A stretch of 64,000 bases of DNA from Pistricoccus aurantiacus (GTDB lineage: Bacteria; Pseudomonadota; Gammaproteobacteria; Pseudomonadales; Halomonadaceae): assembly GCF_007954585.1 (NCBI RefSeq), contig NZ_CP042382.1, positions 1,488,001 through 1,552,000 of the forward strand, given 5' to 3'. Made by a program: the position numbers and the translations under genes. Below are positions 1 to 64,000 of the stretch, piece by piece; within the stretch, counting starts at the first letter, position 1; every line of letters starts with the position of its first letter. The notes beneath the pieces are model-generated. The model was not told where the DNA came from, ran no database searches, and was given only the letters and a program-made list of their open reading frames with translations.

Positions 1-2
1 CC

Positions 3-1289
3 CTGCGGCTGCACCGGGAACTGCGTCCTCGGGTGGAAGCCGAAGGACGGCTGGCGGAGGTGCTCGATACCCTGGAAACGCCGCTGATTCCGGTGCTCTC
101 GCGCATGGAGCGCACCGGCGTTGCGCTGGATGCCAAGCGTCTCGAGGCCCAGAGCGAGGAGCTCACCAAGCGTATCGCCAAGCTGGAGGAAAAGGCCTTC
201 GAGCTGGCCGGTCGGGAGTTCAATCTGGGCTCCCCCAAGCAGCTGGGCCAGATCCTCTTCGAGGAGCAGAAGATTCCGGTGATCAAGAAAACCCCCAAGG
301 GCGCGCCTTCCACCGCGGAGGCGGTGCTCGAGGAACTGGCGCTGGATTATCCGCTGCCCAAGGTGATCATCGAGCATCGCGGACTTTCCAAGCTCAAGTC
401 CACCTACACGGACAAGCTGCCCCGGCTGATCGACAAGGCCACCGGGCGGGTGCACACCAGCTACCATCAGGCGGTCACCGCCACCGGGCGGCTGTCGTCG
501 AGCGACCCCAATCTGCAGAACATTCCCATCCGCAGCGAGGAAGGGCGCAAGATTCGCCAGGCCTTCATCGCTCGGCCTGGCTATCGCATCGTCGCCGCGG
601 ACTACTCCCAGATCGAACTGCGGATCATGGCGCACCTCTCCGAGGATCAGGGGCTGCTGGATGCCTTCGCCGAGGGTCAGGACATTCACGCCGCCACCGC
701 CTCGGAGGTCTTCGGTACCGATCTGGACAAGGTCAGCAATGATCAGCGCCGCAGCGCCAAGGCGATCAACTTCGGGCTGATCTACGGCATGAGCGCCTGG
801 GGGCTAGGCCGACAGCTGCATATCGAGCGCGGCCAGGCCCAGATCTATATCGACCGCTATTTCGATCGCTACCCCGGCGTGGCACGCTACATGGACAAGA
901 TTCGCGTCCAGGCGGCGGAAGATGGCTTCGTGGAAACCGTCTTCGGCCGGCGTCTCTATCTGCCTGAGATCAAGGCTCAGAACTCGACGCGCCGCCAGGC
1001 GGCGGAGCGCACCGCCATCAACGCCCCCATGCAGGGCACCGCCGCGGACATCATCAAGAAAGCGATGATCAAGGTGGATACCTGGCTGCAGGAGGAAGCG
1101 GGCAAGAAAAACGGCCTGGATGCCTGGATGGTGATGCAGGTGCACGACGAACTGGTATTCGAGGTCAAGGAGGATCAGGTCGAGGCGTTCATCGACGCGG
1201 TCAAGAAGTACATGCGTGACGCCGGCACCCTCAAGGTGGAATTGATCGTCGAGGCCAATGCCGGAGCCAACTGGGACGAGGCGCATTAG
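3..1289 (+). CDS. polA: DNA polymerase I, C-terminal part (gene starts before the window)
   Basis: This is the 3' part of polA, which fills gaps and excises primers during replication and repair. The reading frame is open to the window edge, so the 5'-nuclease domain and the true start lie upstream. The visible part covers the end of the 3'-5' exonuclease-like domain and the whole polymerase domain. Family A motifs are clear: motif A ([14 protein letters not shown]), motif B/O-helix ([14 protein letters not shown]) and motif C ([12 protein letters not shown]), in the usual order. The GTG at 33 is internal, because the upstream codons ([10 protein letters not shown]) match the family. Nothing is damaged. 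Identification is very secure. Confidence 0.97.
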
Positions 1290-1625
1290 CCTTCTCCCGT
1301 CGTGGTTCAGAAGCACGTGGTGGGGTGATTCACTGCCGCGTGGCTGTCCTGCCGGCTTGCTATAAAACCCGATGGCGCAAGGGCTTGCAGCAGTGATCCA
1401 TTGGGCGTTGCCTCGGCTAGACGGTTATTACAAAATAATTACAAGTTAATATACATAACACTACATCGATCCTGTACAGCCAAGTGGATTCTCTAGCTTT
1501 CTATCAAGAGTTTCCAAGCTGTTTCCAAGACACAAAAATACGCTTGAACATCTAGAGACTGATCAACTTCACCCGCGGCTCAGGATTTCGTTGTCAGCCA
1601 TTGAGTCAAGTATTGAGCTAAACAA
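1290..1625. other. intergenic region after polA, AT-rich in its second half
   Basis: No gene is supported here. The first 130 bases are GC-rich like polA. From about 1425 the composition becomes AT-rich, with a possible sigma70-like promoter (TTACAA near 1428, TACATA about 18 bases later) that could serve the + strand gene at 1626. No terminator hairpin with a U-tract was seen after polA. In enterobacteria and pseudomonads the region after polA carries the sRNA genes spf or ersA, but no matching hairpin was recognised here. Confidence 0.4.
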
Positions 1626-3065
1626 ATGAACAAGACCCTTGTAATACTGGTAGCGGGCCTGACGCCTCAATTGATCGGCTCGCGCACGCCCCACCTGGCT
1701 AGGTTTGCCAGAGAGGGGAGTATGCGCCCTTTGAGCACGGTCATGCCGGCGGTAGCCTCGAGCGTGCAGTCTACCCTGGTTACCGGGCTTCTCCCTGCGG
1801 AGCACGGCATCGTCGCTAACGGCTGGTATTGCCGCGATGCCGCGGAGATACGGCTTTGGCGTCAATCGAGCCGCTTGGTAAAGGGAGAGAAGATATGGGA
1901 AGCAGGCAAGGCGAAAAATCTCGATTTCACCTGTGCCAACATGTTCTGGGGTCACAACATGTATTCATCCGCGGACTGGAGCGCTACACCGTGCCCCCAG
2001 GAACTTGCGGACGGCCGCAGGATTTCCGACCATTATACCTCTCCCGCAGAGCTTCACGATGAGCTTGACGCGGCGTTCGGCCGGTTTCCACTGTCCAAAT
2101 GGTGGGGGCCAATGGCTAGTATCAGTTCTAGCCGCTGGATCGCCAAGTCGACCCTATATGTCATGGAGACCCGCGATCCTACCTTGACCATGACCTATCT
2201 GCCTCATCTTGATTACAACCTGCAGCGACTGGGGCCAGATATTTCCCATCCGCGGATTCAACAGGATCTACAGGAAGTCGATGCCCTCTGCGGTGAGTTG
2301 ATCGAGGCGGCGAAGCAACAGAATCGACGGATCATCGTCCTGTCCGAATACGGTACCACTCCTGCCGCGGATGCCATCCACATCAATCGGGCATTGCGCC
2401 AGGCAGGTCTGCTGGCGGTGCGGGTGGAAAAAGATGTCGAACAGCTCGATCCAGGCGCTTCCGGGGTGTTTGCCGTGGCAGACCATCAGATCGCTCATGT
2501 CTACATCAAGGACAAAGCACGAATTCCCGAGGTAAAAACCTTGTTGGAAAGCCTGGAAGGGATGGAAACGGTCTGGGACGAAAAGGGCAAGAAAGCCCAA
2601 GGACTAGATCATGCCAATAGCGGCGAGCTGGTAGCCATTGCCAAGGCGAATCGCTGGTTCAGCTACTATTATTGGCTGGATGACAAGCGAGCGCCGGACT
2701 ACGCTCGTACCGTGGATACTCATCGCAAGCCCGGCTATGATCCGGTCGAACTGTTCGTGGATCCTGCCATCAAGATTCCCGATCTGGCGGCGGGCTGGCG
2801 ACTGGTCAAGCGTAAGCTAGGCATGCGCCAGCTGATGGATATCATTTCTCTCAAGGATACCCAGTTGGTCAAGGGCACTCATGGTCGCCTAATCGACGAT
2901 CCGAACGGAGGACCCTTGGTGATTTCTTCGGAAGCCGACCTGCTGCCGCAGGGGCCGGTGGATGCCACCGACTTCAAGGCGCTGACTCTGGCACATTTGT
3001 TTGGAAAAGAGACTCAGGTCAAGAAGGACGTTCTAAGACGACACCTGAACAAGCGCTCGGCTTAG
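1626..3065 (+). CDS. Alkaline-phosphatase-superfamily protein (phosphodiesterase/nucleotide pyrophosphatase type), ebo-cluster associated
   Basis: A 479-residue cytoplasmic protein of the type I phosphodiesterase/nucleotide pyrophosphatase group. Segments typical of this subgroup are VAGLTPQLIG near the N-terminus, STLVTGLLPAEHGIVANGW around residues 49-67 (nucleophile region), YLPHLDYNLQ near 196-205, ADHQIAHVY near 285, and the late KGTHG metal-ligand segment. The first metal-binding Asp usual in nucleotide pyrophosphatases is not visible (LVAGLTP), so its chemistry may differ. Proteins of this kind accompany the ebo genes that cyanobacteria need to move the scytonemin precursor to the periplasm. 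Here it converges on, and overlaps by 33 bases, an EboC-like gene. Its substrate is unknown. Codon use is less GC-rich than in neighbouring genes. Confidence 0.8.
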   Translation: MNKTLVILVAGLTPQLIGSRTPHLARFAREGSMRPLSTVMPAVASSVQSTLVTGLLPAEHGIVANGWYCRDAAEIRLWRQSSRLVKGEKIWEAGKAKNLDFTCANMFWGHNMYSSADWSATPCPQELADGRRISDHYTSPAELHDELDAAFGRFPLSKWWGPMASISSSRWIAKSTLYVMETRDPTLTMTYLPHLDYNLQRLGPDISHPRIQQDLQEVDALCGELIEAAKQQNRRIIVLSEYGTTPAADAIHINRALRQAGLLAVRVEKDVEQLDPGASGVFAVADHQIAHVYIKDKARIPEVKTLLESLEGMETVWDEKGKKAQGLDHANSGELVAIAKANRWFSYYYWLDDKRAPDYARTVDTHRKPGYDPVELFVDPAIKIPDLAAGWRLVKRKLGMRQLMDIISLKDTQLVKGTHGRLIDDPNGGPLVISSEADLLPQGPVDATDFKALTLAHLFGKETQVKKDVLRRHLNKRSA

Positions 3066-3920
3066 CCGCTGTAGCGCCAGGGTGGCGAGGAAGGCAGCAG
3101 CCGCTAGCAGAGCGATATCGATAGCACCGGTAGCAGCAATCAGTATCGCGTCGTAAAGCGCAATAGCGGCAATCAAACTGACGATGGCTTTCGATACGTC
3201 CTCGGGCTGGCGCCTAAACAGCCGGGCAAGCGCTCCGCCACACCACAGCAGGTAGGCCGCCAGCATGGTTCCGGTCAATAGAACTCTGGCTAGACCAGCG
3301 TCGGCGTCGCCAAGCGCTACCATCATCATCAGCACCAATACCGGTATCGCCATGATGGCCAGGGGCCAGACCGCGACAGCACGGTAATAGGCTTTCAGCT
3401 TGACTGCGTGGGTCAGGCCTGCAACGTGGCAAAGTAGACCGAAAGCGCCCAGCATGATCGGCCAGGACAGCTTGCCGACGGCCAGCGCTCCCAAGAAGTA
3501 GGTCAGCAGGCGGCAAGCTCCCATGATGGCCGGTCCCCAGCTAATTTGCTTGTTTAGCCAGTTATACAACAGGATCGCCAGTACCAGCGCCAGACCGCAT
3601 AGGCCGGCAGGTATGTTCAACAGGAAAGCCAACAGAACGCCAAGCCCCAGCATGGCGGCGCCAAGCAGAGCGACGGTTCGGCGGATCATTTCCCCTTGGA
3701 GAACAGGCCTCTCGCTGTGTTCCCTGATATCGACTTGCGCGTCGGAAGCATCGTTCAAGTAAGTGCCACCCAGGTAGAATAGCGATAGGGCAGCCAACAG
3801 ATGCAGCAACGGCGCCGCGTCAAGCGCCGCTCCGGTAAGCAGCCAGCCCGCTAGCCCGCTGGTCCATACCGTAGGCAGGTTCGAGACACGCCCGAGTTTG
3901 AGCCACATCCGCCAACTCAT
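3033..3920 (-). CDS. eboC: UbiA-like membrane prenyltransferase, EboC family
   Basis: An integral membrane protein of about 295 residues with roughly nine hydrophobic segments. UbiA-type aspartate motifs are present: NDASDAQVD after the second helix and an ERP motif shortly after it. The second Asp-rich loop of canonical UbiA enzymes is replaced by HAVKLKAYY, as in divergent EboC-like members. The start is placed at MSWRMW (3920); the frame is open further upstream, but that stretch overlaps a small ORF. The 3' end overlaps the convergent phosphatase-like gene by 33 bases. eboC belongs to a conserved cluster linked to export of precursors; the other ebo genes (A, B, D, E) are absent here. The substrate is unknown. 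Confidence 0.75.
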   Translation of the reverse strand: MSWRMWLKLGRVSNLPTVWTSGLAGWLLTGAALDAAPLLHLLAALSLFYLGGTYLNDASDAQVDIREHSERPVLQGEMIRRTVALLGAAMLGLGVLLAFLLNIPAGLCGLALVLAILLYNWLNKQISWGPAIMGACRLLTYFLGALAVGKLSWPIMLGAFGLLCHVAGLTHAVKLKAYYRAVAVWPLAIMAIPVLVLMMMVALGDADAGLARVLLTGTMLAAYLLWCGGALARLFRRQPEDVSKAIVSLIAAIALYDAILIAATGAIDIALLAAAAFLATLALQRLSRALVQVSS

Positions 3921-3933
3921 GTCGATTGCTTTT

Positions 3934-4098
3934 TTATCCAATGAGTTTTTCCACCATGACGTCTTCGATATCGCGTCGCTCGAGGGCGTCGCCAGCGGCG
4001 AGATTTGCAGGCATATAAAACGCATGGTTCATCAGAAAATGAGGTAAGCCATCGGCGTCGACATTCTCGAAGGTAATGTGCGTCGTATTATTCTGCAT
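3934..4098 (-). CDS. small hypothetical protein just upstream of eboC
   Basis: An ORF of 54 codons (62 if read from 4122) ends 13 bases before the eboC start and is probably co-transcribed. The sequence begins MQNNTTHITF and ends with an acidic helix-like segment (ERRDIEDVMVEKLIG). There is no signal peptide and no membrane segment, and no family was recognised. Codons look like those of eboC rather than random AT-rich DNA, which argues for translation. The ribosome binding site is weak for either start (GAGAAAG nine bases before 4098). It may be a genuine small protein or the remnant C-terminus of a lost ebo-type gene. Confidence 0.4.
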   Translation of the reverse strand: MQNNTTHITFENVDADGLPHFLMNHAFYMPANLAAGDALERRDIEDVMVEKLIG

Positions 4099-4122
4099 CG
4101 GGCAGTACTTTCTCTCTTGCAT

Positions 4123-4579
4123 CAGCTTCGGGGCAATGAGTATGCGCTGGATAAACGGGCTAGAGTTAACCTGCTAAACGGCTTGTTGCGCGCTCAACAA
4201 GAATTCAATGCTAACGCATAATGTAAATAAATTGTGTATTTTTAAACATTTAAGATACATTTTGTAATATAGCTGGCGCGAGATTGTCTTTTAAAACAAT
4301 GTGTTATGAAATACTGGCAAATTTAGGTAGGTAAAAAATCATTCAAGGCATTAGCTTGATTAATTTTTTAAGAAAGTAGAAAAGCAGTTTATTTCTTTTG
4401 CTGGTGTTTGTTTTTTTTTGTCTAAATTAATTAAATATTTAATTTACTTGTCGGTAAGGCGGCCATGAAAATGAAGGCGAGCCATGTCAGCTGTCCGAAT
4501 GGACAACTGACCCTTTCACTGTTTTGGGGGAGAAGTCGAGGCGTTGCGGAATGGGCGAGGGAAGAGCTTATTTCTTCAC
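4123..4579. other. long AT-rich non-coding stretch
   Basis: About 450 bases without a supported gene. Most of 4190-4450 is strikingly AT-rich for this genome. It contains the perfect 16-base palindrome AATTAAATATTTAATT at 4429-4444, a run of nine T at about 4411-4419, and a strong inverted repeat at 4486-4511. It separates the ebo pair from the ferric iron operon and, with the region before 1626, brackets the less GC-rich ebo islet. Confidence 0.5.
4486..4511. repeat. inverted repeat, 11-base arms with 4-base loop
   Basis: GTCAGCTGTCC, then GAAT, then GGACAACTGAC. Ten of eleven positions pair, with one G/A difference. It lies about 70 bases beyond the stop codon of the fbpC-like gene on the minus strand. 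No U-tract follows on either strand, so it is either a weak terminator or stabiliser of the fbp transcript, or a regulator-binding palindrome. Confidence 0.5.
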
Positions 4580-5659
4580 CTATTCTTGTAGCACCGTGGC
4601 GGTGCGCTGGGGTTCCAGATGAACCCGCTCGCCGATTCGCCATTGAATATGACTAGGCGTGATGGCGCAGAACCGCTGGCCCTGCTGCTCCAGGAGATAA
4701 AAGCAGTCGTGACCGCGAAATTCCCGTTCGACGATAGTGGCGCTACAGCAGTTGCAGCTGACGCTGGAAAGAGTGAGATGCTCCGGGCGCAGGGAAACCC
4801 GTACCGCACCGCGGGCAGGAGGGGTAATCGCGATCGGGCCCAGCGCGGTCTGGGCGATCTCCCCTTGGGCCTCGCCTTCGAGCAGGTTGGTATGGCCAAG
4901 GAATTCCGCGACGAAGGCGTTGGCCGGCTGTTGATAGACCTGTTCCGGCGCCCCGACTTGAACCAGGCGTCCACCGTGCATGACGCCGATTCGGTCGGCG
5001 AAGGAAAGCGCCTCCGCCTGATCGTGAGTCACCAGAATCACCGAGGTGCCGGCGGCCTTGAGCATTTGACGCACTTCCTTGCGGGTGGTTTCTCTGAGCG
5101 CCGCATCCAGGTTGGAGAAGGGTTCGTCCAGCAAAATCAGACGTGGCTCCGCCGCCAGAGTACGGGCCAGGGCGACCCGCTGCTGCTGGCCGCCGGAAAG
5201 CTCATCCGGCATACGCGAGGCGAGATCGGCGAGTCCCACCAGATCCAGCCATTCTCGTGCCTTGGCCGCACGCTCGGCCTTGGGGCGATGCGGCATGGCG
5301 AAGGCGACGTTCTGGGCCAGGTTCATATGCGGGAAAAGCGCGTAATCCTGAAACACGATACCGATATGGCGCTGCTGGGGAGAAAGCGCATTGATACGCC
5401 GGCCGTCCAGGTAGATATCTCCCGCTTCCGGCTGTTCGAAACCGGCGATCATGCGCAGGGTGGTGGTCTTGCCGCAGCCGCTGGGGCCGAGCAGTGCCAG
5501 GATCTCGCCGTTGCCTAGTTCGAAGCCGACGTGATCGACCACCAGCGAACTATTGCGGCGATAGCGTTTGCACAGCCCGCTGATGCGCAGCAGCGGATTC
5601 GCGGCGCGTCGAACCGATGTGGTAAAGACGCTTGGAGACGTGAGATCGAGGGCGATCAT
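4580..5659 (-). CDS. fbpC: Ferric iron ABC transporter, ATP-binding subunit
   Basis: A 359-residue ATPase that powers import of Fe3+ from the periplasm. It has Walker A (GPSGCGKTT, residues 58-66), Q-loop, the ABC signature LSGGQQQRVALAR and Walker B LILLDEPFSNLD, followed by a C-terminal TOBE-like domain from about residue 250, as in the FbpC/PotA/CysA subfamily. It overlaps the permease gene upstream by four bases (ATGA), which indicates translational coupling. Last gene of an fbpA-fbpB-fbpC operon on the minus strand. Function is inferred from subfamily and from the FbpA-like binding protein in the operon. Confidence 0.9.
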   Translation of the reverse strand: MIALDLTSPSVFTTSVRRAANPLLRISGLCKRYRRNSSLVVDHVGFELGNGEILALLGPSGCGKTTTLRMIAGFEQPEAGDIYLDGRRINALSPQQRHIGIVFQDYALFPHMNLAQNVAFAMPHRPKAERAAKAREWLDLVGLADLASRMPDELSGGQQQRVALARTLAAEPRLILLDEPFSNLDAALRETTRKEVRQMLKAAGTSVILVTHDQAEALSFADRIGVMHGGRLVQVGAPEQVYQQPANAFVAEFLGHTNLLEGEAQGEIAQTALGPIAITPPARGAVRVSLRPEHLTLSSVSCNCCSATIVEREFRGHDCFYLLEQQGQRFCAITPSHIQWRIGERVHLEPQRTATVLQE

Positions 5660-7263
5660 CGTTTACCCTCCTTGGTTAGCAGGAGTCCTACGGAAAGGCT
5701 GGAAAACACCACGATGGCCGCGGCAAAAGGCGCCGCTTCCGCCAGCATGCCTTCTGTGGTGCGGGTGAAGACGGTGACCGCCAAGGTGGTATAGCCGGTG
5801 GGGGCGAGCAGGAAGGTAATGGGAAGCTCCTTCATGCACAGCACGAAGACCAGCACGATGCCTGCCAGGATGCCACGGCGCAGTCGAGGCAGGATCACCC
5901 ACAGGAAGGTGCTGACGGGACCGTGACCCAAGGAGTGAGCTGCCTCCTCCATGCTGGGCCGGGTCTGCAGCAGGACGTTGCGGATCGGTCCTACCGCCAG
6001 GGCCAGCGCCGCCATGGCCCAGGTGACGATCAGCATGCCAAGGCTCTGGTAAAGAAAAGGCGCGGCGGTGAGCGTGAAGAACACCATTGCCAAGGCCAGC
6101 GTCAATGGCGGCAGGGCATAACCGATATAGGCGGAGCGTTCAACCAGGGTAGCGGCGGTGGAGCGGTAGCGCACCGCGAGATAGGCCACCGGCAGGGCGA
6201 AACCCGCAGCCAGCAGGGCGGCGGGCAGTGCCGCGCCCGCGGAGCGCAGAAAGGTCGCCGGCACCTCCAGAAAGAAATCGATCGCCGGCGGCGACAGCAG
6301 CAGCCAGTAGACCAGGATCATTGTCGGCAGACCGATCGAGGCAGTGAATATCGTGGCCAGGAATAGCCAGGCCGGCAGCTGCCATTTACCCAGCTTCATC
6401 AGGCGCGCTGGTCGCACCACGCCGGTACCCACCCGAGCCAGACGGCGCTTGATCACCAGTCCGTCGAGCATCACGAAGCTGAGGGCCACCGCCAGCAGCA
6501 TCAGTGATAGCCAGGCGGCGTAGATACGATCGAAGGCGCCGGCGTACTGGGTAAAGATGGCATAGCTGAAGGCTTCGTAGCGCATCAGGGCGACGGCGCC
6601 GAAATCCCCCAGCACGTAAAGGCCGATCACCAGCCAGCCCGCCATTAGCGAAGGTGCCAGGTGGGGCAGTAGGATCTTCAGGAAGATATCCCGCTCCCGA
6701 TAGCCGAAGCTCCGGGCGCTTTCCTCCAGGTTGCCGTCGAGCCCCGTCAGGGTGGCGCGCAGATTGAGGAAGAGATAAGGAAAGGTATACAGGGACAGCG
6801 CCAGCATGGCGCCCAGATAGCCGTCGATGCGCGGCAGCTGGAAGCCGGTCAGCTGGGCCAGCACGCCGTAGTTGCCTCCCAGGCCGATCAGCGCGTAGGC
6901 CATCACATAGCCCGGCACCGCCAGGGGGATTACTCCGAGGAGGGTCAGCGCTTTCTTGAAGCGGATATCCGTCTTGACCACCAACCAGGCCAGCGGCAGG
7001 GCGATCAGCGTCGTGGTGGCGATCACCCCCAAGGCCAGCGCCAGGGTATTGATCAGCAGGTCGAGATTACGCCAGCGCAGTATCAGGTCGTGCAGGGTTT
7101 GCGGGTCCGCCTCGAAAGCCCGCAGAATCAGATAGCAAAGCGGCACCAGCATGGCGCCGGCGGCGATCAGCGAGGGCAGCAGAATGTACCAGGGAATTCG
7201 CCGATCCGGCAGCCAGAGGGGGCGAGGAGGGGTTCTCGCAGTGGGTGTGGCGTATTCCGTCAT
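5656..7263 (-). CDS. fbpB: Ferric iron ABC transporter, fused two-domain permease
   Basis: A 535-residue inner membrane permease with about twelve transmembrane helices, formed by two fused permease domains. Each half carries an EAA loop that contacts the ATPase: one beginning EESARSFGYRERD with ILLPHL, the other EEAAHSLGHGPVS with ILPRL. This double length is typical of FbpB/AfuB iron permeases. The proline-rich N-terminus before the first helix is cytoplasmic. It sits between fbpA and fbpC; a 100-base gap with a strong hairpin separates it from fbpA, while it overlaps fbpC by four bases. Confidence 0.92.
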   Translation of the reverse strand: MTEYATPTARTPPRPLWLPDRRIPWYILLPSLIAAGAMLVPLCYLILRAFEADPQTLHDLILRWRNLDLLINTLALALGVIATTTLIALPLAWLVVKTDIRFKKALTLLGVIPLAVPGYVMAYALIGLGGNYGVLAQLTGFQLPRIDGYLGAMLALSLYTFPYLFLNLRATLTGLDGNLEESARSFGYRERDIFLKILLPHLAPSLMAGWLVIGLYVLGDFGAVALMRYEAFSYAIFTQYAGAFDRIYAAWLSLMLLAVALSFVMLDGLVIKRRLARVGTGVVRPARLMKLGKWQLPAWLFLATIFTASIGLPTMILVYWLLLSPPAIDFFLEVPATFLRSAGAALPAALLAAGFALPVAYLAVRYRSTAATLVERSAYIGYALPPLTLALAMVFFTLTAAPFLYQSLGMLIVTWAMAALALAVGPIRNVLLQTRPSMEEAAHSLGHGPVSTFLWVILPRLRRGILAGIVLVFVLCMKELPITFLLAPTGYTTLAVTVFTRTTEGMLAEAAPFAAAIVVFSSLSVGLLLTKEGKR

Positions 7264-7306
7264 GGTTCCTCGGCTATGTTGTGAGCAAGCTCGCCGTCAA
7301 CGCGTG

Positions 7307-7336
7307 AAGCCAAGGCGAGACATCGCCTTGGCTTTT
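7307..7336 (-). terminator. intra-operon hairpin between fbpA and fbpB
   Basis: AAGCCAAGGCGA, loop GACA, TCGCCTTGGCTT form a perfect 12-bp stem. Read on the minus strand, the operon direction, it is preceded by AAAA and not followed by a clean U-tract, so it probably attenuates transcription partially or protects the 3' end of the fbpA message. Read on the + strand it is followed by TTTT. Confidence 0.7.
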
Positions 7337-7364
7337 CGGAGCCCGCACTAAGGACCGGCGGCCG

Positions 7365-8363
7365 TTAAAGCAGCTCCGCCTGGCGCAGCAGATCCAGCGT
7401 GCCCTTTAGATCGTCGAGGTTGTCCAGGGCAACATCCGGGCTGACCTCCATCAGATGATCGATGCTTTCCAGCTCGTCGTTCTGCTGCACGTTCTCGATC
7501 ACCGGATATTCGTAGACGTTGTTCGTGAAGTACTGCTGGGCTTCCGGCGACAGCAGGTAGCGCACGAATTCGACGGCATTCTGCTTGTCGTCGCTGCTCT
7601 CGAGCACGCCGACCCCGGCTACGTTGACCAGATTGCCGATATCGCCTTGTTCGAAGAAGGTCTGCTCCACCGGAAAGTCGCTGTCCTCCTCCAGAAAGCG
7701 CAGCAAATAATAATTGTTTACCAGACCGAAGTCGATTTCCCCGTCCGCGATGCCCTGGACCTGAGAACTGTTGTTGGAGAACACCACCGCCTCGTTGTCG
7801 CGCATGTTCTCGAGCCATTCCAGGGTGCGCTCATCGCCATGTTCCAGACGCATGGCGGTGACGAAGGACTGGAAGGAGCCGTTGGTTGGCGCCCAGCCCA
7901 CGCGGCCTTCGTATTGATCCTGGGTCAGATCGAAGACGCTCTTCGGCATCTCGTCCTCGCTCACTCGCTCCGGAGAATAGGCCAGCACTCGAGCCCGGCC
8001 GGTGGCGGCGACCCAGTTGCCGGTCTCGCTCTTGAACATGGCCGGCAGGTCCTGATAGACGTCTTGGGGCAGCTCCGCCAGCAGTCCCGCCTTGCTGACC
8101 GCCCCCATGGCGCCCGCATCTTGACCCCAGAACACATCCGCCGGTGAGTTCTGGCCTTCCTCCTGCAGCAGTACCGCCAGTTGAGCGGTGTCACCGTAAC
8201 GAACCTCCACGTCAAGTCCTGACTGTTCCTCGAACTTCTCGATGATCGGCTCGACCATGGACTCGCCGCGTCCGGAGTAAAGCGTCAGGTCCGCGGCAAA
8301 GGCTAGAGGCGTGGCGGCCAGGGTGGAAAGCAGAGCTGCCGATACGAAAAAGGGGTGGCACAT
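7365..8363 (-). CDS. fbpA: Ferric iron ABC transporter, periplasmic substrate-binding protein
   Basis: A 332-residue periplasmic Fe3+-binding protein with a Sec signal peptide (about residues 1-23, ending PLAFAA before DLTLYSGRGE). The mature start LTLYSGRGES, the YGDTAQLAVLLQEEG segment and ADVFWGQDAG are typical of the FbpA/FutA family. The tyrosine pair in NNYYLLRF fits the conserved iron-ligand Tyr-Tyr. It is first in the operon, with a Fur-box-like sequence and a sigma70-type promoter upstream. An intercistronic hairpin follows it, consistent with the binding protein being made in excess over the permease. Confidence 0.92.
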   Translation of the reverse strand: MCHPFFVSAALLSTLAATPLAFAADLTLYSGRGESMVEPIIEKFEEQSGLDVEVRYGDTAQLAVLLQEEGQNSPADVFWGQDAGAMGAVSKAGLLAELPQDVYQDLPAMFKSETGNWVAATGRARVLAYSPERVSEDEMPKSVFDLTQDQYEGRVGWAPTNGSFQSFVTAMRLEHGDERTLEWLENMRDNEAVVFSNNSSQVQGIADGEIDFGLVNNYYLLRFLEEDSDFPVEQTFFEQGDIGNLVNVAGVGVLESSDDKQNAVEFVRYLLSPEAQQYFTNNVYEYPVIENVQQNDELESIDHLMEVSPDVALDNLDDLKGTLDLLRQAELL

Positions 8364-8441
8364 GCTAAGAATCCTTCTTTGGTTTCAATGGCGATACGAG
8401 ACTGCTGCGCAAGGGCAAATTGAACCGGCCCTAGTCATTGC

Positions 8442-8469
8442 AAGATAACAAAATCAGACGCAGTTTCAA
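8442..8469 (-). promoter_or_regulatory. predicted fbpA promoter
   Basis: On the minus strand TTGAAA (8464-8469) and TATCTT (8442-8447) are separated by 16 bases, a good sigma70-type match, about 80 bases upstream of the fbpA start. A Fur-box-like sequence touches its upstream edge. Confidence 0.55.
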
Positions 8470-8471
8470 AT

Positions 8472-8490
8472 GGTAATGATACGCAAACAT
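8472..8490. promoter_or_regulatory. possible Fur box upstream of fbpA
   Basis: GGTAATGATACGCAAACAT. The first ten bases match the Fur consensus GATAATGATAATCATTATC except at one position; the other half is weak. Its place directly upstream of the predicted fbpA promoter supports iron repression. The half-site quality keeps confidence moderate. Confidence 0.4.
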
Positions 8491-8679
8491 GATATTGATC
8501 AAATACTGACGATTCTTCCTTGGCCAACGCAAGATCCTGGAGGTCGATTCAGTCAAGAGAAATAAAAAATTGAAAAATCAAACGTTCGTACGGTTGCCGC
8601 TGTGCGAATTGCACTGAATGATAGAGGGGTAGTGAAAAGCAAGGCCCGGATGCACAACAACAAGTTCCAGGAGACTTTC
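8491..8679. other. divergent intergenic region between fbpA and the TRAP operon
   Basis: With the fbpA promoter region this makes a 316-base gap between divergent genes. It contains no gene. The part nearest dctP holds an A-rich segment (about 8561-8582) and an AGGAG ribosome binding site at 8669-8673. No confident promoter for the TRAP genes was picked out. Confidence 0.4.
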
Positions 8680-9771
8680 ATGTCATCACCTATCGTTACC
8701 CGGCGGCTGCTGATTGCCAGCATCGCCGCCGCCACGAGTACCGCAGTTGCGTTGCCTGCCCTGGCGGAAGGGCCCAAGCGTCTCGACGTAGCCAGCACCT
8801 TCTCGACCCAGAACTTTCTCGGCGCCGGCGCGGTGCATCTTTCCGAGGAGCTGGAAACCGCCACCGGCGGCGCGGTCAGCCTGCGGGTGCATGAGCCCGG
8901 CGACCTGGTGCCGCCTTTCGAGGTGTTCAACTCGGTCTCCTCCGGCGCCATTCAGGCCGGTTGGGACTGGATGGGCTACTGGGCGGGCACCGTACCGATC
9001 ACAAACCTTTACGGCGCGCTGCCATTTGGTCCCACCCCGGAAGCCTTCATGTCCTGGATGTGGGCGGACGAGGGCACCGAGCTGATCCAGCAGGCCTACG
9101 ATCCTTACGGGGTCAAGGTGCTGCCGTGTTTTATCTCGCCTCAGGAAACCGGCGGCTGGTATAACCAGGAAATCAATTCTCCGAAAGACTTCGACGGCCT
9201 GTCCGTGAGGATTTCCGGACTGGGGGCCAAGGTGCTCAATAAGCTCGGCGCCTCCACCCAGCTGGTACCGGGTAACGAGATCTATCTGGCCCTGGAGCGC
9301 GGTCGGGTGGATGCCACGGAGTTCTCCGTGCCCCAGGTGGATGCGGCCATGGGCTTCGACGAAGTGGCGGAGTACTACTACTTCCCGGGTTGGCATCAAA
9401 GCGCCAGCTGGTTCTCGCTGCTGATCAATCAGCAGGTCTGGGATGAATACAGCGACGAGCGCAAGGCCCAGTTCGAGACCGCCTGTCGCGCCACCCTGCA
9501 ATGGGCCATGGCGGAGGCGCCGGCGGAGCAGATGCGTACCGTCAAGCGTCTGGAAGAGAAGGGCGTCAAGGTCAAGCGCTTCCCGGATGAAGTGCTCACC
9601 GCCCTGCAGGATGCCTGGGTCGAGGTGCGCGAGGAGGAAATGCAGAGCAACCCGGACTTCGCCAAGGCCTACAAGTCACTGATGGCTCATACCCAGCTGA
9701 TCACCGAGTGGTATGAGCTCCAGGCGCTGCCGGAACCCAAGAAGGTTGAAACCACTGAAGGAGATAGCTGA
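8680..9771 (+). CDS. TRAP transporter substrate-binding protein (DctP/TakP-like)
   Basis: A 363-residue periplasmic solute receptor. Start chosen at MSSPIVTRR (8680), preceded by AGGAG; upstream codons in the same frame lack a signal. The N-terminus carries RR followed by a hydrophobic stretch and PALAEG, a Sec or Tat-type leader. The segments QETGGWYNQEINSPKDFDG, RISGLGAKVLNKLGA and ALERGRVDATEF are characteristic of the TakP-like branch of DctP receptors, which bind 2-oxo acids or related carboxylates. First gene of a complete three-gene TRAP operon; its stop overlaps the next start (TGATG). The exact substrate is unknown. Confidence 0.88.
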   Translation: MSSPIVTRRLLIASIAAATSTAVALPALAEGPKRLDVASTFSTQNFLGAGAVHLSEELETATGGAVSLRVHEPGDLVPPFEVFNSVSSGAIQAGWDWMGYWAGTVPITNLYGALPFGPTPEAFMSWMWADEGTELIQQAYDPYGVKVLPCFISPQETGGWYNQEINSPKDFDGLSVRISGLGAKVLNKLGASTQLVPGNEIYLALERGRVDATEFSVPQVDAAMGFDEVAEYYYFPGWHQSASWFSLLINQQVWDEYSDERKAQFETACRATLQWAMAEAPAEQMRTVKRLEEKGVKVKRFPDEVLTALQDAWVEVREEEMQSNPDFAKAYKSLMAHTQLITEWYELQALPEPKKVETTEGDS

Positions 9772-10406
9772 TGTCCCGCGCCTCACTTTCGCCCTGGCGA
9801 GAGCGTGGCGCGACGGTATGCACCGCCCTGGCCCGACCCTTGGTCGGGCTAGGGGTCTGGGTGGGTCATGTCACCAGTTGGCTGGTGCTGCTGGTGATGG
9901 TGATGGTGCTTACCACCGTGACGCTCAACGCCCTGGGAATCAATGAGATCGTTCGCTGGAACGACAAGATAGTGCTGTTCGGCAATGCCCTGACCATCAA
10001 TAGCGTGACCGAATTGCAGTGGCATCTGTTCGGTATTCTTACCTTGTTTGGCGGCACCTACGCCCTGCATTACGATACCCACGTGCGGGTGGATCTGGTC
10101 TATCAGAATCTCTCCCCTCAAGGCCGGGCCTGGGTGGATATCCTCGGCCACCTGATCCTGTTGATTCCCTTCTGCCTGCTGGTCGCCTGGCTGACCCAGC
10201 ATTTCGTGTCCATGTCCTACGTTTCCGGTGAAAAATCCAACTACGGCGGTCTGACCGACCGCTATCTGATCAAGGCAATGCTGCCTATCGGGCTGGCGTT
10301 CCTGGCTCTGGGCGCCCTGGGACAGATTTTCGACAAGTTGGCGATCATTTTCGATCCGCGTCGGGGCGACGCTAAAGAACCCTCGGAGGAGACAGCGCAT
10401 GGCTGA
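9771..10406 (+). CDS. TRAP transporter small permease (DctQ)
   Basis: A 211-residue inner membrane protein with four predicted helices, as in the DctQ family. The start overlaps the stop of the receptor gene by one base, and its 3' end overlaps the large permease gene by eight bases, so the three genes are translationally coupled. It has a longer hydrophilic N-terminus than many DctQ proteins. The segment ELQWHLFGILTLFGGTYALHYDTHVRVDL matches the conserved DctQ core. Together with DctM it drives sodium-coupled uptake of the ligand delivered by the receptor. Confidence 0.9.
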   Translation: MSRASLSPWRERGATVCTALARPLVGLGVWVGHVTSWLVLLVMVMVLTTVTLNALGINEIVRWNDKIVLFGNALTINSVTELQWHLFGILTLFGGTYALHYDTHVRVDLVYQNLSPQGRAWVDILGHLILLIPFCLLVAWLTQHFVSMSYVSGEKSNYGGLTDRYLIKAMLPIGLAFLALGALGQIFDKLAIIFDPRRGDAKEPSEETAHG

Positions 10407-11757
10407 ATTTTTGAGTGAATACGCGCTGGCCCTGGCGATGATCGTTTCGTTGCTGGTAGGTATCTTCACCGGCTATCCGGTGGCGTTTCTGCTGGGCGGG
10501 CTGGGCATCCTGTTCGCCTTCATCGGCGATATTCCTCTGCCTTTTCTGGGCACCGTGGGCTCGCGGATCTTCGGTGGGGTGATCGAAAACTGGCTATTGA
10601 TCGCGATTCCGCTCTTCGTGTTCATGGGCCTGATGCTGGAACGCTCCGGCGTGGCTCAGCGCCTATTGCTGACCCTGCAACGACTATTCGGCCGCATTCA
10701 TGGCGGCCTGGCGGTATCCGTGGCGATTCTGGGTATAGTAATGGCTGCCAGCACCGGCATCATCGGCGCCTCCGTGGTGATGCTGGGGCTTCTGGCGCTT
10801 CCCGTCATGCTGAAACAGGGCTATCGGGAAGAAATGGCCTGCGGGGTCATCGCCGCCTCCGGCACACTGGGCATCCTGATTCCGCCCTCCATCATGCTGG
10901 TGCTGATGGGCTCGATCCTGCAGGTTTCCGTGGGGGCGCTGTTCAAGGCGGCGCTGCTTCCGGGGCTGCTGCTTGGCGCGCTCTATATCGCCTATCTCTT
11001 GATCACCGCTTGGATCAAGCCGGAGTGGGCGCCGTTGGCGGACCCGGACTCCGTGGACACGGACACCACGCCGCTGCCCATCGCCCTGCTGCGGGATCTG
11101 CTCGGTCCTTTCCTGCTGATTTTCGCGGTGCTGGGTTCGATCATGGCGGGGATCGCTACCCCCACCGAAGCCGCCGCCATCGGCGCCCTGGGCAGTCTGC
11201 TGCTGGCCCTTGCCACTCGCAGCCTGGACTACAGGACCCTGCGGGACGCGACTCGGGAAACCTCGCGCACCTCGGCGATGATCCTGTTCATCGTGATCGG
11301 CGCCACCTGTTTTTCCGTGGTGTTCAAGCGATTGGGCGGCGACTACATGATCGAGGACCTGATCACCGGCACCGGCCTCGGGCCTTACGGCCTGCTGCTG
11401 CTGATCATGGGGCTTATCTTCGTGCTCGGCTTCTTTCTCGAATGGATCGAGATCAGCTACGTGGTGCTGCCCTTGGTAGCGCCGGTGGTGGAGATGCTGG
11501 ATTTCGGCCTGGGACTTTCCAGCCAGGGTATCCTGGTGTGGTTCGCGATCCTGGTGGCGATCAATCTGCAGACCAGCTTTCTCACGCCGCCCTTCGGCTA
11601 TGCGCTGTTCTACCTCAAGGGCATCACCGAAGGTCAGGTCAGTATCGGCACTATCTACCGCTCGATACTGCCTTTCGTGGTGCTGCAGCTGGTCGGTCTG
11701 GCGCTTTGCCTGCTGTTCCCGGCGCTGGTGCTGTGGCTGCCGGGCTTGATCTCTTGA
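10399..11757 (+). CDS. TRAP transporter large permease (DctM)
   Basis: A 452-residue membrane protein with twelve or more hydrophobic segments. Typical DctM features are the N-terminal GYPVAFLLGGLG, the STGIIGASVVMLGLLALP segment, the GTLGILIPPSIMLVLMG loop, and the second-half ATPTEAAAIGALG and FLTPPFGYALFYLKG segments. It forms the transport channel together with DctQ. It ends four bases before the stop of the convergent porin gene, leaving practically no intergenic space and no visible terminator. Confidence 0.93.
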   Translation: MAEFLSEYALALAMIVSLLVGIFTGYPVAFLLGGLGILFAFIGDIPLPFLGTVGSRIFGGVIENWLLIAIPLFVFMGLMLERSGVAQRLLLTLQRLFGRIHGGLAVSVAILGIVMAASTGIIGASVVMLGLLALPVMLKQGYREEMACGVIAASGTLGILIPPSIMLVLMGSILQVSVGALFKAALLPGLLLGALYIAYLLITAWIKPEWAPLADPDSVDTDTTPLPIALLRDLLGPFLLIFAVLGSIMAGIATPTEAAAIGALGSLLLALATRSLDYRTLRDATRETSRTSAMILFIVIGATCFSVVFKRLGGDYMIEDLITGTGLGPYGLLLLIMGLIFVLGFFLEWIEISYVVLPLVAPVVEMLDFGLGLSSQGILVWFAILVAINLQTSFLTPPFGYALFYLKGITEGQVSIGTIYRSILPFVVLQLVGLALCLLFPALVLWLPGLIS

Positions 11758-11761
11758 GGCG

Positions 11762-13456
<1,695 letters not shown>

Positions 13457-13470
13457 TTACTTCAGCAAGG

Positions 13471-13484
13471 CTTAATCGTTTAAG
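13471..13484. promoter_or_regulatory. LacI-family operator upstream of the porin
   Basis: CTTAATCGTTTAAG, a palindrome with central CG as in LacI/GalR-family operators. The identical 14-mer occurs upstream of the first alpha-glucosidase (18344-18357). It is probably bound by the LacI-type protein encoded at 13720-14781. Confidence 0.75.
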
Positions 13485-13719
13485 CTAAGATTCAAGAATA
13501 CTTGGTGAGCAGGTATCTACTCGGCAGGGCTGTCTGGATCATTGTCGATATGTTGAAGTTAGTCGATCACGTTGTGCGAATACAAAATGTTTCGTGAGAC
13601 TTTCCAACTAATGTCTAGCCCTTGAGTTTCTTCGCTCCGCCACGCCGTTCAAGTTGATCACTTTCAGGCAGAAAAGCGGTTTACAGAGAGCGGCTTACAT
13701 AAGGCGCCAGACACAGGAC
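13485..13719. other. gap between porin operator and lacI-type gene
   Basis: Together with the stretch from 13406 this is a 314-base non-coding region. It must hold the porin promoter, since the operator sits at its porin-proximal end. No clear -35/-10 pair and no terminator hairpin for the lacI-type gene were identified. Confidence 0.35.
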
Positions 13720-14781
13720 CTAGGCTGATGGCGGGCAGGTCGCGCCCAGGATCAGCTCGGTTTCCAGCCATGTCGTGGTCATGGGTTCCTTGCCCAGAAT
13801 CATCGATGCCGCGAGACGCCCCTTGGCGAGGCTATCCTGACGCACGGTGGTCAGGCGCGGCGCGCGATACTGGCCTTCGGCAATGCCATCAAAACCGGTG
13901 ATGCACAAATCGTCGGGAACGCGCAGGCCGCGCTGCTCCGCCAGGGTCAGCGCCGTCAGGGCGATACGATCGGACATGCACAGCAGCAGAGTCGGACGTT
14001 GCCCCTCAGGCAGGTCGAGAATCTCCTCGATCACCGGCATGCAGACCGCAAAGGTGTTTTCCTCGATGTTCCACATCGGCACGCTGGCCGGGTCGATAGC
14101 GTATCTCTCGAAGGCGCGTTGGAAGCCTTGGAGGCGACAATGGGTGATCGTCTGAGAGGCAGCCAACAGCTCCTGCTCGGCGCTAATGCGTCCATTGCAG
14201 GGATGCTTGGTGAGTCGCAGGCTGATCACCGCCGGTCGTTGCGGTAAATGGGCGAGGGCATGACAGGCAATCGCGTAGCTTGCCTGCTCGTTATTCACGT
14301 GCACCGTGGGACAGCCTTCGAGATCGTAATCGATTGCCACGAAAGGGCGCCGGGAAGGCAGGTCGGCGAGCATCTTCCGGTTGGGCAGCAGGCCATAGAT
14401 GATGAAGCCATCCGCCATGCTTGCGGAATCGGGAATGCGGTTGGCGTGCTGACGCCCGGAGACCAGTAACAGTGTGCGGCCATGGGCATCGAGTACTTCG
14501 GCGATACCCGACAGCAGCTCGCTGGCCACGGCATCGTTCAGGCTATAGGTAAGACTTTCGGCGAGCACGACAGCGACGATGCGCGAGCGACCGGTGCGCA
14601 GGCTGCGTGCCGTGGCGTCCGGGCCGCTGTAACCCAGGGTCTTGGCTTCCCGCAGGATGCGATCACGCAGCGCCGTCGACAGCTGGTCGGGACGATTGAA
14701 GGCGTTGGACACCGTCGCGGTAGAGATATCAAGCCGTGTGGCCAGCTCTTTCAGCGTGATACGACGGGACGGTGGCGGCAC
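13720..14781 (-). CDS. LacI-family transcriptional repressor of the alpha-glucoside locus
   Basis: A 353-residue regulator. The N-terminal helix-turn-helix (ITLKELATRLDISTATVSNA, residues 8-27) is followed by the hinge region and a periplasmic-binding-protein-like sensor domain (from about residue 65, RIVAVVLAESL). The start codon is GTG. It lies 46 bases after the second alpha-glucosidase on the same strand, so it is probably the third gene of that operon. The shared operator upstream of the first glucosidase would then make it autoregulatory. The inducer is unknown, presumably an alpha-glucoside or its breakdown product. Confidence 0.9.
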   Translation of the reverse strand: MPPPSRRITLKELATRLDISTATVSNAFNRPDQLSTALRDRILREAKTLGYSGPDATARSLRTGRSRIVAVVLAESLTYSLNDAVASELLSGIAEVLDAHGRTLLLVSGRQHANRIPDSASMADGFIIYGLLPNRKMLADLPSRRPFVAIDYDLEGCPTVHVNNEQASYAIACHALAHLPQRPAVISLRLTKHPCNGRISAEQELLAASQTITHCRLQGFQRAFERYAIDPASVPMWNIEENTFAVCMPVIEEILDLPEGQRPTLLLCMSDRIALTALTLAEQRGLRVPDDLCITGFDGIAEGQYRAPRLTTVRQDSLAKGRLAASMILGKEPMTTTWLETELILGATCPPSA

Positions 14782-14827
14782 GGAGGTTTCTCATTGCAAG
14801 CAGCGCGAGGCAGGTGGCGTCATTCTA

Positions 14828-16471
14828 TCAGCTAAGCACTAGCCAGGCAGCCTTGCCCGGCGCGAGCAGCAGGGTATCGTCTGTACGCTGCGCGGCGATG
14901 GGCTCGGGCAAGTGTAATGGATGCCAATCCTGTACCTCCTCGACCAGCGCGGCGGGCTCAATGCAGTGCGCCTGCTCCCGGCCTAGATTGGCCAGGCACA
15001 ACAGGCGACGCTCCCCCAGCGTGCGCAGGAGGGCGAAAACGTTTTCGGGCAATGTATCCGGCGGCAACAGGTGCTGCTCGCCGCGGCGCAAGGTCTCCTC
15101 GGCGGTACGTAAATGCAACAGCTGACGAACCTGCGTCAGCAGACTGTACGGATCATTTTCCTGGGCCTCGACCGTCAGTCGAGGATGGCGGGGATCGATC
15201 GGCAGCCAGAGCGGCTCGGAAGATGCGCTGAAGCCGCTGTTGACCCCGGCATCCCAGGGCATGGGGGTACGGCTGCCGTCGCGGCCCTTGATCTCGGGCC
15301 AGAGATTGATGCCGAAGGGGTCCCGAAGATCCTCGAAGGCAAGTTCCGCTTCCGGCAGTCCCAGTTCTTCGCCCTGATAAAACCCCAGACTGCCCCGCAG
15401 GGAGCAAAGGAGGGTCAAGGCCAGCAGGGCGCGAGGCTCGCTCCAGCGACTGGCGCTTCTGACCACGTCGTGATTGGACAGCGACCAGCAGGGCCAGGTG
15501 TTGTCGCCGAGTTCGTCAAAGCGAGCCAGCACCTGGTAGAGCTGCTCGGCATCGCCCTCGGAGCCGAGTAGATCAAAGGTGTAGGCCATGTGCAGGCGCG
15601 TATTCCCGGCGGTGTAGGCGGCCATGGTGGCCAGCTGGTTGTCCCCGGCGATCTCGCCGATGCTGGTCGTGCCCGGATATTCATCGAGCAGGTCGCGGAT
15701 ACGCTCGAGAAACGTCAGGTTTTCCGGCTGCTCGATGTTGTGCTGCTGACATTGATAGCTTTGCGGGTTGGCGGGATTGACACGATCCGGCGCAGCAGGC
15801 GGATTGTCGATCAAGGTTCGATCGTGGAAATAGTAGTTGACCACGTCGAAGCGAAAACCGTCGACCCCAAGCTCCAGCCAGAAGCGCAGGTTGTCGAGCT
15901 GGGCGCGCTGAACCTGCGGATTGTGAAAGTTGAGGTCCGGCTGGCTGGGCAGGAAGTTGTGCAGATAGTACTGGCGGCGTCTCGAATCGAAGGTCCAGGC
16001 GCGACCGCCGAAGGCGGCCATCCAGTTGTTGGGCGCATTGCCGTCGGGCTTGGGGTCCGCCCAGACGTACCAGTCCGCCTTGGCGTTGTGGCGATTCTGG
16101 CGGCTTTCCTGAAACCAGGGATGCAGGTCCGAGCTGTGGGACAGGACCTGATCGATGATCACCCGCAAGCCCAGCTCATGGGCCCGGACGATCAGCGCAC
16201 AGAAGTCGTCGAGGGTGCCGAACATGGGGTCGACGTTGCGATAGTCCGCCACGTCGTAACCAAAGTCCTTCATCGGTGAGGTGAAAAAGGGCGACAGCCA
16301 TATCGCATCGACCCCCAGGCTGGCCACGTAATCGAGACGCATGGTGATGCCGGGCAAATCGCCTATGCCATCCCCATTGGCATCCATGAAGCTGCGCGGG
16401 TAGATCTGATAGATCGCGGCGCCGCGCCACCACTCCAGATCCTCGCCGCTCCGCAATTGAGATAGCGTCAT
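14828..16471 (-). CDS. GH13 alpha-glucosidase, second paralogue (Val after nucleophile)
   Basis: A 547-residue cytoplasmic glycoside hydrolase. Start at MTLSQL (16471), preceded by GGAGG with seven-base spacing; the longer frame would run into the upstream gene. GH13 regions are complete: DQVLSHSS, GFRFDVVNYY with nucleophile Asp209, SIGEIAGDN with acid/base Glu273, and LSNHDVVRS. The residue after the nucleophile is Val210, where the upstream paralogue has Thr203. In related GH13 enzymes Val here accompanies activity on alpha-1,6 bonds, so isomaltose-type substrates are a reasonable guess. It is 47 bases downstream of the first paralogue and upstream of the lacI-type gene. Confidence 0.9.
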   Translation of the reverse strand: MTLSQLRSGEDLEWWRGAAIYQIYPRSFMDANGDGIGDLPGITMRLDYVASLGVDAIWLSPFFTSPMKDFGYDVADYRNVDPMFGTLDDFCALIVRAHELGLRVIIDQVLSHSSDLHPWFQESRQNRHNAKADWYVWADPKPDGNAPNNWMAAFGGRAWTFDSRRRQYYLHNFLPSQPDLNFHNPQVQRAQLDNLRFWLELGVDGFRFDVVNYYFHDRTLIDNPPAAPDRVNPANPQSYQCQQHNIEQPENLTFLERIRDLLDEYPGTTSIGEIAGDNQLATMAAYTAGNTRLHMAYTFDLLGSEGDAEQLYQVLARFDELGDNTWPCWSLSNHDVVRSASRWSEPRALLALTLLCSLRGSLGFYQGEELGLPEAELAFEDLRDPFGINLWPEIKGRDGSRTPMPWDAGVNSGFSASSEPLWLPIDPRHPRLTVEAQENDPYSLLTQVRQLLHLRTAEETLRRGEQHLLPPDTLPENVFALLRTLGERRLLCLANLGREQAHCIEPAALVEEVQDWHPLHLPEPIAAQRTDDTLLLAPGKAAWLVLS

Positions 16472-16518
16472 GCAAGCACCTCCGGGCAGGTATCGATCAG
16501 ATCGACACCTGGCAATCG

Positions 16519-18147
16519 TCATTTCAGGTTGAAGAAGCACGCTTGATAAGGTGGCAGGCGTAGTTCACTGCCTCGCAGTTCGGCACCGAAGTCGGGGTTG
16601 TCGAGCTGTTTGTCGACGTTCATCGGTAGCGGCGTCGATTGAGGCTCGCCGGTCAGGTTGAAAACGCATAGCAGACGCTCTTTCCCATTCTTTCCGTCAG
16701 CCTGGCGGACAAAGCCCAGTAGCCGTTCGTCCACATCGAGCAGTTCGATATCGCCGTCCACCAAGGCCGGATGCGCGGCGCGAAAGCGCAGCAGGCGCCG
16801 TACCGTGTTGAGAACGGAATGGGTATCCTGCTGCTGGCGACTGATCGCCAGAGCCAGATGGCGCGAATCCATCGGCAACCAGGGGCCTACCTGGGAAAAG
16901 CCGCCGTGCTCGATGTCGTCCCAGGGCATCGGCGTACGCGAGCCGTCCCGGCCTTTGAATTCCGGCCACAGCACTTTGCCGTAGGGATCCTGAATATGCT
17001 CGAAGGGCACGTCGGATTCCGGCAGTCCCAGCTCCTCACCCTGATAGAGACAGACGCTGCCGCGCAGGGAGAACAGCATCGCCAGCGCCACCTTGGGATA
17101 GGCAAAGGGGTCCTGGTCGATGCCCCAGCGGGAGGCGCTGCGCATAACATCGTGATTGGACAGCGCCCAGCAGGGCCAGGCGTCCCCGGCGACCCGTTCG
17201 AAGCGGCTGATGACTTCGCGAATATAGCTCGCCGAGTTCGGCGCGTTGAGCAGATCGAAGGTATAGGCCATGTGCAGCTTGTCGCCGCCGGCCATGTATT
17301 CCGCCATGCGCTCCAGCGGATTGTCGTCGCCGATCTCGCCCACCGTGGTGGTGCCGGGGAATTCATCCATCAGCGCGCGCAGCTCTCGTAGGAAGCCGAT
17401 GTTTTCCGGTCGGCTGATATCGTACAGGTGGCGCTGCCAGGTGTAGGGGTTGCTGTCCGGGGCGCCCAGGGTCTTGCTCTCGTGGGGCGCCACCGGCGGA
17501 TTGTCGCGTAGCTCGAGATCGTGAAAGTAGAAGTTGACCGTGTCCAGGCGAAAGCCATCGACGCCGAGCTCCAGCCAGAAGCGCATGTTGTCGAGCTGGG
17601 CGGTGCGCACCTCGGGATTATGGAAATTGAGATCCGGCTGGCTGGTCAGGAAACTGTGCAGGTAATACTGGCGACGACGGGAATCGAAGGTCCAGGCCGG
17701 TCCACCGAAGATCGACAGCCAGTTGTTGGGTGGGGTGCCGTCGGGCTTGGGGTCCGCCCACACATACCAGTCCGTCTTGTCGTTGTGACGATTCTGACGG
17801 CTTTCCTTGAACCAGGGATGCTCATTCGAGCTGTGGTTCACGACCTGGTCGATGATGATCTTGAGTCCTAACTCGTGAGCCCGGCTCAACAGCGCCTTGA
17901 AATCCTCGAGGGTGCCGAACATCGGATCGACGTCGCGATAGTCGCTGACGTCGTAGCCGAAATCCAGCATCGGCGAGGTGAAGAAGGGCGACAGCCAGAT
18001 ACCGTCCACCCCGAGGCTTGCTACATAATCGAGACGATGGATGATGCCTCGCAGATCACCGATTCCATCGTCGTTCGCATCCATGAAGCTACGCGGATAG
18101 ATCTGATAAATGACGCCGCCGCGCCACCAGGTCAGACTGTCTTGCAT
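16519..18147 (-). CDS. GH13 alpha-glucosidase, first paralogue (Halomonas HaG type)
   Basis: A 542-residue cytoplasmic enzyme that hydrolyses or transfers alpha-glucosyl groups. Start at MQDSLTWWRGG (18147) with an AAGGA ribosome binding site; an upstream in-frame ATG at 18201 lacks one. Nucleophile Asp202 (GFRLDTVNF) and acid/base Glu271 (TVGEIGDDN) fall at the same numbers as in the characterised alpha-glucosidase of Halomonas sp. H11. The catalytic SNHDVMRS motif is intact. Thr203 follows the nucleophile, the residue linked to alpha-1,4 preference. First gene of the glucosidase-glucosidase-lacI operon, with a LacI-type operator about 200 bases upstream. Confidence 0.93.
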   Translation of the reverse strand: MQDSLTWWRGGVIYQIYPRSFMDANDDGIGDLRGIIHRLDYVASLGVDGIWLSPFFTSPMLDFGYDVSDYRDVDPMFGTLEDFKALLSRAHELGLKIIIDQVVNHSSNEHPWFKESRQNRHNDKTDWYVWADPKPDGTPPNNWLSIFGGPAWTFDSRRRQYYLHSFLTSQPDLNFHNPEVRTAQLDNMRFWLELGVDGFRLDTVNFYFHDLELRDNPPVAPHESKTLGAPDSNPYTWQRHLYDISRPENIGFLRELRALMDEFPGTTTVGEIGDDNPLERMAEYMAGGDKLHMAYTFDLLNAPNSASYIREVISRFERVAGDAWPCWALSNHDVMRSASRWGIDQDPFAYPKVALAMLFSLRGSVCLYQGEELGLPESDVPFEHIQDPYGKVLWPEFKGRDGSRTPMPWDDIEHGGFSQVGPWLPMDSRHLALAISRQQQDTHSVLNTVRRLLRFRAAHPALVDGDIELLDVDERLLGFVRQADGKNGKERLLCVFNLTGEPQSTPLPMNVDKQLDNPDFGAELRGSELRLPPYQACFFNLK

Positions 18148-18442
18148 CGATGATTCCTTGGGTTGATGGAGCACGACCCTGTGCGAAAACGCAGCGTCCA
18201 TTGCGAGTGCTCACGCATCGTTCAACCTTTCACGGCGCCCCTCATCAAGAGAGGAAATACGCGAGTCAGCGTCATCCAGGGAGTGGACCAGTGCATGATC
18301 GCCGACTCTTCCAGTTTCAATAACGCGATGACCAAATCGGAAACTTAATCGTTTAAGGCATTATTAACGTAGTACCAGCGATTGGCAGCAGCAATATAGA
18401 CTTTGGATGTAAATTCACCACGGAGCCGTGCGAAAAAACGGG
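18148..18442. other. intergenic region upstream of the alpha-glucosidase operon
   Basis: A 295-base gap between ftrD and the glucosidase operon, both on the minus strand. It holds the operator at 18344-18357. Between the operator and the start codon lies a leader of almost 200 bases in which no gene or clear hairpin was recognised. Confidence 0.4.
18344..18357. promoter_or_regulatory. LacI-family operator upstream of the alpha-glucosidase operon
   Basis: CTTAATCGTTTAAG, identical over all 14 bases to the site upstream of the porin at 13471-13484, with the central CG typical of LacI-family operators. It lies 196 bases upstream of the first glucosidase start on the minus strand. Confidence 0.75.
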
Positions 18443-19867
18443 CTACCAGCCCCAGAACATCAGCCACCAGGCCAGCAGCACCACGCCGATGGCCAGGACC
18501 ACGCCACCCAAGGCGAGCAGCCGTCGTAGCCCCATCGCATATTGACCGAGAATCTTCCAGCCCAGGCTCAGACACCAGGCGCTGGTGGCAATCAGCAGCG
18601 CCGCCCGAGCGTCGTTGACCCATAGCATGCGCAGGCCGTCGCCGCGCAGCAGCGTCACCGTGATGGTGGAAAGCCCGAGAAACACCCCCAGGCCGCCCAG
18701 GGGAAGCAGTGCGTAGGAGAGGTGCCACAGTCGCGCCCAAGACCAGGCGCCGAGAATCCGGTTGGCCAGGGCCAGAGCCAGGCTCAAGAGCGTGGCCATC
18801 ACCAGGCCGGTGGCGAAGATATAGCCGATCAGTAGAGCGCCGTCGAGCAGGTTGAAGACGTCGTTCTGGGCCGGATAGTTGGTAAGAATCCACCAGGGGG
18901 CGGTGGTTTCCAGCGGCCATAGCCAGCCGTGATTGACCAGCCAGACGGCGCTCAATTGCTTGAGCTGGACGAACCAGGGGCTCGCGGTCCAGTGAAAGGC
19001 GCCGATGGCGATGCCCAGCAGCCCGAAGATCAGCAGGGCGAATTCCCAGGCGCTGGCGGGACGATCCCGACTCGGCGTGATCAGCTCGCTGCCCGGCTTG
19101 CGTGCCTGAAGCTGAATGGCGTCCTTGTAGCCGCTGCAGCGGGAGCACATGTGGCAGTCGCTGGTGCTGTCGAGCTGCTTGAGAGGAATCAGCGGCGCGC
19201 AGTCCGGCGCGGCGTGACGTACCGCCTCGCCCTGGCGGGCGCGACGATTGAAGTCTTCCCAGGCGGCCTTGTCCGTGTGGTAGTGCAACGGTGCGAGCTT
19301 GGCGAGCAGGGCGAAGACGCCGTTGACCGGGCACAGATGCCGGCACCAGACTCGTTTGCCCTTGCCGTAGACGAGCCCCACCGCCACTGCCGCCACGGTG
19401 GAGCCACCGAGTACCACCAGCGCCCCGGTGGGATACTGATAGACGCTGGCCATCTGACCGTACAGGGTGGTGCCGAGAAACGCCACGAAAGGCCAGCCCT
19501 TCCAGCGCATCCAGCGAGGAATGGGACGCCCCAGACCGACCCGGCTGGCGGCTTCGGAAAGCGATCCTTCCGGGCAGAACACGCCGCACCACAGCCGCCC
19601 GAACAGCACCATGCTGACCAGCACGAAAGGCCACCAAATCCCCCAGAACACGAAGGCGGCGAATACCGTCAGGTTGGAAAGAATGTGCGCCTGGTGGCCC
19701 GGCAGGGGCAGCCAGGCCGGTACCAGCAGCAGGACAGCGTAAAATCCCACCACTGTCCACTGGATGATCTGAATCGCCTTGCGATGGTGCTGCAGTCCGT
19801 GGCCCAGAGCCGCGAGCCTTGGATAGCGTGGGGCATGCTTCAATGTGGCGGTCTGGCAGGCGCCCAT
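18443..19867 (-). CDS. ftrD: Polyferredoxin membrane protein of the ferrous iron uptake system (FtrD)
   Basis: A 474-residue membrane protein with several helices and cysteine clusters for 4Fe-4S centres: CGVFCPEGSL, WCRHLCPVNG and CHMCSRC. This is the NapH-like polyferredoxin that completes FtrABCD-type iron transporters and is thought to pass electrons to or from the cupredoxin step. Its start overlaps the FTR1-type permease stop by one base (TGATG). It is the last gene of the operon. Family assignment rests on the cysteine motifs plus the conserved operon order. Confidence 0.87.
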   Translation of the reverse strand: MGACQTATLKHAPRYPRLAALGHGLQHHRKAIQIIQWTVVGFYAVLLLVPAWLPLPGHQAHILSNLTVFAAFVFWGIWWPFVLVSMVLFGRLWCGVFCPEGSLSEAASRVGLGRPIPRWMRWKGWPFVAFLGTTLYGQMASVYQYPTGALVVLGGSTVAAVAVGLVYGKGKRVWCRHLCPVNGVFALLAKLAPLHYHTDKAAWEDFNRRARQGEAVRHAAPDCAPLIPLKQLDSTSDCHMCSRCSGYKDAIQLQARKPGSELITPSRDRPASAWEFALLIFGLLGIAIGAFHWTASPWFVQLKQLSAVWLVNHGWLWPLETTAPWWILTNYPAQNDVFNLLDGALLIGYIFATGLVMATLLSLALALANRILGAWSWARLWHLSYALLPLGGLGVFLGLSTITVTLLRGDGLRMLWVNDARAALLIATSAWCLSLGWKILGQYAMGLRRLLALGGVVLAIGVVLLAWWLMFWGW

Positions 19868-20727
19868 CAGGTCGGCTCCACGCTCACTCGGTGAGAGGTA
19901 TGCCGGGAGGGGGCACGATGATTCTGCCAGCTCAGCAGCCCCAGTACGACGATCCAGTAGACCGCGTAGCCGACGACCACGGCGAACGGCGGCCAGGCGC
20001 GGTAGCCGGCGAAGGAGGCCAGAATGCCGCCGAGTCCGCTGCCGTCATCCAGCCAGGCGCTGGTATCCCACAGCGGGTCCGGGCCAGCGGGCAATACGCC
20101 GAGTCCGATCAGCCGTTCGAGGCCGGAGACGAAAAGCGAGGCGGCAAGCAACAGCAGCAGAATTTCCGTGATGCGAAAGAATAGCTTCCAGGAAAAGACT
20201 CGGGTGCCAAGCTGAAGTACCCAGAAGGTGATCAGAGCCAGTCCGAAGCCAATAGCGGCCGACAGCACGAAACCCGTGATGCCGCCGGCCTGCAGCTGCG
20301 CCATGCCCATACCATAGAGAAAGACGATGGTTTCGGAGCCTTCCCGGGCCACGGCGATGGCCACCAGCAGGGCGATGCCCCAGTAGCGAGAATCCGCTAC
20401 CGATTCCGCCAGGCCCTGTTGCATGTCCGCTTTCAAGGTGCGCCCGTGAGCGCGCATCCACACCACCATCTGCAGGATCAGCGCACAGGCGATCAGCACC
20501 ATGGCGGCCTGGAAGACCTCCTGGGCCTGACCCTGCAGGAAGCTGCCGGCGCTCATCAGTCCCACGCCCATCAGCCCGGCGAGCACCAGTCCGCCCAGCA
20601 CGCCGAGCCACAGATAGCGCAGTCCGACCCGTGCCTCGGATTGTTTCAACCAGGCGTAGGCAATGCCCACAACCAGGATTGCCTCGACGCTCTCGCGCCA
20701 GACGATGAAGAGAACCTGTTCGTTCAT
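19867..20727 (-). CDS. ftrC: FTR1-family high-affinity iron permease (FtrC)
   Basis: A 286-residue membrane protein with seven predicted helices. The two REXXE iron-binding motifs of FTR1/EfeU permeases are visible: RESVE near residue 12 (RESVEAILVV) and REGSE near residue 120 (REGSETIVFLYGMG). The start is set at MNEQVLFIVW (20727), which has AGGAG six bases upstream; a start at 20745 would overlap ftrB by four bases but lacks such a site. It imports iron in concert with the P19 and cupredoxin proteins encoded just upstream. Confidence 0.92.
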   Translation of the reverse strand: MNEQVLFIVWRESVEAILVVGIAYAWLKQSEARVGLRYLWLGVLGGLVLAGLMGVGLMSAGSFLQGQAQEVFQAAMVLIACALILQMVVWMRAHGRTLKADMQQGLAESVADSRYWGIALLVAIAVAREGSETIVFLYGMGMAQLQAGGITGFVLSAAIGFGLALITFWVLQLGTRVFSWKLFFRITEILLLLLAASLFVSGLERLIGLGVLPAGPDPLWDTSAWLDDGSGLGGILASFAGYRAWPPFAVVVGYAVYWIVVLGLLSWQNHRAPSRHTSHRVSVEPT

Positions 20728-20741
20728 GTGCGGCTCCTGGA

Positions 20742-21092
20742 TCACTCGGCGATAACGAGGCCTTGGGCGCCCGGTAGATGAAACTCGTCGAAGAAGTCGT
20801 ATTCCCCGGGCTTCAGCGGGTGGATGACCACGAAGGATTCGACCCCCGGACCCATCACCTTTTCCTGACGCAGGGAACGGCTTTCGAATTCCACCGGGGT
20901 GTTGCCGGTATTGTGCAGATTGATCTTGAAACGCTCCCCGGCCTTGACATGGAGTTCACGGGGTTTCAGTTCGCCGTTGTGCAGCTCCAGGTCGTAGGCC
21001 GGCAGACTGCCGGCCCAAGCCTGGGTCACCGCGGCGAACATCATCAGAAGCAATCCATACAGCGCTATCTTGCCGATCGGTACTGTCTTCAT
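20742..21092 (-). CDS. ftrB: Periplasmic cupredoxin of the ferrous iron uptake system (FtrB)
   Basis: A 116-residue protein with a signal peptide (to about residue 27, ending TQAWAG) and a cupredoxin-like fold (ELHNGELKPRELHVKAGERF, NTGNTPVEFES, LKPGEYDFFDEFH). FtrB-type cupredoxins are thought to oxidise Fe2+ bound by P19 before transport. The region around the start carries a 17-base duplication that repeats the first codons and creates a six-codon ORF whose stop overlaps this start. No Shine-Dalgarno sequence is visible, so translation probably depends on coupling to upstream genes. Confidence 0.87.
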   Translation of the reverse strand: MKTVPIGKIALYGLLLMMFAAVTQAWAGSLPAYDLELHNGELKPRELHVKAGERFKINLHNTGNTPVEFESRSLRQEKVMGPGVESFVVIHPLKPGEYDFFDEFHLPGAQGLVIAE

Positions 21093-21109
21093 ATCTGTAC
21101 TGTCTTCAT
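21080..21109. repeat. 17-base-period direct duplication at the ftrB start
   Basis: GTACTGTCTTCAT occurs at 21080-21092 and again at 21097-21109, separated by ATCT. On the minus strand this repeats ATGAAGACAGTAC. The upstream copy opens a six-codon frame (MKTVQI) whose TGA overlaps the ftrB ATG as ATGA. Confidence 0.85.
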
Positions 21110-21125
21110 AAAGGGCTGAGAAGGA

Positions 21126-21641
21126 TCAATAACCGCCTTTCTTGCCGGTCCCGGCGTAGACGAAGTCGTAGTCCACCTCGAAGGTGTCGTACCATTCCGG
21201 CACGCCGGTTTCCTTGTCGATATGACGCTGCAGCTGCGGCGCTTTGACGGTATAGGTCAAGTGGTACTTGCCCGGACCGTCGAGCTTGACGTTGGCGCCG
21301 TAGTGAGTGCCATCGTTGGCCATCATCGGCATAAAGCTCCCGGTTATAGGTTCCTCGCTGCCTTCTTTCGTCAGGCGGTAATCGATATCGAGATAAGGAA
21401 TCCAGGCGCCGGGCGCAAAGCCGTTGGGGTTGTCCTCCAAGGCGTGAATGTCAGCTTCCAGATGGATATCCGCCTGATCCGCGGGCAGCTCGCCGGAGGG
21501 TTCCATGGTCACCGGCTGTAGATAAACCGCGGCGATCTCCATGCCGTTTTCCAGCTTCGGCTCGCCGATAGGATACTCGAGGGCCAAGGCCTGGCCGGCG
21601 ATGGCGACAAGAGGAAAGGCGGCTAATGCCAGACGTTTCAT
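21126..21641 (-). CDS. ftrA: Periplasmic P19/Tp34-family iron-binding protein (FtrA)
   Basis: A 171-residue periplasmic protein with a signal peptide (about residues 1-20, GQALALEYPIG). The segments YPIGEP, EIAAVYLQPV, DIHLEADIHA, GAWIPYLDIDY, MPMMANDGTHYGANV and GKYHLTYTV are the conserved core of the P19/Tp34 family; His, Met and Glu residues in these segments bind metal. It collects Fe2+ (or a Cu/Fe pair) for the FTR1-type permease. First gene of ftrABCD, with a good Fur-box-like sequence 44 bases upstream. Confidence 0.9.
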   Translation of the reverse strand: MKRLALAAFPLVAIAGQALALEYPIGEPKLENGMEIAAVYLQPVTMEPSGELPADQADIHLEADIHALEDNPNGFAPGAWIPYLDIDYRLTKEGSEEPITGSFMPMMANDGTHYGANVKLDGPGKYHLTYTVKAPQLQRHIDKETGVPEWYDTFEVDYDFVYAGTGKKGGY

Positions 21642-21684
21642 GGAAGCTCCTTGCAGATGTGAACGGAGAGCAAGTATGAACCTG

Positions 21685-21703
21685 AATAAGAGTCAGTCTC
21701 AAT
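21685..21703. promoter_or_regulatory. Fur box upstream of ftrA
   Basis: AATAAGAGTCAGTCTCAAT matches the Fur-box form AATGAGAATCATTCTCATT at 15 of 19 positions and is nearly symmetric. On the minus strand it overlaps a plausible -35 (TTGAGA), with CATACT about 18 bases further on. Confidence 0.6.
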
Positions 21704-21758
21704 ACCGTTATTATTTCTGCGACCATCCGTCGCAGGCTGATTAAAGCTATCGTCGCCA

Positions 21759-23933
21759 ATGATCGAAAACCAATCCCTGAGCGCGGGGCTTGCGGCACTG
21801 AAGGCCCAGCTGAATGCAAGGCGTCATCGCGCCCTGCTATGGCTAAGCGGCTCGGAGGCTCTGTGCCGTAGTCGCGGGTTGGCGCTATGGGAAGCGACGA
21901 CCTGGGCCGCGCCGCTGTGGATAGGCGTTCAAGCGCCGTCTTCGATCGCGGCCTTGCCCGCCGCCAAGGCGCGCACCCGACTGGGGCAGGAGCACGCGCT
22001 GATCGTTTTCGATGCGGTCTCCCAAGGCGCCGGCTTCGACCCGGATGCCTTCGGCGCGCTGTCCGGTACCGTCAAGGCCGGCGGCCTGCTGGTACTGCTG
22101 ACCCCGGAACGCTGGCGGTACGGGACTTGCACGCCGGATGCGGATTATGCCCGCCTGGCCCACTGGCCCTGGCAGCCGGAGCAATTGAGCGCGCATTATC
22201 TCCTGCGTCTGGGTCGGCGGCTGCAAGATATGGCCGGGGTTTGCCACTGGCCGGCGGAGCAGGCGTTGCCCGGCGTTCCTGTTTTTCGGGAACCCACCGA
22301 GGGGACAGACGCAAGCCCGCCGCAGGGGTCGAACTGCCTGAGCCAGGATCAGGCCCGAGCGGTGGAGCGGCTGGTCAAGCTGCGTCGGCGCCGTCCCTTG
22401 GTGCTGAGCGCGGATCGCGGTCGCGGCAAGACCGCCGCCCTGGGAATTGCCGCGGCTCAAAGACTCGATAAGGAGCGGGAACTATGGGTCACCGCACCCC
22501 GAGCCGCCGCGGTGGCACCGCTGTTCGAGCGCCTGGCGGCGTTACTGCCGGACGGCGAACGAACCGATAATCGTTTCACGCAGGATAATCGGCGGGTGCG
22601 CTTCCTCGCTCCGGACGCGGTACTGGAGGCTCTCGATGAGGCACCTGACAATGGGGCGCCACCGACCCTGTTCGTCGACGAGGCGGCGGCGATTCCCGCC
22701 GCGCTGCTGGGGCGCTGGCTGGACGCTTTCCCGCGTATCGCCTTCGCTACCACGGTACACGGCTACGAAGGCACAGGTCGCGGCTTCCAGCTGCGTTTTC
22801 GCGAGCGGCTCGACCGCCGGACCCCGGACTGGCGCGCCCTGCATCTCGACCAGCCGATTCGCTGGGGCTCCGGCGATCCTCTGGAAGCCGCCACTCGCGA
22901 TCTCCTGCTGCTGGACGCGGAACCCGCGGATGGACAAGCCGTCAGCGAGGCGCTGAACCAGCACGAGCTGCGCCTGATCTGGCTGGATCCTGCCGTTCTG
23001 GCAACCCGGGAACCGGCGCTTGGTGAGCTGTTCGGCCTGCTGGTGCAGGCTCACTATCGCACCACGCCGGCGGATCTGCGCCAGCTTCTCGACGGGCCGG
23101 ATATCCGCCTGCTGGCCGCCTATTTCGGAGACACGCTGGTCGGCGTCTGCCAGCTGCAGCGAGAGGGCGGTTTCCCCGAGGAACTTGCCAGCGCCATCTG
23201 GCTCGGCAAGCGCCGACCCCGTGGCCACCTGCTGGCCCAGTCCCTGGCCGCCCACGGCGGCTGGCAACACGCCGCGAAGACAAGCTGGTGGCGGATAGTG
23301 CGTATTGCGGTACATCCGGCAGCCAGGCGGCGCGGTATCGGCCAACGCTTGATGCAGGAAGCGGGAACGCAGGCGCTTGATCAAGGTATCGAGCGCCTGG
23401 GGGTGAGTTTCGGCGCGGATAAGGGGCTGCTCGCCTTCTGGCGGCGGTTAGGGTTCGTCAGTCTTCGAATCGGTCTGACCCGGGAAGCCGCCAGCGGCGA
23501 ACACTCGATCATGATGGGCAAGCCGTTGACCCCAGCCAGTCAGGCAATAGTCGAGAGCATGGCAGGCGACTTTCAGCAGTTGCTGCCGAGCCTGCTGGGT
23601 CATGAGCTGGCGCGCTTGGAGCCGGATATCGCCGCGGCGCTGTTGCAAGAAGGCCCGGCGCCGGTCATCGATAGCCAGGACATGGCAAAGATCGAATGGT
23701 TTGCCATGGGCGGCGGGGAACTGGCCCTGGTGCGCCCTTGGCTGGCTCGGGCCTGGCTTTCCTGGCTTAGACGTGGGCCATGGAAGGCCGACGTCACTCC
23801 GGCGCTTTTCGCCTTGGCAAAACCCTTGTTTCAGGCAACCCTGAGTGCAGGAAACTCCAAAAAGGAAAATCTGGCATGCTGGCGACGGCTGGCGAAAAAA
23901 TTGCATGAAGAGCTGGCGAAACAAACGCCATGA
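21759..23933 (+). CDS. tmcA: tRNA(Met) cytidine acetyltransferase
   Basis: A 724-residue ATP-dependent enzyme that acetylates the wobble cytidine (C34) of elongator tRNA-Met. Domain order: N-terminal DUF1726-type domain, RecA-like helicase domain with P-loop ADRGRGKT (residues 219-226) and a DEAA box (FVDEAAAIP), GNAT acetyltransferase core (RIVRIAVHPAARRRGIGQRL, about residues 508-527), and a C-terminal tRNA-binding part. Length and order fit TmcA. It is divergent from ftrA and convergent with the XRE-cupin gene, 35 bases apart. Confidence 0.95.
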   Translation: MIENQSLSAGLAALKAQLNARRHRALLWLSGSEALCRSRGLALWEATTWAAPLWIGVQAPSSIAALPAAKARTRLGQEHALIVFDAVSQGAGFDPDAFGALSGTVKAGGLLVLLTPERWRYGTCTPDADYARLAHWPWQPEQLSAHYLLRLGRRLQDMAGVCHWPAEQALPGVPVFREPTEGTDASPPQGSNCLSQDQARAVERLVKLRRRRPLVLSADRGRGKTAALGIAAAQRLDKERELWVTAPRAAAVAPLFERLAALLPDGERTDNRFTQDNRRVRFLAPDAVLEALDEAPDNGAPPTLFVDEAAAIPAALLGRWLDAFPRIAFATTVHGYEGTGRGFQLRFRERLDRRTPDWRALHLDQPIRWGSGDPLEAATRDLLLLDAEPADGQAVSEALNQHELRLIWLDPAVLATREPALGELFGLLVQAHYRTTPADLRQLLDGPDIRLLAAYFGDTLVGVCQLQREGGFPEELASAIWLGKRRPRGHLLAQSLAAHGGWQHAAKTSWWRIVRIAVHPAARRRGIGQRLMQEAGTQALDQGIERLGVSFGADKGLLAFWRRLGFVSLRIGLTREAASGEHSIMMGKPLTPASQAIVESMAGDFQQLLPSLLGHELARLEPDIAAALLQEGPAPVIDSQDMAKIEWFAMGGGELALVRPWLARAWLSWLRRGPWKADVTPALFALAKPLFQATLSAGNSKKENLACWRRLAKKLHEELAKQTP

Positions 23934-23968
23934 TGCGTGGTTGCCAAGCCGACTGATTTCACGAAAAA

Positions 23969-24571
23969 TCAATACTCCCCGCCGCTCATCACCCAGACGA
24001 TGCGTGTTTCGGTCTCGCCCGGGTTGCGAATCCAGTGCGGCTCGTCGCCGGTCAGGGAGAAGCTGTCGCCGGCCTCGAGCAGAAAGGTCTGGTCTCCAAT
24101 GGTGAGTTCCAGCGTACCGGCTTCGATGTAACCGGCTTCCTCGCCTTTACGTTGCCTGGGGGTTTCGCCACCGCTGCCACCGGGCTCCAGGCGGGTCATG
24201 ATAAGCAACAGCTGACCGCTGAGCCTCGGCGACAGCAGTTCCTCCTGTGCGCCGATACCGGAAAACGCCATGGTACGACGATGATTGGCGCGTACGATGT
24301 ATTGGCTTTCCTCATTCGTGGCCGTCTCATCGGGATGAAAGAACCAGCTGGTCCGTACGCCCAAGACCTTGCTGATCGATTGCAGAACACCGATGGGTAA
24401 CGACGAGACCCCGCGTTCCACCTGGCTGAGATAGCCCACGGACTTGTTGATCTTCTTGGCTAACGTTGCCAACGTAATTCGCTGCGCCTTTCGCAAGTCG
24501 CGGATCTGACGACCGATGTGTAGATCGTCGAGCGTAAGGTCTTGATCGTTTTCGATTTTTTCATCCAACAT
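23969..24571 (-). CDS. XRE-family regulator with C-terminal cupin domain
   Basis: A 200-residue regulator. The helix-turn-helix spans roughly residues 32-60 (TLATLAKKINKSVGYLSQVERG), and the cupin sensor domain occupies about residues 115-195 (GEEAGYIEAGTLELTIG, LEAGDSFSLTGDEPHWIRNP). This layout is that of the SutR/PuuR-like group, which often controls amine, amino acid or sulfur catabolism. It is followed, on the same strand and 205 bases upstream in transcription, by a SnoaL-like protein, an amine oxidase and a BCCT carrier, which are candidate targets. The ligand is unknown. Confidence 0.9.
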   Translation of the reverse strand: MLDEKIENDQDLTLDDLHIGRQIRDLRKAQRITLATLAKKINKSVGYLSQVERGVSSLPIGVLQSISKVLGVRTSWFFHPDETATNEESQYIVRANHRRTMAFSGIGAQEELLSPRLSGQLLLIMTRLEPGGSGGETPRQRKGEEAGYIEAGTLELTIGDQTFLLEAGDSFSLTGDEPHWIRNPGETETRIVWVMSGGEY

Positions 24572-24776
24572 GGTGCGGGCCTGGTTTTCAAGCTGTTGCT
24601 TGGAAGCTTAACAAGGAACACCCGCCATGAAAAACTTATTTGTTTTTTCATTCTTGCGGCATTCTGACATTGCGTGGCAAGCCTGAAAAATCTCAGACGC
24701 GGGTCATTCTCATCCCTCTGTGACGGCGATCAAATAAAACAGGATGGCCTATTTGATCGCCGGATTGATAGTCGCG

Positions 24777-25163
24777 CTAGGCGGGGTCAAAGGGCGGACG
24801 CTGCTTGCGGAATGCCTGTTTGCCCACGATCTTGCCATCGCGGAACGTGAATAGATCCACACCGTCCGCATGAACACGCTTGCCGTCGGGTCGGGTCGCA
24901 ACGAAGGTCGATTCCGAGACGATACGATCCTCCGCGACGTAATGCTTGCCGTTCAGCCATTGGACATCGGGCATCGTGCCCCAGGTGTTCTCGAACTGCT
25001 CGCTGACAGCTTGTTTTCCCTCGATGCGAGTACCGTACGTCTCGGGGCCGGAGACGGTCTCGAACACGATGTCATCGTGGAAGTAAGCCATCACCGCGTC
25101 GATATCATGGCGGTTGAACGCATCGAACAGCGCCTGCATGTCGTCATGGGTCATTCCATTCAT
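24777..25163 (-). CDS. SnoaL-like/NTF2-fold protein
   Basis: A 128-residue cytoplasmic protein with the cone-shaped NTF2-like fold signature: ALFDAFNRHDIDAVMAYFHDDIVFET at the start and GVDLFTFRDGKIVGKQAFRKQR near the end. Start at MNGMTHDD (25163), nine bases after GAGG. Members include ketosteroid isomerase-like enzymes and proteins of unknown activity, so no reaction is assigned. It follows the FAD oxidoreductase gene by 57 bases and is probably part of that transcription unit. Confidence 0.8.
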   Translation of the reverse strand: MNGMTHDDMQALFDAFNRHDIDAVMAYFHDDIVFETVSGPETYGTRIEGKQAVSEQFENTWGTMPDVQWLNGKHYVAEDRIVSESTFVATRPDGKRVHADGVDLFTFRDGKIVGKQAFRKQRPPFDPA

Positions 25164-25220
25164 TGCTTTTTTCCTCACATTAATGTTTAACATTTGTCAC
25201 CTTCCACGTATGGGAAACCC

Positions 25221-26597
25221 TCAGCGCACGCTATCCAACAGCTGGAAATACTTGTACAGCGCCCGCTGCCCCAGCCGGCGAATCGGTCTCAACGGATGGC
25301 TGGGCAACGGCGAGCTGAAGATGGGAAGATCGGACTCGGCAATGGTCCCACCGGCGATCAAGGCCGCCAGCTTTTTCGAGGCATAGGCCGAGAACGACAC
25401 GCCATTTCCGCTGTAACCTTGGGCATAGAACACCTGCTGCTTCGAGTCCGGCTGCACGATGCGAGGCATCATGTCGTGGGAAATATCCATCCAGCCGTGA
25501 GAGAACCAGGGCGTTTCAATGCCTTCAAGGGCGGGAAACTTGCGCGCGATGGCTTCTTGCACGGTGCGTAGGTGCTTGGGGTTCTGGGCGTCCGCCCCGC
25601 TGATGGCGCTGCGGGTACCGATCTGCAGGCGTTTCTCGGGCAGATAGCGGTAATAGTGACGCAGCTTGCGGGTATCAGTGACGATCATCGTCGAGCGGAA
25701 GCCGCAGGCCTCGATCTCGTCGTCCGTCAGGGTGCGCGTCCACACCGAATTGGCCATGATCGGCATGTTTCGGTAGGCGGTGAGCTTGTGCAGGTTCGGG
25801 CTGGTATAGCCGGCGGTGGCGATACCCACGGTACGCGTGCGGACGACCCCTCCCGGGGTGCGCAGATAATGCACGCCGCCTTCGGTCGTCCAGCTCTGAA
25901 CCGGGCTGGCGGTGTGTATCTTGGCACCTAGCTTGCGCGCCACCCGGGCATAGCCATAGGCCAGTTTCAGCGGCTGCACGGGGATACCCACCGGCTCGAG
26001 CAGGGCGCCGTGACACTCCTGATCGCCGATGTATTCATCGAGAACCGTGTTGCGATCTAGCAGGCGGGTCTTGTAATCCAGCACGCTGTTACACAGATCG
26101 GACTCGCTCTTCAGCCCTTCGAACGCCTGCTTGCTATGGGCGATAAGCAGATTGCCCTGGTGCTGCGGATCACAGTCGATTGCCGGGTCTTCGGCCATGG
26201 CCTTGAAGACCTCGAAGCCTTCCAGGCTGTTGGCGTGCAGGCGGCGGGCGGTATCGGCGCCCCACTTCTTCACCCACTGACTACGGCTAAGGCGCCCCCA
26301 GGCCAGGTGGCCTTGGCCGCCGTTGCGACTGGTACAGCCCCAGCCGATCTGGTTGGCTTCCAGGACGGTGGCCTTGATGCCGTATTCGCGGGCAAGAAAT
26401 AGCGCGGTGGCAAGGCCGGTGAACCCCGCGCCGATCAGCACGACATCCGCTTCCATATTGGCGTTTACCGGGCCGTCGTTTTCCGGCGGTTCACCGGCAT
26501 GATAGCGCCAGTAGGTCGGTGCGTAATCCATTCCCGTTCCGGGAGAAGTGTCACGCAGTGGATCATAGTGCGGGTAATACGGCTGAGGTGTAGCCAT
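25221..26597 (-). CDS. FAD-dependent amine oxidoreductase (DAO family, PuuB-like)
   Basis: A 458-residue flavoprotein. The Rossmann motif DVVLIGAGFTGLATALFLA (about residues 52-70) binds FAD; the segment IGWGCTSRNGGQGH is typical of the gamma-glutamylputrescine oxidase/YgaF-like subgroup of DAO proteins. The start is set at MATPQPYY (26597), because AAGGGAG sits nine bases upstream but directly abuts the ATG at 26606. Such enzymes oxidise secondary or primary amines or methylated glycines to an aldehyde or imine. The neighbouring BCCT carrier suggests a quaternary-amine-derived substrate; this is inference. Confidence 0.85.
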   Translation of the reverse strand: MATPQPYYPHYDPLRDTSPGTGMDYAPTYWRYHAGEPPENDGPVNANMEADVVLIGAGFTGLATALFLAREYGIKATVLEANQIGWGCTSRNGGQGHLAWGRLSRSQWVKKWGADTARRLHANSLEGFEVFKAMAEDPAIDCDPQHQGNLLIAHSKQAFEGLKSESDLCNSVLDYKTRLLDRNTVLDEYIGDQECHGALLEPVGIPVQPLKLAYGYARVARKLGAKIHTASPVQSWTTEGGVHYLRTPGGVVRTRTVGIATAGYTSPNLHKLTAYRNMPIMANSVWTRTLTDDEIEACGFRSTMIVTDTRKLRHYYRYLPEKRLQIGTRSAISGADAQNPKHLRTVQEAIARKFPALEGIETPWFSHGWMDISHDMMPRIVQPDSKQQVFYAQGYSGNGVSFSAYASKKLAALIAGGTIAESDLPIFSSPLPSHPLRPIRRLGQRALYKYFQLLDSVR

Positions 26598-26668
26598 GGG
26601 GTTCATCTCCCTTGTTCATTGCTGAATGATTTAACTGACTTTTGCTGATTAACCAGGCCAATCAATAT

Positions 26669-28351
26669 CTATTTCTGGGGTTTATCGGGTGCGTCTACCG
26701 GTTTTACATAGGAGGGATTGACCGGCTTTATATGAGAGGCAAGTCCTCTGGCAAAAAGCCCGATCGCATCATTTCTCATGCCCCCACTTTTTGCGGATTT
26801 GAGCATCCGATAAACCGAGACCATGTAAGCGATTCCCACGAAGAAGAACGGGGTCCCCACCACAATCGCCAGGCTTCTTATCGCATCGAATCCGCCCGCA
26901 AGCTGAAACACGATGCCGGTAAACCCGATCACCACGCCCCAGAGAAGGCGCATGGAAACCTTGGGGTTTTCCACGCCGTTGGAGACCTGCATGGCGGCAA
27001 AAAAGGAGGCAGAATCCGAGGTGGTGACCGCGAAGACGACGATATTGAAGAGAACGATCAGGCTAAGCCACCAGCCGCCGTCCATGCTGTCGAGGAGCAT
27101 GTAAATGCCGGATTCCGGCTTTTGCTGAACGCTTTCCCACAGGGGGGCGATGCCGTTGACCTCGACATAACCGGCGGATCCGCCCCAGATGCTGAACCAG
27201 CCAATGGCGAGCAGCATGGGCACCAGGATGACGCCGACGATGAATTCCCGCAGGGTCCGGCCCCTGGAGATGCGCGCGATGAAACCGCCGCAGAAGGGGA
27301 TGTAGGAGATGTACCACAGCCAGTAGAAAACCACCCACCAGCCGAGCCATTCCCGCTGCTCGAAGTTGCCTGCGTCACTCCAGAACTGCAGTGCAAAGAC
27401 CTGGCCGAAGTAGTCGCCGATCTGCTGGGTGGCAAGGTTCAGTAGGTACTGCGCTGGCGCGTGTCCAAAGAAGAGCAGCGCGAAGAGGATGACACCGGCC
27501 ATGACCATGTTGGCCTGACTTAAGAACTTGATGCCGCGCTCCACCCCGGTGGCGGCGGAGATCACGTAGGCGACGATTACCACCATCATGACCAAGGCCT
27601 GGCCCAGGGCGCCAAGCTCGAGCCCGAACAGCTGATTGAGGCCATAGCTGATGGACGACACACCAAGGCCGATCATGGTGGCGTTGCCGCCGATGGTGCC
27701 GATGATGCCCAGGCCGTTGGCCACACGGCCCCAGATGCTGCTGTTGCAGCGCTCGCCGAGGATGCCGTACAAGCCGGTTGCCACGGTAAGCGGAAGACCC
27801 AGCCGGTAGGCGGGAAAGGCGATGGCCCAGGCGGCGATGGCAAACACCGCCCAGCCGTGCATGCCCCAGTCGAGCAGGGTGAGCTGGACCGCCTTGGCCA
27901 CCCCGGCGGCTTCGCCGGTGGCCCCCATGTCGATGACGTGGGAAGATTCGTACAGATGGGTCAGCGGCTCGGCGACGCTGAAGAAGACGAATCCGATGCC
28001 GAAACCGCAGCTGAACAGCATCGATATCCAGGCACCATAGGAGAATTCCGGCACCTCATCGTCGGCGCCCAGTTTCAAGTCTCCGAAGGGGCTGATGACG
28101 AGATACAGGCAGAAAAGCAGTGTCCCGCCCACACCCAGCAGAAAGGCCCAACCGAAATTGAAGATCAAAAAGTCTCGAATGCCTGACAGCGTCGCTCCGG
28201 TGGCCTCGGGAAGCAACAAGGCGCAGGCCATGATCGAGGCGTAGATCGTGAGTACCGGCCAGAACAGGGTGTGATCGTATTCACCAAATAACCGGGTAGT
28301 GAGACCATCGCGACGATAGCGTCCGGCGCTATGCCCTAACGTTTTTTTCAT
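26669..28351 (-). CDS. BCCT-family betaine/carnitine/choline-type transporter
   Basis: A 560-residue membrane protein with twelve predicted helices. BCCT features are the GIGFVFFSVAEPLTHL segment, the LLDWGMHGWAVFAIAAW region, the central FYWLWYISYIPFCGGFIARISRGRTLREF signature, and TTSDSASFFAA. Start at MKKTLGHSAG (28351), eight bases after GGAGG. It imports a betaine-like compound for osmoprotection or catabolism. The downstream amine oxidoreductase on the same strand, 71 bases away, favours catabolism. The C-terminus is short and lacks an obvious long osmosensing tail. Confidence 0.92.
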   Translation of the reverse strand: MKKTLGHSAGRYRRDGLTTRLFGEYDHTLFWPVLTIYASIMACALLLPEATGATLSGIRDFLIFNFGWAFLLGVGGTLLFCLYLVISPFGDLKLGADDEVPEFSYGAWISMLFSCGFGIGFVFFSVAEPLTHLYESSHVIDMGATGEAAGVAKAVQLTLLDWGMHGWAVFAIAAWAIAFPAYRLGLPLTVATGLYGILGERCNSSIWGRVANGLGIIGTIGGNATMIGLGVSSISYGLNQLFGLELGALGQALVMMVVIVAYVISAATGVERGIKFLSQANMVMAGVILFALLFFGHAPAQYLLNLATQQIGDYFGQVFALQFWSDAGNFEQREWLGWWVVFYWLWYISYIPFCGGFIARISRGRTLREFIVGVILVPMLLAIGWFSIWGGSAGYVEVNGIAPLWESVQQKPESGIYMLLDSMDGGWWLSLIVLFNIVVFAVTTSDSASFFAAMQVSNGVENPKVSMRLLWGVVIGFTGIVFQLAGGFDAIRSLAIVVGTPFFFVGIAYMVSVYRMLKSAKSGGMRNDAIGLFARGLASHIKPVNPSYVKPVDAPDKPQK

Positions 28352-29064
28352 GAAGTTTTCCTCCGATAAAGGCACCTGATTTCATAGGTCATCAGCCAAC
28401 GGCAACAGAATGTCAGGCATGGGCAAAGCGCTCGGCACGTCCATAAGGAAGCGTGTTGCCTAAACCTTTATCGTGTTGTCGCCGAGTGGCTTACCGCACT
28501 GGGGAAACCTGACGCTTGCATGACGTTAAAAGCGCCCGTTCCTCAGCGGTTCTCGTCGATTGGGCGACGAGTGACTAGGTGACCCGTGAAGAGTTGGCGA
28601 AATAGTCGGAGGCGTTACGCGATGCCGCGATGGAATCGTCGGCATAGACGTGGTTGGCGGTTATCGACAGGGTGTCGGCGTGATGCATGGTCATTGTCCT
28701 CGATACGAATCTTTGTGTTTGTTGTTGGCAATGACGGATAGTCATGAAGGGATTCAAAATTCTATCCGCTAAAATGAATTTAGCAGGTAAGAATTATATT
28801 TCAATGAAAAAATAGTATTTTTTTTCACTTTAGGTGGGTTTTCAGAATCGCTTTGATGGATCGATACGTCCTGTTCCCCCTATTCAATGAATGGCTAAAA
28901 GTAATAAAGACTTTAAAAACAATATTTTATCCCACCATCATCCACGGCGGCCATGAGCCTTGCTGCTGGTTTCACTGATATGATGAAGTGGCTTATCCGT
29001 AGGCATTGACTGAAACGGGACGAAACGGTGAATCCGCGAACAACTCAGCTTTCATGTTGGCCTG
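28352..29064. other. 713-base region between the BCCT gene and the LysR gene
   Basis: It contains one doubtful small ORF (28575-28688, listed separately). The stretch from about 28780 to 28930 is AT-rich. No promoter was convincing enough to list. A short hairpin (CGTCGattgggCGACG, about 28555-28570) lies near the small ORF's stop. Otherwise nothing was recognised. Confidence 0.4.
28575..28688 (-). CDS. possible small protein, 37 residues
   Basis: A short ORF beginning MHHADTLSIT, with GAGG nine bases upstream. It is rich in Ser, Ala, Asn and Asp and has no membrane segment. It lies in a long intergenic region upstream of the BCCT gene on the same strand. The only support is the ribosome binding site, so it could equally be a leader peptide or chance. 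Confidence 0.22.
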   Translation of the reverse strand: MHHADTLSITANHVYADDSIAASRNASDYFANSSRVT

Positions 29065-29928
29065 TCAGCAATGCTCAACCAGCCAATCCCATAACCGGCT
29101 TGCCTCCTGATGCGGTTGCCCCCGCTTGGGGCGTACCAGCCAGAAGCTCTCGTCGCTTGCCACCGCCAGATCCAGCGGCGCTACCAGGTCGTCACGCTGT
29201 TCGAGCAGACGATGATGACTGAGCGCGATGCCGCCATTGCGGGCGGCCAGCGCCAGCGTCATCATCTGGCTATCGCAGCTCAGCGCCGCGCAACACGACT
29301 CGAAACCCGGCAAACCGATCCGCTCCCACCAGGTCGGCCAACCCACGGCGAACCCCGGCGCGTGCAGTAGTGTCTGCCCGGCCATGTCCTCGGGTTTGTG
29401 GATCGTCTCCGCCAGGGCCGGGGCGCAAACCGGCAGCATGGTTTCCTCGCCCAGGGATACCGCTTCCACCCCGTCCCAGTCGCCGTGACCATAGCGAATC
29501 TCCAGATCCGCCCCTTCGGGGCCGAAATCGCCGGGCCAGATGGCACTGATCAGCCGCAGGGAAATGGCCGGATAAGCGTGTTGAAACCCCGGCAGCCGCA
29601 GCGCCAGCCAGTTCTGCTGAATCATCGGGGTGGCCCGCAGGGTTACCAGCGCCTCCGTCACGCCACCGAAGACTTCCCGGGTACCCTCGTCGAGGCGCGC
29701 GAAGGCCTCCTGCAGGCTCGGCAACCAGGCCTGTCCCGCCGGGGTCAGGCTGAGGCTGCGCGGATGGCGTACGAACAGCTTCTGCCCCAGGCGATCCTCG
29801 AGCAGACGAATACGCTGGCTGATTGCCGCCTGGGATACACCCAGCTCGAGACCCGCCGCGGTAAAACTCAGGGTGCGGGCCGCGGACTCAAAGGCCTGCA
29901 TCCATAGGAGTGGGGGCAAGGAGAACAT
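29065..29928 (-). CDS. LysR-family transcriptional regulator
   Basis: A 287-residue regulator, GcvA-like. The winged helix-turn-helix is at about residues 18-60 (LSFTAAGLELGVSQAAISQRIRLLEDRLG), followed by a LysR substrate-binding domain. It is transcribed divergently from the gamma-butyrobetaine-hydroxylase-like gene at 30043, with a 114-base shared upstream region. That is the classic arrangement for a LysR protein controlling its neighbour and itself. The effector is unknown, perhaps gamma-butyrobetaine or carnitine. Confidence 0.92.
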   Translation of the reverse strand: MFSLPPLLWMQAFESAARTLSFTAAGLELGVSQAAISQRIRLLEDRLGQKLFVRHPRSLSLTPAGQAWLPSLQEAFARLDEGTREVFGGVTEALVTLRATPMIQQNWLALRLPGFQHAYPAISLRLISAIWPGDFGPEGADLEIRYGHGDWDGVEAVSLGEETMLPVCAPALAETIHKPEDMAGQTLLHAPGFAVGWPTWWERIGLPGFESCCAALSCDSQMMTLALAARNGGIALSHHRLLEQRDDLVAPLDLAVASDESFWLVRPKRGQPHQEASRLWDWLVEHC

Positions 29929-30042
29929 GCCAAAGCTCGCTATAAGCTGAATGGGGTCATAGCCGTCAGATTAATCGTTTGTCACTGGTTCAGCTAACCC
30001 TCACCCTGTTGGCGTCATCCATCATTTATCGCGGAGGCGACC

Positions 30043-31218
30043 ATGACCATTCCCCCTACCCTCGAGACGCCGCGCCCCTCACTGGACATGGGCGACTTCA
30101 CCCGACATGACGAGGCGCCGGGACTGGTCGATGCCACCGCCGGCGACCACCGCATCGCCTTGACCTGGGCGGATCGGCGCCAGGCCGAGTTTCCCCTGAT
30201 ATGGCTGCGGGATCACTGCCCCTGCCCGGCATGCCGTCACCCGCTGACCCATGAGCGGCTTCATGTGCCCTTGGAGGAGCCCGACGAGATCGCCGCGCTA
30301 CACCTGGAAGCGGGCAACCTGGGCCTCGCCTGGGCCGATGGCCACATCAGCCGCTTCGATGCGGGCTGGCTGTACCGGCGGATTCCAGGACAGTCCTTCG
30401 AAGACAGCGTACCGGCGCGCCGGCCCTGGGCGGAGGATTTTCGTCCCGCGCACATTGCCCATGCGGATTTCGTCGCCGGGGCGCAGGGCGAGTGCGCCTG
30501 GTTGACCGCCCTGCTGCGCGACGGCCTGGTGCTGCTCGACAATGGCCCCCTGGCGGACGAGGAAGTCCGCCGACTCGCCGAACATATCGGCCCGCTACGC
30601 GCCACCAACTTCGGCGCCCGCTTCGACGTACGCTCCAAGCCCAATCCCAACAATGCCGCCTACACAGCGATCGGCCTGGCGCTGCACACCGACCTGCCCA
30701 ACTGGCGCGAGCCGCCGGACATCCAGCTGCTCTACTGCCTGGAGAACGACGCCCTGGGCGGCGAATCGATCTTCACCGACGGCTTCGCCGCCGCCGAGGT
30801 GCTGCGCCAAACCGCGCCAGAGGCGTTTCGCCTCCTCAGCGAGACGCCCATCGACTTTCGCTTCCAGGACGAGGAACAGGATATCCTCTGGCGCGCGCCC
30901 ATTCTGAGCCTCGATGACGTGGGTAATGTCCTCGAAGTACGGCTCAACAACTGGATACGCGATAGCTTACGCCTGCCCCTCGAGGAAATGGATGGTTGGT
31001 ACCGTGCCTACCGGACGTTCTGGCGACTGGTGCAGGCGCCGGAACGTCGGTTCGAGCTGGCGCTGTCGCCGGGCCAGATGGTCGCCTTCGACAACCGCCG
31101 GGTGCTGCACGGCCGCCACGCCTTCGATCCCGAAAGCGGTCGCCGCCATCTGCAGGGCACCTACCTGGATCTCGATATGTGCGAGTCGCGCCTGCGGGTG
31201 CTGGCGCGCAAGATTTGA
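30043..31218 (+). CDS. Gamma-butyrobetaine hydroxylase-like Fe(II)/2-oxoglutarate dioxygenase
   Basis: A 391-residue enzyme. The N-terminal domain (about residues 30-115) carries the zinc-type cysteine cluster WLRDHCPCPACRHP typical of gamma-butyrobetaine and trimethyllysine hydroxylases; the C-terminal TauD-like domain has the HxD iron motif in HTDLPNW and the distal His in RVLHGRHAF. GGAGG lies five bases before the ATG. The likely reaction is hydroxylation of gamma-butyrobetaine to L-carnitine. The divergent LysR gene and the BCCT carrier two genes away fit trimethylammonium metabolism. Other small trimethylated substrates are possible. Confidence 0.85.
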   Translation: MTIPPTLETPRPSLDMGDFTRHDEAPGLVDATAGDHRIALTWADRRQAEFPLIWLRDHCPCPACRHPLTHERLHVPLEEPDEIAALHLEAGNLGLAWADGHISRFDAGWLYRRIPGQSFEDSVPARRPWAEDFRPAHIAHADFVAGAQGECAWLTALLRDGLVLLDNGPLADEEVRRLAEHIGPLRATNFGARFDVRSKPNPNNAAYTAIGLALHTDLPNWREPPDIQLLYCLENDALGGESIFTDGFAAAEVLRQTAPEAFRLLSETPIDFRFQDEEQDILWRAPILSLDDVGNVLEVRLNNWIRDSLRLPLEEMDGWYRAYRTFWRLVQAPERRFELALSPGQMVAFDNRRVLHGRHAFDPESGRRHLQGTYLDLDMCESRLRVLARKI

Positions 31219-31351
31219 TAAAAAGAGGCTGATTGACGATCCTTCGCCAGGCGACACCAAGGCCAGGCCGTGTTGAAAGAGGCGCCGGGAGGCGGCAACG
31301 ACGCTGTCGTAACGCTGCCGATCTGACGAAAAACCTCCGCTAACCTTTTAT

Positions 31352-32482
31352 TCAAATCGGCCGTTGGGCTTCCTTGTAGGATCGAGCGCGGACCCGCTCG
31401 ACGCTTTCCGGGGCAATCAAGCCCAGTTCGCTGGCGTGGCTGGCCATCTGCTGGCTGCTTTTCGCCAGCAGCAGCTCGCAGTCGTTCTTGGCGACCTGGT
31501 CCGCCAGCCGGGCAATGGCCGCGTCGCGGCTTTCATCGTGATTGATGTTGCGGATATAGATCGCGCGGATACGTCCTGGGTACTGCTCGACGATCTGGAC
31601 ATAGACCTCCGGGTCGTGCTGGCCGCTGTCGCCGATCAGCACGAAGGGCAGGTCGTCGTAAAGCGCCAGCATCTGCTCGATCAGCTTGCGCTTGTGGTCC
31701 ACCGCCTGGCGGGGCAGGGGGTTCTGCAGGGTCATGCCCCAGTCCCGCAGAAAAAGAATCGGCCCCACCGGGATGTGGTTGCGCTGAAAGAAGGCCTCGA
31801 GCACTTCGTAGATACCCCAGGGACCCCGGGAGACGTAGAGCATCGGGCGATCGCGGTTGCCGTCCGGCCCTTCGAAGAGTGCCTGGTAAAAGGTCGCGAC
31901 ACCGGGAAAGGCGGTGCGGCGTTCCGCGGTTTCGAAGAACAGCCGGTAGATCATCTTGAATTTGTTGGCGACCCCGGTATACATCACCGTGTCGTCGATA
32001 TCGCTGATGACCACCAGGTCGGCGCTGGCCGGAGGCACGTAGATTTCCGCCTGGGTCTCGATGGTGTCCGGCTGGCGCTTGGCGTGCTCGATCGCGACTT
32101 CGAGTGTGGCCCGATGCCAGCTTTTTTCGTTATCCAGCGGTGTATCCAGCTTCATGTGAATATCGAAGTAGCCGTCCTTGCCGGTGGAAACGGTGAGCTT
32201 GCTGTCGTTGAGCTTGAGCGTCACCTGGGCGTTGCCCACGCCCCAGCGCAGGGTCCGTCGCAGCAGGTCGACCAGGTCCCGGAGCAGCGAGCCTTCCGCC
32301 AGGGACTGGCCGAACCCCGGCTGGCGAAAGACCCGGCCCAGTACGTAGATCTCTTGCGCCGAGCCGTAGCCCCGATAGGCTTGCACCACCACGCCTCCCC
32401 GACCGTGGTCGGCTTTCATCGGCTTGGTGGCAACGTGTAGCAGCTTGCGTAACGCTCTTCCTGGCGTGCGGCGCGATACCAT
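31352..32482 (-). CDS. App1-like phosphatase (DUF2183)
   Basis: A 376-residue protein with an N-terminal beta-rich domain (to about residue 170) and a HAD-like phosphatase domain starting at VVISDIDDTVM, the DxDxT catalytic loop. LYVSRGPWGIYEVLEAF and VLIGDSGQHDPEVY continue the domain; all are features of the App1 phosphatidate phosphatase family. No signal peptide or membrane helix is evident. The start at MVSRRTPG (32482) is preferred over ATG 32527, although neither has a strong ribosome binding site. The bacterial substrate is not established; a phosphatidate-type lipid is a guess from the yeast relative. Confidence 0.83.
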   Translation of the reverse strand: MVSRRTPGRALRKLLHVATKPMKADHGRGGVVVQAYRGYGSAQEIYVLGRVFRQPGFGQSLAEGSLLRDLVDLLRRTLRWGVGNAQVTLKLNDSKLTVSTGKDGYFDIHMKLDTPLDNEKSWHRATLEVAIEHAKRQPDTIETQAEIYVPPASADLVVISDIDDTVMYTGVANKFKMIYRLFFETAERRTAFPGVATFYQALFEGPDGNRDRPMLYVSRGPWGIYEVLEAFFQRNHIPVGPILFLRDWGMTLQNPLPRQAVDHKRKLIEQMLALYDDLPFVLIGDSGQHDPEVYVQIVEQYPGRIRAIYIRNINHDESRDAAIARLADQVAKNDCELLLAKSSQQMASHASELGLIAPESVERVRARSYKEAQRPI

Positions 32483-32561
32483 AGGCGGTTCTCGTGATTG
32501 GCAAGATGAGGCGAGTTGGCGGCTCATGTAAAAAACGGTTCGACTTGAAACAGTCTGGCAT

Positions 32562-32595
32562 AAAAAATGCCCGGTCGGGAAATTCCCGCCGGGCA
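32562..32595 (-). terminator. rho-independent terminator of the pfpI-type gene
   Basis: On the minus strand TGCCCGG..CGGGAATTTCCCG..CCGGGCA folds into a long GC-rich hairpin with one mismatch, followed by six T. It starts 26 bases after the stop of the PfpI-family gene. Confidence 0.88.
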
Positions 32596-32620
32596 CGCTG
32601 TCGGTCGTTCGAGTCGGCAA

Positions 32621-33184
32621 TCAGGCGTGCTGATCGCTATGGCGACCCTCGCCGATTTCCTCGATCAGTTTGCTGCAGAACGCATCCAGGTCGTCCGGCT
32701 TGCGGCTGGTGACCAGGCCGTTGTCCACGACCACTTCCTGATCGGACCAGTGGGCGCCGGCATTCTTCAGGTCTTGGGAAATGGAAGGATATGAGGTCAT
32801 GGAACGACCTTCGACCACCCCGGCATTGATCAAAATCCAAGGGCCGTGACAGATGGCGCCGACGGGCTTGCCCGCTTCGAAGAAATGTCTGGTAAAGCGC
32901 AGGGCATCATCATTCTGGCGCAGAGTATCCGGATTGAACAGGCCGCCGGGGAGCATCAGAGCGTGATAGTCGGCGACGTTCGCTTCGCTCAGGGCCTTGT
33001 CGACGTCGTAGGTATCACCCCAGTCCGTGCTGGCCCAAGCGCGAATACCCTTGGCATCCGGGGCGATCACGTGCACCGTGGCACCGGCGCTTTCCAGCTT
33101 GGCCTTGGGAACCGACAGCTCGGATTCCTCGAAACCGTCGGTGGCGAGAATAGCAACACGTTTTCCATTCAACTGCTGAGTCAT
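32621..33184 (-). CDS. DJ-1/PfpI-family protein (YhbO-like deglycase or peptidase-like)
   Basis: A 187-residue cytoplasmic protein of the PfpI group. The start at MTQQLNGKRV (33184) follows AAGGAGG by five bases. The conserved glutamate region (LATDGFEESELS), the nucleophile elbow AICHGPWIL with the catalytic Cys, and the His just after it are all present. Members are implicated in protection from glycation and oxidative or acid stress. It sits beside Dps and a universal stress protein on the same strand, but with its own strong terminator. Confidence 0.9.
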   Translation of the reverse strand: MTQQLNGKRVAILATDGFEESELSVPKAKLESAGATVHVIAPDAKGIRAWASTDWGDTYDVDKALSEANVADYHALMLPGGLFNPDTLRQNDDALRFTRHFFEAGKPVGAICHGPWILINAGVVEGRSMTSYPSISQDLKNAGAHWSDQEVVVDNGLVTSRKPDDLDAFCSKLIEEIGEGRHSDQHA

Positions 33185-33313
33185 GGCAACCTCCTTGCGG
33201 CACATGGTGAGTCGCGGCGTCTTGCCGTCGCGACTCATGACAACATTGGGATGCTTGAAAATCTATCAAGGGGGTATGACCTCACTCCTTCGCTCAAGCC
33301 TAGGTCATCACGC

Positions 33314-33799
33314 CTAGCCTAGGTAGGCGTTGAGCATCCACAGGGTCTTTTCCTGCTCGCGAATATAGTCGCTGGCTTGCGAGGCGGTGCCTTCGTCGTC
33401 TGCGTCGGACGCCAGGGACAGAATTTCCCGCTGCAGCTCGATCAGCACCTGATAGCCTTTGACGACGCTGCGCACGCAGTCCTCGCCACCGGCCACATTC
33501 TTGTCTTCCTCGATCGTGGAAATCCGACCATAGTCGCTGTAGGCGTGCAGGGGCTGATGACCCAGCGTCAAGATGCGCTCCGCGACTTCATCGATCTTGG
33601 TCAACAGGTCCGTATAGAATTCTTCGAATTTGGCGTGCAGCTCGAAGAACTGCGGGCCTTTCACGTTCCAGTGATAGCCCCGCACGTTCATGTAAAAGAT
33701 CTGGTAGTTGGCCAGCAGCGTGTTGAGCTTTTCCGCTAGCTGATTGGCGCTGGAAGTTTGCAGGCCGATCGTATTGATATCGCTGTCCTGATGTGCCAT
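33314..33799 (-). CDS. dps: Dps-family ferritin-like DNA-protecting protein
   Basis: A 161-residue four-helix-bundle protein. The ferroxidase motif is visible in NVRGYHWNVKGPQFFELHAKFEEFYTDL (split over His, Asp/Glu and His residues). The start at MAHQDSD (33799) has AGGAG upstream; an ATG nine codons earlier has none. Dps forms 12-mers that oxidise and store iron using H2O2 and bind DNA in stationary phase. The C-terminus ends soon after helix D (LWMLNAYLG). Confidence 0.92.
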   Translation of the reverse strand: MAHQDSDINTIGLQTSSANQLAEKLNTLLANYQIFYMNVRGYHWNVKGPQFFELHAKFEEFYTDLLTKIDEVAERILTLGHQPLHAYSDYGRISTIEEDKNVAGGEDCVRSVVKGYQVLIELQREILSLASDADDEGTASQASDYIREQEKTLWMLNAYLG

Positions 33800-33933
33800 C
33801 GAAATTCTCCTGAGCCTTGGTAACAAGTTGATATCAACAAGCCTATAAGTTTACGTATCGAGACTAAAGTCAATCCTCGCCATCGCTATCATAGGTAATA
33901 CTCATGACATTGCGACGCCGCGAGCTACCGGAC

Positions 33934-34365
33934 TCAGCGCACGACCATGACCGAACATGGCGCATGGCGAACGATGCTCTCCGAGTCGTGACCCAGCAGA
34001 ACCCGCGCGAGAGATTCCCGTCCGCGGTTACCCACCACGAGCAGCCCCACCCCGATTTCTTCCGCCAGACGCACGACTTCGGTGTCCACGCGCCCCATCC
34101 GCAGGTGCGCCACTACCGCCTTGGCGCCGCCGGCTCTGGCCTTTTCGACCTCTTGATCCAGCCGTCTCTGGTTTTCCTGTTTCAATCGGCCGTACTGCCT
34201 CTCCGAAAGCGTGTCCGGGTGCGTCCAGGGCGAAATGAGGCCGACCAGAAGCAGATGCAGCTCCGATCTCGTGGCGTCACAGAGTTCGACCGCCTGAGTG
34301 ATGGCACGGTCCGAGGCGGCCGATCCGTCGACCGCCACCATGATCTTCGTGGGATACATTTTCAT
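33934..34365 (-). CDS. Universal stress protein (UspA family)
   Basis: A 143-residue single-domain Usp. It has the N-terminal KIMVAVDGSAASDRA strand-loop and the nucleotide-binding motif GNRGRESLARVLLGHDSESIVRHAPCSVMVV, corresponding to G-2x-G-9x-G(S/T), which suggests ATP binding. It lies 134 bases from the dps start on the same strand. Confidence 0.92.
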   Translation of the reverse strand: MKMYPTKIMVAVDGSAASDRAITQAVELCDATRSELHLLLVGLISPWTHPDTLSERQYGRLKQENQRRLDQEVEKARAGGAKAVVAHLRMGRVDTEVVRLAEEIGVGLLVVGNRGRESLARVLLGHDSESIVRHAPCSVMVVR

Positions 34366-34431
34366 TGTTTGTCTCCGACACGTTGTCGATGATCTGATCC
34401 CGACCGCTGGGCATTATCGCGCTAGAGAGCG

Positions 34432-35802
34432 TCATCCCCGCCTGTCGAGAATCAGCTGCAGCTCGCGCTGCAGCTGACGCACGGCCTGCTGGCCGGTCAG
34501 TTCGCCGCGCAGCACGCGATTGAACCCAATCGCCAGGCGCTGGGACATGGCCGCGTAATACGGTGTGACCGGGCGCAGCCGGGCATCGTCGATCGCGCGG
34601 CGGCCAAGCGTCATGACCGGCACCTGCTCGAGCAGCTGCTCATCGTCGTACAGGACCTCGAGCGTGGGCAGAAACCCGCCGTCGCGGGCGCGCTGTTTCT
34701 GGCGCTCGGCAGAGGCAGCGAAGCGGATGAATTCCCAGGCCGCGTCCTGCTTCGACGATCGAGCATTGATCATCAGATTCCAGCCCCCCAGACAGCTATA
34801 GGAATTACGCTCCGGGTTGACCCTCGGAATGGGGGCGATGCCGACCTGATCGGCGCTGAGCCGCGAGCCCTCTTCGTCGATCAAGCCGTAGACGAACGGC
34901 CAGCTGCGCATGAAGACAGCGTCGCCGTTCAGAAACGCTCGGGTGGTGTCTTCTTCACGAAAATTCGCCACCTCCCGGGGGACGACGCCGCTTTCGATCA
35001 ATTCCCTTGCGATGCTCACCCCTCGCGCCGAATCCGCGCTGTTGATCATGATGACGTTGGGAGAGCTCACGTCCATGCCGAAGGCCGCGGCGGTCGACAG
35101 ATTGCCGGTGAGCACACGTCCGCCGGCGCTCCACAAGAATTCCAGCATGCTGGCGACGCCACCCTCGTACTGGGCGCCCTGGAAAACGAAACCGTACTTC
35201 GTGCCGGCCTTGTCACGGGCATCGCTTGCCATCCGCGCAAGCTCGTCCCAGGTCGCGGGCGGCTTGTCGTGCCCGGCAGATTCAAGCAGATCGCGGCGAT
35301 AGTAGAGCATGCCGGCGGCGGTGAACCAGGGCACGCCCCAGAGTCGATTGCGATAACCTGCTGAATCGAGGGGCGCGTTCAGGAAATCGCCAGGTGAGTA
35401 GACATCGTTGAAGCGGGCGGTCAGATCCGTGACGTAGCCGCGACTGGCAAAGGCAGCGGTCCAGACCATGTCGCCGCCGAACACGTCGATGCGGCGGGCG
35501 TCGACCTCGAAATCCGACACGAGCTGGCGGTAGAAGTCGTTCGTGGAGCGTGGCATCACCTGATAGCGCACGCGAATCCTGCCCTCGTACTGCTGATTGA
35601 ACGCCTTGATCAGCGCCTGGAGGCTTCCCGAATCGTCCGGGCCGAAAGCGAAGGTGAGCTCTTCGGATTCGTTGGCCGCGATAGTACCCAAGGGGGAGAT
35701 GCCCAGCACGGCCATGCCGCCGAGACCCAGGCCGCCCAGCAGCAGGCGGCGTCGAATGGCATCCGGGTATGCAGACAGGTTTTTATCGATTGGCGGTTTC
35801 AT
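34432..35802 (-). CDS. Tat-exported ABC-type sugar-binding protein without ABC partners
   Basis: A 456-residue extracytoplasmic binding protein of the carbohydrate family 1 type. The leader has RRRLLLGGLGLGGMAVLG (about residues 18-35), a twin-arginine-type signal. The mature part shows typical family features (ESEELTFAFGPDDSG, GVPWFTAAGMLYYRRDLLESAG, ATWDELARMASDARD, WEFIRFAAS). It is most like trehalose/maltose-type receptors. Remarkably, no ABC permease or ATPase gene is near; instead it follows an SGLT-type symporter by 25 bases. It may deliver sugar to that symporter, or work with an ABC system elsewhere. Confidence 0.87.
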   Translation of the reverse strand: MKPPIDKNLSAYPDAIRRRLLLGGLGLGGMAVLGISPLGTIAANESEELTFAFGPDDSGSLQALIKAFNQQYEGRIRVRYQVMPRSTNDFYRQLVSDFEVDARRIDVFGGDMVWTAAFASRGYVTDLTARFNDVYSPGDFLNAPLDSAGYRNRLWGVPWFTAAGMLYYRRDLLESAGHDKPPATWDELARMASDARDKAGTKYGFVFQGAQYEGGVASMLEFLWSAGGRVLTGNLSTAAAFGMDVSSPNVIMINSADSARGVSIARELIESGVVPREVANFREEDTTRAFLNGDAVFMRSWPFVYGLIDEEGSRLSADQVGIAPIPRVNPERNSYSCLGGWNLMINARSSKQDAAWEFIRFAASAERQKQRARDGGFLPTLEVLYDDEQLLEQVPVMTLGRRAIDDARLRPVTPYYAAMSQRLAIGFNRVLRGELTGQQAVRQLQRELQLILDRRG

Positions 35803-35827
35803 GGGGTGTCCTCCTTGGACGCCGGCG

Positions 35828-37411
35828 TTACCAGAACCAGATGACGATGATCGCGGTGACGACCATCAGCACCAGCGACTGGTAGCGATAGTTCTGCCAG
35901 GCCGGTTTGGCTGCCAGATCCTTGGACTCGTCTTTCAAGATCCGCGTTGTCCAGATCAGCTCATCGACTTCCTCGCCGGGCTTGTGCTGAGTCACCAGGC
36001 TGACGCCGATGATCAGCGCCAGACCGATGAAGAGCAGCACGCTGGCAGAATAGAGAAAATGAAAGTCCACCAGACCGCCTACCTGGATGGTGAAAAATCC
36101 CAGGATGCCGATCCCCAGGCCACCCACGAACGCGGCGAATGCGCCGGCGGGGGTGGCGCCGCGCCAGAGAATACCGACGAAGAAGATCGCGACCACCGGC
36201 GGCGTCACGTAGGCCAGGATCGACTGGAAATAGCTCCACAGGGACTGGAAGTGGATGATCTGCGGCGCCCAGAGCACGACGATCAGCATGACGGCCACGG
36301 TGGTCATCTGACCGATGCGCACCAGGGCAGCGTCGCTGGTGTGCGGCCGCAATGGTTTGACAAAGTCCATGGTCACCATGGTCGACACCGAGTTGAGAAT
36401 CGAATCGACGGTGGAAGTGATCGCGGCAATCAGCGCCGCCAGCACGATGCCGCGCAGCACGATGGGCAGCAGATCGAAGGCGATGGTCGGAAAGGCCAGA
36501 TCCGGCGTCTTCAGATCCGGATACAGCGTCAGCGCCATCAGCCCTGGCAGGATCATGAGAAACAGCGAGGTGAGTTTCAGGAAACCGGCGAAGATCGAAC
36601 CCCAGCGGCCGTGATCCAGGGTCTTGGCGCCCAGGGTGCGCTGCACGATCAGCTGGTTGTTGGCCCAGAAATAGATGCCGATGATCAGCACCCCGAACAG
36701 ACCGGGCCAGGGCAGGCTGGGATCGTCGATGGGCCGTATGATGCTCATGCCGTTTTCCGGGGCGGCCTGGACCATGGCGTCCCAGGAGGGGATCGCATAG
36801 AGCCCGGCAGCGAGCACCAGGGCCGCGCCGAGCAGCAGCACACAGGCCTGGATGGTGTCGCTGATCACCACCGCGCCGAGCCCGCCGAAGAATGACATGA
36901 TGCCGGCAAGTATCGTCAGGATAAGCACGCCGACCCAGAGATCGATGCTCGGGAAAAGCGTCTGGATCACCAGCCCCCCGGCGTAGAGCGCACCCGCGCA
37001 GTCGAGAAAGATACTCAGAAAGATCAGCATGCCGGCGAATATGTAGCGCGAGCGGGAATCGAAGCGGCGTTCGAGAAATTCCGGCATGGTGAACACACCG
37101 GAGCGCAGATAAAACGGCAAGAGCATGAAGATGAAGACGACCAGCGCCACCGCGGCAATCCACTCATAGCTGTAGACCGCGATCCCCGAGCTGTAGCCTG
37201 CGCCCGCCATGCCCACGAAGGAGGAGCCGGACATGTTGGTCGCAAACAGCGAAAAACCGATCATCGGCCAGACGAAGTTGCGACCGCCCAGAAAGAAACC
37301 GCCCGTATCCGATTTCTTGCCCCGGTTGAGCCATAGCGGGATGGCGCGACTGGCAATCAGATAGATGACGACGACAGTGATATCAATCCATGTGATATTG
37401 AAATCTTGCAC
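35828..37411 (-). CDS. Sodium/solute symporter, SGLT-like (SSS family)
   Basis: A 527-residue membrane protein with about fourteen helices. The first core helix reads SLFATNMSGSSFVGMAGAGYSSG, the sodium-site region of the family. FWANNQLIVQRTLGAKTLDHGRWG corresponds to the NQxxxQR segment of sugar-transporting members such as vSGLT. Likely substrate: a sugar. A variant of the LacI operator found at the glucosidase locus lies 57 bases upstream, which links it to alpha-glucoside use. It is first in a two-gene operon with a binding protein. Confidence 0.88.
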   Translation of the reverse strand: MQDFNITWIDITVVVIYLIASRAIPLWLNRGKKSDTGGFFLGGRNFVWPMIGFSLFATNMSGSSFVGMAGAGYSSGIAVYSYEWIAAVALVVFIFMLLPFYLRSGVFTMPEFLERRFDSRSRYIFAGMLIFLSIFLDCAGALYAGGLVIQTLFPSIDLWVGVLILTILAGIMSFFGGLGAVVISDTIQACVLLLGAALVLAAGLYAIPSWDAMVQAAPENGMSIIRPIDDPSLPWPGLFGVLIIGIYFWANNQLIVQRTLGAKTLDHGRWGSIFAGFLKLTSLFLMILPGLMALTLYPDLKTPDLAFPTIAFDLLPIVLRGIVLAALIAAITSTVDSILNSVSTMVTMDFVKPLRPHTSDAALVRIGQMTTVAVMLIVVLWAPQIIHFQSLWSYFQSILAYVTPPVVAIFFVGILWRGATPAGAFAAFVGGLGIGILGFFTIQVGGLVDFHFLYSASVLLFIGLALIIGVSLVTQHKPGEEVDELIWTTRILKDESKDLAAKPAWQNYRYQSLVLMVVTAIIVIWFW

Positions 37412-37467
37412 GATTAATCTCCATTTTTGGATCCCGAACGTCCTTGAATGTCACGATCGCCGCCGGT

Positions 37468-37481
37468 CTAAATCGTTTTAG
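37468..37481. promoter_or_regulatory. LacI-family operator variant upstream of the SGLT-like gene
   Basis: CTAAATCGTTTTAG. It differs from CTTAATCGTTTAAG at two symmetric positions, so the palindrome is preserved around the same central ATCGTT. It lies 57 bases upstream of the symporter start. Confidence 0.6.
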
Positions 37482-37692
37482 ATATTAGTGGCTGAATTTC
37501 ATCTCTCGGGTATTGGCTGTCTTTCCAGCTTACGCCTCCATCTGCAGCCTAAGCTCCAAGCGTGCTTATGCAGTCTAGTTCAATGAAGTTTCCGGTCACC
37601 CATTAACAATTAGTCGAAACTTGCTGATTCGAGCGTTGGGCGGTTCGGTATCGAGTTAATGCACTGAAGAAAGCCTAGGCGCGCTGGCGAAA
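37482..37692. other. gap between the SGLT-like gene and glycerate kinase
   Basis: Together with the operator and the repeat block this forms a 331-base region without genes. It should contain the symporter promoter; no confident -35/-10 pair was chosen. Confidence 0.35.
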
Positions 37693-37708
37693 AGCCCTTG
37701 GCGGGCTT
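37692..37708 (-). terminator. probable terminator of glycerate kinase
   Basis: On the minus strand AAGCCC-GCCAA-GGGCTT is followed by further T (TTTT in total) and then CGCC. The stem is only six base pairs. It coincides with the first of three tandem repeat units downstream of the gene. Confidence 0.5.
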
Positions 37709-37759
37709 GCTAAGGAGCCCTCGGCGGGTTCGTAAAGAGCCCTCAGCGGATTTGTAAAA
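37693..37759. repeat. three degenerate tandem repeats of 22-23 bases at the end of glycerate kinase
   Basis: Units at 37693-37715, 37716-37737 and 37738-37759 each read approximately AGCCCTCGGCGGGTTCGTAAAG. The last unit covers the stop codon and the last codons of the glycerate kinase gene on the minus strand. Confidence 0.75.
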
Positions 37760-38876
37760 AAAGCCGCAGGATGTTTTCGCAGCGATCCGCCATCAGCTCA
37801 CCGGAACGGGAGAGCGCTTCGTCGAGATCCATGGGGCCATCCGCCAGGGCGAAAGCGGCGGTGATGCCTTCTTCATAGGCGGCTTTCCAGCCGTCTCCCA
37901 AGCGCCCAGCCAATACCACCACCGGCACGTTCTTTGCCTTGGCGGCCCGGGCGATACCCACCGGGGTCTTGCCGGAAAGGCTCTGGCCGTCCAGTTGACC
38001 CTCGCCGGTGATCACCAGGTCCGCGCCGTCGAGCAGGGCGTCGAAGCCGACCTGTTCGATGACCAGTTCGATACCCGGGCGCAGCTCGGCGCCGAGAAAC
38101 GCTCGAGCGGCGAACCCCATGCCCCCGGCGGCACCGGCGCCGGCCAGGCCCCGATGATCCTCGCCCAATGACCGGGCGGCCAGGTCGGCGAAATGCGCAA
38201 GCGCCTTGTCGAGACGCTGAACGTCTTCCGGCGTGGCGCCCTTCTGGGGACCGAACACGGCGCTGGCGCCGCGCTCGCCGAGCAGCGGATTGTCCACGTC
38301 CACGGCGGTCTCGACGGTGAGTTTCTCGAGCCGCGGGTCTAGGGTGGACAGGTCCAGGGTAGCCAGGTTTTCCAGGGCGGCGCCGCCGGCGGGCAGCGCC
38401 TCGCCCTTATCGTCCAGCAGTTTCGCGCCCAGTGCCTTGAGCATGCCGGCGCCGCCGTCGTTGGTGGCGCTGCCGCCCAGGGTCAGCAGCAGGTGGGTCG
38501 CTCCGGCATCCAGGGCTTCGCGAATCAGTTCACCGACGCCGAAGGTGGTGCTGTGCAGGGCGGTGCGTTCCTCCCGGGAAATCTGCTGCAAGCCGCTGGC
38601 TTCCGCCAGCTCGACGAAGGCGGTGCGAGACTGGGCGTGCCAGCCCCAGGTGGCGTCGATGGGACGTCCCAGCGCGTCCTGTACCTTGGCCGTGCGCGCC
38701 TCCGCCCCGGTGGAAGCCAGCATCGCCTCCAGGGTGCCTTCCCCGCCATCACCCATGGGACAGCAAACCACGTCCGCCTTCGGGCAGGCGCGTCTGACCC
38801 CTTCCGCCATGGCCTTGGCGGCGGCGCTGGCGGGGAGAGCGTCCTTGTAGCTATCCGGCGCAATCAGAATCTTCAT
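37743..38876 (-). CDS. Glycerate kinase (GarK/GlxK type)
   Basis: A 377-residue enzyme that phosphorylates D-glycerate with ATP (glycerate 2-kinase family). The start at MKILIAPDSYKDALPA (38876) is the invariant family N-terminus; the frame extends upstream without support. Further signatures are VCCPMGDGGEGTLEAML near residue 35-50, LLTLGGSATNDGGAGMLKALG and VITGEGQLDGQSLSGKTP. No glycerate or tartronate pathway gene is adjacent. Confidence 0.94.
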   Translation of the reverse strand: MKILIAPDSYKDALPASAAAKAMAEGVRRACPKADVVCCPMGDGGEGTLEAMLASTGAEARTAKVQDALGRPIDATWGWHAQSRTAFVELAEASGLQQISREERTALHSTTFGVGELIREALDAGATHLLLTLGGSATNDGGAGMLKALGAKLLDDKGEALPAGGAALENLATLDLSTLDPRLEKLTVETAVDVDNPLLGERGASAVFGPQKGATPEDVQRLDKALAHFADLAARSLGEDHRGLAGAGAAGGMGFAARAFLGAELRPGIELVIEQVGFDALLDGADLVITGEGQLDGQSLSGKTPVGIARAAKAKNVPVVVLAGRLGDGWKAAYEEGITAAFALADGPMDLDEALSRSGELMADRCENILRLFLQIR

Positions 38877-39250
38877 CGATAATCTCTTGTGGTTATGGTT
38901 GTGGCAAAGAGCAGCCGCTGTAAAAAACGGTGTGTGAGGCAAAGCGCGTATTGTCATCGAAAGAGCTTACCCATTGCGCTTGGGTCTAGGAAAGCGAAAG
39001 GCGGGGCCGGGGAGCCTTTTTTGCGTGATACCGCTTATCAGAAAACCCGGCAGGCCTGCTGCGATGTCACGAACGCGAGAAATGTCAGTACGCCGATATG
39101 ATCGAACCAGGAAGACCTATCGCTGGATTATGCCTATGCTGGGAGTAGCCGTTTTTCGGGTGGGAGCTCTCTCATCATTTCATCAGGCGTCTCGCTACCG
39201 GCCGCGCCAATGGCGACGAACCGGGATGACGCCGTTATCGGAGAAGCGCC
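38877..39250. other. 374-base divergent intergenic region
   Basis: It lies between glycerate kinase (minus) and a lipoprotein gene (plus). Several small frames cross it, but none has a ribosome binding site or a recognisable product. GGAGAAG at the right end serves the lipoprotein start. No hairpin or operator was recognised. Confidence 0.35.
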
Positions 39251-39802
39251 ATGCGCCGTATGTGGTTCCTATGCTTGCTGGGGCTGAGCCTGATCGGCTG
39301 TGTTACCGATTCCTCGTCGCTGCCGCGAAACGGCGCGCCTCTCGCTCCCGCCTGTACCTGGCCGATCACCGAAGAAGACACCCTGGCGTATTCCCGTCGG
39401 GCTATTGTCGCGCTCGAGGCTCAGGAGTTTCGTATCATCGATACGGATCTGTCCCTGGGCTTGATCAATGCTCAGCGTCAGCGGGTGCTGGTGGGCTATT
39501 CCAGCGCCGGTCGCAACGGCTGGGGTGGGGGCGGCGTCTTTGGCTGGGCCGGCTCCGGAGGTGGGGGTGTTGGCATTGGCCTGGGGAGTGGCGCCGGCTT
39601 CGGGGGATACGCCGCGGATCCGCTGCGGGAGGAGCGTTTGACGCTGCTGATCGATAACGACACGGCCAGGCTTTCCCGCAATATTCGCATCATCGAGGCG
39701 GACGGCTGGGTACGCACCAGCCACGCCGGCGCCAGTGAGGATTTCTGCCGCGAACTGCGTCAGACCATCGAGGCATCCCCTGTTCGAGAGGTGCGACCGT
39801 GA
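39251..39802 (+). CDS. Hypothetical lipoprotein with glycine-rich segment
   Basis: A 183-residue protein with a lipoprotein signal: MRRMWFLCLLGLSLIGC, with Cys17 as the predicted lipidation site. The middle (about residues 90-120) is very Gly-rich (GWGGGGVFGWAGSGGGG and following), perhaps a flexible or membrane-associated loop. The pattern of a beta-rich region before it and a C-terminal acid-Cys end (EDFCRELRQTIE) is not assigned to a family. It overlaps the next lipoprotein gene by four bases, so the two are probably made together and may form a complex. Confidence 0.75.
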   Translation: MRRMWFLCLLGLSLIGCVTDSSSLPRNGAPLAPACTWPITEEDTLAYSRRAIVALEAQEFRIIDTDLSLGLINAQRQRVLVGYSSAGRNGWGGGGVFGWAGSGGGGVGIGLGSGAGFGGYAADPLREERLTLLIDNDTARLSRNIRIIEADGWVRTSHAGASEDFCRELRQTIEASPVREVRP

Positions 39803-40203
39803 CGTTCTTGATGAAGGGCTTTAAGGCGTTAGGATTCAGCTCCATAACGCATTGGCTGGGTATCGTCGGTCTGACGCTGATGCTGACGGCTTGCGCCACA
39901 TCTCGGCAGCCGGCGGAACCGCGAATCGTTACCCTGGCGGTGGCGCCCGCGGCGGTATTCAAGCCGACCCTGGTGATGCTGGTGGAGCAAGGCTATGTGA
40001 TCGATCTGGCGGATCCGAAGCTAGGACGCATCGATGCGCAGTTGGCCGAAGGTGCCGGCTATCGTCTGCGCTGGGATATCGAGGACGCCGAAGGTGGTTC
40101 CCGGATCGGCGTTCGCGGCTGGAGTGGAAGTGGGCCCTTGGCGCCCTACGCGCTGGACCCACTGCTGGTGGAGTTGAGTTCACGGCTGGGGCTCGGCCCC
40201 TGA
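39799..40203 (+). CDS. Hypothetical lipoprotein, partner of the preceding gene
   Basis: A 134-residue protein starting at GTG (39799), overlapping the previous stop as GTGA. The signal contains LMLTACATS, with Cys33 as lipidation site. The mature part (VEQGYVIDLADPKLGRIDAQL) resembles, in spacing, the corresponding part of the preceding lipoprotein (EAQEFRIIDTDLSLGLINAQ), which suggests that the two are distant paralogues. Function unknown. Confidence 0.72.
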   Translation: MTFLMKGFKALGFSSITHWLGIVGLTLMLTACATSRQPAEPRIVTLAVAPAAVFKPTLVMLVEQGYVIDLADPKLGRIDAQLAEGAGYRLRWDIEDAEGGSRIGVRGWSGSGPLAPYALDPLLVELSSRLGLGP

Positions 40204-40207
40204 GGGG

Positions 40208-40633
40208 CTACCCCGAGAAATCGATGGCGTCGATCTGCGCCAGAATGCGGGCCCGCATGTCCGCCTGCTCCTCCAGCGTATAAGCCACCGCCTCGCCGTG
40301 GCCCCACACCGGCCCTGGCCAGGCGTCGTCGTCGCGTTTGCGTATCACCACATGCAGATGTAGCTGCGTGACCTGGTTGCCCAAGGTCGCCAGGTTGAGC
40401 TTGTCGCCTTCCAGGGTGTCTTTCATGGCTTGGCCCAGCAGCGTTGCCTCTCGCCAGAGCTGGGTCTGATCTTCCCGGCTCAGCTCGAATACTTCGCTGA
40501 TATCACGACGAAGCGGCACCAGTACCAGCCAGGGGAAGCGACGATCGTTCATCAGACGCACCTGTGAAAGCGGCAGGTCGATGACCGGCAGAGTATCTTC
40601 CACTAGACGCGGATCCAGAGGCAGGTCGTTCAT
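40208..40633 (-). CDS. HIT-family hydrolase or transferase
   Basis: A 141-residue histidine-triad protein. The active-site motif is QLHLHVVIR (HxHxx), preceded by the strand FPWLVLVPLRRDISEVFEL. The start at 40633 has AAGGAA upstream. HIT proteins act on nucleotide phosphoramidates or dinucleoside polyphosphates; this short proteobacterial form has no assigned substrate. It converges on the lipoprotein pair, four bases apart. Confidence 0.9.
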   Translation of the reverse strand: MNDLPLDPRLVEDTLPVIDLPLSQVRLMNDRRFPWLVLVPLRRDISEVFELSREDQTQLWREATLLGQAMKDTLEGDKLNLATLGNQVTQLHLHVVIRKRDDDAWPGPVWGHGEAVAYTLEEQADMRARILAQIDAIDFSG

Positions 40634-40717
40634 TGTCGAGTTCCTTGAGTCAAAAGCTTGTAGCGCCAGAGCGTTACCTCGATCATGCTGGATTCGCCAA
40701 CGCTTGGAAAACTTTGC

Positions 40718-41512
40718 ATGTCATCGTTCGAGGTTGTTTCTGGGTCGCTGGGAGGGTTGCTTCAACAGCCCTGGTTCGAAGCCGTGGTACTGGTGTTTGT
40801 GGGGCTGCTGGCGGGTTTTATCAACGTGCTTTCCGCCGGCGGTTCGATGCTGACCCTGCCGCTGCTGATGTTTCTGGGGTTGCCGCCTCAGGTCGCCAAC
40901 GGCACCAATCGGATCGCCATCACCCTGCAAAGCGTTTCCGCGGTGGTCAATTTCTGGCGGGCCGGAGCGCGGCATCTCGCCCTGAGTTTGCGGCTGAGCG
41001 TGCCTGCGGTGATTGGCTCGCTGCTGGGTGTCTGGCTTGCTCTGAAAGTGTCGGATGCGCTGTTCGAGGCGGTGCTGATCGGCGTGATGGTAGCCAGCGC
41101 CGCCGTGATGCTGCTGCCCCAGCCGAAGCTCGATACCCGGCCGCTGACCCGGGAGCGGCTGACGCCGGCGATATACCTGGCCATGTTCGCCATCGGCGTC
41201 TACGGCGGCTTCATTCAGGTCGGCGTGGGGGTGCTGTTTATTGTCGTGCTTTACCGCATGCTCAAGATCGATCTGGCGCAGATCAACGTGTTCAAGGTAC
41301 TCATCATCCTGATCTATACGCTGCCGGCGCTGGGATTATTCGTGTATCACGATCAGGTTCGCTGGGGGTACGGGCTACTGCTGGCGCTAGGCAGCGTGTC
41401 CGGTGCCTGGATTGCAGTGCGAGTCAATCTGAGTGCGCAAGGCGCGCTGTGGGTGAAATGGCTGACCCTTGCGGTGATTCTGGCTATCGTTTTACGCTTG
41501 TTGTTGAGGTAA
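40718..41512 (+). CDS. TauE/SafE-family sulfite or organosulfonate exporter-like protein
   Basis: A 264-residue membrane protein with eight predicted helices and the duplicated TauE/SafE motifs: AGFINVLSAGGSMLTLPLLM with ANGTNR in the first half and YGGFIQVGVGVLFIVVLY in the second. The start at 40718 is preferred (weak TTGGA nine bases upstream) over ATG 40685. Members export sulfite, sulfoacetate and other small anions; no sulfur gene is adjacent, so the substrate is open. Confidence 0.85.
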   Translation: MSSFEVVSGSLGGLLQQPWFEAVVLVFVGLLAGFINVLSAGGSMLTLPLLMFLGLPPQVANGTNRIAITLQSVSAVVNFWRAGARHLALSLRLSVPAVIGSLLGVWLALKVSDALFEAVLIGVMVASAAVMLLPQPKLDTRPLTRERLTPAIYLAMFAIGVYGGFIQVGVGVLFIVVLYRMLKIDLAQINVFKVLIILIYTLPALGLFVYHDQVRWGYGLLLALGSVSGAWIAVRVNLSAQGALWVKWLTLAVILAIVLRLLLR

Positions 41513-41608
41513 ATGAGGAAATCATGGTAAATCATTGAATTACCGGTAACGCGACTGTCGTATCGCTGCCGATTCAAAACGCTTGATCCAAGGAAAGAGG
41601 AAACGTTC

Positions 41609-41740
41609 ATGAAAAAGATACTGTCACTCGTGTTTCTGTCGCTGTTCACCGTCTCACTGCTGAGCGGCTGCAATACCTTCCGCGGCGCCGGCGAAGATAT
41701 CGAGCGAGGCGGAGAAGCGGTTCAGGACGCGGCCAGCTAA
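41609..41740 (+). CDS. Entericidin-like small lipoprotein
   Basis: A 43-residue protein with a purine-rich AGGAAAGAGG before the ATG. It has a lipoprotein signal (MKKILSLVFLSLFTVSLLSGC, split here only by its predicted cleavage before Cys21), then the short sequence NTFRGAGEDIERGGEAVQDAAS, the hallmark of the entericidin EcnA/EcnB family. Entericidins form an antidote/toxin lipoprotein pair in enterobacteria; here a single member is present. A perfect terminator follows. Confidence 0.88.
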   Translation: MKKILSLVFLSLFTVSLLSGCNTFRGAGEDIERGGEAVQDAAS

Positions 41741-41765
41741 GCATTAGCGCGCGGTCATCCCACTA

Positions 41766-41799
41766 GACGAGCAGGCCTTCGGGCCTGCTCGTCTCTTTT
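41766..41799 (+). terminator. rho-independent terminator of the entericidin-like gene
   Basis: GACGAGCAGGCC-TTCG-GGCCTGCTCGTC forms a perfect 12-bp stem with a UUCG-type tetraloop, followed by TCTTTT. Confidence 0.92.
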
Positions 41800-41813
41800 G
41801 TAATCGAGCCTCT

Positions 41814-42821
41814 TCAGGCGTACTTTTCCTTCCACTGCTGACGACTGATTTCCGTCTTGAGGATTTCCAGTATGTCCACCAGTGCCTGCTCGGTGATTCG
41901 GCTGCTGCGCTCGTCCACCTCGAGAAGCGTGTCCATGGCGTTCGAGGTGACACCCTCGACCAGGTTGCTGAATTCCGGAGAGCGCATACCCATCATCGCT
42001 TCGTTGACCAGTCGACAGACGATATCGCTCAGCGTGTCGTCCAAGACACGGCTCAGCTGTTCCCCCATCGGCAGGCGCCTCAGCCGCTGGATTTCCGGGC
42101 TGTCTTCCAGCGCGCGGCCGATCAACGCGCTGATATAGCGCATCAGGTCGCCTCGACGGTTCCGGTAGGCGCCATCCACCATGGTTTCGATGCGCTGGGC
42201 GATCTCGCGGATCAACTCCTCTCGGCGTGGCATGATCACCTGCTCGATCATTCGCTGGGACAAGGAATTGTCTTTTTGAATCTGCTGCTGCACGTTGCCG
42301 AGCAGGCGCACGGCGATCCGATCCGACAGCTCCTCCAGCAGGATGTCGTAATACTTGTAAAGGAAGTGATAGATCCACCAGCCGCGCATGTCGATGAGGT
42401 TCAGTTTCTGCAGCCGCAGCAGCAGCCCCAGGATCCGCAAGGCCCGCAGCAGGCGAAACCCGGCCAGGGGAATGCAGCCCAGCACGTCGTACCAGTGCAC
42501 GAAAGGGTAGAAGAACCAGCGATGGTAACGGCGTTCGATGATGGCCGCCGCCCAGCCGAGCAGCACATCGAAGATGAAGATCGACACGAAGACCAGGTCG
42601 ATCTCGTAGAAATTGGCGTGGATATTCTGCTGATAGGCTTGATAAAGCCCCGGTGCCACCGCCTCGAACGCCTCATTCAATGGCGGGATGATAAAAAAGC
42701 TATCGAAGAGCAGCAGCGTCAGGTTGATGCCCACCAGGACGATGATGAAGACATCCCAGGCCAGGTACAGCCATTCCGTGCCGGAGCGCTGTTGCGACTG
42801 AGAAAGAAAGGATGAAGGCAT
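41814..42821 (-). CDS. Membrane protein with voltage-sensor-like domain but no pore
   Basis: A 335-residue protein. Four hydrophobic segments lie at about residues 18-40, 72-95, 105-120 and 121-140; the fourth reads FRLLRALRILGLLLRLQK, with regularly spaced arginines as in an S4 sensor, and the second ends in an acidic-aromatic stretch. No selectivity filter or pore helices follow; instead about 190 residues of soluble, helix-rich sequence occupy the C-terminus. It might be a proton channel, a voltage-sensitive signalling protein, or an unrelated ion-transporter-like scaffold. No close family was recognised. Confidence 0.75.
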   Translation of the reverse strand: MPSSFLSQSQQRSGTEWLYLAWDVFIIVLVGINLTLLLFDSFFIIPPLNEAFEAVAPGLYQAYQQNIHANFYEIDLVFVSIFIFDVLLGWAAAIIERRYHRWFFYPFVHWYDVLGCIPLAGFRLLRALRILGLLLRLQKLNLIDMRGWWIYHFLYKYYDILLEELSDRIAVRLLGNVQQQIQKDNSLSQRMIEQVIMPRREELIREIAQRIETMVDGAYRNRRGDLMRYISALIGRALEDSPEIQRLRRLPMGEQLSRVLDDTLSDIVCRLVNEAMMGMRSPEFSNLVEGVTSNAMDTLLEVDERSSRITEQALVDILEILKTEISRQQWKEKYA

Positions 42822-42860
42822 GAAAGTTCCGTGTTGGCCGGGCGTGAATTCGATCGGCGA

Positions 42861-43445
42861 TCAGGAAGGGGAGGCTGGGTCATCCGGCGGGGTCCCGGCG
42901 CCGGTTTCATCGAGCCGGGACGTGCTGGACTTGGCCGTATTGGCGTAATGGGTCTCGTTGGTGCGACGAGTTGCTTCCTCCGCTTGCTTGCGGTGCTTCT
43001 TGCGCAGGGCGGCCTTTTCGAAACGCAGCTTCTGGGTGGGTGTTTGCAGACACAGCGGCGGCACTTTGGCGGGACGGCCTTCAGCGTCGACAGCGACCAT
43101 GGTCAGGTAGCAGCTGTTGGTGTGTCGAATCACTTTATCCGTGATGCTTTCGGCCACCACCTTGATGCCGATTTCCATGGATGAGCGCCCCACATGATTG
43201 ACGCAGGCCAGGAAGGTGACCAGTTCGCCCACGTGAATCGCCTGCTTGAACAACACCTGATCCACGGAAAGCGTCACCACATAATGTCCGGAGTAGCGGC
43301 TGGCGCAGGCGTAGGCCACTTCGTCCAGCTTTTTGAGAATGGCGCCGCCGTGTACCTTGCCGCTGAAGTTAGCCATGTCCGGCGTCATCAGCACGGTCAT
43401 GGTCAGTTCGTGCTGACCGGGAAGACTGTCGTAGCTCAGAGGCAT
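42861..43445 (-). CDS. Acyl-CoA thioesterase, hotdog fold (YciA-like)
   Basis: A 194-residue protein. The core has FSGKVHGGAILKKLDEVAYACASRYSG, the catalytic-helix region of acyl-CoA thioesterases, then VDQVLFKQAIHVGELVTF. A basic, Lys/Arg-rich extension (about residues 145-165) and a low-complexity Thr/Ser/Pro tail make it longer than YciA. It probably hydrolyses medium- or long-chain acyl-CoA in the cytoplasm. It ends 39 bases before the start of the voltage-sensor-like gene on the same strand. Confidence 0.88.
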   Translation of the reverse strand: MPLSYDSLPGQHELTMTVLMTPDMANFSGKVHGGAILKKLDEVAYACASRYSGHYVVTLSVDQVLFKQAIHVGELVTFLACVNHVGRSSMEIGIKVVAESITDKVIRHTNSCYLTMVAVDAEGRPAKVPPLCLQTPTQKLRFEKAALRKKHRKQAEEATRRTNETHYANTAKSSTSRLDETGAGTPPDDPASPS

Positions 43446-43562
43446 GAGATATCTCGTTCAATCGAAAGAGGAATGAAACGCTACGCCGTCTAGCGGCGGG
43501 CTCCTTGCATAGCATAGCGGCTTGCTTCCGGCGACGCATGCCGGAAGCAAGCCGTGATCTCC

Positions 43563-44873
43563 TCAGAAGTAGGTGAGTCCGATGGCGATGATCGCGCCGG
43601 TGATGAACAGCTGAATCAGGCAGAAGCCCATGATGTCCTTGGCCTTGAGCCCGGCGATGCCCAGCACCGGCAGGGCCCAGAAGGGCTGCAGCAGGTTGGT
43701 CCAGGCGTCGCCCCAGGCCACCGCCATGGCGACACGAGGGATATCCGCCCCCAGCGCTTCCGCCGCCGGCAGCATGACCGGTGCCTGCACCGCCCACTGG
43801 CCGCCCCCGGAAGGCACGAACAGGTTGACCACCCCGGCGCTGATGAAGGACCAGAACGGCAGGGTCTTTTCCGTGGCGAAGGAGACGAAGCCTTCGGACA
43901 GGGTTTCCGCCAGGCCGGACTGCACCATGATCGCCATGATACCGGCGTAGAAGGGGAACTGGAGGACGATGCCGGCACCGCCCTTGATCGCTTCATGCAG
44001 GCTGTTCAACAGCCGCCGCGGCGTGCGATGCAGCACGATGGCCAGGAACAGGAACAGGAAGTTGACCACGTTCAGGTTGAGGCCGCCGCCGCGCAGCAGG
44101 AAATGATCGAGCAGGAACAGAAGCCCGGGAATGCCCACCAACCAGGCCAGTATCTGGCTGTTTTCCAGGTGATCTGCCGGGCGGTTGATAGGTATGTGAA
44201 TATCCTGATCGTCCTGCAGTATCTCAGGATCGACGAAAACGCTTTCCGACTCCTTGGGCAGCATCAGGCGATTGACCAGGGGCACCGAGACGAACAGGCA
44301 GGCCAGCAGGGCAAGGTTGAAGAACGAGAAGATGGTCTCGCTGGTGCCGATGACACCGATCATCTCCACGGTGAAATGATCCTCCGTGGCGATGGTCAGC
44401 GGGATCGAGCCCGCCAGCCCACCGTGCCAGACCACGAAACCGGAATAGGCGCTGGCGATCAGCAGGCGGTAATCGACGCGAATCTGTCGCGCCAGCTCCT
44501 TGGCGAACAGCGCCCCCACCACCAGGCCGAAACCCCAGTTGATCCAGCTCGCCATCAGCGAGACCAGGGTCACCAGGATGATGGCGCTGCCCGGGTTCTT
44601 GGCCTTGCCGGCGACGAGCGCCAGAAAGCGCTTGACCGGCGGGGTGTTGGCCAGCATGAAGCCGGTGATCAACACCAGCAGCATCTGCATGGAAAAGGTC
44701 AGCAGGTTCCAGAACCCGTCGCCCCAGAAGCGCATCACCGCCAGCGGCGTCTGACGCTCCACCGCGATCGCCGCAATGGCGGCAATCAGCGTCAGCAGCA
44801 AGACGAAGATATAGGGATCCGGCAGGTAGCGCTCCACCAGCTTGACCGCAGGTCGCGACAGAAATCTGAGCAT
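43563..44873 (-). CDS. Short-chain fatty acid transporter (AtoE family)
   Basis: A 436-residue membrane protein with about twelve helices. The sequence PSGGGQWAVQAPVMLPAAEALG near residue 345 and NWGFGLVVGALFAKELAR near residue 120 are typical of AtoE-type carriers. It is predicted to take up short-chain acids such as acetoacetate or butyrate. Companion ato catabolic genes are not adjacent; the preceding thioesterase is downstream on the same strand but 117 bases away. Confidence 0.9.
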   Translation of the reverse strand: MLRFLSRPAVKLVERYLPDPYIFVLLLTLIAAIAAIAVERQTPLAVMRFWGDGFWNLLTFSMQMLLVLITGFMLANTPPVKRFLALVAGKAKNPGSAIILVTLVSLMASWINWGFGLVVGALFAKELARQIRVDYRLLIASAYSGFVVWHGGLAGSIPLTIATEDHFTVEMIGVIGTSETIFSFFNLALLACLFVSVPLVNRLMLPKESESVFVDPEILQDDQDIHIPINRPADHLENSQILAWLVGIPGLLFLLDHFLLRGGGLNLNVVNFLFLFLAIVLHRTPRRLLNSLHEAIKGGAGIVLQFPFYAGIMAIMVQSGLAETLSEGFVSFATEKTLPFWSFISAGVVNLFVPSGGGQWAVQAPVMLPAAEALGADIPRVAMAVAWGDAWTNLLQPFWALPVLGIAGLKAKDIMGFCLIQLFITGAIIAIGLTYF

Positions 44874-44939
44874 GATGTTGTCCTTGTTGGTATTAACATT
44901 GGAACTGGATTCAAGCTAACCGAAATCGTCGTGCTACGA

Positions 44940-46268
44940 CTATCGACCTTGGTCAACGTTGAAGGCCCAGCGAGTCTTTCGATAATGGCGATAATAGACG
45001 ATCAGGATGGCGGAGCGGGTCAGGAAGAAGGCGCTGAAGGAAAGCCACAGCCCGTGATTGCCCAGGGGCTGGGTCAGCCACCACAAGGGCAGATATACCC
45101 CCAGTCCGACGAAGATGCTGTTGCGCATTTCCCGAATGGCGGTAGCGCCGATGAATACCCCGTCCAGCAGATAGCTCCATACCGCGATCAAGGGCAGGGC
45201 GATGACCCAGGGCAGGTAGGTTGCCGCCGTGTCGCGTACCGGCGGCAGGTCCGTCAGCAGCGCAATCACGCCATTGCCGAAGACGGCGAAGGCCAGGGTG
45301 GCGATGCCCGCCGCAAGCAGCGAAAAGCGCGCCGCGCCGCGCACCGACTCGGCGAATCTTTCCCAGTCGCGCCGCCCCACCGCATGCCCGACCAGCGCCT
45401 CCGCCGCCTGGGCGAAGCCGTCCAGGGCGTAGGAGGTCAGCATGATGAACTGCAGCAGCACCGCGTTGGCGGCCAGCACCGTATCCCCCTGGTCCGCTCC
45501 CTGAGCGGTAAAGAACGCCATGGCGAACAGCAGACCCAGGGTGCGCAGAAACAGCTGGGCGTTGACCTGAAAAAGCTCCCCGTAGGCTTTGATGTTCGCC
45601 AGCCGCTCCCGTAGGAAATGCCCGGAAAGCCGTCCCAGCTGGCGCAGTACCAGCAGGCCGCCTGCCAGCAGGGCAGTGTAATCGGCGATTACCGTGGCCC
45701 AGGCCACGCCGTCGCTGGTCATGCCCAGACCCACCACGAACCACAGGTCGAGAACGATGTTGACGCTGTTGGTCAGCACCAGGATGAAGAGTGTGATTCG
45801 GGAATTCTGCTGGCCGAGAAACCAGCCGAGAATGGCGTAGTTGGCCAGTACCGCCGGCGCGGAAAGGAGACGGATATGGGCGTATTCCCGCGCCAGTTCC
45901 GTGGCCGCCGGACTGCCGTCCAGCAGCCGCAGACCAAGCTCGATCAACGGCGAGGCGAGCAGAATCAGGGCAAGGCCGATCCCCAGTGCCATCAGCAGCG
46001 CCTGGCCCAGTAGATTCTTCACCTCGCCATCGCTTTCCCGTCCCACCGCCTGGGAAGTCAGGCCGGTGGTGCCCATGCGCAGGAAACCGAATCCCCAGTA
46101 GAGAAAACTGAACAGCGTCGCCCCCAGGGTCACCGCCGCCAGATAGCGGGAATCCGGCAGATGCCCCACCACCGCCGTATCCACCAAGCCCAGCAGCGGC
46201 ACGGTGATATTCGACAGGATGATCGGCCAGGCCAGTTGCCAGATGCGCGTGCGGGATGAGTGGCTCAA
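44940..46268 (-). CDS. MATE-family efflux transporter (DinF-like)
   Basis: A 442-residue membrane protein with twelve helices in two related halves. WPIILSNITVPLLGLVDTAVVGHL at the N-terminus and FRMGTTGLTSQAVGRE-like sequence (GFLRMGTTGLTSQAVGRESD) are typical of the DinF branch. It exports cationic drugs or oxidised metabolites using Na+ or H+. It is divergent from the porin gene at 46397. Confidence 0.9.
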   Translation of the reverse strand: MSHSSRTRIWQLAWPIILSNITVPLLGLVDTAVVGHLPDSRYLAAVTLGATLFSFLYWGFGFLRMGTTGLTSQAVGRESDGEVKNLLGQALLMALGIGLALILLASPLIELGLRLLDGSPAATELAREYAHIRLLSAPAVLANYAILGWFLGQQNSRITLFILVLTNSVNIVLDLWFVVGLGMTSDGVAWATVIADYTALLAGGLLVLRQLGRLSGHFLRERLANIKAYGELFQVNAQLFLRTLGLLFAMAFFTAQGADQGDTVLAANAVLLQFIMLTSYALDGFAQAAEALVGHAVGRRDWERFAESVRGAARFSLLAAGIATLAFAVFGNGVIALLTDLPPVRDTAATYLPWVIALPLIAVWSYLLDGVFIGATAIREMRNSIFVGLGVYLPLWWLTQPLGNHGLWLSFSAFFLTRSAILIVYYRHYRKTRWAFNVDQGR

Positions 46269-46396
46269 CGAATGTCCTTGATGGTGGTTCTTGAGAGTGG
46301 CAAAACCTCTCGGGTTGCCTAAGGTAATACAGGAGGCTGTATTTCAGGCAGCGTCACACAAGAATCGGTCGACATAAAAACAGGGATGCTTTTCTC

Positions 46397-47782
46397 ATGA
46401 AAACAAGGCGTCAAGTTGCCTGGCTGGTTTGCTGCTCGCCGGCGTTGTCCTTTCCCGCCTACGCCGCCGTGACCGATATCGGCTATGTGGACGCCGGTAT
46501 CAAGCCGCTTTCCTCGGAGCATACCTTCTTTGAAAGCGTCGATGGGCGCGTGCGTCTCAAGTGGGGCCTGTCGCTCTTTGCCGCCGGCATTGTTACCGAT
46601 GACGTCAATTTCGGCTACGACCGCAGCATCGACGGCGCCGCGCCGACCCAGAAGAGTCCCGCCTGGTGGGAGGCCGCGGCCAAGCCCGGGGTGCTGGGGG
46701 AATGGGATATCCAAGGCGGCGGCACCCTGTTCGGCGGGGTACAGGGCAGCTTCGCCATGACCCGCGGCAGCCGCTACGGCGACGCCGCCGGCGCCACCCC
46801 CGGGCACCCGGAAAACGGTCGCCTCGACCGCGCCTACCTGGGCTGGCGAAGCGGCGGGCTGTGGGCGGATACCCTGGGCGAAGATGCCCTGACCCTTTCC
46901 CTGGGCCGCCAGAAATTCATCTTCGGCGACGGCTTTCTCGTCGGCGATGGCTATACCGACCTCGGCAAGTACGCCGGCTATTATATCGGCCCCAGCGAGG
47001 CGTTCGAGGAAACCGCGGTGGCTTCCCTCGATACCCGCGGCTGGCACGGCGATCTCTTCTATCTGAAAGCGGATCAGTACGTCAGCGGCGGACCGGACAA
47101 CGAAACCAGCCTCAACGGGGTCAACATCGATTATACCTGGGGTGAGCGCGCCAAGGTCGGCGCCGCCTACCTGAATCTCTACGACAGCGATATCGCCACC
47201 CGGGACGGCATGGAGGTCTACAACCTGCGGGCCAAGGGCGTTCCGCTGGCGCATGTGCCCAATCTATCCCTCGGCGGGCAGTGGGTGCATCAGGACAACG
47301 ACGATGAGGGTATCGACGAAGACGGCTGGTACGCGCAACTGACCTATACCTTCGAAAATGCTCCCCTGCGGCCTCAACTGGCCTACCGTCGCGCGGAGTT
47401 CAGCGAAAACTACGATACGCTCTTCTACGACTTTGCCGGCGGCTGGGGCAACTGGTTCATGGGAGAGATCGTCGGCGAGTACATGCTGTTCAACAGCAAC
47501 CTCGAGATCGACATGGTCAAGGCGTCGATCCAGCCTCGGGACGACCTGGAAACCGGCCTGATCGGCTACCGTTTTCGCTATCACGATACCCAGGCGGCAG
47601 GCGCCACGGATAGCGACTTCGCCAAGGAACTCAATCTCTACGCGGACTGGACGATCACCGAGAAGCTCTCGCTTTCCGCCGTCTACGCCGTGGCCTTCCC
47701 AGACGACGGCGCCAGTGAACGCTTCATGGGCAACGACGAGACCGCCCAGCTATTCGAGCTCTATGCGTTCTACCGCTTCTAG
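46397..47782 (+). CDS. Outer membrane beta-barrel, alginate-export-like porin
   Basis: A 461-residue protein with a signal peptide (to about residue 24, AYAAVTD) and alternating amphipathic strands throughout, ending in YAFYRF, a C-terminal aromatic signal for the barrel assembly machinery. Segments such as LSLGRQKFIFGDGFLVGDG and DMVKASIQPRDDLETGLIGYRFRYHD are typical of the alginate export family of porins. The family includes channels for many anionic or neutral solutes, so the name does not imply alginate. Ribosome binding site AGGGAT lies about ten bases upstream. Confidence 0.78.
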   Translation: MKTRRQVAWLVCCSPALSFPAYAAVTDIGYVDAGIKPLSSEHTFFESVDGRVRLKWGLSLFAAGIVTDDVNFGYDRSIDGAAPTQKSPAWWEAAAKPGVLGEWDIQGGGTLFGGVQGSFAMTRGSRYGDAAGATPGHPENGRLDRAYLGWRSGGLWADTLGEDALTLSLGRQKFIFGDGFLVGDGYTDLGKYAGYYIGPSEAFEETAVASLDTRGWHGDLFYLKADQYVSGGPDNETSLNGVNIDYTWGERAKVGAAYLNLYDSDIATRDGMEVYNLRAKGVPLAHVPNLSLGGQWVHQDNDDEGIDEDGWYAQLTYTFENAPLRPQLAYRRAEFSENYDTLFYDFAGGWGNWFMGEIVGEYMLFNSNLEIDMVKASIQPRDDLETGLIGYRFRYHDTQAAGATDSDFAKELNLYADWTITEKLSLSAVYAVAFPDDGASERFMGNDETAQLFELYAFYRF

Positions 47783-48180
47783 GCGGTGCCGGTGGGCGCT
47801 CGAATAAAAAAGACCCCGGGATCAACCGGGGGCAGGGATCGAAAAAGGGTGTAGCTGAATAGACCAACTCATAAAGTAACTTAATATTACAAAATATACA
47901 AAAGATTACTTTACCGGGGTTAATCAAACTTCTCGAACGATTTTTAGCGGTGAAGGTGTGAGCTAGGCAGGGCAAGAATCGCGCTGATTGGAATGCTGCT
48001 GACGTGAACGGTAACGCTAGGCACGCCGGCGATGGCGGAGGCGTTGATCAAGACCTTAACGTAAGCGACCTTTCGGCGTTGCCTGGGGTGTGCAGGAAGC
48101 AAGCGTGAGGATGAGCTATAGAAAGACGTTCATGATTCGTCGCCCTGCGGGGCGAGGCAAACAGAAGAGACGCTGAGGAG

Positions 48181-48188
<8 letters not shown>
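47783..48188. other. 406-base intergenic region with an orphan minus-strand terminator
   Basis: No protein gene is supported. It contains the terminator at 47805-47831 (minus strand), an AT-rich stretch at 47870-47950, a perfect hairpin TCGCCC-TGCG-GGGCGA at 48140-48155, and the GC hairpin overlapping the ferredoxin stop codon. A small RNA on the minus strand is possible. Confidence 0.45.
47805..47831 (-). terminator. rho-independent terminator on the minus strand
   Basis: On the minus strand CCCCGG-TTGATC-CCGGGG is followed by TCTTTTTTATT. The nearest minus-strand gene upstream ends more than 350 bases away, so it may end an unannotated small transcript. Confidence 0.7.
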
Positions 48189-48446
<258 letters not shown>

Positions 48447-48467
48447 TCAAATGACTGAGCAATATAC

Positions 48468-48959
<492 letters not shown>

Positions 48960-50918
48960 TCAGTCGATGGAGCCGAAGGGGTTGTCGACGGATAGGGAAA
49001 CCGCGCGAGCATAGCCCGGAATATGAATGGCGTCCGCGCCGACCTCGAGTTCCGGTCCTTCCAGCACGCCCTCGCCGAAGCGATAGATGGTATGGAAACG
49101 GCCGCGATCCGCCTGCTGCTCGTAGTGACGGGCTATTTCGCGGGTCTTTTCCCGGCGCTGCTTCCAATCGTTCACTTTGGATTGACCGTGACGCTTGACC
49201 AGGAGCCTTTCCGTCACCTGGGGGGAAATGACCACGCCGGTGGCATTGTTGCCGCCGAACCCCTTGGCATTGATCAGAGCGGCGTCCGCGCTGAAAGCTA
49301 GTGGGTGCTGGAAAAAGTACAGCCTTTGCGCGTGCACGTCGTCCGCCACTTCATCCAGGGTAGGAATGCCCGGCAGCCAGCCGTGGGCGAAGCTGCCCAG
49401 GGCGCTGGCCAGTTGATCCCCGGCGGCGCTGCCCTGAGAGTGGCCAACGAAGGCCTTGATCGCCACCACAGGCCAGGCGTCGACGTTATTTGCTTTGGCG
49501 ACCTGGTCGAAGACATGGGATTCCGTGGCGCGGTTCTTGGGGGTGCTGGTGCCGTGGGCATGCAGGTAGCTACGCTCCCGCAGCGCCTGCTCACCCAGCA
49601 GGCTACGGGTCAGCGCCGCCGCCTTGCCCAGGGTGATGTAGTTGCCGATACCCGGGGCGGAAATCGAGCGCTTCCAGCCGTCCGCGTTGGTATAGACGCC
49701 GGGCACCGCGCCAAGAATATCCGCACCGATTTCCAGGGCCAGGTCGTCGTCCATCAATAGAACGAACTGGCTGGCCTCGGCGATAGTGAAGCCGCAGTTG
49801 CGGGCGAAGGGTCGGCAGGCGCGCTGATAGTCCGCGTCCGTCAGCAGGGTCAGCGCATCCAGCGCCTTGAGGCTGGCATCGTCTGCCAGGGCGCCCATGG
49901 TACGGAAGCCCTCGATGATCTCCGGGGTGATCGGCGCGTCCGCGGTTCCCACCATCACCACCCGGCGACGCCCGGAAACGATATCGTCGACCCCCAGGCG
50001 CAGATTGTACAGGAAGGTCGCGCAGGCCCCCTGCATGGTACCGGTAGTGCCGACGCTGCCCAGCACGTAGGCGTTGAGAAAATCTGCGGGCATCTGACCG
50101 TAGCCCAGGGGCATCTGCTTGGAGGTCGCCCGGTTGCCGGAAACGAAGCTCTTGAGCAGCCCGCCCCAGCCGTTGTCGTCGAGCTGGCCGATGGAGTTGC
50201 CCGCGTACACTGCGATGGCGTCCGGATCGAGCCGGCTGCTCAGGGCATCCCAGTCCAGGCCACTCTGGTTCAGACAGTCCGACACGCCGAAGATGGCCAT
50301 GGAAAGTCCGCGGGGGTGGTGGACGCTGTGATAGAGGGTTTCCGGGGCGAAACCGCTGGGCAGCTGACCGGCGGCCCGCACTTGCGCCTGACGACGCTCC
50401 GGCAGCATGACATCGAACTGTCCCGGCGGCACCGTGACCTCGACCCGCTGGCGATCGAGTTCGCGGACCTGCCAGTTCTCCGGGAGGGAGACAGGCAGCT
50501 GGCGGCGGCGCAGCATAAAGACCAGCGGCGCCTCGATGGCGAGCTGGGCATGGCGATTGGCGGCAATACCCACGTCGCCGAAGTGTGGATCCTCGATGCG
50601 CCGAATCAGCGAGTGATCGAGGATCTGCTGGCGATAACGCACGACAATTTCACGAGCATCCAGCGGCTGGCCCTCGGCATCCGTCCAGGTGCCGTCGTCC
50701 TGATGAATAACCAGGCGCATCATGGCGGCGAGACCGATCAGCATCGTGGCTTGATCGTCTCGATCCAGAACGTCTAACACCGTGCGACGATAGGCCTGAT
50801 GGCCCGAGGTTCTGCCGGCGGCATTGACGCCCCCCATGCCGACGATCACCGGTAGTTGTGACAAGCCGCGTACCTCGTTTTGCTGCGATGCCGGGTGCGG
50901 TGTTGCAGCCCCAGGCAT
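48960..50918 (-). CDS. fabY: Beta-ketoacyl-ACP synthase, FabY type
   Basis: A 652-residue condensing enzyme, much longer than FabB/FabF. The catalytic triad is visible: Cys in QGACATFLYN, His in LHAHGTSTPKN and His in FVGHSQGSAAGDQ. The long N-terminal domain and the length match the FabY synthase of Pseudomonas aeruginosa, which starts fatty acid synthesis with acetyl-CoA and malonyl-ACP. Start at MPGAATPH (50918), just after AAGGAATC. It sits immediately upstream of coaD, whose product is also needed for ACP-dependent metabolism. Confidence 0.9.
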   Translation of the reverse strand: MPGAATPHPASQQNEVRGLSQLPVIVGMGGVNAAGRTSGHQAYRRTVLDVLDRDDQATMLIGLAAMMRLVIHQDDGTWTDAEGQPLDAREIVVRYRQQILDHSLIRRIEDPHFGDVGIAANRHAQLAIEAPLVFMLRRRQLPVSLPENWQVRELDRQRVEVTVPPGQFDVMLPERRQAQVRAAGQLPSGFAPETLYHSVHHPRGLSMAIFGVSDCLNQSGLDWDALSSRLDPDAIAVYAGNSIGQLDDNGWGGLLKSFVSGNRATSKQMPLGYGQMPADFLNAYVLGSVGTTGTMQGACATFLYNLRLGVDDIVSGRRRVVMVGTADAPITPEIIEGFRTMGALADDASLKALDALTLLTDADYQRACRPFARNCGFTIAEASQFVLLMDDDLALEIGADILGAVPGVYTNADGWKRSISAPGIGNYITLGKAAALTRSLLGEQALRERSYLHAHGTSTPKNRATESHVFDQVAKANNVDAWPVVAIKAFVGHSQGSAAGDQLASALGSFAHGWLPGIPTLDEVADDVHAQRLYFFQHPLAFSADAALINAKGFGGNNATGVVISPQVTERLLVKRHGQSKVNDWKQRREKTREIARHYEQQADRGRFHTIYRFGEGVLEGPELEVGADAIHIPGYARAVSLSVDNPFGSID

Positions 50919-51174
50919 CGTGATTCCTTGGTATGACGAGGATGATAGCACCGGGGTTTGGCCCTCGTCATGCGAGCTCGCCTGGCCCCGCTTGAATAAG
51001 CTTTATCTGAATCGGCCTCATTCAAAGCAATCGGCTCGGTTCGTCAACGGGATAATGAGTTACACTTCGTTGCCTTACCCCTACACTTGAATGCCGCTTA
51101 CATTACTATGGCCTTGTTCATTATCCGCTGAATCGGAACCAATGAATCAGCGCCAATCCAAGGAGCCGAATGAT

Positions 51175-51825
51175 ATGCATGACACCACCCGTGAACTGAT
51201 CATCGTCGGGGCCAGCGGCCTGGGCAAAGTAGTCGCCTGGCTGGCAACTCGGTTGAACCTTTCGATTAAGGGATTTCTTGATGACAACAGCACCCTGACC
51301 GGGCAGCAGTTCGCTGGACTGCCGGTGCTGGGCACGATAGGGGACTGGACGCGGTACGACGACTGTCAGTTTCTGGTGGCGCTGGCAGCGCCGCGTATCA
51401 AGCGCCGGATCGTCGAGCGCATGCAGGAATCGGGATCGCCGCGTTTTGCCACCCTGATCGATCCCGCTGCGATAGTCGAGCCGGAGTTTAGCCAGGTGGG
51501 GGAGGGCAGCATCGTCTGCGCCGGGACTATTTTTGCGCCCGATGTGATTATCGGCAAGCACTGTGTCATCAACAAGCTATGCAGTATTGGCCACGACGTG
51601 GAGTTGCAGGATTATGTGACCTTGGCGTCCAATATCATGCTGGGTGGTCATGTGGTGGTGGAGCGGGGCGCGGAAATAGGTGCTACGACCTGCGTTCGCC
51701 AAGGTCTCACCATTGCCGGCGGCGTGATGGTGGGCATGGGCAGCGTGGTATGCAAGCCTACTGAATCAAACACTCTATACTTGGGCAGCCCCGCCAGACC
51801 GGTCAAGTCTCTCGACCCCTTCTGA
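51175..51825 (+). CDS. NeuD/PglD-like sugar O- or N-acyltransferase
   Basis: A 216-residue protein. The N-terminal Rossmann-like part starts ELIIVGASGLGKVVAWLA; the C-terminal part consists of hexapeptide repeats of a left-handed beta-helix (VGEGSIVCAGTIFAPDVIIG onward), ending in YLGSPARPVKSL, which is typical of the family. The start at MHDTTREL (51175) follows AAGGAG. It stands alone, not in a surface polysaccharide cluster, so its acceptor is unknown. Confidence 0.83.
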   Translation: MHDTTRELIIVGASGLGKVVAWLATRLNLSIKGFLDDNSTLTGQQFAGLPVLGTIGDWTRYDDCQFLVALAAPRIKRRIVERMQESGSPRFATLIDPAAIVEPEFSQVGEGSIVCAGTIFAPDVIIGKHCVINKLCSIGHDVELQDYVTLASNIMLGGHVVVERGAEIGATTCVRQGLTIAGGVMVGMGSVVCKPTESNTLYLGSPARPVKSLDPF

Positions 51826-51838
51826 TACGCCGTTTCTC

Positions 51839-52522
51839 ATGCAAGACAACTCCCGCCGCATCGTTACCAACCAGACCGGGCCGCATCGCGACCTGGTCAA
51901 GCGGGTTGTCCGCGCGCTGGAACATCCCCTGCGCAAGCCCGTTGCCGAGCATAGCCTGGCGGCTTTCCGGGAGGCGCAGCAGTGGCTGGCGCGGCAGGGC
52001 GGACCGCCGATTCTTGACGCGGGCTGTGGCGTGGGCCTGTCCACCCGGGCCCTGGCGAGACGTTTCCCCGATCGAGCGGTGATCGGCATCGATCGCAGCG
52101 CGGACCGGCTCTCCCGCCGACATGGCGAACCGCCGGGCAACGTCCTGCTGGTGCGGGCGGACCTGGTGGATTTCTGGCGACTGGCGCTGGACGCGGGCTG
52201 GCGACCGCGGCGTCATTACCTGCTCTATCCCAATCCTTACCCCAAGGCGTCGCATCTCAAGCAACGCTGGCACGGGCACCCGGTGTTTCCCACGCTCTTG
52301 GCGCTGGGCGGACGGTTGGAGCTGCGCTCCAACTGGCGGCTCTATCTCGAGGAGTTCGCCCTGGCAGCGGCTCGGGCGGGAGGCGGGACGGCCGAGGTTC
52401 AGCCTTTTGCGCCGCAGGGCGAGTACCTGACGCCCTTCGAGCGCAAGTATCACCAGAGTGGTCAGGCGCTGTGGCGGCTGGTGCTGGACTTGCCTCCTCG
52501 CGCCAGATACGACGAACGCTGA
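51839..52522 (+). CDS. TrmB-like SAM-dependent methyltransferase
   Basis: A 227-residue protein with the SAM-binding motif ILDAGCGVGLSTRALA (about residues 58-73) and YPNPYPKASHLKQRW, which corresponds to the FPDPWPKxxHxKRR segment of tRNA (guanine-N7) methyltransferase. It is shorter and more divergent than true TrmB, so either a paralogue or a related methylase is possible. It begins 13 bases after the acyltransferase gene, so the two are probably co-transcribed. Confidence 0.75.
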   Translation: MQDNSRRIVTNQTGPHRDLVKRVVRALEHPLRKPVAEHSLAAFREAQQWLARQGGPPILDAGCGVGLSTRALARRFPDRAVIGIDRSADRLSRRHGEPPGNVLLVRADLVDFWRLALDAGWRPRRHYLLYPNPYPKASHLKQRWHGHPVFPTLLALGGRLELRSNWRLYLEEFALAAARAGGGTAEVQPFAPQGEYLTPFERKYHQSGQALWRLVLDLPPRARYDER

Positions 52523-52574
52523 CCGACCGCGGCGAGCGTGGTATCTTGCCCGTCTCGCGACGGAGGAGGGGAAG

Positions 52575-52991
52575 ATGCGTTCCATCAAGGAGCGGCTGGT
52601 GCACAGCATATTGTTCGAAATCGGCGGCCTGGTCATCGTCACGCCGCTGGCGACCTGGCTGACCGGACATGGTTTTGGAGAGATGGGCATTCTGGCGTTC
52701 GCTGTCTCTACTTTCGCCATGATCTGGAATTTCGTCTGGAACAAGCTGTTCGACCGCTGGGTGCCGACTCGCCGGCGCACGCTTGTGCAACGTGTCGCCC
52801 AGACCTTCGGTTTCGAGCTGGGTATCCTGGTCATCACCCTGCCGGTGGTGGCCTGGTGGCTCGACATCGGTCTGGTCGAGGCCTTCTGGCTGGATCTCGG
52901 CTTCATGCTGTTCTTCATGTTTTATGCGCTGGTCTACAACACGAGTTTCGACAGGGTGGTGAGCCGCCGTCTGGAGCGGGAAGCTCGATGA
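52575..52991 (+). CDS. PACE-family (AceI-like) efflux protein
   Basis: A 138-residue membrane protein with four helices forming two repeated hairpins: MRSIKERLVHSILFEIGGL and QRVAQTFGFELGILVITLPV, each with the conserved Glu within the first helix, and FVWNKLFDRW/LVYNTSFDRVV at the second. These are the bacterial transmembrane pair motifs of PACE proteins, which export chlorhexidine and other cationic biocides or polyamines. A GGAGGAGGGGA region precedes ATG 52575. Its stop overlaps the SMR gene start by four bases. Confidence 0.9.
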   Translation: MRSIKERLVHSILFEIGGLVIVTPLATWLTGHGFGEMGILAFAVSTFAMIWNFVWNKLFDRWVPTRRRTLVQRVAQTFGFELGILVITLPVVAWWLDIGLVEAFWLDLGFMLFFMFYALVYNTSFDRVVSRRLEREAR

Positions 52992-53320
52992 TGGCGTATC
53001 TCTATCTCGCCGTGGCCATCATTGCCGAGGTGGCCGCCACCAGCGCGCTCAAGTCCTCCCAGGAATTCACCCGATTGTGGCCCAGCCTGCTGGTGGTAAC
53101 TGGCTATGCGCTGGCCTTCTACATGCTGACCCTTAGCCTGCGCACCCTGCCGGTGGGCATCGCCTATGCGATCTGGGCGGGGCTGGGCATCGTGCTGGTG
53201 GCCTTGATCGGGATCCTGGTGTACCGGGAAACTCCGGACTGGCCGGCGATCGTCGGCATGAGCATGATCGTCGGCGGCGTGGTGATCATTCAGTTGTTTT
53301 CCGACGTTTCGCCGCATTGA
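52988..53320 (+). CDS. SMR-family multidrug efflux protein (EmrE/QacE-like)
   Basis: A 110-residue protein with four helices. The conserved Glu is in YLYLAVAIIAEVAATSALK (Glu15), and GIAYAIWAGLGIVLVALIG is the third-helix signature of quaternary-ammonium-type SMR pumps. The start at ATGATG (52988) overlaps the PACE stop as ATGA, so the two efflux proteins are translationally coupled. Confidence 0.93.
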   Translation: MMAYLYLAVAIIAEVAATSALKSSQEFTRLWPSLLVVTGYALAFYMLTLSLRTLPVGIAYAIWAGLGIVLVALIGILVYRETPDWPAIVGMSMIVGGVVIIQLFSDVSPH

Positions 53321-53353
53321 TAATTGTCGTCTAATTAGAAAAGAAAGGTTTTT

Positions 53354-54784
53354 ATGTTGCGCGGGTTGATTGTGTTACTGGGGTGGCTGGTGGCGTTTTC
53401 CGCGTCGAGCGCAGGCTTCGAGCGGTTGGGTACGCTGGCGGATCAGGGATTTCGCATCAGCGTCCAGGCGCGACTGCTGGATGACGGACAATTGCTGGGT
53501 TCGATCGAGCCCGACCGGCAGCTGACGCCTGCCTCGGTCACCAAGCTTTATACCGCCGCGGCGGTGCTGGATCGCTTCGGCCCCCAGCATCATTTCACCA
53601 CGCGGCTGGTCAGCGGCGGTCGCCTGGATGCCGAGGGCGTGCTGCAGGGGGATCTAGTGCTGGACGGCGGCGGCGATCCGGGGCTGGTGTCCGAGGACTT
53701 GTGGCGACTGGTTCAGCAACTGCGCGGGCGCGGCCTGAAACGCATCAACGGGCAACTGGTGATCAATCAGTGGCGCTTCGGGCCGGTGGAGTGTCTGACC
53801 CCGGACCGCTGCCGCGCCCGTTCCCGGGCGGATAACGCCTACAGCGCCCTGCTGTCTTCCGCGGGTGTCAATCACGGCAGCTGGTGCCTTCAGGTGCGTC
53901 CCGGCGCGCGGGCAGCGACCCCGGCGCTGGTCGACAGCTGCGCCAACGGCTCGCCCCTCGAGCGCATCGACAATCAGGTCAAGACGCTGCTCGCGGATGA
54001 GCCCAGCGATTTTCAGGCGGTGCGCCTGACGGACGATCAAGGGGATCGTCTCGTGGTGCAGGGACATATCGCCGCCAATGGCGGCAATCGCGAGCTATAC
54101 CGCGCCAGCGCGGACCCGGCGCACCAGACCGGCGTCACGCTGCTGTCACTGCTCGAGCAGGGGGGCATCGAGGTCGACCAGGGCATGGTCAGCAGCAGCC
54201 AGACGCCGGCGACCGGCGCCCGCACCCTGGCATCGGTACAGGGCAGGTCGATGCAGGCGCTGATACTCGATATGCTCAACTATTCCAACAACTTCATGGC
54301 AGACGTGCTGAGCCTGGATCTGGTGGAGTCGCCGCAGGCCTCGCTCTCCCAAGCGGGGCAGGCGCTGGAAGCTTTCGTCGCTGGCATTCCCGACCACGGC
54401 CCGGTGACCCTGCATAGCGGCAGCGGCCTGACCGCGGACAATCGCACCTCCGCCCAGGGCATTACCGCCCTGCTGGAGGCCATGTACCGGCGCCCGGCGC
54501 TGTTTCCGAGTCTGGTGGCCGGCATGCAGTCCCCGGCCAACGGCCCAATGACGTTCCTGCGCCGGGGCGGCGATGTCTTTCAGCATAACGTGATGGTCAA
54601 GACCGGCACCCTGAGCCAGCCGGTGGCGGTGCGTGCCATGGGCGGCTACTTGCGTACCCGGGAAGGGCGCTGGGGCGTGTTCGGAATGCTGGTGAACGGA
54701 ACGAACAAGACGCCTTATCTTTCCTGGAGCCGGGTGCTGGATCTGCTTTCAGCGGACCTGGAAGACATGATCGTGGCCAATTGA
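53354..54784 (+). CDS. dacB: D-alanyl-D-alanine carboxypeptidase/endopeptidase (PBP4)
   Basis: A 476-residue periplasmic peptidoglycan hydrolase of the S13 peptidase family. It has a signal peptide (to about residue 19), the active-site SxxK in PASVTKLYTAAAVL (about residue 62), the SxN motif YSNNFMADVL and the KTG motif VKTGTLSQP; the long insert between SxxK and SxN (about 240 residues) is typical of PBP4. It trims or cuts cross-linked peptides in the wall. Confidence 0.95.
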   Translation: MLRGLIVLLGWLVAFSASSAGFERLGTLADQGFRISVQARLLDDGQLLGSIEPDRQLTPASVTKLYTAAAVLDRFGPQHHFTTRLVSGGRLDAEGVLQGDLVLDGGGDPGLVSEDLWRLVQQLRGRGLKRINGQLVINQWRFGPVECLTPDRCRARSRADNAYSALLSSAGVNHGSWCLQVRPGARAATPALVDSCANGSPLERIDNQVKTLLADEPSDFQAVRLTDDQGDRLVVQGHIAANGGNRELYRASADPAHQTGVTLLSLLEQGGIEVDQGMVSSSQTPATGARTLASVQGRSMQALILDMLNYSNNFMADVLSLDLVESPQASLSQAGQALEAFVAGIPDHGPVTLHSGSGLTADNRTSAQGITALLEAMYRRPALFPSLVAGMQSPANGPMTFLRRGGDVFQHNVMVKTGTLSQPVAVRAMGGYLRTREGRWGVFGMLVNGTNKTPYLSWSRVLDLLSADLEDMIVAN

Positions 54785-54834
54785 GAACAAGGTGCCGAGT
54801 CGCCTTGCCGAGGTTTTAGAACAGGATATCCATC

Positions 54835-55206
54835 ATGAAGCCCCGACACACCGGCTGGCGCCACCTGGTCAATTCGACCCGCTATTCCTTCAAGGGGCTG
54901 GGTGCCGCCTATCGTCACGAAACAGCGTTCCGTCAGGAACTGGTGCTGTTCGCCGTGCTGCTGCCCCTGGCGTTTTGGCTCGGCCAGACCCCGGTGGAAT
55001 GGGCGCTACTATTGGGTAGCGCCCTGTTGATGCTGGTGGTGGAACTGCTAAACAGCGCCATCGAAAGCGTCGTCGACCGTATCGGTCCGGAGCATCACGA
55101 GCTTTCCGGGCAGGCCAAGGACCTGGGCTCCGCGGCGGTGATGCTGGCTCTGGTCATCCTGGGGGTGGTATGGGGGCTGCTGGCCTGGCAACGCTTTTTC
55201 GGCTAG
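54835..55206 (+). CDS. dgkA: Diacylglycerol kinase
   Basis: A 123-residue inner membrane enzyme with three helices that phosphorylates diacylglycerol to phosphatidate. The signature NSAIESVVDRIGPEHHELSG and the following AKDLGSAAVML are exact family features (Glu and Asp at the active site). It lies between dacB and glnE on the same strand, 50 and 70 bases from them. Confidence 0.97.
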   Translation: MKPRHTGWRHLVNSTRYSFKGLGAAYRHETAFRQELVLFAVLLPLAFWLGQTPVEWALLLGSALLMLVVELLNSAIESVVDRIGPEHHELSGQAKDLGSAAVMLALVILGVVWGLLAWQRFFG

Positions 55207-55276
55207 CAGGCGCCGGATTCTTGCCAAGCCAAGTGGAATCTTGTCAAGCTGAAACGTCCCGACTGAGGAAACGCGC

Positions 55277-58264
55277 ATGGGGTCTGTCGAAGATCTGCTC
55301 TCACCCACTGTTCTTCCCGACGCCCTGAGACCCGCTGTAGCGCGAGCCGAGGAGCGTCTGAGTGATGCGCTGACCCAGGCGGATCGGCTGGCGACCCAAC
55401 AGCAGCTCGATCCGCCCAGCAGGGGCTATCACGCGCTTTCCAGGGAGCGGCGGGAGCAGTTGACCCGAGTGCTGGGACTTTCCGAATTCGCTCTCGACAG
55501 CCTGGTTCGTTATCCCGCCTGGTTGATGCATCTGGACGCTAACGATGAGTTGGACACCGCCCCGGCGTCGGAAGTCCAGCGCCAATGGTTGGTGGAAGCG
55601 CTGGCCCAGGCGGAGCACGAGGCCGCCATGCAGTCGGCGCTGCGGCGCTTTCGCCGAGCGCGCCTGCTGGGCATCGTCTGGCGCGACATGACTCGTCCGG
55701 CGGGCACGGACATGTGGGCCACCGCCGCCGCCGTCGCGCGGCTGGCGGAAATCTGCCTTGAAGGGGCGCTCGGCTGGCTCGAGGCACATTTCGCCCCGCG
55801 CTGGGGATTGCCCGCCCCCCGGGCGGACGGCGGCACCCAGCGGCTGGTGGTGCTGGGCATGGGCAAGCTCGGCGCCGGGGAGCTCAATCTCTCCTCAGAT
55901 ATCGACCTGATCTTCGCCTTCCCGGAAAAGGGCACTACCGAAGGCGGCAAGCGAGAATTCGACCATCAGGAATACTTCACCAAGCTCGGCCAGAAGCTGA
56001 TCGCCGCCCTGGACGCGATCACCGCGGACGGCTTCGTCTTCCGTGTGGACATGCGCCTGCGGCCCCTGGGAGAAGGCGGCCCGCTGGTGGGCAGCTTCGC
56101 CATGCTGTCGAGCTACTATCAGGATCAGGGCCGGGAATGGGAGCGCTACGCCATGCTCAAGGCGCGGCCGGTAGCCGGGGATCTGGAGGCGGGGTTCGAG
56201 CTGCTGGCCAGCCTGCAGCCCTTTGTCTATCGCCGCTATCTGGATTTCGGCGCCATCGAATCCCTGCGGGAGATGAAGGCGTTGATCAATCGGGAGGTCA
56301 AGCGCCGGGGCATGAGCAGCAATATCAAGCTGGGGCCCGGCGGCATTCGCGAGGTGGAGTTCGTGGTGCAGGTATTCCAGCTGATTCGCGGCGGTCGCGA
56401 CACGGAGCTGCAGGTGACCTCCCTGCGCCAGGCGCTGACCCGGCTACCGGATCTGGACCTGCTGCCTCAAGCCGTGGTGGACGAACTGCTGCCGGACTAC
56501 GTGTTTCTGAGGGATCTCGAACACGCCCTGCAGGCGTTGGAGGATCGCCAGACTCAATCGCTGCCGGCGGACGATCAGGATCGGGCGCGGGTAGCGGAAT
56601 ATCTGAGGTTCCAGGACTGGCCAGCCCTGGTCGCCCGGCTGGAAGCGGCTCGCGAGCGGGTTCGTCGGCATTTCGACGCGGTGATCGCCGACCCAGAAGA
56701 GGATGCGGAAGAATCCAACGGCTCGAGCCGCGAGGAAATCGACGTGACTCTCGATGAACTGCGCGCCCTGTGGCGTCATGAGCTGGCCAAGGAGGAGGCG
56801 CTCGGCCTCTTGCGCGGCGCCGGCTTTCAGGAGCCGGAGACGACGCTGCGACGCATCAACGGCCTGCGTCAGTCGAAGTCCGTGCAGGGCATGCAGCGCA
56901 TCGGCTACGAGCGCCTGGATGCGCTGATGCCGCTGCTGCTCAACGCCCTGGGAGAAAACGATGCCCCGGACCGTGCCCTCGAGCGGCTGTTGCCGCTGAT
57001 CGAGGCGGTACTGCGGCGCACCGCCTACCTGGCGCTGCTGCGGGAAAATCCGGAGGCTCTGGGGCATTTGATCCGACTGTGCGCGGCGAGCCCCTGGATC
57101 GCCGAGCAGATCGCGCGCTACCCGATCCTGCTGGACGAGCTGCTCACTCCCAGCACCCTGTACGCGCCGGCGGACAAGCAGCGCCTGGCGGACGAACTGC
57201 GCCAGACCCTGGCGCGGCTGCCGGAAGATGACGAGGAAGCTCAGCTCGAGGCGCTGCGTATCTTCAAGCATGCCCAGGTACTGCACGTGGCCGCCTCGGA
57301 TATCGCCGGCGCCCGGCCCTTGATGAAGGTCAGCGACTATCTGACCTATATTGCCGAAGCCATGCTCGAACAGGTGCTGGCCATGGCCTGGAAGCACCTG
57401 GTGCGCAAGCACGGCTACCCCAAACGCCGGGAAGATGCCAGGAGCGACGCGGATTTCATCATCGTCGGCTATGGCAAGCTCGGCGGCATCGAGCTGGGCT
57501 ACGGCTCGGATCTGGATCTGGTGTTCATCCACGACGCGGCGACCCAGGGCACCACCGACGGCAAGCGGCCCATCGACAACGCGCTGTTCTTCACACGATT
57601 GGGCCAGCGCATTATTCATCTGCTGACCACCATGACCCAGGCCGGGGCGCTTTACGAGGTAGATATGCGCCTTAGACCTTCCGGCAATTCCGGCCTGCTG
57701 GTGACCACCTTCGACGCCTACGCGGACTATCAGCGCCAGCATGCCTGGACCTGGGAGCATCAGGCGCTAGTGCGTGCCCGGGCGGTAGCGGGGGATGACA
57801 CTTTGGCGAAGCGCTTCGAAGAACTCCGTCGCGAGATTCTCGCTCGCCGTCGCGATCCGGACCAGCTGCGTGAGGAAGTGGTCAAGATGCGCTACAAGAT
57901 GCGCGACCACCTCGGGAGTTCTCCCAAGGCCCGGGAAGCGGGACGCTTCGATCTCAAGCAGGACGCCGGCGGCATGGTGGATATCGAATTCCTTTGCCAG
58001 TATGCGGTGCTGGCGATGAGCCACGAGAATCCGGAGCTCTTGGCCTTTAGCGACAATATTCGTATTCTGGAGACCTTGGAGTCGACGGATCGTTTGCCGG
58101 GCGGGGACGCCGGGCGCCTACGGGATGCCTATCTGGCCTATCGCGACGCCACCCACCGGGCGGCGCTGACCAAGCAGCAGGATACGGGGAGCGAGGCGGA
58201 TTTCCGTGAGCATCGCCAGACGGTGACCGCCCTGTGGCAACGCCTGCTCGAACCGGACGCCTGA
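55277..58264 (+). CDS. glnE: Bifunctional glutamine synthetase adenylyltransferase/adenylyl-removing enzyme
   Basis: A 995-residue enzyme that controls glutamine synthetase by adding or removing AMP. Both nucleotidyltransferase domains are intact: the N-terminal GMGKLGAGELNLSSDIDL (about residues 194-211, adenylyl removal) and the C-terminal GYGKLGGIELGYGSDLDL (about residues 731-748, adenylylation), each with the GS..D.D metal motif. Length matches the family. It precedes ilvE on the same strand. Confidence 0.97.
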   Translation: MGSVEDLLSPTVLPDALRPAVARAEERLSDALTQADRLATQQQLDPPSRGYHALSRERREQLTRVLGLSEFALDSLVRYPAWLMHLDANDELDTAPASEVQRQWLVEALAQAEHEAAMQSALRRFRRARLLGIVWRDMTRPAGTDMWATAAAVARLAEICLEGALGWLEAHFAPRWGLPAPRADGGTQRLVVLGMGKLGAGELNLSSDIDLIFAFPEKGTTEGGKREFDHQEYFTKLGQKLIAALDAITADGFVFRVDMRLRPLGEGGPLVGSFAMLSSYYQDQGREWERYAMLKARPVAGDLEAGFELLASLQPFVYRRYLDFGAIESLREMKALINREVKRRGMSSNIKLGPGGIREVEFVVQVFQLIRGGRDTELQVTSLRQALTRLPDLDLLPQAVVDELLPDYVFLRDLEHALQALEDRQTQSLPADDQDRARVAEYLRFQDWPALVARLEAARERVRRHFDAVIADPEEDAEESNGSSREEIDVTLDELRALWRHELAKEEALGLLRGAGFQEPETTLRRINGLRQSKSVQGMQRIGYERLDALMPLLLNALGENDAPDRALERLLPLIEAVLRRTAYLALLRENPEALGHLIRLCAASPWIAEQIARYPILLDELLTPSTLYAPADKQRLADELRQTLARLPEDDEEAQLEALRIFKHAQVLHVAASDIAGARPLMKVSDYLTYIAEAMLEQVLAMAWKHLVRKHGYPKRREDARSDADFIIVGYGKLGGIELGYGSDLDLVFIHDAATQGTTDGKRPIDNALFFTRLGQRIIHLLTTMTQAGALYEVDMRLRPSGNSGLLVTTFDAYADYQRQHAWTWEHQALVRARAVAGDDTLAKRFEELRREILARRRDPDQLREEVVKMRYKMRDHLGSSPKAREAGRFDLKQDAGGMVDIEFLCQYAVLAMSHENPELLAFSDNIRILETLESTDRLPGGDAGRLRDAYLAYRDATHRAALTKQQDTGSEADFREHRQTVTALWQRLLEPDA

Positions 58265-58347
58265 CGGAATATCCTTGGTCGACCCCTTATCGCCGGCAGC
58301 ACCCGGCAGTTCACTCTTATCACACGTTCAAAACGAAGGACTTTCCT

Positions 58348-59271
58348 ATGTCGATGGATGACCGCGACGGTCTTATCTGGTTCGATGGCGAAATGGTTCC
58401 CTGGCGCGACGCCAGGGTCCACGTGCTGACCCACACCCTGCACTACGGCATGGGCTGTTTCGAGGGAGTGCGCGCCTACGCCACCGACCAGGGCACGGCG
58501 ATCTTTCGCCTCAGGGAACATACCAACCGTCTGTTCGATTCCGCCAAGATTCTGGGCATGGACATGCCCTTCAGCAAGGCGCAGATCAACGATGCCTGTC
58601 GTAGCGCGGTGCGGGAAAATAACCTCAAGGAAGCGTATCTGCGCCCGATGGTGTTCTTCGGCAGCGAAGGCATGGGGCTACGGGCAGATAACTTGAAAAC
58701 CCACGTGATCGTTGCCGCCTGGGAATGGCCTTCCTACATGGCGCCGGAAACTCGGGAACTGGGCATCAAGGTGCAGACATCTTCCTTTACTCGCCATCAC
58801 GTCAATATCGCCGTCACCAAGGCCAAGGCCAACGGCCAGTACATCAACTCGATGATGGCGCTGGCGGAAGCCCAGCGCGGCGGCTACGACGAGGCGCTGC
58901 TGCTCGATCCCCAAGGCTACGCGGCGGAAGGCTCCGGCGAGAACCTGTTCGTGGTCAAGGACAACGTCATCTACACGCCGGTGTTGACCTCCTGTCTGAA
59001 CGGCATCACCCGCAACACGGTGTTTCACATGGCCAGGCATCTCGGCTATGAGCTGCGGGAGAAGCTGATCACTCGAGACGAGATCTACATCGCCGACGAG
59101 GCCTTCTTCACCGGCACCGCCGCGGAAGTGCTGCCGATTCGCGAGCTCGATGGCCGTTCCATCGGCGAAGGACGTCGCGGCCCGATTACCGAGAAGGTCC
59201 AGTCGCTTTATTTCGACGTGGTGCGCGGCAAGCAGGTGTTGGATGCTGACTGGTTGACGCCTATCCTCTAG
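58348..59271 (+). CDS. ilvE: Branched-chain amino acid aminotransferase
   Basis: A 307-residue PLP enzyme of fold type IV that makes or degrades Leu, Ile and Val. Start at MSMDDRDGLIW (58348), seven bases after GAAGGA; the frame upstream belongs to the end of glnE. The PLP lysine lies in NIAVTKAKANGQY, and the substrate-binding segment is GYDEALLLDPQGYAAEGSGENLF. A strong terminator follows. Confidence 0.96.
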   Translation: MSMDDRDGLIWFDGEMVPWRDARVHVLTHTLHYGMGCFEGVRAYATDQGTAIFRLREHTNRLFDSAKILGMDMPFSKAQINDACRSAVRENNLKEAYLRPMVFFGSEGMGLRADNLKTHVIVAAWEWPSYMAPETRELGIKVQTSSFTRHHVNIAVTKAKANGQYINSMMALAEAQRGGYDEALLLDPQGYAAEGSGENLFVVKDNVIYTPVLTSCLNGITRNTVFHMARHLGYELREKLITRDEIYIADEAFFTGTAAEVLPIRELDGRSIGEGRRGPITEKVQSLYFDVVRGKQVLDADWLTPIL

Positions 59272-59283
59272 CAGGACGTGTTG

Positions 59284-59322
59284 ACACAAGCGCTCCAGAA
59301 TACTGGGGCGCTTGTGTTTTTA
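59284..59322 (+). terminator. rho-independent terminator after ilvE
   Basis: ACACAAGCGCTCCA-GAATAC-TGGGGCGCTTGTGT forms a 14-bp stem with one mismatch, followed by TTTTTA. Confidence 0.92.
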
Positions 59323-59350
59323 TCGGAATGCGGTTCTATCGAGAAATATC

Positions 59351-59800
59351 ATGCAAAACAAGGTGCTGGTGCTGCATGGCCCCAATCTCAATCTGCTGGG
59401 TACACGTCAGCCGGAGATTTACGGCGAGGAGGCTCTGGCGGATATCGATAACGCCCTGTACGAGAAGGCGGCGCTGGCGGGGATGGAGCTTCGTTGCCGC
59501 CAGAGCAATCATGAAGGCGAGCTGGTGGACGCCATCCAGGCGGCGCGGCTCGACGGCACCAATGCGATCATCATCAATCCGGCGGCCTACACCCACACCT
59601 CCGTGGCGATTCTCGATGCCCTGAACGCCTTCGACGGCCAGGTGATCGAGGTGCATCTTTCGAACGTGCACAAGCGCGAAGCGTTTCGTCATCATTCCTA
59701 CGTATCCTTGCGGGCGGACGGGGTGATCGCCGGGCTGGGCAGTCGCGGCTATCTGCTGGCCCTGGAGGCGCTGGCCAACCCAGGTAACCGGACGGATTGA
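59351..59800 (+). CDS. aroQ: 3-dehydroquinate dehydratase, type II
   Basis: A 149-residue shikimate-pathway enzyme. [17 protein letters not shown] near the N-terminus contains the catalytic Tyr, [16 protein letters not shown] holds the conserved loop, and [19 protein letters not shown] the substrate-binding site. The start at MQNKVLVL (59351) is chosen over an upstream ATG without support. It is of the dodecameric class II type by length and motifs. Confidence 0.96.
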
Positions 59801-59877
59801 AATCACCGCAGGGGTCTGGTTTGGTTAGCGGTTAAGCAATAAGCTTGGTGACTAATTTGCCCGGAGGCGCCAGGTTC

Positions 59878-61317
59878 ATGTCGGTCACGCAACTGTTTGT
59901 CTCGCTGATGCTGCTTGCACTGATATTGCTGTTGAGCAATATCCTGGTGGTCAAGTTCGCCTGGCTGCGCAACTTCTTCATCCCAGGTTCCATCGTGGGT
60001 GGCGTCATCCTGCTGCTCCTGGGACCTTACGTGCTGGGCGTTTTCGTGAAGAGCCCTTTCGCCGACGGTGGCGGTCTATTCCCGAGCTACGTGCTGGATG
60101 CCTGGGCGGATCTGCCTGGCCTGCTGATCAATGTGGTGTTCGCGGCACTGTTCATCGGCAAGCCGATTCCCGGCATTCGCGATATCTGGTATCGGGCGGG
60201 GCCACAGGTGGTGGTGGGCCAGACCATGGCCTGGGGACAATACGTGCTGGGGCTGAGCCTGGCCATTCTGGTACTGGTGCCCATGTTAGACATGAATCCC
60301 ATCGTCGGAGCGCTGATCGAAATCGGTTTCGAGGGCGGCCACGGTACCGCCGCGGGCATGGCGGGCACCTTCAGCGATCTCGGCTTCGAGGCCGGGGCGG
60401 ACCTGGCCCTGGGCATGGCGACGATCGGTATCGTTTCCGGGGTGCTGGTGGGAACGTTGATGGTGAATATCGCCGCGCGGCGCGGTGTGATCAACCCGGG
60501 AGATACGACGAACTCCGCTCAGCGCGCCAAACAGGAAGGTCCGAGCGATGCTGAGCAAGAGGACTTTCACACCGAACTCGCTCAGGAGAAGGGCACCACG
60601 GATCCCCTGAGCCTGCACCTGGGGCTGGTGGGCGTCGCTATCCTGCTGGGGTGGCTGTTGTTGAGCGGTTTTCAGTGGCTGGAAAGCGTGACCTGGGCAC
60701 GCGACGGGGGCCTCGAGATCATGGCCCATGTACCGCTGTTTCCCCTCGCCATGATCGGCGGGGTGATGGTGCAGCTCTTGCTGGCTCGTTGCGGCTGGGA
60801 GCGGCACGTCTCACAGCGCCTGATGTCACGTATTTCCGGTACCGCGCTGGATTTCACCATTGTTTCCGCCCTGGCGACCCTCGCCCTGACTACCTTGGGC
60901 GATTATCTTCTGCCTTTCTTGATGCTGGCGGCCCTGGGCATTCTCTGGCCGGTACTGGTACTGGTGTTCCTCGCGCCCCGGGTAATGCCGGATCATTGGT
61001 TCGAGCGCGGTATCAGCGATCTCGGCCAGTCCATGGGGGTAACGGTCACCGGCTTGCTGCTGCTGCGCATGGCGGACCCCAAGAACGATTCCGGCGCCAT
61101 GGAAACCTTCGGCTACAAGCAGCTGCTGTTCGAGCCGGTGGTGGGGGGTGGCCTGTTCACCGCCGCGGCGCCTCCCTTGATCGCCCAGTTCGGCCCGGGG
61201 CCGGTACTGATCCTGACCGCCGGGGTGACCGTTGTCTGGATCGCTTTTGGTCTCTTGTATTTCGGACGCCGGGTGCCCGGACGCGGTCAAGGGCGCTGGT
61301 CGCCTAAACAAGCGTAG
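59878..61317 (+). CDS. Sodium/glutamate-type symporter (GltS/ESS family)
   Basis: A 479-residue membrane protein with about twelve helices in two inverted halves. The first half has LFIGKPIPGIRDIW and EGGHGTAAGMAGTFSDLG, a GGHG-type substrate loop, and the second half SDLGQSMGVTVTGLLLLRM. These are features of the ESS/GltS family. The central loop (about residues 210-245) is hydrophilic and acidic, longer than in E. coli GltS. Start at MSVTQLFVSL (59878) after CGGAGG. The likely substrate is glutamate or another dicarboxylate. Confidence 0.85.
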   Translation: MSVTQLFVSLMLLALILLLSNILVVKFAWLRNFFIPGSIVGGVILLLLGPYVLGVFVKSPFADGGGLFPSYVLDAWADLPGLLINVVFAALFIGKPIPGIRDIWYRAGPQVVVGQTMAWGQYVLGLSLAILVLVPMLDMNPIVGALIEIGFEGGHGTAAGMAGTFSDLGFEAGADLALGMATIGIVSGVLVGTLMVNIAARRGVINPGDTTNSAQRAKQEGPSDAEQEDFHTELAQEKGTTDPLSLHLGLVGVAILLGWLLLSGFQWLESVTWARDGGLEIMAHVPLFPLAMIGGVMVQLLLARCGWERHVSQRLMSRISGTALDFTIVSALATLALTTLGDYLLPFLMLAALGILWPVLVLVFLAPRVMPDHWFERGISDLGQSMGVTVTGLLLLRMADPKNDSGAMETFGYKQLLFEPVVGGGLFTAAAPPLIAQFGPGPVLILTAGVTVVWIAFGLLYFGRRVPGRGQGRWSPKQA

Positions 61318-61437
61318 CGCCGGAGGAAAAGGGTCTGGTCGCGAGGGATTCGTGATCTTGTGAGCCGCTTTTCTTGAGTTCTCGCATGGCGTAAGGTTCT
61401 GCCCTTCCGTGTCGAAAAAAAGAAATCTTCCGTCTTT

Positions 61438-62280
61438 ATGAAAGATCACGTTACCCCGTTTCAGATCGTCGTCCTGATGCTGTCCTTCTACGTCCTGGGC
61501 GCACTGGTGGCGGATGTCTTCTTCGAGCTTTCGCCGGAGATGTCCGAACTGCTAGGCTACCTGGACGTGGTGGTATGCTTCTTCTTCTTTCTCGATTTCT
61601 GCATTCGCTTTCGCGCCGCGCCGAACAAGTTGCGCTTCATGCGTTGGGGCTGGATCGACCTGCTGGCGAGCATACCCGCCGGGCTGTTCATGGCCGGACG
61701 TCTGGTGCGCGTCGTTCAGATCATTCGTCTGCTGCGGGCGCTCAAGTCCATGCAGATGATCTGGCGGCTGATGTTTCGCAACCGCGCGGAAGGGGTGTTC
61801 GCCTCCGTGGGCACCATGACCCTGCTGCTGGTGGCCTTTGGTTCCATGATCATGCTGCTGGTGGAAAGCCCCCATCCGGATAGCCCCATCGACAGCGCGG
61901 AAGAGGCTCTCTGGTGGGCGGTCGTTACCATTACCACCGTGGGCTACGGAGACTACTATCCGATCACTACCTTGGGGCGTGTCGTCGCCGTCTTGTTGAT
62001 GATCGGTGGGGTGGGGCTGTTCGGCAGCTTCGCCGCCTACATCAGTTCACTGTTCGTCGACGACCAGGGCGAGGAAGACGAGCGCCAGCATGAGGCGAGT
62101 CGCAGAATGATGCGCCACATGTTCAAGGAAATACATGAATTGCACGCGGAGGTGCGGGCATTGAGAGCGGAGTTGCGCGCCGGAAACGGCGCGAACTCGG
62201 AATCTGCTTTCAACAGGCCGAATGCCGACGTTTCGATACCGTCGGACGGAGGAACCGGAGAGGAGCCGTCGCGGTCTTGA
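61438..62280 (+). CDS. Voltage-gated-type potassium channel
   Basis: A 280-residue six-helix channel. The S4 sensor is AGRLVRVVQIIRLLRALKS (residues 86-104), with arginines every third residue; the selectivity filter is TVGYGD (residues 167-172) between S5 and S6. A charged, helical C-terminus (about residues 210-245) may form a tetramerisation coiled coil. It has no RCK domain. It would conduct K+ in the inner membrane. Confidence 0.92.
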   Translation: MKDHVTPFQIVVLMLSFYVLGALVADVFFELSPEMSELLGYLDVVVCFFFFLDFCIRFRAAPNKLRFMRWGWIDLLASIPAGLFMAGRLVRVVQIIRLLRALKSMQMIWRLMFRNRAEGVFASVGTMTLLLVAFGSMIMLLVESPHPDSPIDSAEEALWWAVVTITTVGYGDYYPITTLGRVVAVLLMIGGVGLFGSFAAYISSLFVDDQGEEDERQHEASRRMMRHMFKEIHELHAEVRALRAELRAGNGANSESAFNRPNADVSIPSDGGTGEEPSRS

Positions 62281-62313
62281 ACGTGCTCCACTGACGGTTT
62301 TTATTCCCGGGGA

Positions 62314-62649
62314 CTATTCCTTGACCTGGTAGTCGCCTTCCAGCACCTGCTGGGTGCCGCCAGGACGATGGTCCGCATAGAACCCCTCGTCAATGTCCGT
62401 TGCCTGATCCGCGCGCATCTGTTCCATACGCTTTTTCATCCGGCGTCGCACCAGGGGCAGCATCAGCCAGCCCACCAGCAGGAAGAAAAGCCCGATGACG
62501 GTGCCCAGGATCATCATCACGCCGAACAAAAGCCAGGTCATGACCAGTTTCGGGCCGCTCATGGCCGTTGACGGGCGCGCCCGGCGTGCCCGCTCCTGCC
62601 ATTGTCGCGCCGCCTGCCAGGCGGCGCTGTCGTTACGTCGTTCAGTCAT
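62314..62649 (-). CDS. Hypothetical membrane protein
   Basis: A 111-residue protein with two closely spaced hydrophobic segments (about residues 34-48 and 50-66), a basic stretch RRRMKKRMEQM after them and a charged C-terminus ending QQVLEGDYQVKE. Its start overlaps the preceding PepSY-type gene by eight bases, so it is probably translated with it. No family was recognised. Confidence 0.72.
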   Translation of the reverse strand: MTERRNDSAAWQAARQWQERARRARPSTAMSGPKLVMTWLLFGVMMILGTVIGLFFLLVGWLMLPLVRRRMKKRMEQMRADQATDIDEGFYADHRPGGTQQVLEGDYQVKE

Positions 62650-63115
62650 TCGTCACTCCGGTGACCGAGAAATCGCTGCTGTTCAGATAAATCTCGATTT
62701 CCTGGTTCTGGTCGTTGTAGCCCTCGATCTCGATACTGCCGCTGCTTTCGACCTCGAGTGACTCGAATCGTTGCAGTCCTTCGCCCATGGCGCTATCCAG
62801 GGCCTTGTTCACTTCGTCGAAGCTCAAACCCCAGTCGGGTATCTGGTCCTGGCGCTGCTCTTCCTTGATGGTGTCACCGCTGGCGATATTCATGTCGACC
62901 TCGAGTTTCCAGCCGTCCTCTCGCCAGCCTTCCAGTTCGAGTTCGTTGCCGTCGTCCACGGAAATTTCCTCGAAATGAGTGAAGCCGTATTGCTGGGCGC
63001 TATCCAGCAAGGAAGAAAGCTCGTCCTGGGTAAGGCCCTGGTCCGCCGCAAATGCAGTAGTGGCCAGGCCGAAGGAGGCGAGCAGAGCAGCGGTAGACAA
63101 TGTCGTCTTTTTCAT
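62642..63115 (-). CDS. Secreted PepSY-like protein with two tandem repeats
   Basis: A 157-residue protein with a signal peptide (to about residue 23, TTAFAA). Two similar halves follow: DSAQQYGFTHFEEISVDDGNELELEGW and DSAMGEGLQRFESLEVESSGSIEIEGY, each resembling a PepSY-type half domain, with strongly acidic composition. It probably acts in the periplasm, perhaps as an inhibitor or calcium-responsive modulator. It is divergent from a second PepSY-type gene at 63251 that precedes a response regulator. Confidence 0.78.
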   Translation of the reverse strand: MKKTTLSTAALLASFGLATTAFAADQGLTQDELSSLLDSAQQYGFTHFEEISVDDGNELELEGWREDGWKLEVDMNIASGDTIKEEQRQDQIPDWGLSFDEVNKALDSAMGEGLQRFESLEVESSGSIEIEGYNDQNQEIEIYLNSSDFSVTGVTND

Positions 63116-63250
63116 GAAACTTCTCCTGAAATTCCTTTTTGGATGGTTGCGAACCTTCGATTCGCATGTCCTTTGTACCCCCTGCTACCTTGCAGGAGGC
63201 TGAACTGCGCGTTCATGATGCGTTCATGTTCGCTCTGGCAAGCTTAGCCT

Positions 63251-63586
63251 ATGAAAACGTTGCGCATAATGATAGGGATAATGCTGATACCGGTGCTGAC
63301 GAGCCTGGTGATGCCGTTGGCGCTGGCCCGAGACGACGCCTGGCGCGACCTGCACGAGCGGGTGCGCGCCGGTGAGCTGGTGGGGCTCTCCAGCGTGCTG
63401 GACTGGCTGGATGCACATTATCGGGGCGAAGTCGTGGAGGTGGAGCTGGAGTACGAAGACGACGAGCCCATCTACGAAGTGGAAATGCTCGGCGCCGAGG
63501 GACAGCTGGTGGAATTCGAGTTCGATGCGCGCAGCGGTGAGCTGATCGCCATCGAAGGCGTCGATGTCGAGGCCATGAAGCGATGA
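63251..63586 (+). CDS. Secreted PepSY-domain protein
   Basis: A 111-residue protein with a signal peptide (to about residue 26, ALARDD) followed by a single PepSY domain: WRDLHERVRAGELVGLSSVLDWLD, VVEVELEYEDDEPIYEVEML and FEFDARSGELIAIEG. Such small PepSY proteins often sit next to two-component systems. The response regulator gene starts eight bases after its stop, so the two are probably co-transcribed. Confidence 0.85.
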   Translation: MKTLRIMIGIMLIPVLTSLVMPLALARDDAWRDLHERVRAGELVGLSSVLDWLDAHYRGEVVEVELEYEDDEPIYEVEMLGAEGQLVEFEFDARSGELIAIEGVDVEAMKR

Positions 63587-63593
63587 CGGCACA

Positions 63594-64000
63594 ATGAAGA
63601 TCCTGCTGGTGGAAGACGACCAGGCCCTGGCGGAAGTCCTCGGCGAAAGCCTGCGGGAAGCCGGCCTGCTGGTAGAATTCGCCGCTACCGGCGGCGAAGC
63701 GGATTTCCTGATTAGCACCGAGCGCTACGACGCGGTGATTCTCGATCTGGGTCTGCCGGACGGCGACGGCACCCGCTGGCTGGCCCAATGGCGGGAGCGG
63801 AGCATCGAACTGCCGGTGCTGGTGCTGACCGCCCGGGAGCGCTGGTCCGACAAGGCGGCGGGATTTTCCGCCGGCGCGGACGACTACGTGACCAAGCCCT
63901 TCGAAACCGCCGAGGTGCTGTTTCGTCTGCACGCCCTGGTACGCCGAAGCCATGGTCACTCACATCCGATACTGACCAGCGGCGACCTTCGTTTCGATAC
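63594..64000 (+). CDS. OmpR-family response regulator, 5' part (continues past the window)
   Basis: The window ends inside this gene. The receiver domain is complete: acidic pocket LLVEDD (Glu8, Asp9, Asp10), phosphoacceptor Asp in AVILDLGLPDGDG (about residue 51), Thr in VLTARE and Lys in VTKPFE. The linker and the start of a C-terminal DNA-binding domain follow. It is of the PmrA/QseB-like type by sequence style; a sensor kinase probably lies downstream. Confidence 0.92.
   Translation, partial: MKILLVEDDQALAEVLGESLREAGLLVEFAATGGEADFLISTERYDAVILDLGLPDGDGTRWLAQWRERSIELPVLVLTARERWSDKAAGFSAGADDYVTKPFETAEVLFRLHALVRRSHGHSHPILTSGDLRFD

Follow-up and report, generated by a model that had tools for sequence, protein, structure and literature searches.

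A sodium:solute symporter (SSS) of the SLC5/SGLT-like type and a family 1 solute-binding protein (SBP) of ABC lineage are encoded as a conserved gene pair at nine loci in two phyla. Comparative analysis documented the pair itself, the single-clade origin of its SBPs, the joint inheritance of both genes across the two phyla, a loop that sets the paired SBPs apart, purifying selection, and pair-bearing genomes without a close ABC partner. Functional linkage of the SBP and the symporter is well supported, and we lean slightly towards reading the pair as one import system, a binding-protein-dependent Na+ symporter.

Organization and conservation of the symporter–SBP pair

The window analysed here is a 64-kb stretch of the Pistricoccus aurantiacus genome, a single contig of 3.78 Mb that groups at family level with two Halomonas assemblies. 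The first-pass annotation had described an SGLT-type symporter, a Tat-exported SBP 25 bases downstream and a neighbourhood free of ABC permease and ATPase genes, and each element of this description was borne out. Both ORFs lie exactly where it placed them on the minus strand: the first gene encodes a 527-aa SSS symporter (35828..37411; PF00474) and the second a 456-aa SBP_bac_1 protein (34432..35802; PF01547). The symporter ORF starts with GTG and the SBP with ATG. Within the 25-nt gap, a Shine-Dalgarno motif, AAGGAGG (35810..35816, minus strand), stands 7 nt ahead of the ATG and gives the downstream SBP its own ribosome-binding site; the motif is also present in L062 and L063. Sequence and alignment predict a Tat-type signal peptide over about residues 1-45 of the SBP (35668..35802, minus strand), with the RRR motif in the N-terminal twin-arginine signal IRRRLLLGG. 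Genes for a sugar ABC importer, with its MalFG-type permease and MalK ATPase, do not adjoin the pair, and the only ABC set seen in the window is ferric-type, about 27 kb away and equipped with its own SBP. A scan for promoters and terminators at the locus yielded no more than in shuffled sequence.

Directly 3′ of the pair lies a gene for a universal stress protein (USP; 33934..34365, minus strand; PF00582, E 2e-29), a possible third gene that is kept in all three Halomonads. The region 3′ of the pair (window 31352-34365) forms a stress-gene cluster, which encodes this USP, a Dps-like ferritin, a PfpI family protein and an APP1 phosphatase domain.

A contig scan identified SBP orthologues in the two Halomonas assemblies (83-85% identity) and in one actinobacterial MAG (51%), with the SSS gene directly upstream in every case. 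Among 275 genomes of the family, the SBP orthologue occurred only in the window genome, G514 and G520, all three of which carry the pair. A further search of 396 genomes of the MAG's actinobacterial phylum, queried with each protein and followed by reading of the neighbourhoods, revealed five more pair-bearing genomes (G967, G900, G717, G694 and G847; in the last, the contig ends inside the SSS gene). The nine paired loci (the window, L062, L063, L187, L217, L218, L219, L220 and L270) thus represent three Halomonadaceae and six genomes of an actinobacterial phylum. Gene order is SSS then SBP throughout, the intervening gap is 12-44 nt wherever the start is clear, and the SSS stop codon of L217 shares bases with the SBP start codon (TGATG). 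A MalFG-type permease pair and a MalK ATPase are absent beside all nine SSS-paired SBPs as far as the contigs reach. Apart from the USP gene of the three Halomonads, the flanking genes vary between lineages, which identifies the pair itself as the conserved unit.

Phylogenetic analysis of 56 SBPs placed the nine with an SSS neighbour on one side of a single branch (support 100/94). Their single origin was recovered in 100% of bootstrap trees, with ABC-linked and orphan SBPs outside. For the paired lineages, the SSS tree had the same topology as the SBP tree, ((Halomonads),L217) and (L187,(L218,(L219,L220))). Pairwise distances of the two proteins were correlated (mirror-tree r 0.85, Mantel p 0.0005), also when only one Halomonad was retained (r 0.88, exact p 0.0097). 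This agreement of trees and distances indicates that the genes have travelled together; contact between the proteins is not implied by it alone. Collectively, the nine loci, the trees and the distance correlation reveal a stable link of the SBP to a secondary carrier rather than to its usual permease.

The symporter subfamily also includes members without the SBP. A closely related SSS (about 55% identity) in L221 (G706) has no SBP orthologue, which means that SBP dependence is not absolute across the whole SSS subfamily. The conservation check proposed in the first-pass annotation therefore supports its reading of a symporter–SBP unit in part: the pair is kept as a unit without an ABC permease at nine loci in two phyla, but L221 shows a close relative of the symporter with no adjoining SBP. 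In L184, the only SBP is divergently placed, belongs to another clade and lies 2.9 kb away, and a contig end cuts the L222 locus. An adjoining SBP is also missing from SSS relatives of lower identity (34-48%) that occur in Halomonadaceae, in Actinobacteria and on Roseobacter plasmids. On the Roseobacter plasmids, the solo SSS gene is immediately followed by a mechanosensitive channel gene (L235:5989-8716; L236:5001-7643), near Dps or ectoine hydroxylase. This context suggests osmolyte or compatible-solute uptake by the SSS subfamily, from carriers that are only 43% identical and have no SBP.

Protein features and the origin of the SBP

Domain analysis assigned the symporter to the SSS (SLC5) family. 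Its SSF domain (PF00474, residues 39-431, E 9e-69) extends across the whole protein, and its best solved relatives are the SLC5 members SGLT1 (E 3e-81), SGLT2 and vSGLT (E 2e-70). In a HMMER alignment, the SGLT1 residues N78, E102, W291, K321 and Q457, which line the sugar site, are kept, and H83, Y290 and T287 are changed. On the symporter side, no residue restricted to the SBP-paired SSS forms was found as a signature of SBP dependence, and the clade-specific SSS residues are common to L184 and L221, both without an adjoining SBP of the paired clade. AlphaFold2 models of the two proteins, built from few sequences, reached mean pLDDT values of 57 and 35, too low for structural interpretation.

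Among Halomonads, dN/dS was 0.08-0.11 for the symporter and 0.14-0.15 for the SBP, low values which indicate that purifying selection maintains both genes. The symporter gene of L062, a draft assembly, is frameshifted, perhaps through a sequencing error, and among Halomonads the pair is seen at its cleanest in L063.

The SBP carries the SBP_bac_1 domain (PF01547, E 4.5e-37), and its closest solved relatives are MalE3 of Thermotoga (E 1e-61) and the trehalose/maltose-binding protein TMBP (E 7e-50). Its actinobacterial relatives are Tat lipoproteins, and that of L217 is a Sec-type lipoprotein. Alignment revealed an extended loop of 18 aa (residues 232-249; 35056..35109, minus strand) in all nine symporter-paired SBPs, 12-15 residues longer than the 3-6 aa found in all 64 other SBPs compared. 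Judged by its alignment position after the GGxVLT strand, this loop would match an exposed C-lobe hairpin of maltose-binding protein. In the window SBP, residue 162 (35317..35319, minus strand) is Ala (GCC), at a position where Asp is nearly invariant among relatives. It aligns to an Asp of trehalose/maltose-binding protein that contacts the sugar.

The actinobacterial phylum holds an expanded set of the wider SBP family (about 40-50% identity), in which some members belong to MalFGK operons and many stand alone. Sister SBPs of 42-48% identity sit in MalFGK operons in L271, L275, L280-L283, L286 and L291-L293. Because the sisters occur in MalFGK-type ABC operons or alone, the SBP is of ABC lineage and has changed its partner. 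Conservation of the SBP with an ABC permease set, which the first-pass annotation had counted against its own proposal, is thus a feature of sister clades that adjoin MalFGK, and not of the paired clade. The simplest history is one ABC-to-SSS partner switch, after which the two genes were inherited together and crossed between phyla at least once. Elsewhere in the same family, permease-less SBPs (L285, L287, L289, L290 and L296) have neighbours that by inspection resemble dapD, dapE and an aminotransferase, which belong to lysine synthesis by the succinyl-DAP branch. In another subclade, orphan SBPs (L279 and L294) lie beside purA, purD and purB (by inspection) and a ParB-like gene.

The window genome encodes a second such arrangement 8-12 kb before the window start (L173:2317-5511; G000:C1:1476316-1479510). 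There, 24 nt separate a mannitol-type family 1 SBP (SBP2; L173 4171-5511, minus strand) from the 609-aa permease downstream of it (2317-4146, minus strand), which found no match in Pfam, NCBIfam or PDB and has NCS1-like features by eye. SBP2 and the permease also adjoin, without MtlFGK, in G438 (L306) and G439 (L307), and the SBP2 clade is separate from MtlE of mtlEFGK operons (FastTree support 1.0). In four other genomes (L309-L312) the permease has a complete mtlEFGK operon downstream, and in L308 and L233 it lies beside mannitol dehydrogenase. In the window genome's own mtlE, which encodes the mannitol-type ABC binding protein, there is an in-frame TAG (L170 ~7657-9004; G000:C1:3721897-3722970); mtlFGK look intact. 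The SBP2–permease arrangement suggests that ABC-type SBPs have been taken up by secondary carriers more than once, and partner swapping may have occurred at least twice in the window genome, the second time between SBP2 and the unclassified permease.

A candidate import system and competing explanations

In the import system that we favour, an exported, often lipid-anchored SBP would capture a sugar or sugar-like solute with high affinity, dock on the outer face of the symporter and pass the ligand over, and the Na+ gradient would power uptake through the symporter. The scheme follows the precedent of TRAP, TTT and TAXI-GltS, although its components are unrelated to theirs. A regulatory role may fall to the USP encoded downstream in Halomonads, in analogy to TeaD, which accompanies TeaABC according to work cited in PMC7174268. 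Ligand delivery by the SBP, docking, hand-over, the identity of the ligand and the symporter's need for the SBP are the parts of this scheme that we infer.

Relatives of the SBP bind alpha-disaccharides and sulfoquinovosylglycerol, and an alpha-glucoside or a glycosidic compatible solute is the probable ligand. The latter is suggested by the halophile context: a USP lies downstream, and solo SSS relatives have mechanosensitive channel or ectoine genes in their vicinity. An SGLT-like monosaccharide site in the SSS, however, does not match the disaccharide ligands of the nearest solved SBPs. This mismatch counts against the import-system reading, as do A162, the L062 frameshift, the exceptions L221/G706 and L184, and the absence of any SSS feature found in paired forms only. 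Glucosylglycerate was also considered as the ligand, because L064 has an MGH1-like hydrolase at 5-6 kb from the pair and the window has a glycerate kinase upstream of it. It was ruled against because the hydrolase is absent in Halomonads, mostly unlinked in actinobacteria and also present in a genome without the SBP, and because L062 and L063 have no glycerate kinase at that upstream position; it is kept only as a lead.

A distinctly less probable explanation places both proteins in the same pathway without hand-over: the SBP would bind the substrate outside, where it concentrates, tethers or reports it, and the SSS would take up free solute without needing the SBP. The solo state of L221 and of the more distant SSS relatives fits this account, as do the many permease-less orphan SBPs that these Actinobacteria encode within the wider family. 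Strict adjacency, a single clade, the clade-specific loop and parallel trees nevertheless suggest more than loose co-function, and the overlap of the two genes in L217 weighs on the same side. It appears improbable that the SBP merely adjoins the SSS and serves an ABC permease encoded elsewhere, as its sisters in MalFGK operons might suggest. Two pair-bearing genomes (G967 and G694) do carry several CUT1 permeases, but the one close MalFG-type permease set of the window genome, MtlFGK, already has its own adjoining SBP. With the window's MtlG permease as query, G514 and G847 gave weak matches only (24-28% identity), in a comparison that more divergent permeases could escape; the paired SBP of both genomes has, as judged from these sequences, no evident close CUT1-type partner. 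The equivalent weak match in the window genome is an ABC set with, by inspection, a polyamine-type SBP sequence. Moreover, retention beside an SSS across phyla is not what one would expect of an ABC SBP.

We consider it very unlikely that the SBP and the SSS form a sensing module, reporting the solute, perhaps via the USP, with transport secondary. SSS domains fused to kinases do act in sensing (PMC7918813), and a USP gene lies downstream of the pair in Halomonads and, by inspection, also after the solo SSS of L226. The pair, however, has no kinase or regulator domain, no such neighbour is common to the lineages, and the SGLT-like sugar-site residues are kept. That the two genes are accidental neighbours is barely credible: beyond general possibility nothing speaks for it, and nine loci in two phyla, one clade and congruent trees imply that the pairing is more than chance.

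Relation to known transport systems

The carrier of the pair is a clear member of the single-component SSS/SLC5 family (vSGLT, SGLT1, EctI), with SGLT-type sugar-site residues. SSS carriers share the LeuT fold and work, on current understanding, by alternating access of the non-elevator type. Descriptions of known SSS transporters include no binding protein, whereas the SSS of the pair has one beside it. Binding proteins go unmentioned in a review of prokaryotic SSS (PMC7918813), and no report of an SSS–SBP system was found in the literature searched, whose coverage leaves out subscription papers and preprints. The SBP belongs to the same family as that of CUT1 ABC importers (MalEFGK, of the trehalose/maltose type), but in the paired clade a symporter stands where the permease and ATPase would be.

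TRAP transporters (TeaABC, SiaPQM) resemble the pair in joining a periplasmic SBP to a Na+-driven carrier, and the Halomonad USP is comparable to TeaD. Their DctP SBP and DctQM, however, are unrelated to both proteins of the pair, in which Pfam detects SBP_bac_1 and SSF only, and TRAP works by an elevator mechanism and has two membrane subunits.

Before TAXI-GltS was described in 2025, the SBP-dependent secondary transporters known were TRAP and TTT only (PMC12344293). In the TAXI-GltS system of Bordetella pertussis (BP0403-GltS), as in the pair, the gene linked to that of the SBP encodes a single-subunit Na+ symporter in place of the usual permease, the symporter family otherwise works alone, and the SBP was recruited from another transporter class (PMC12344293). 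The components differ: a TAXI SBP and GltS, a predicted elevator of the ESS family, in that system, and SBP_bac_1 with a LeuT-fold SSS in the pair, where Pfam finds no TAXI-type SBP or GltS (ESS) symporter. SBP–carrier fusions are known for TAXI-GltS, and none was seen for the SSS–SBP pair.

The TAXI-GltS authors asked why more such classes do not exist, proposed that SBP dependence may require an elevator mechanism, and named further classes as a test (PMC12344293). Because the SSS is a LeuT-fold carrier, a conserved SBP–SSS pair puts this idea to a direct test. We regard as evenly balanced the broader proposition that a LeuT-fold SGLT-type symporter became SBP-dependent through an ABC family 1 SBP, forming a class unrelated to TRAP, TTT and TAXI-GltS in which an elevator is not required. 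If this is true, ABC-type sugar-binding proteins can move to a Na+-driven carrier of the family of human SGLT1.
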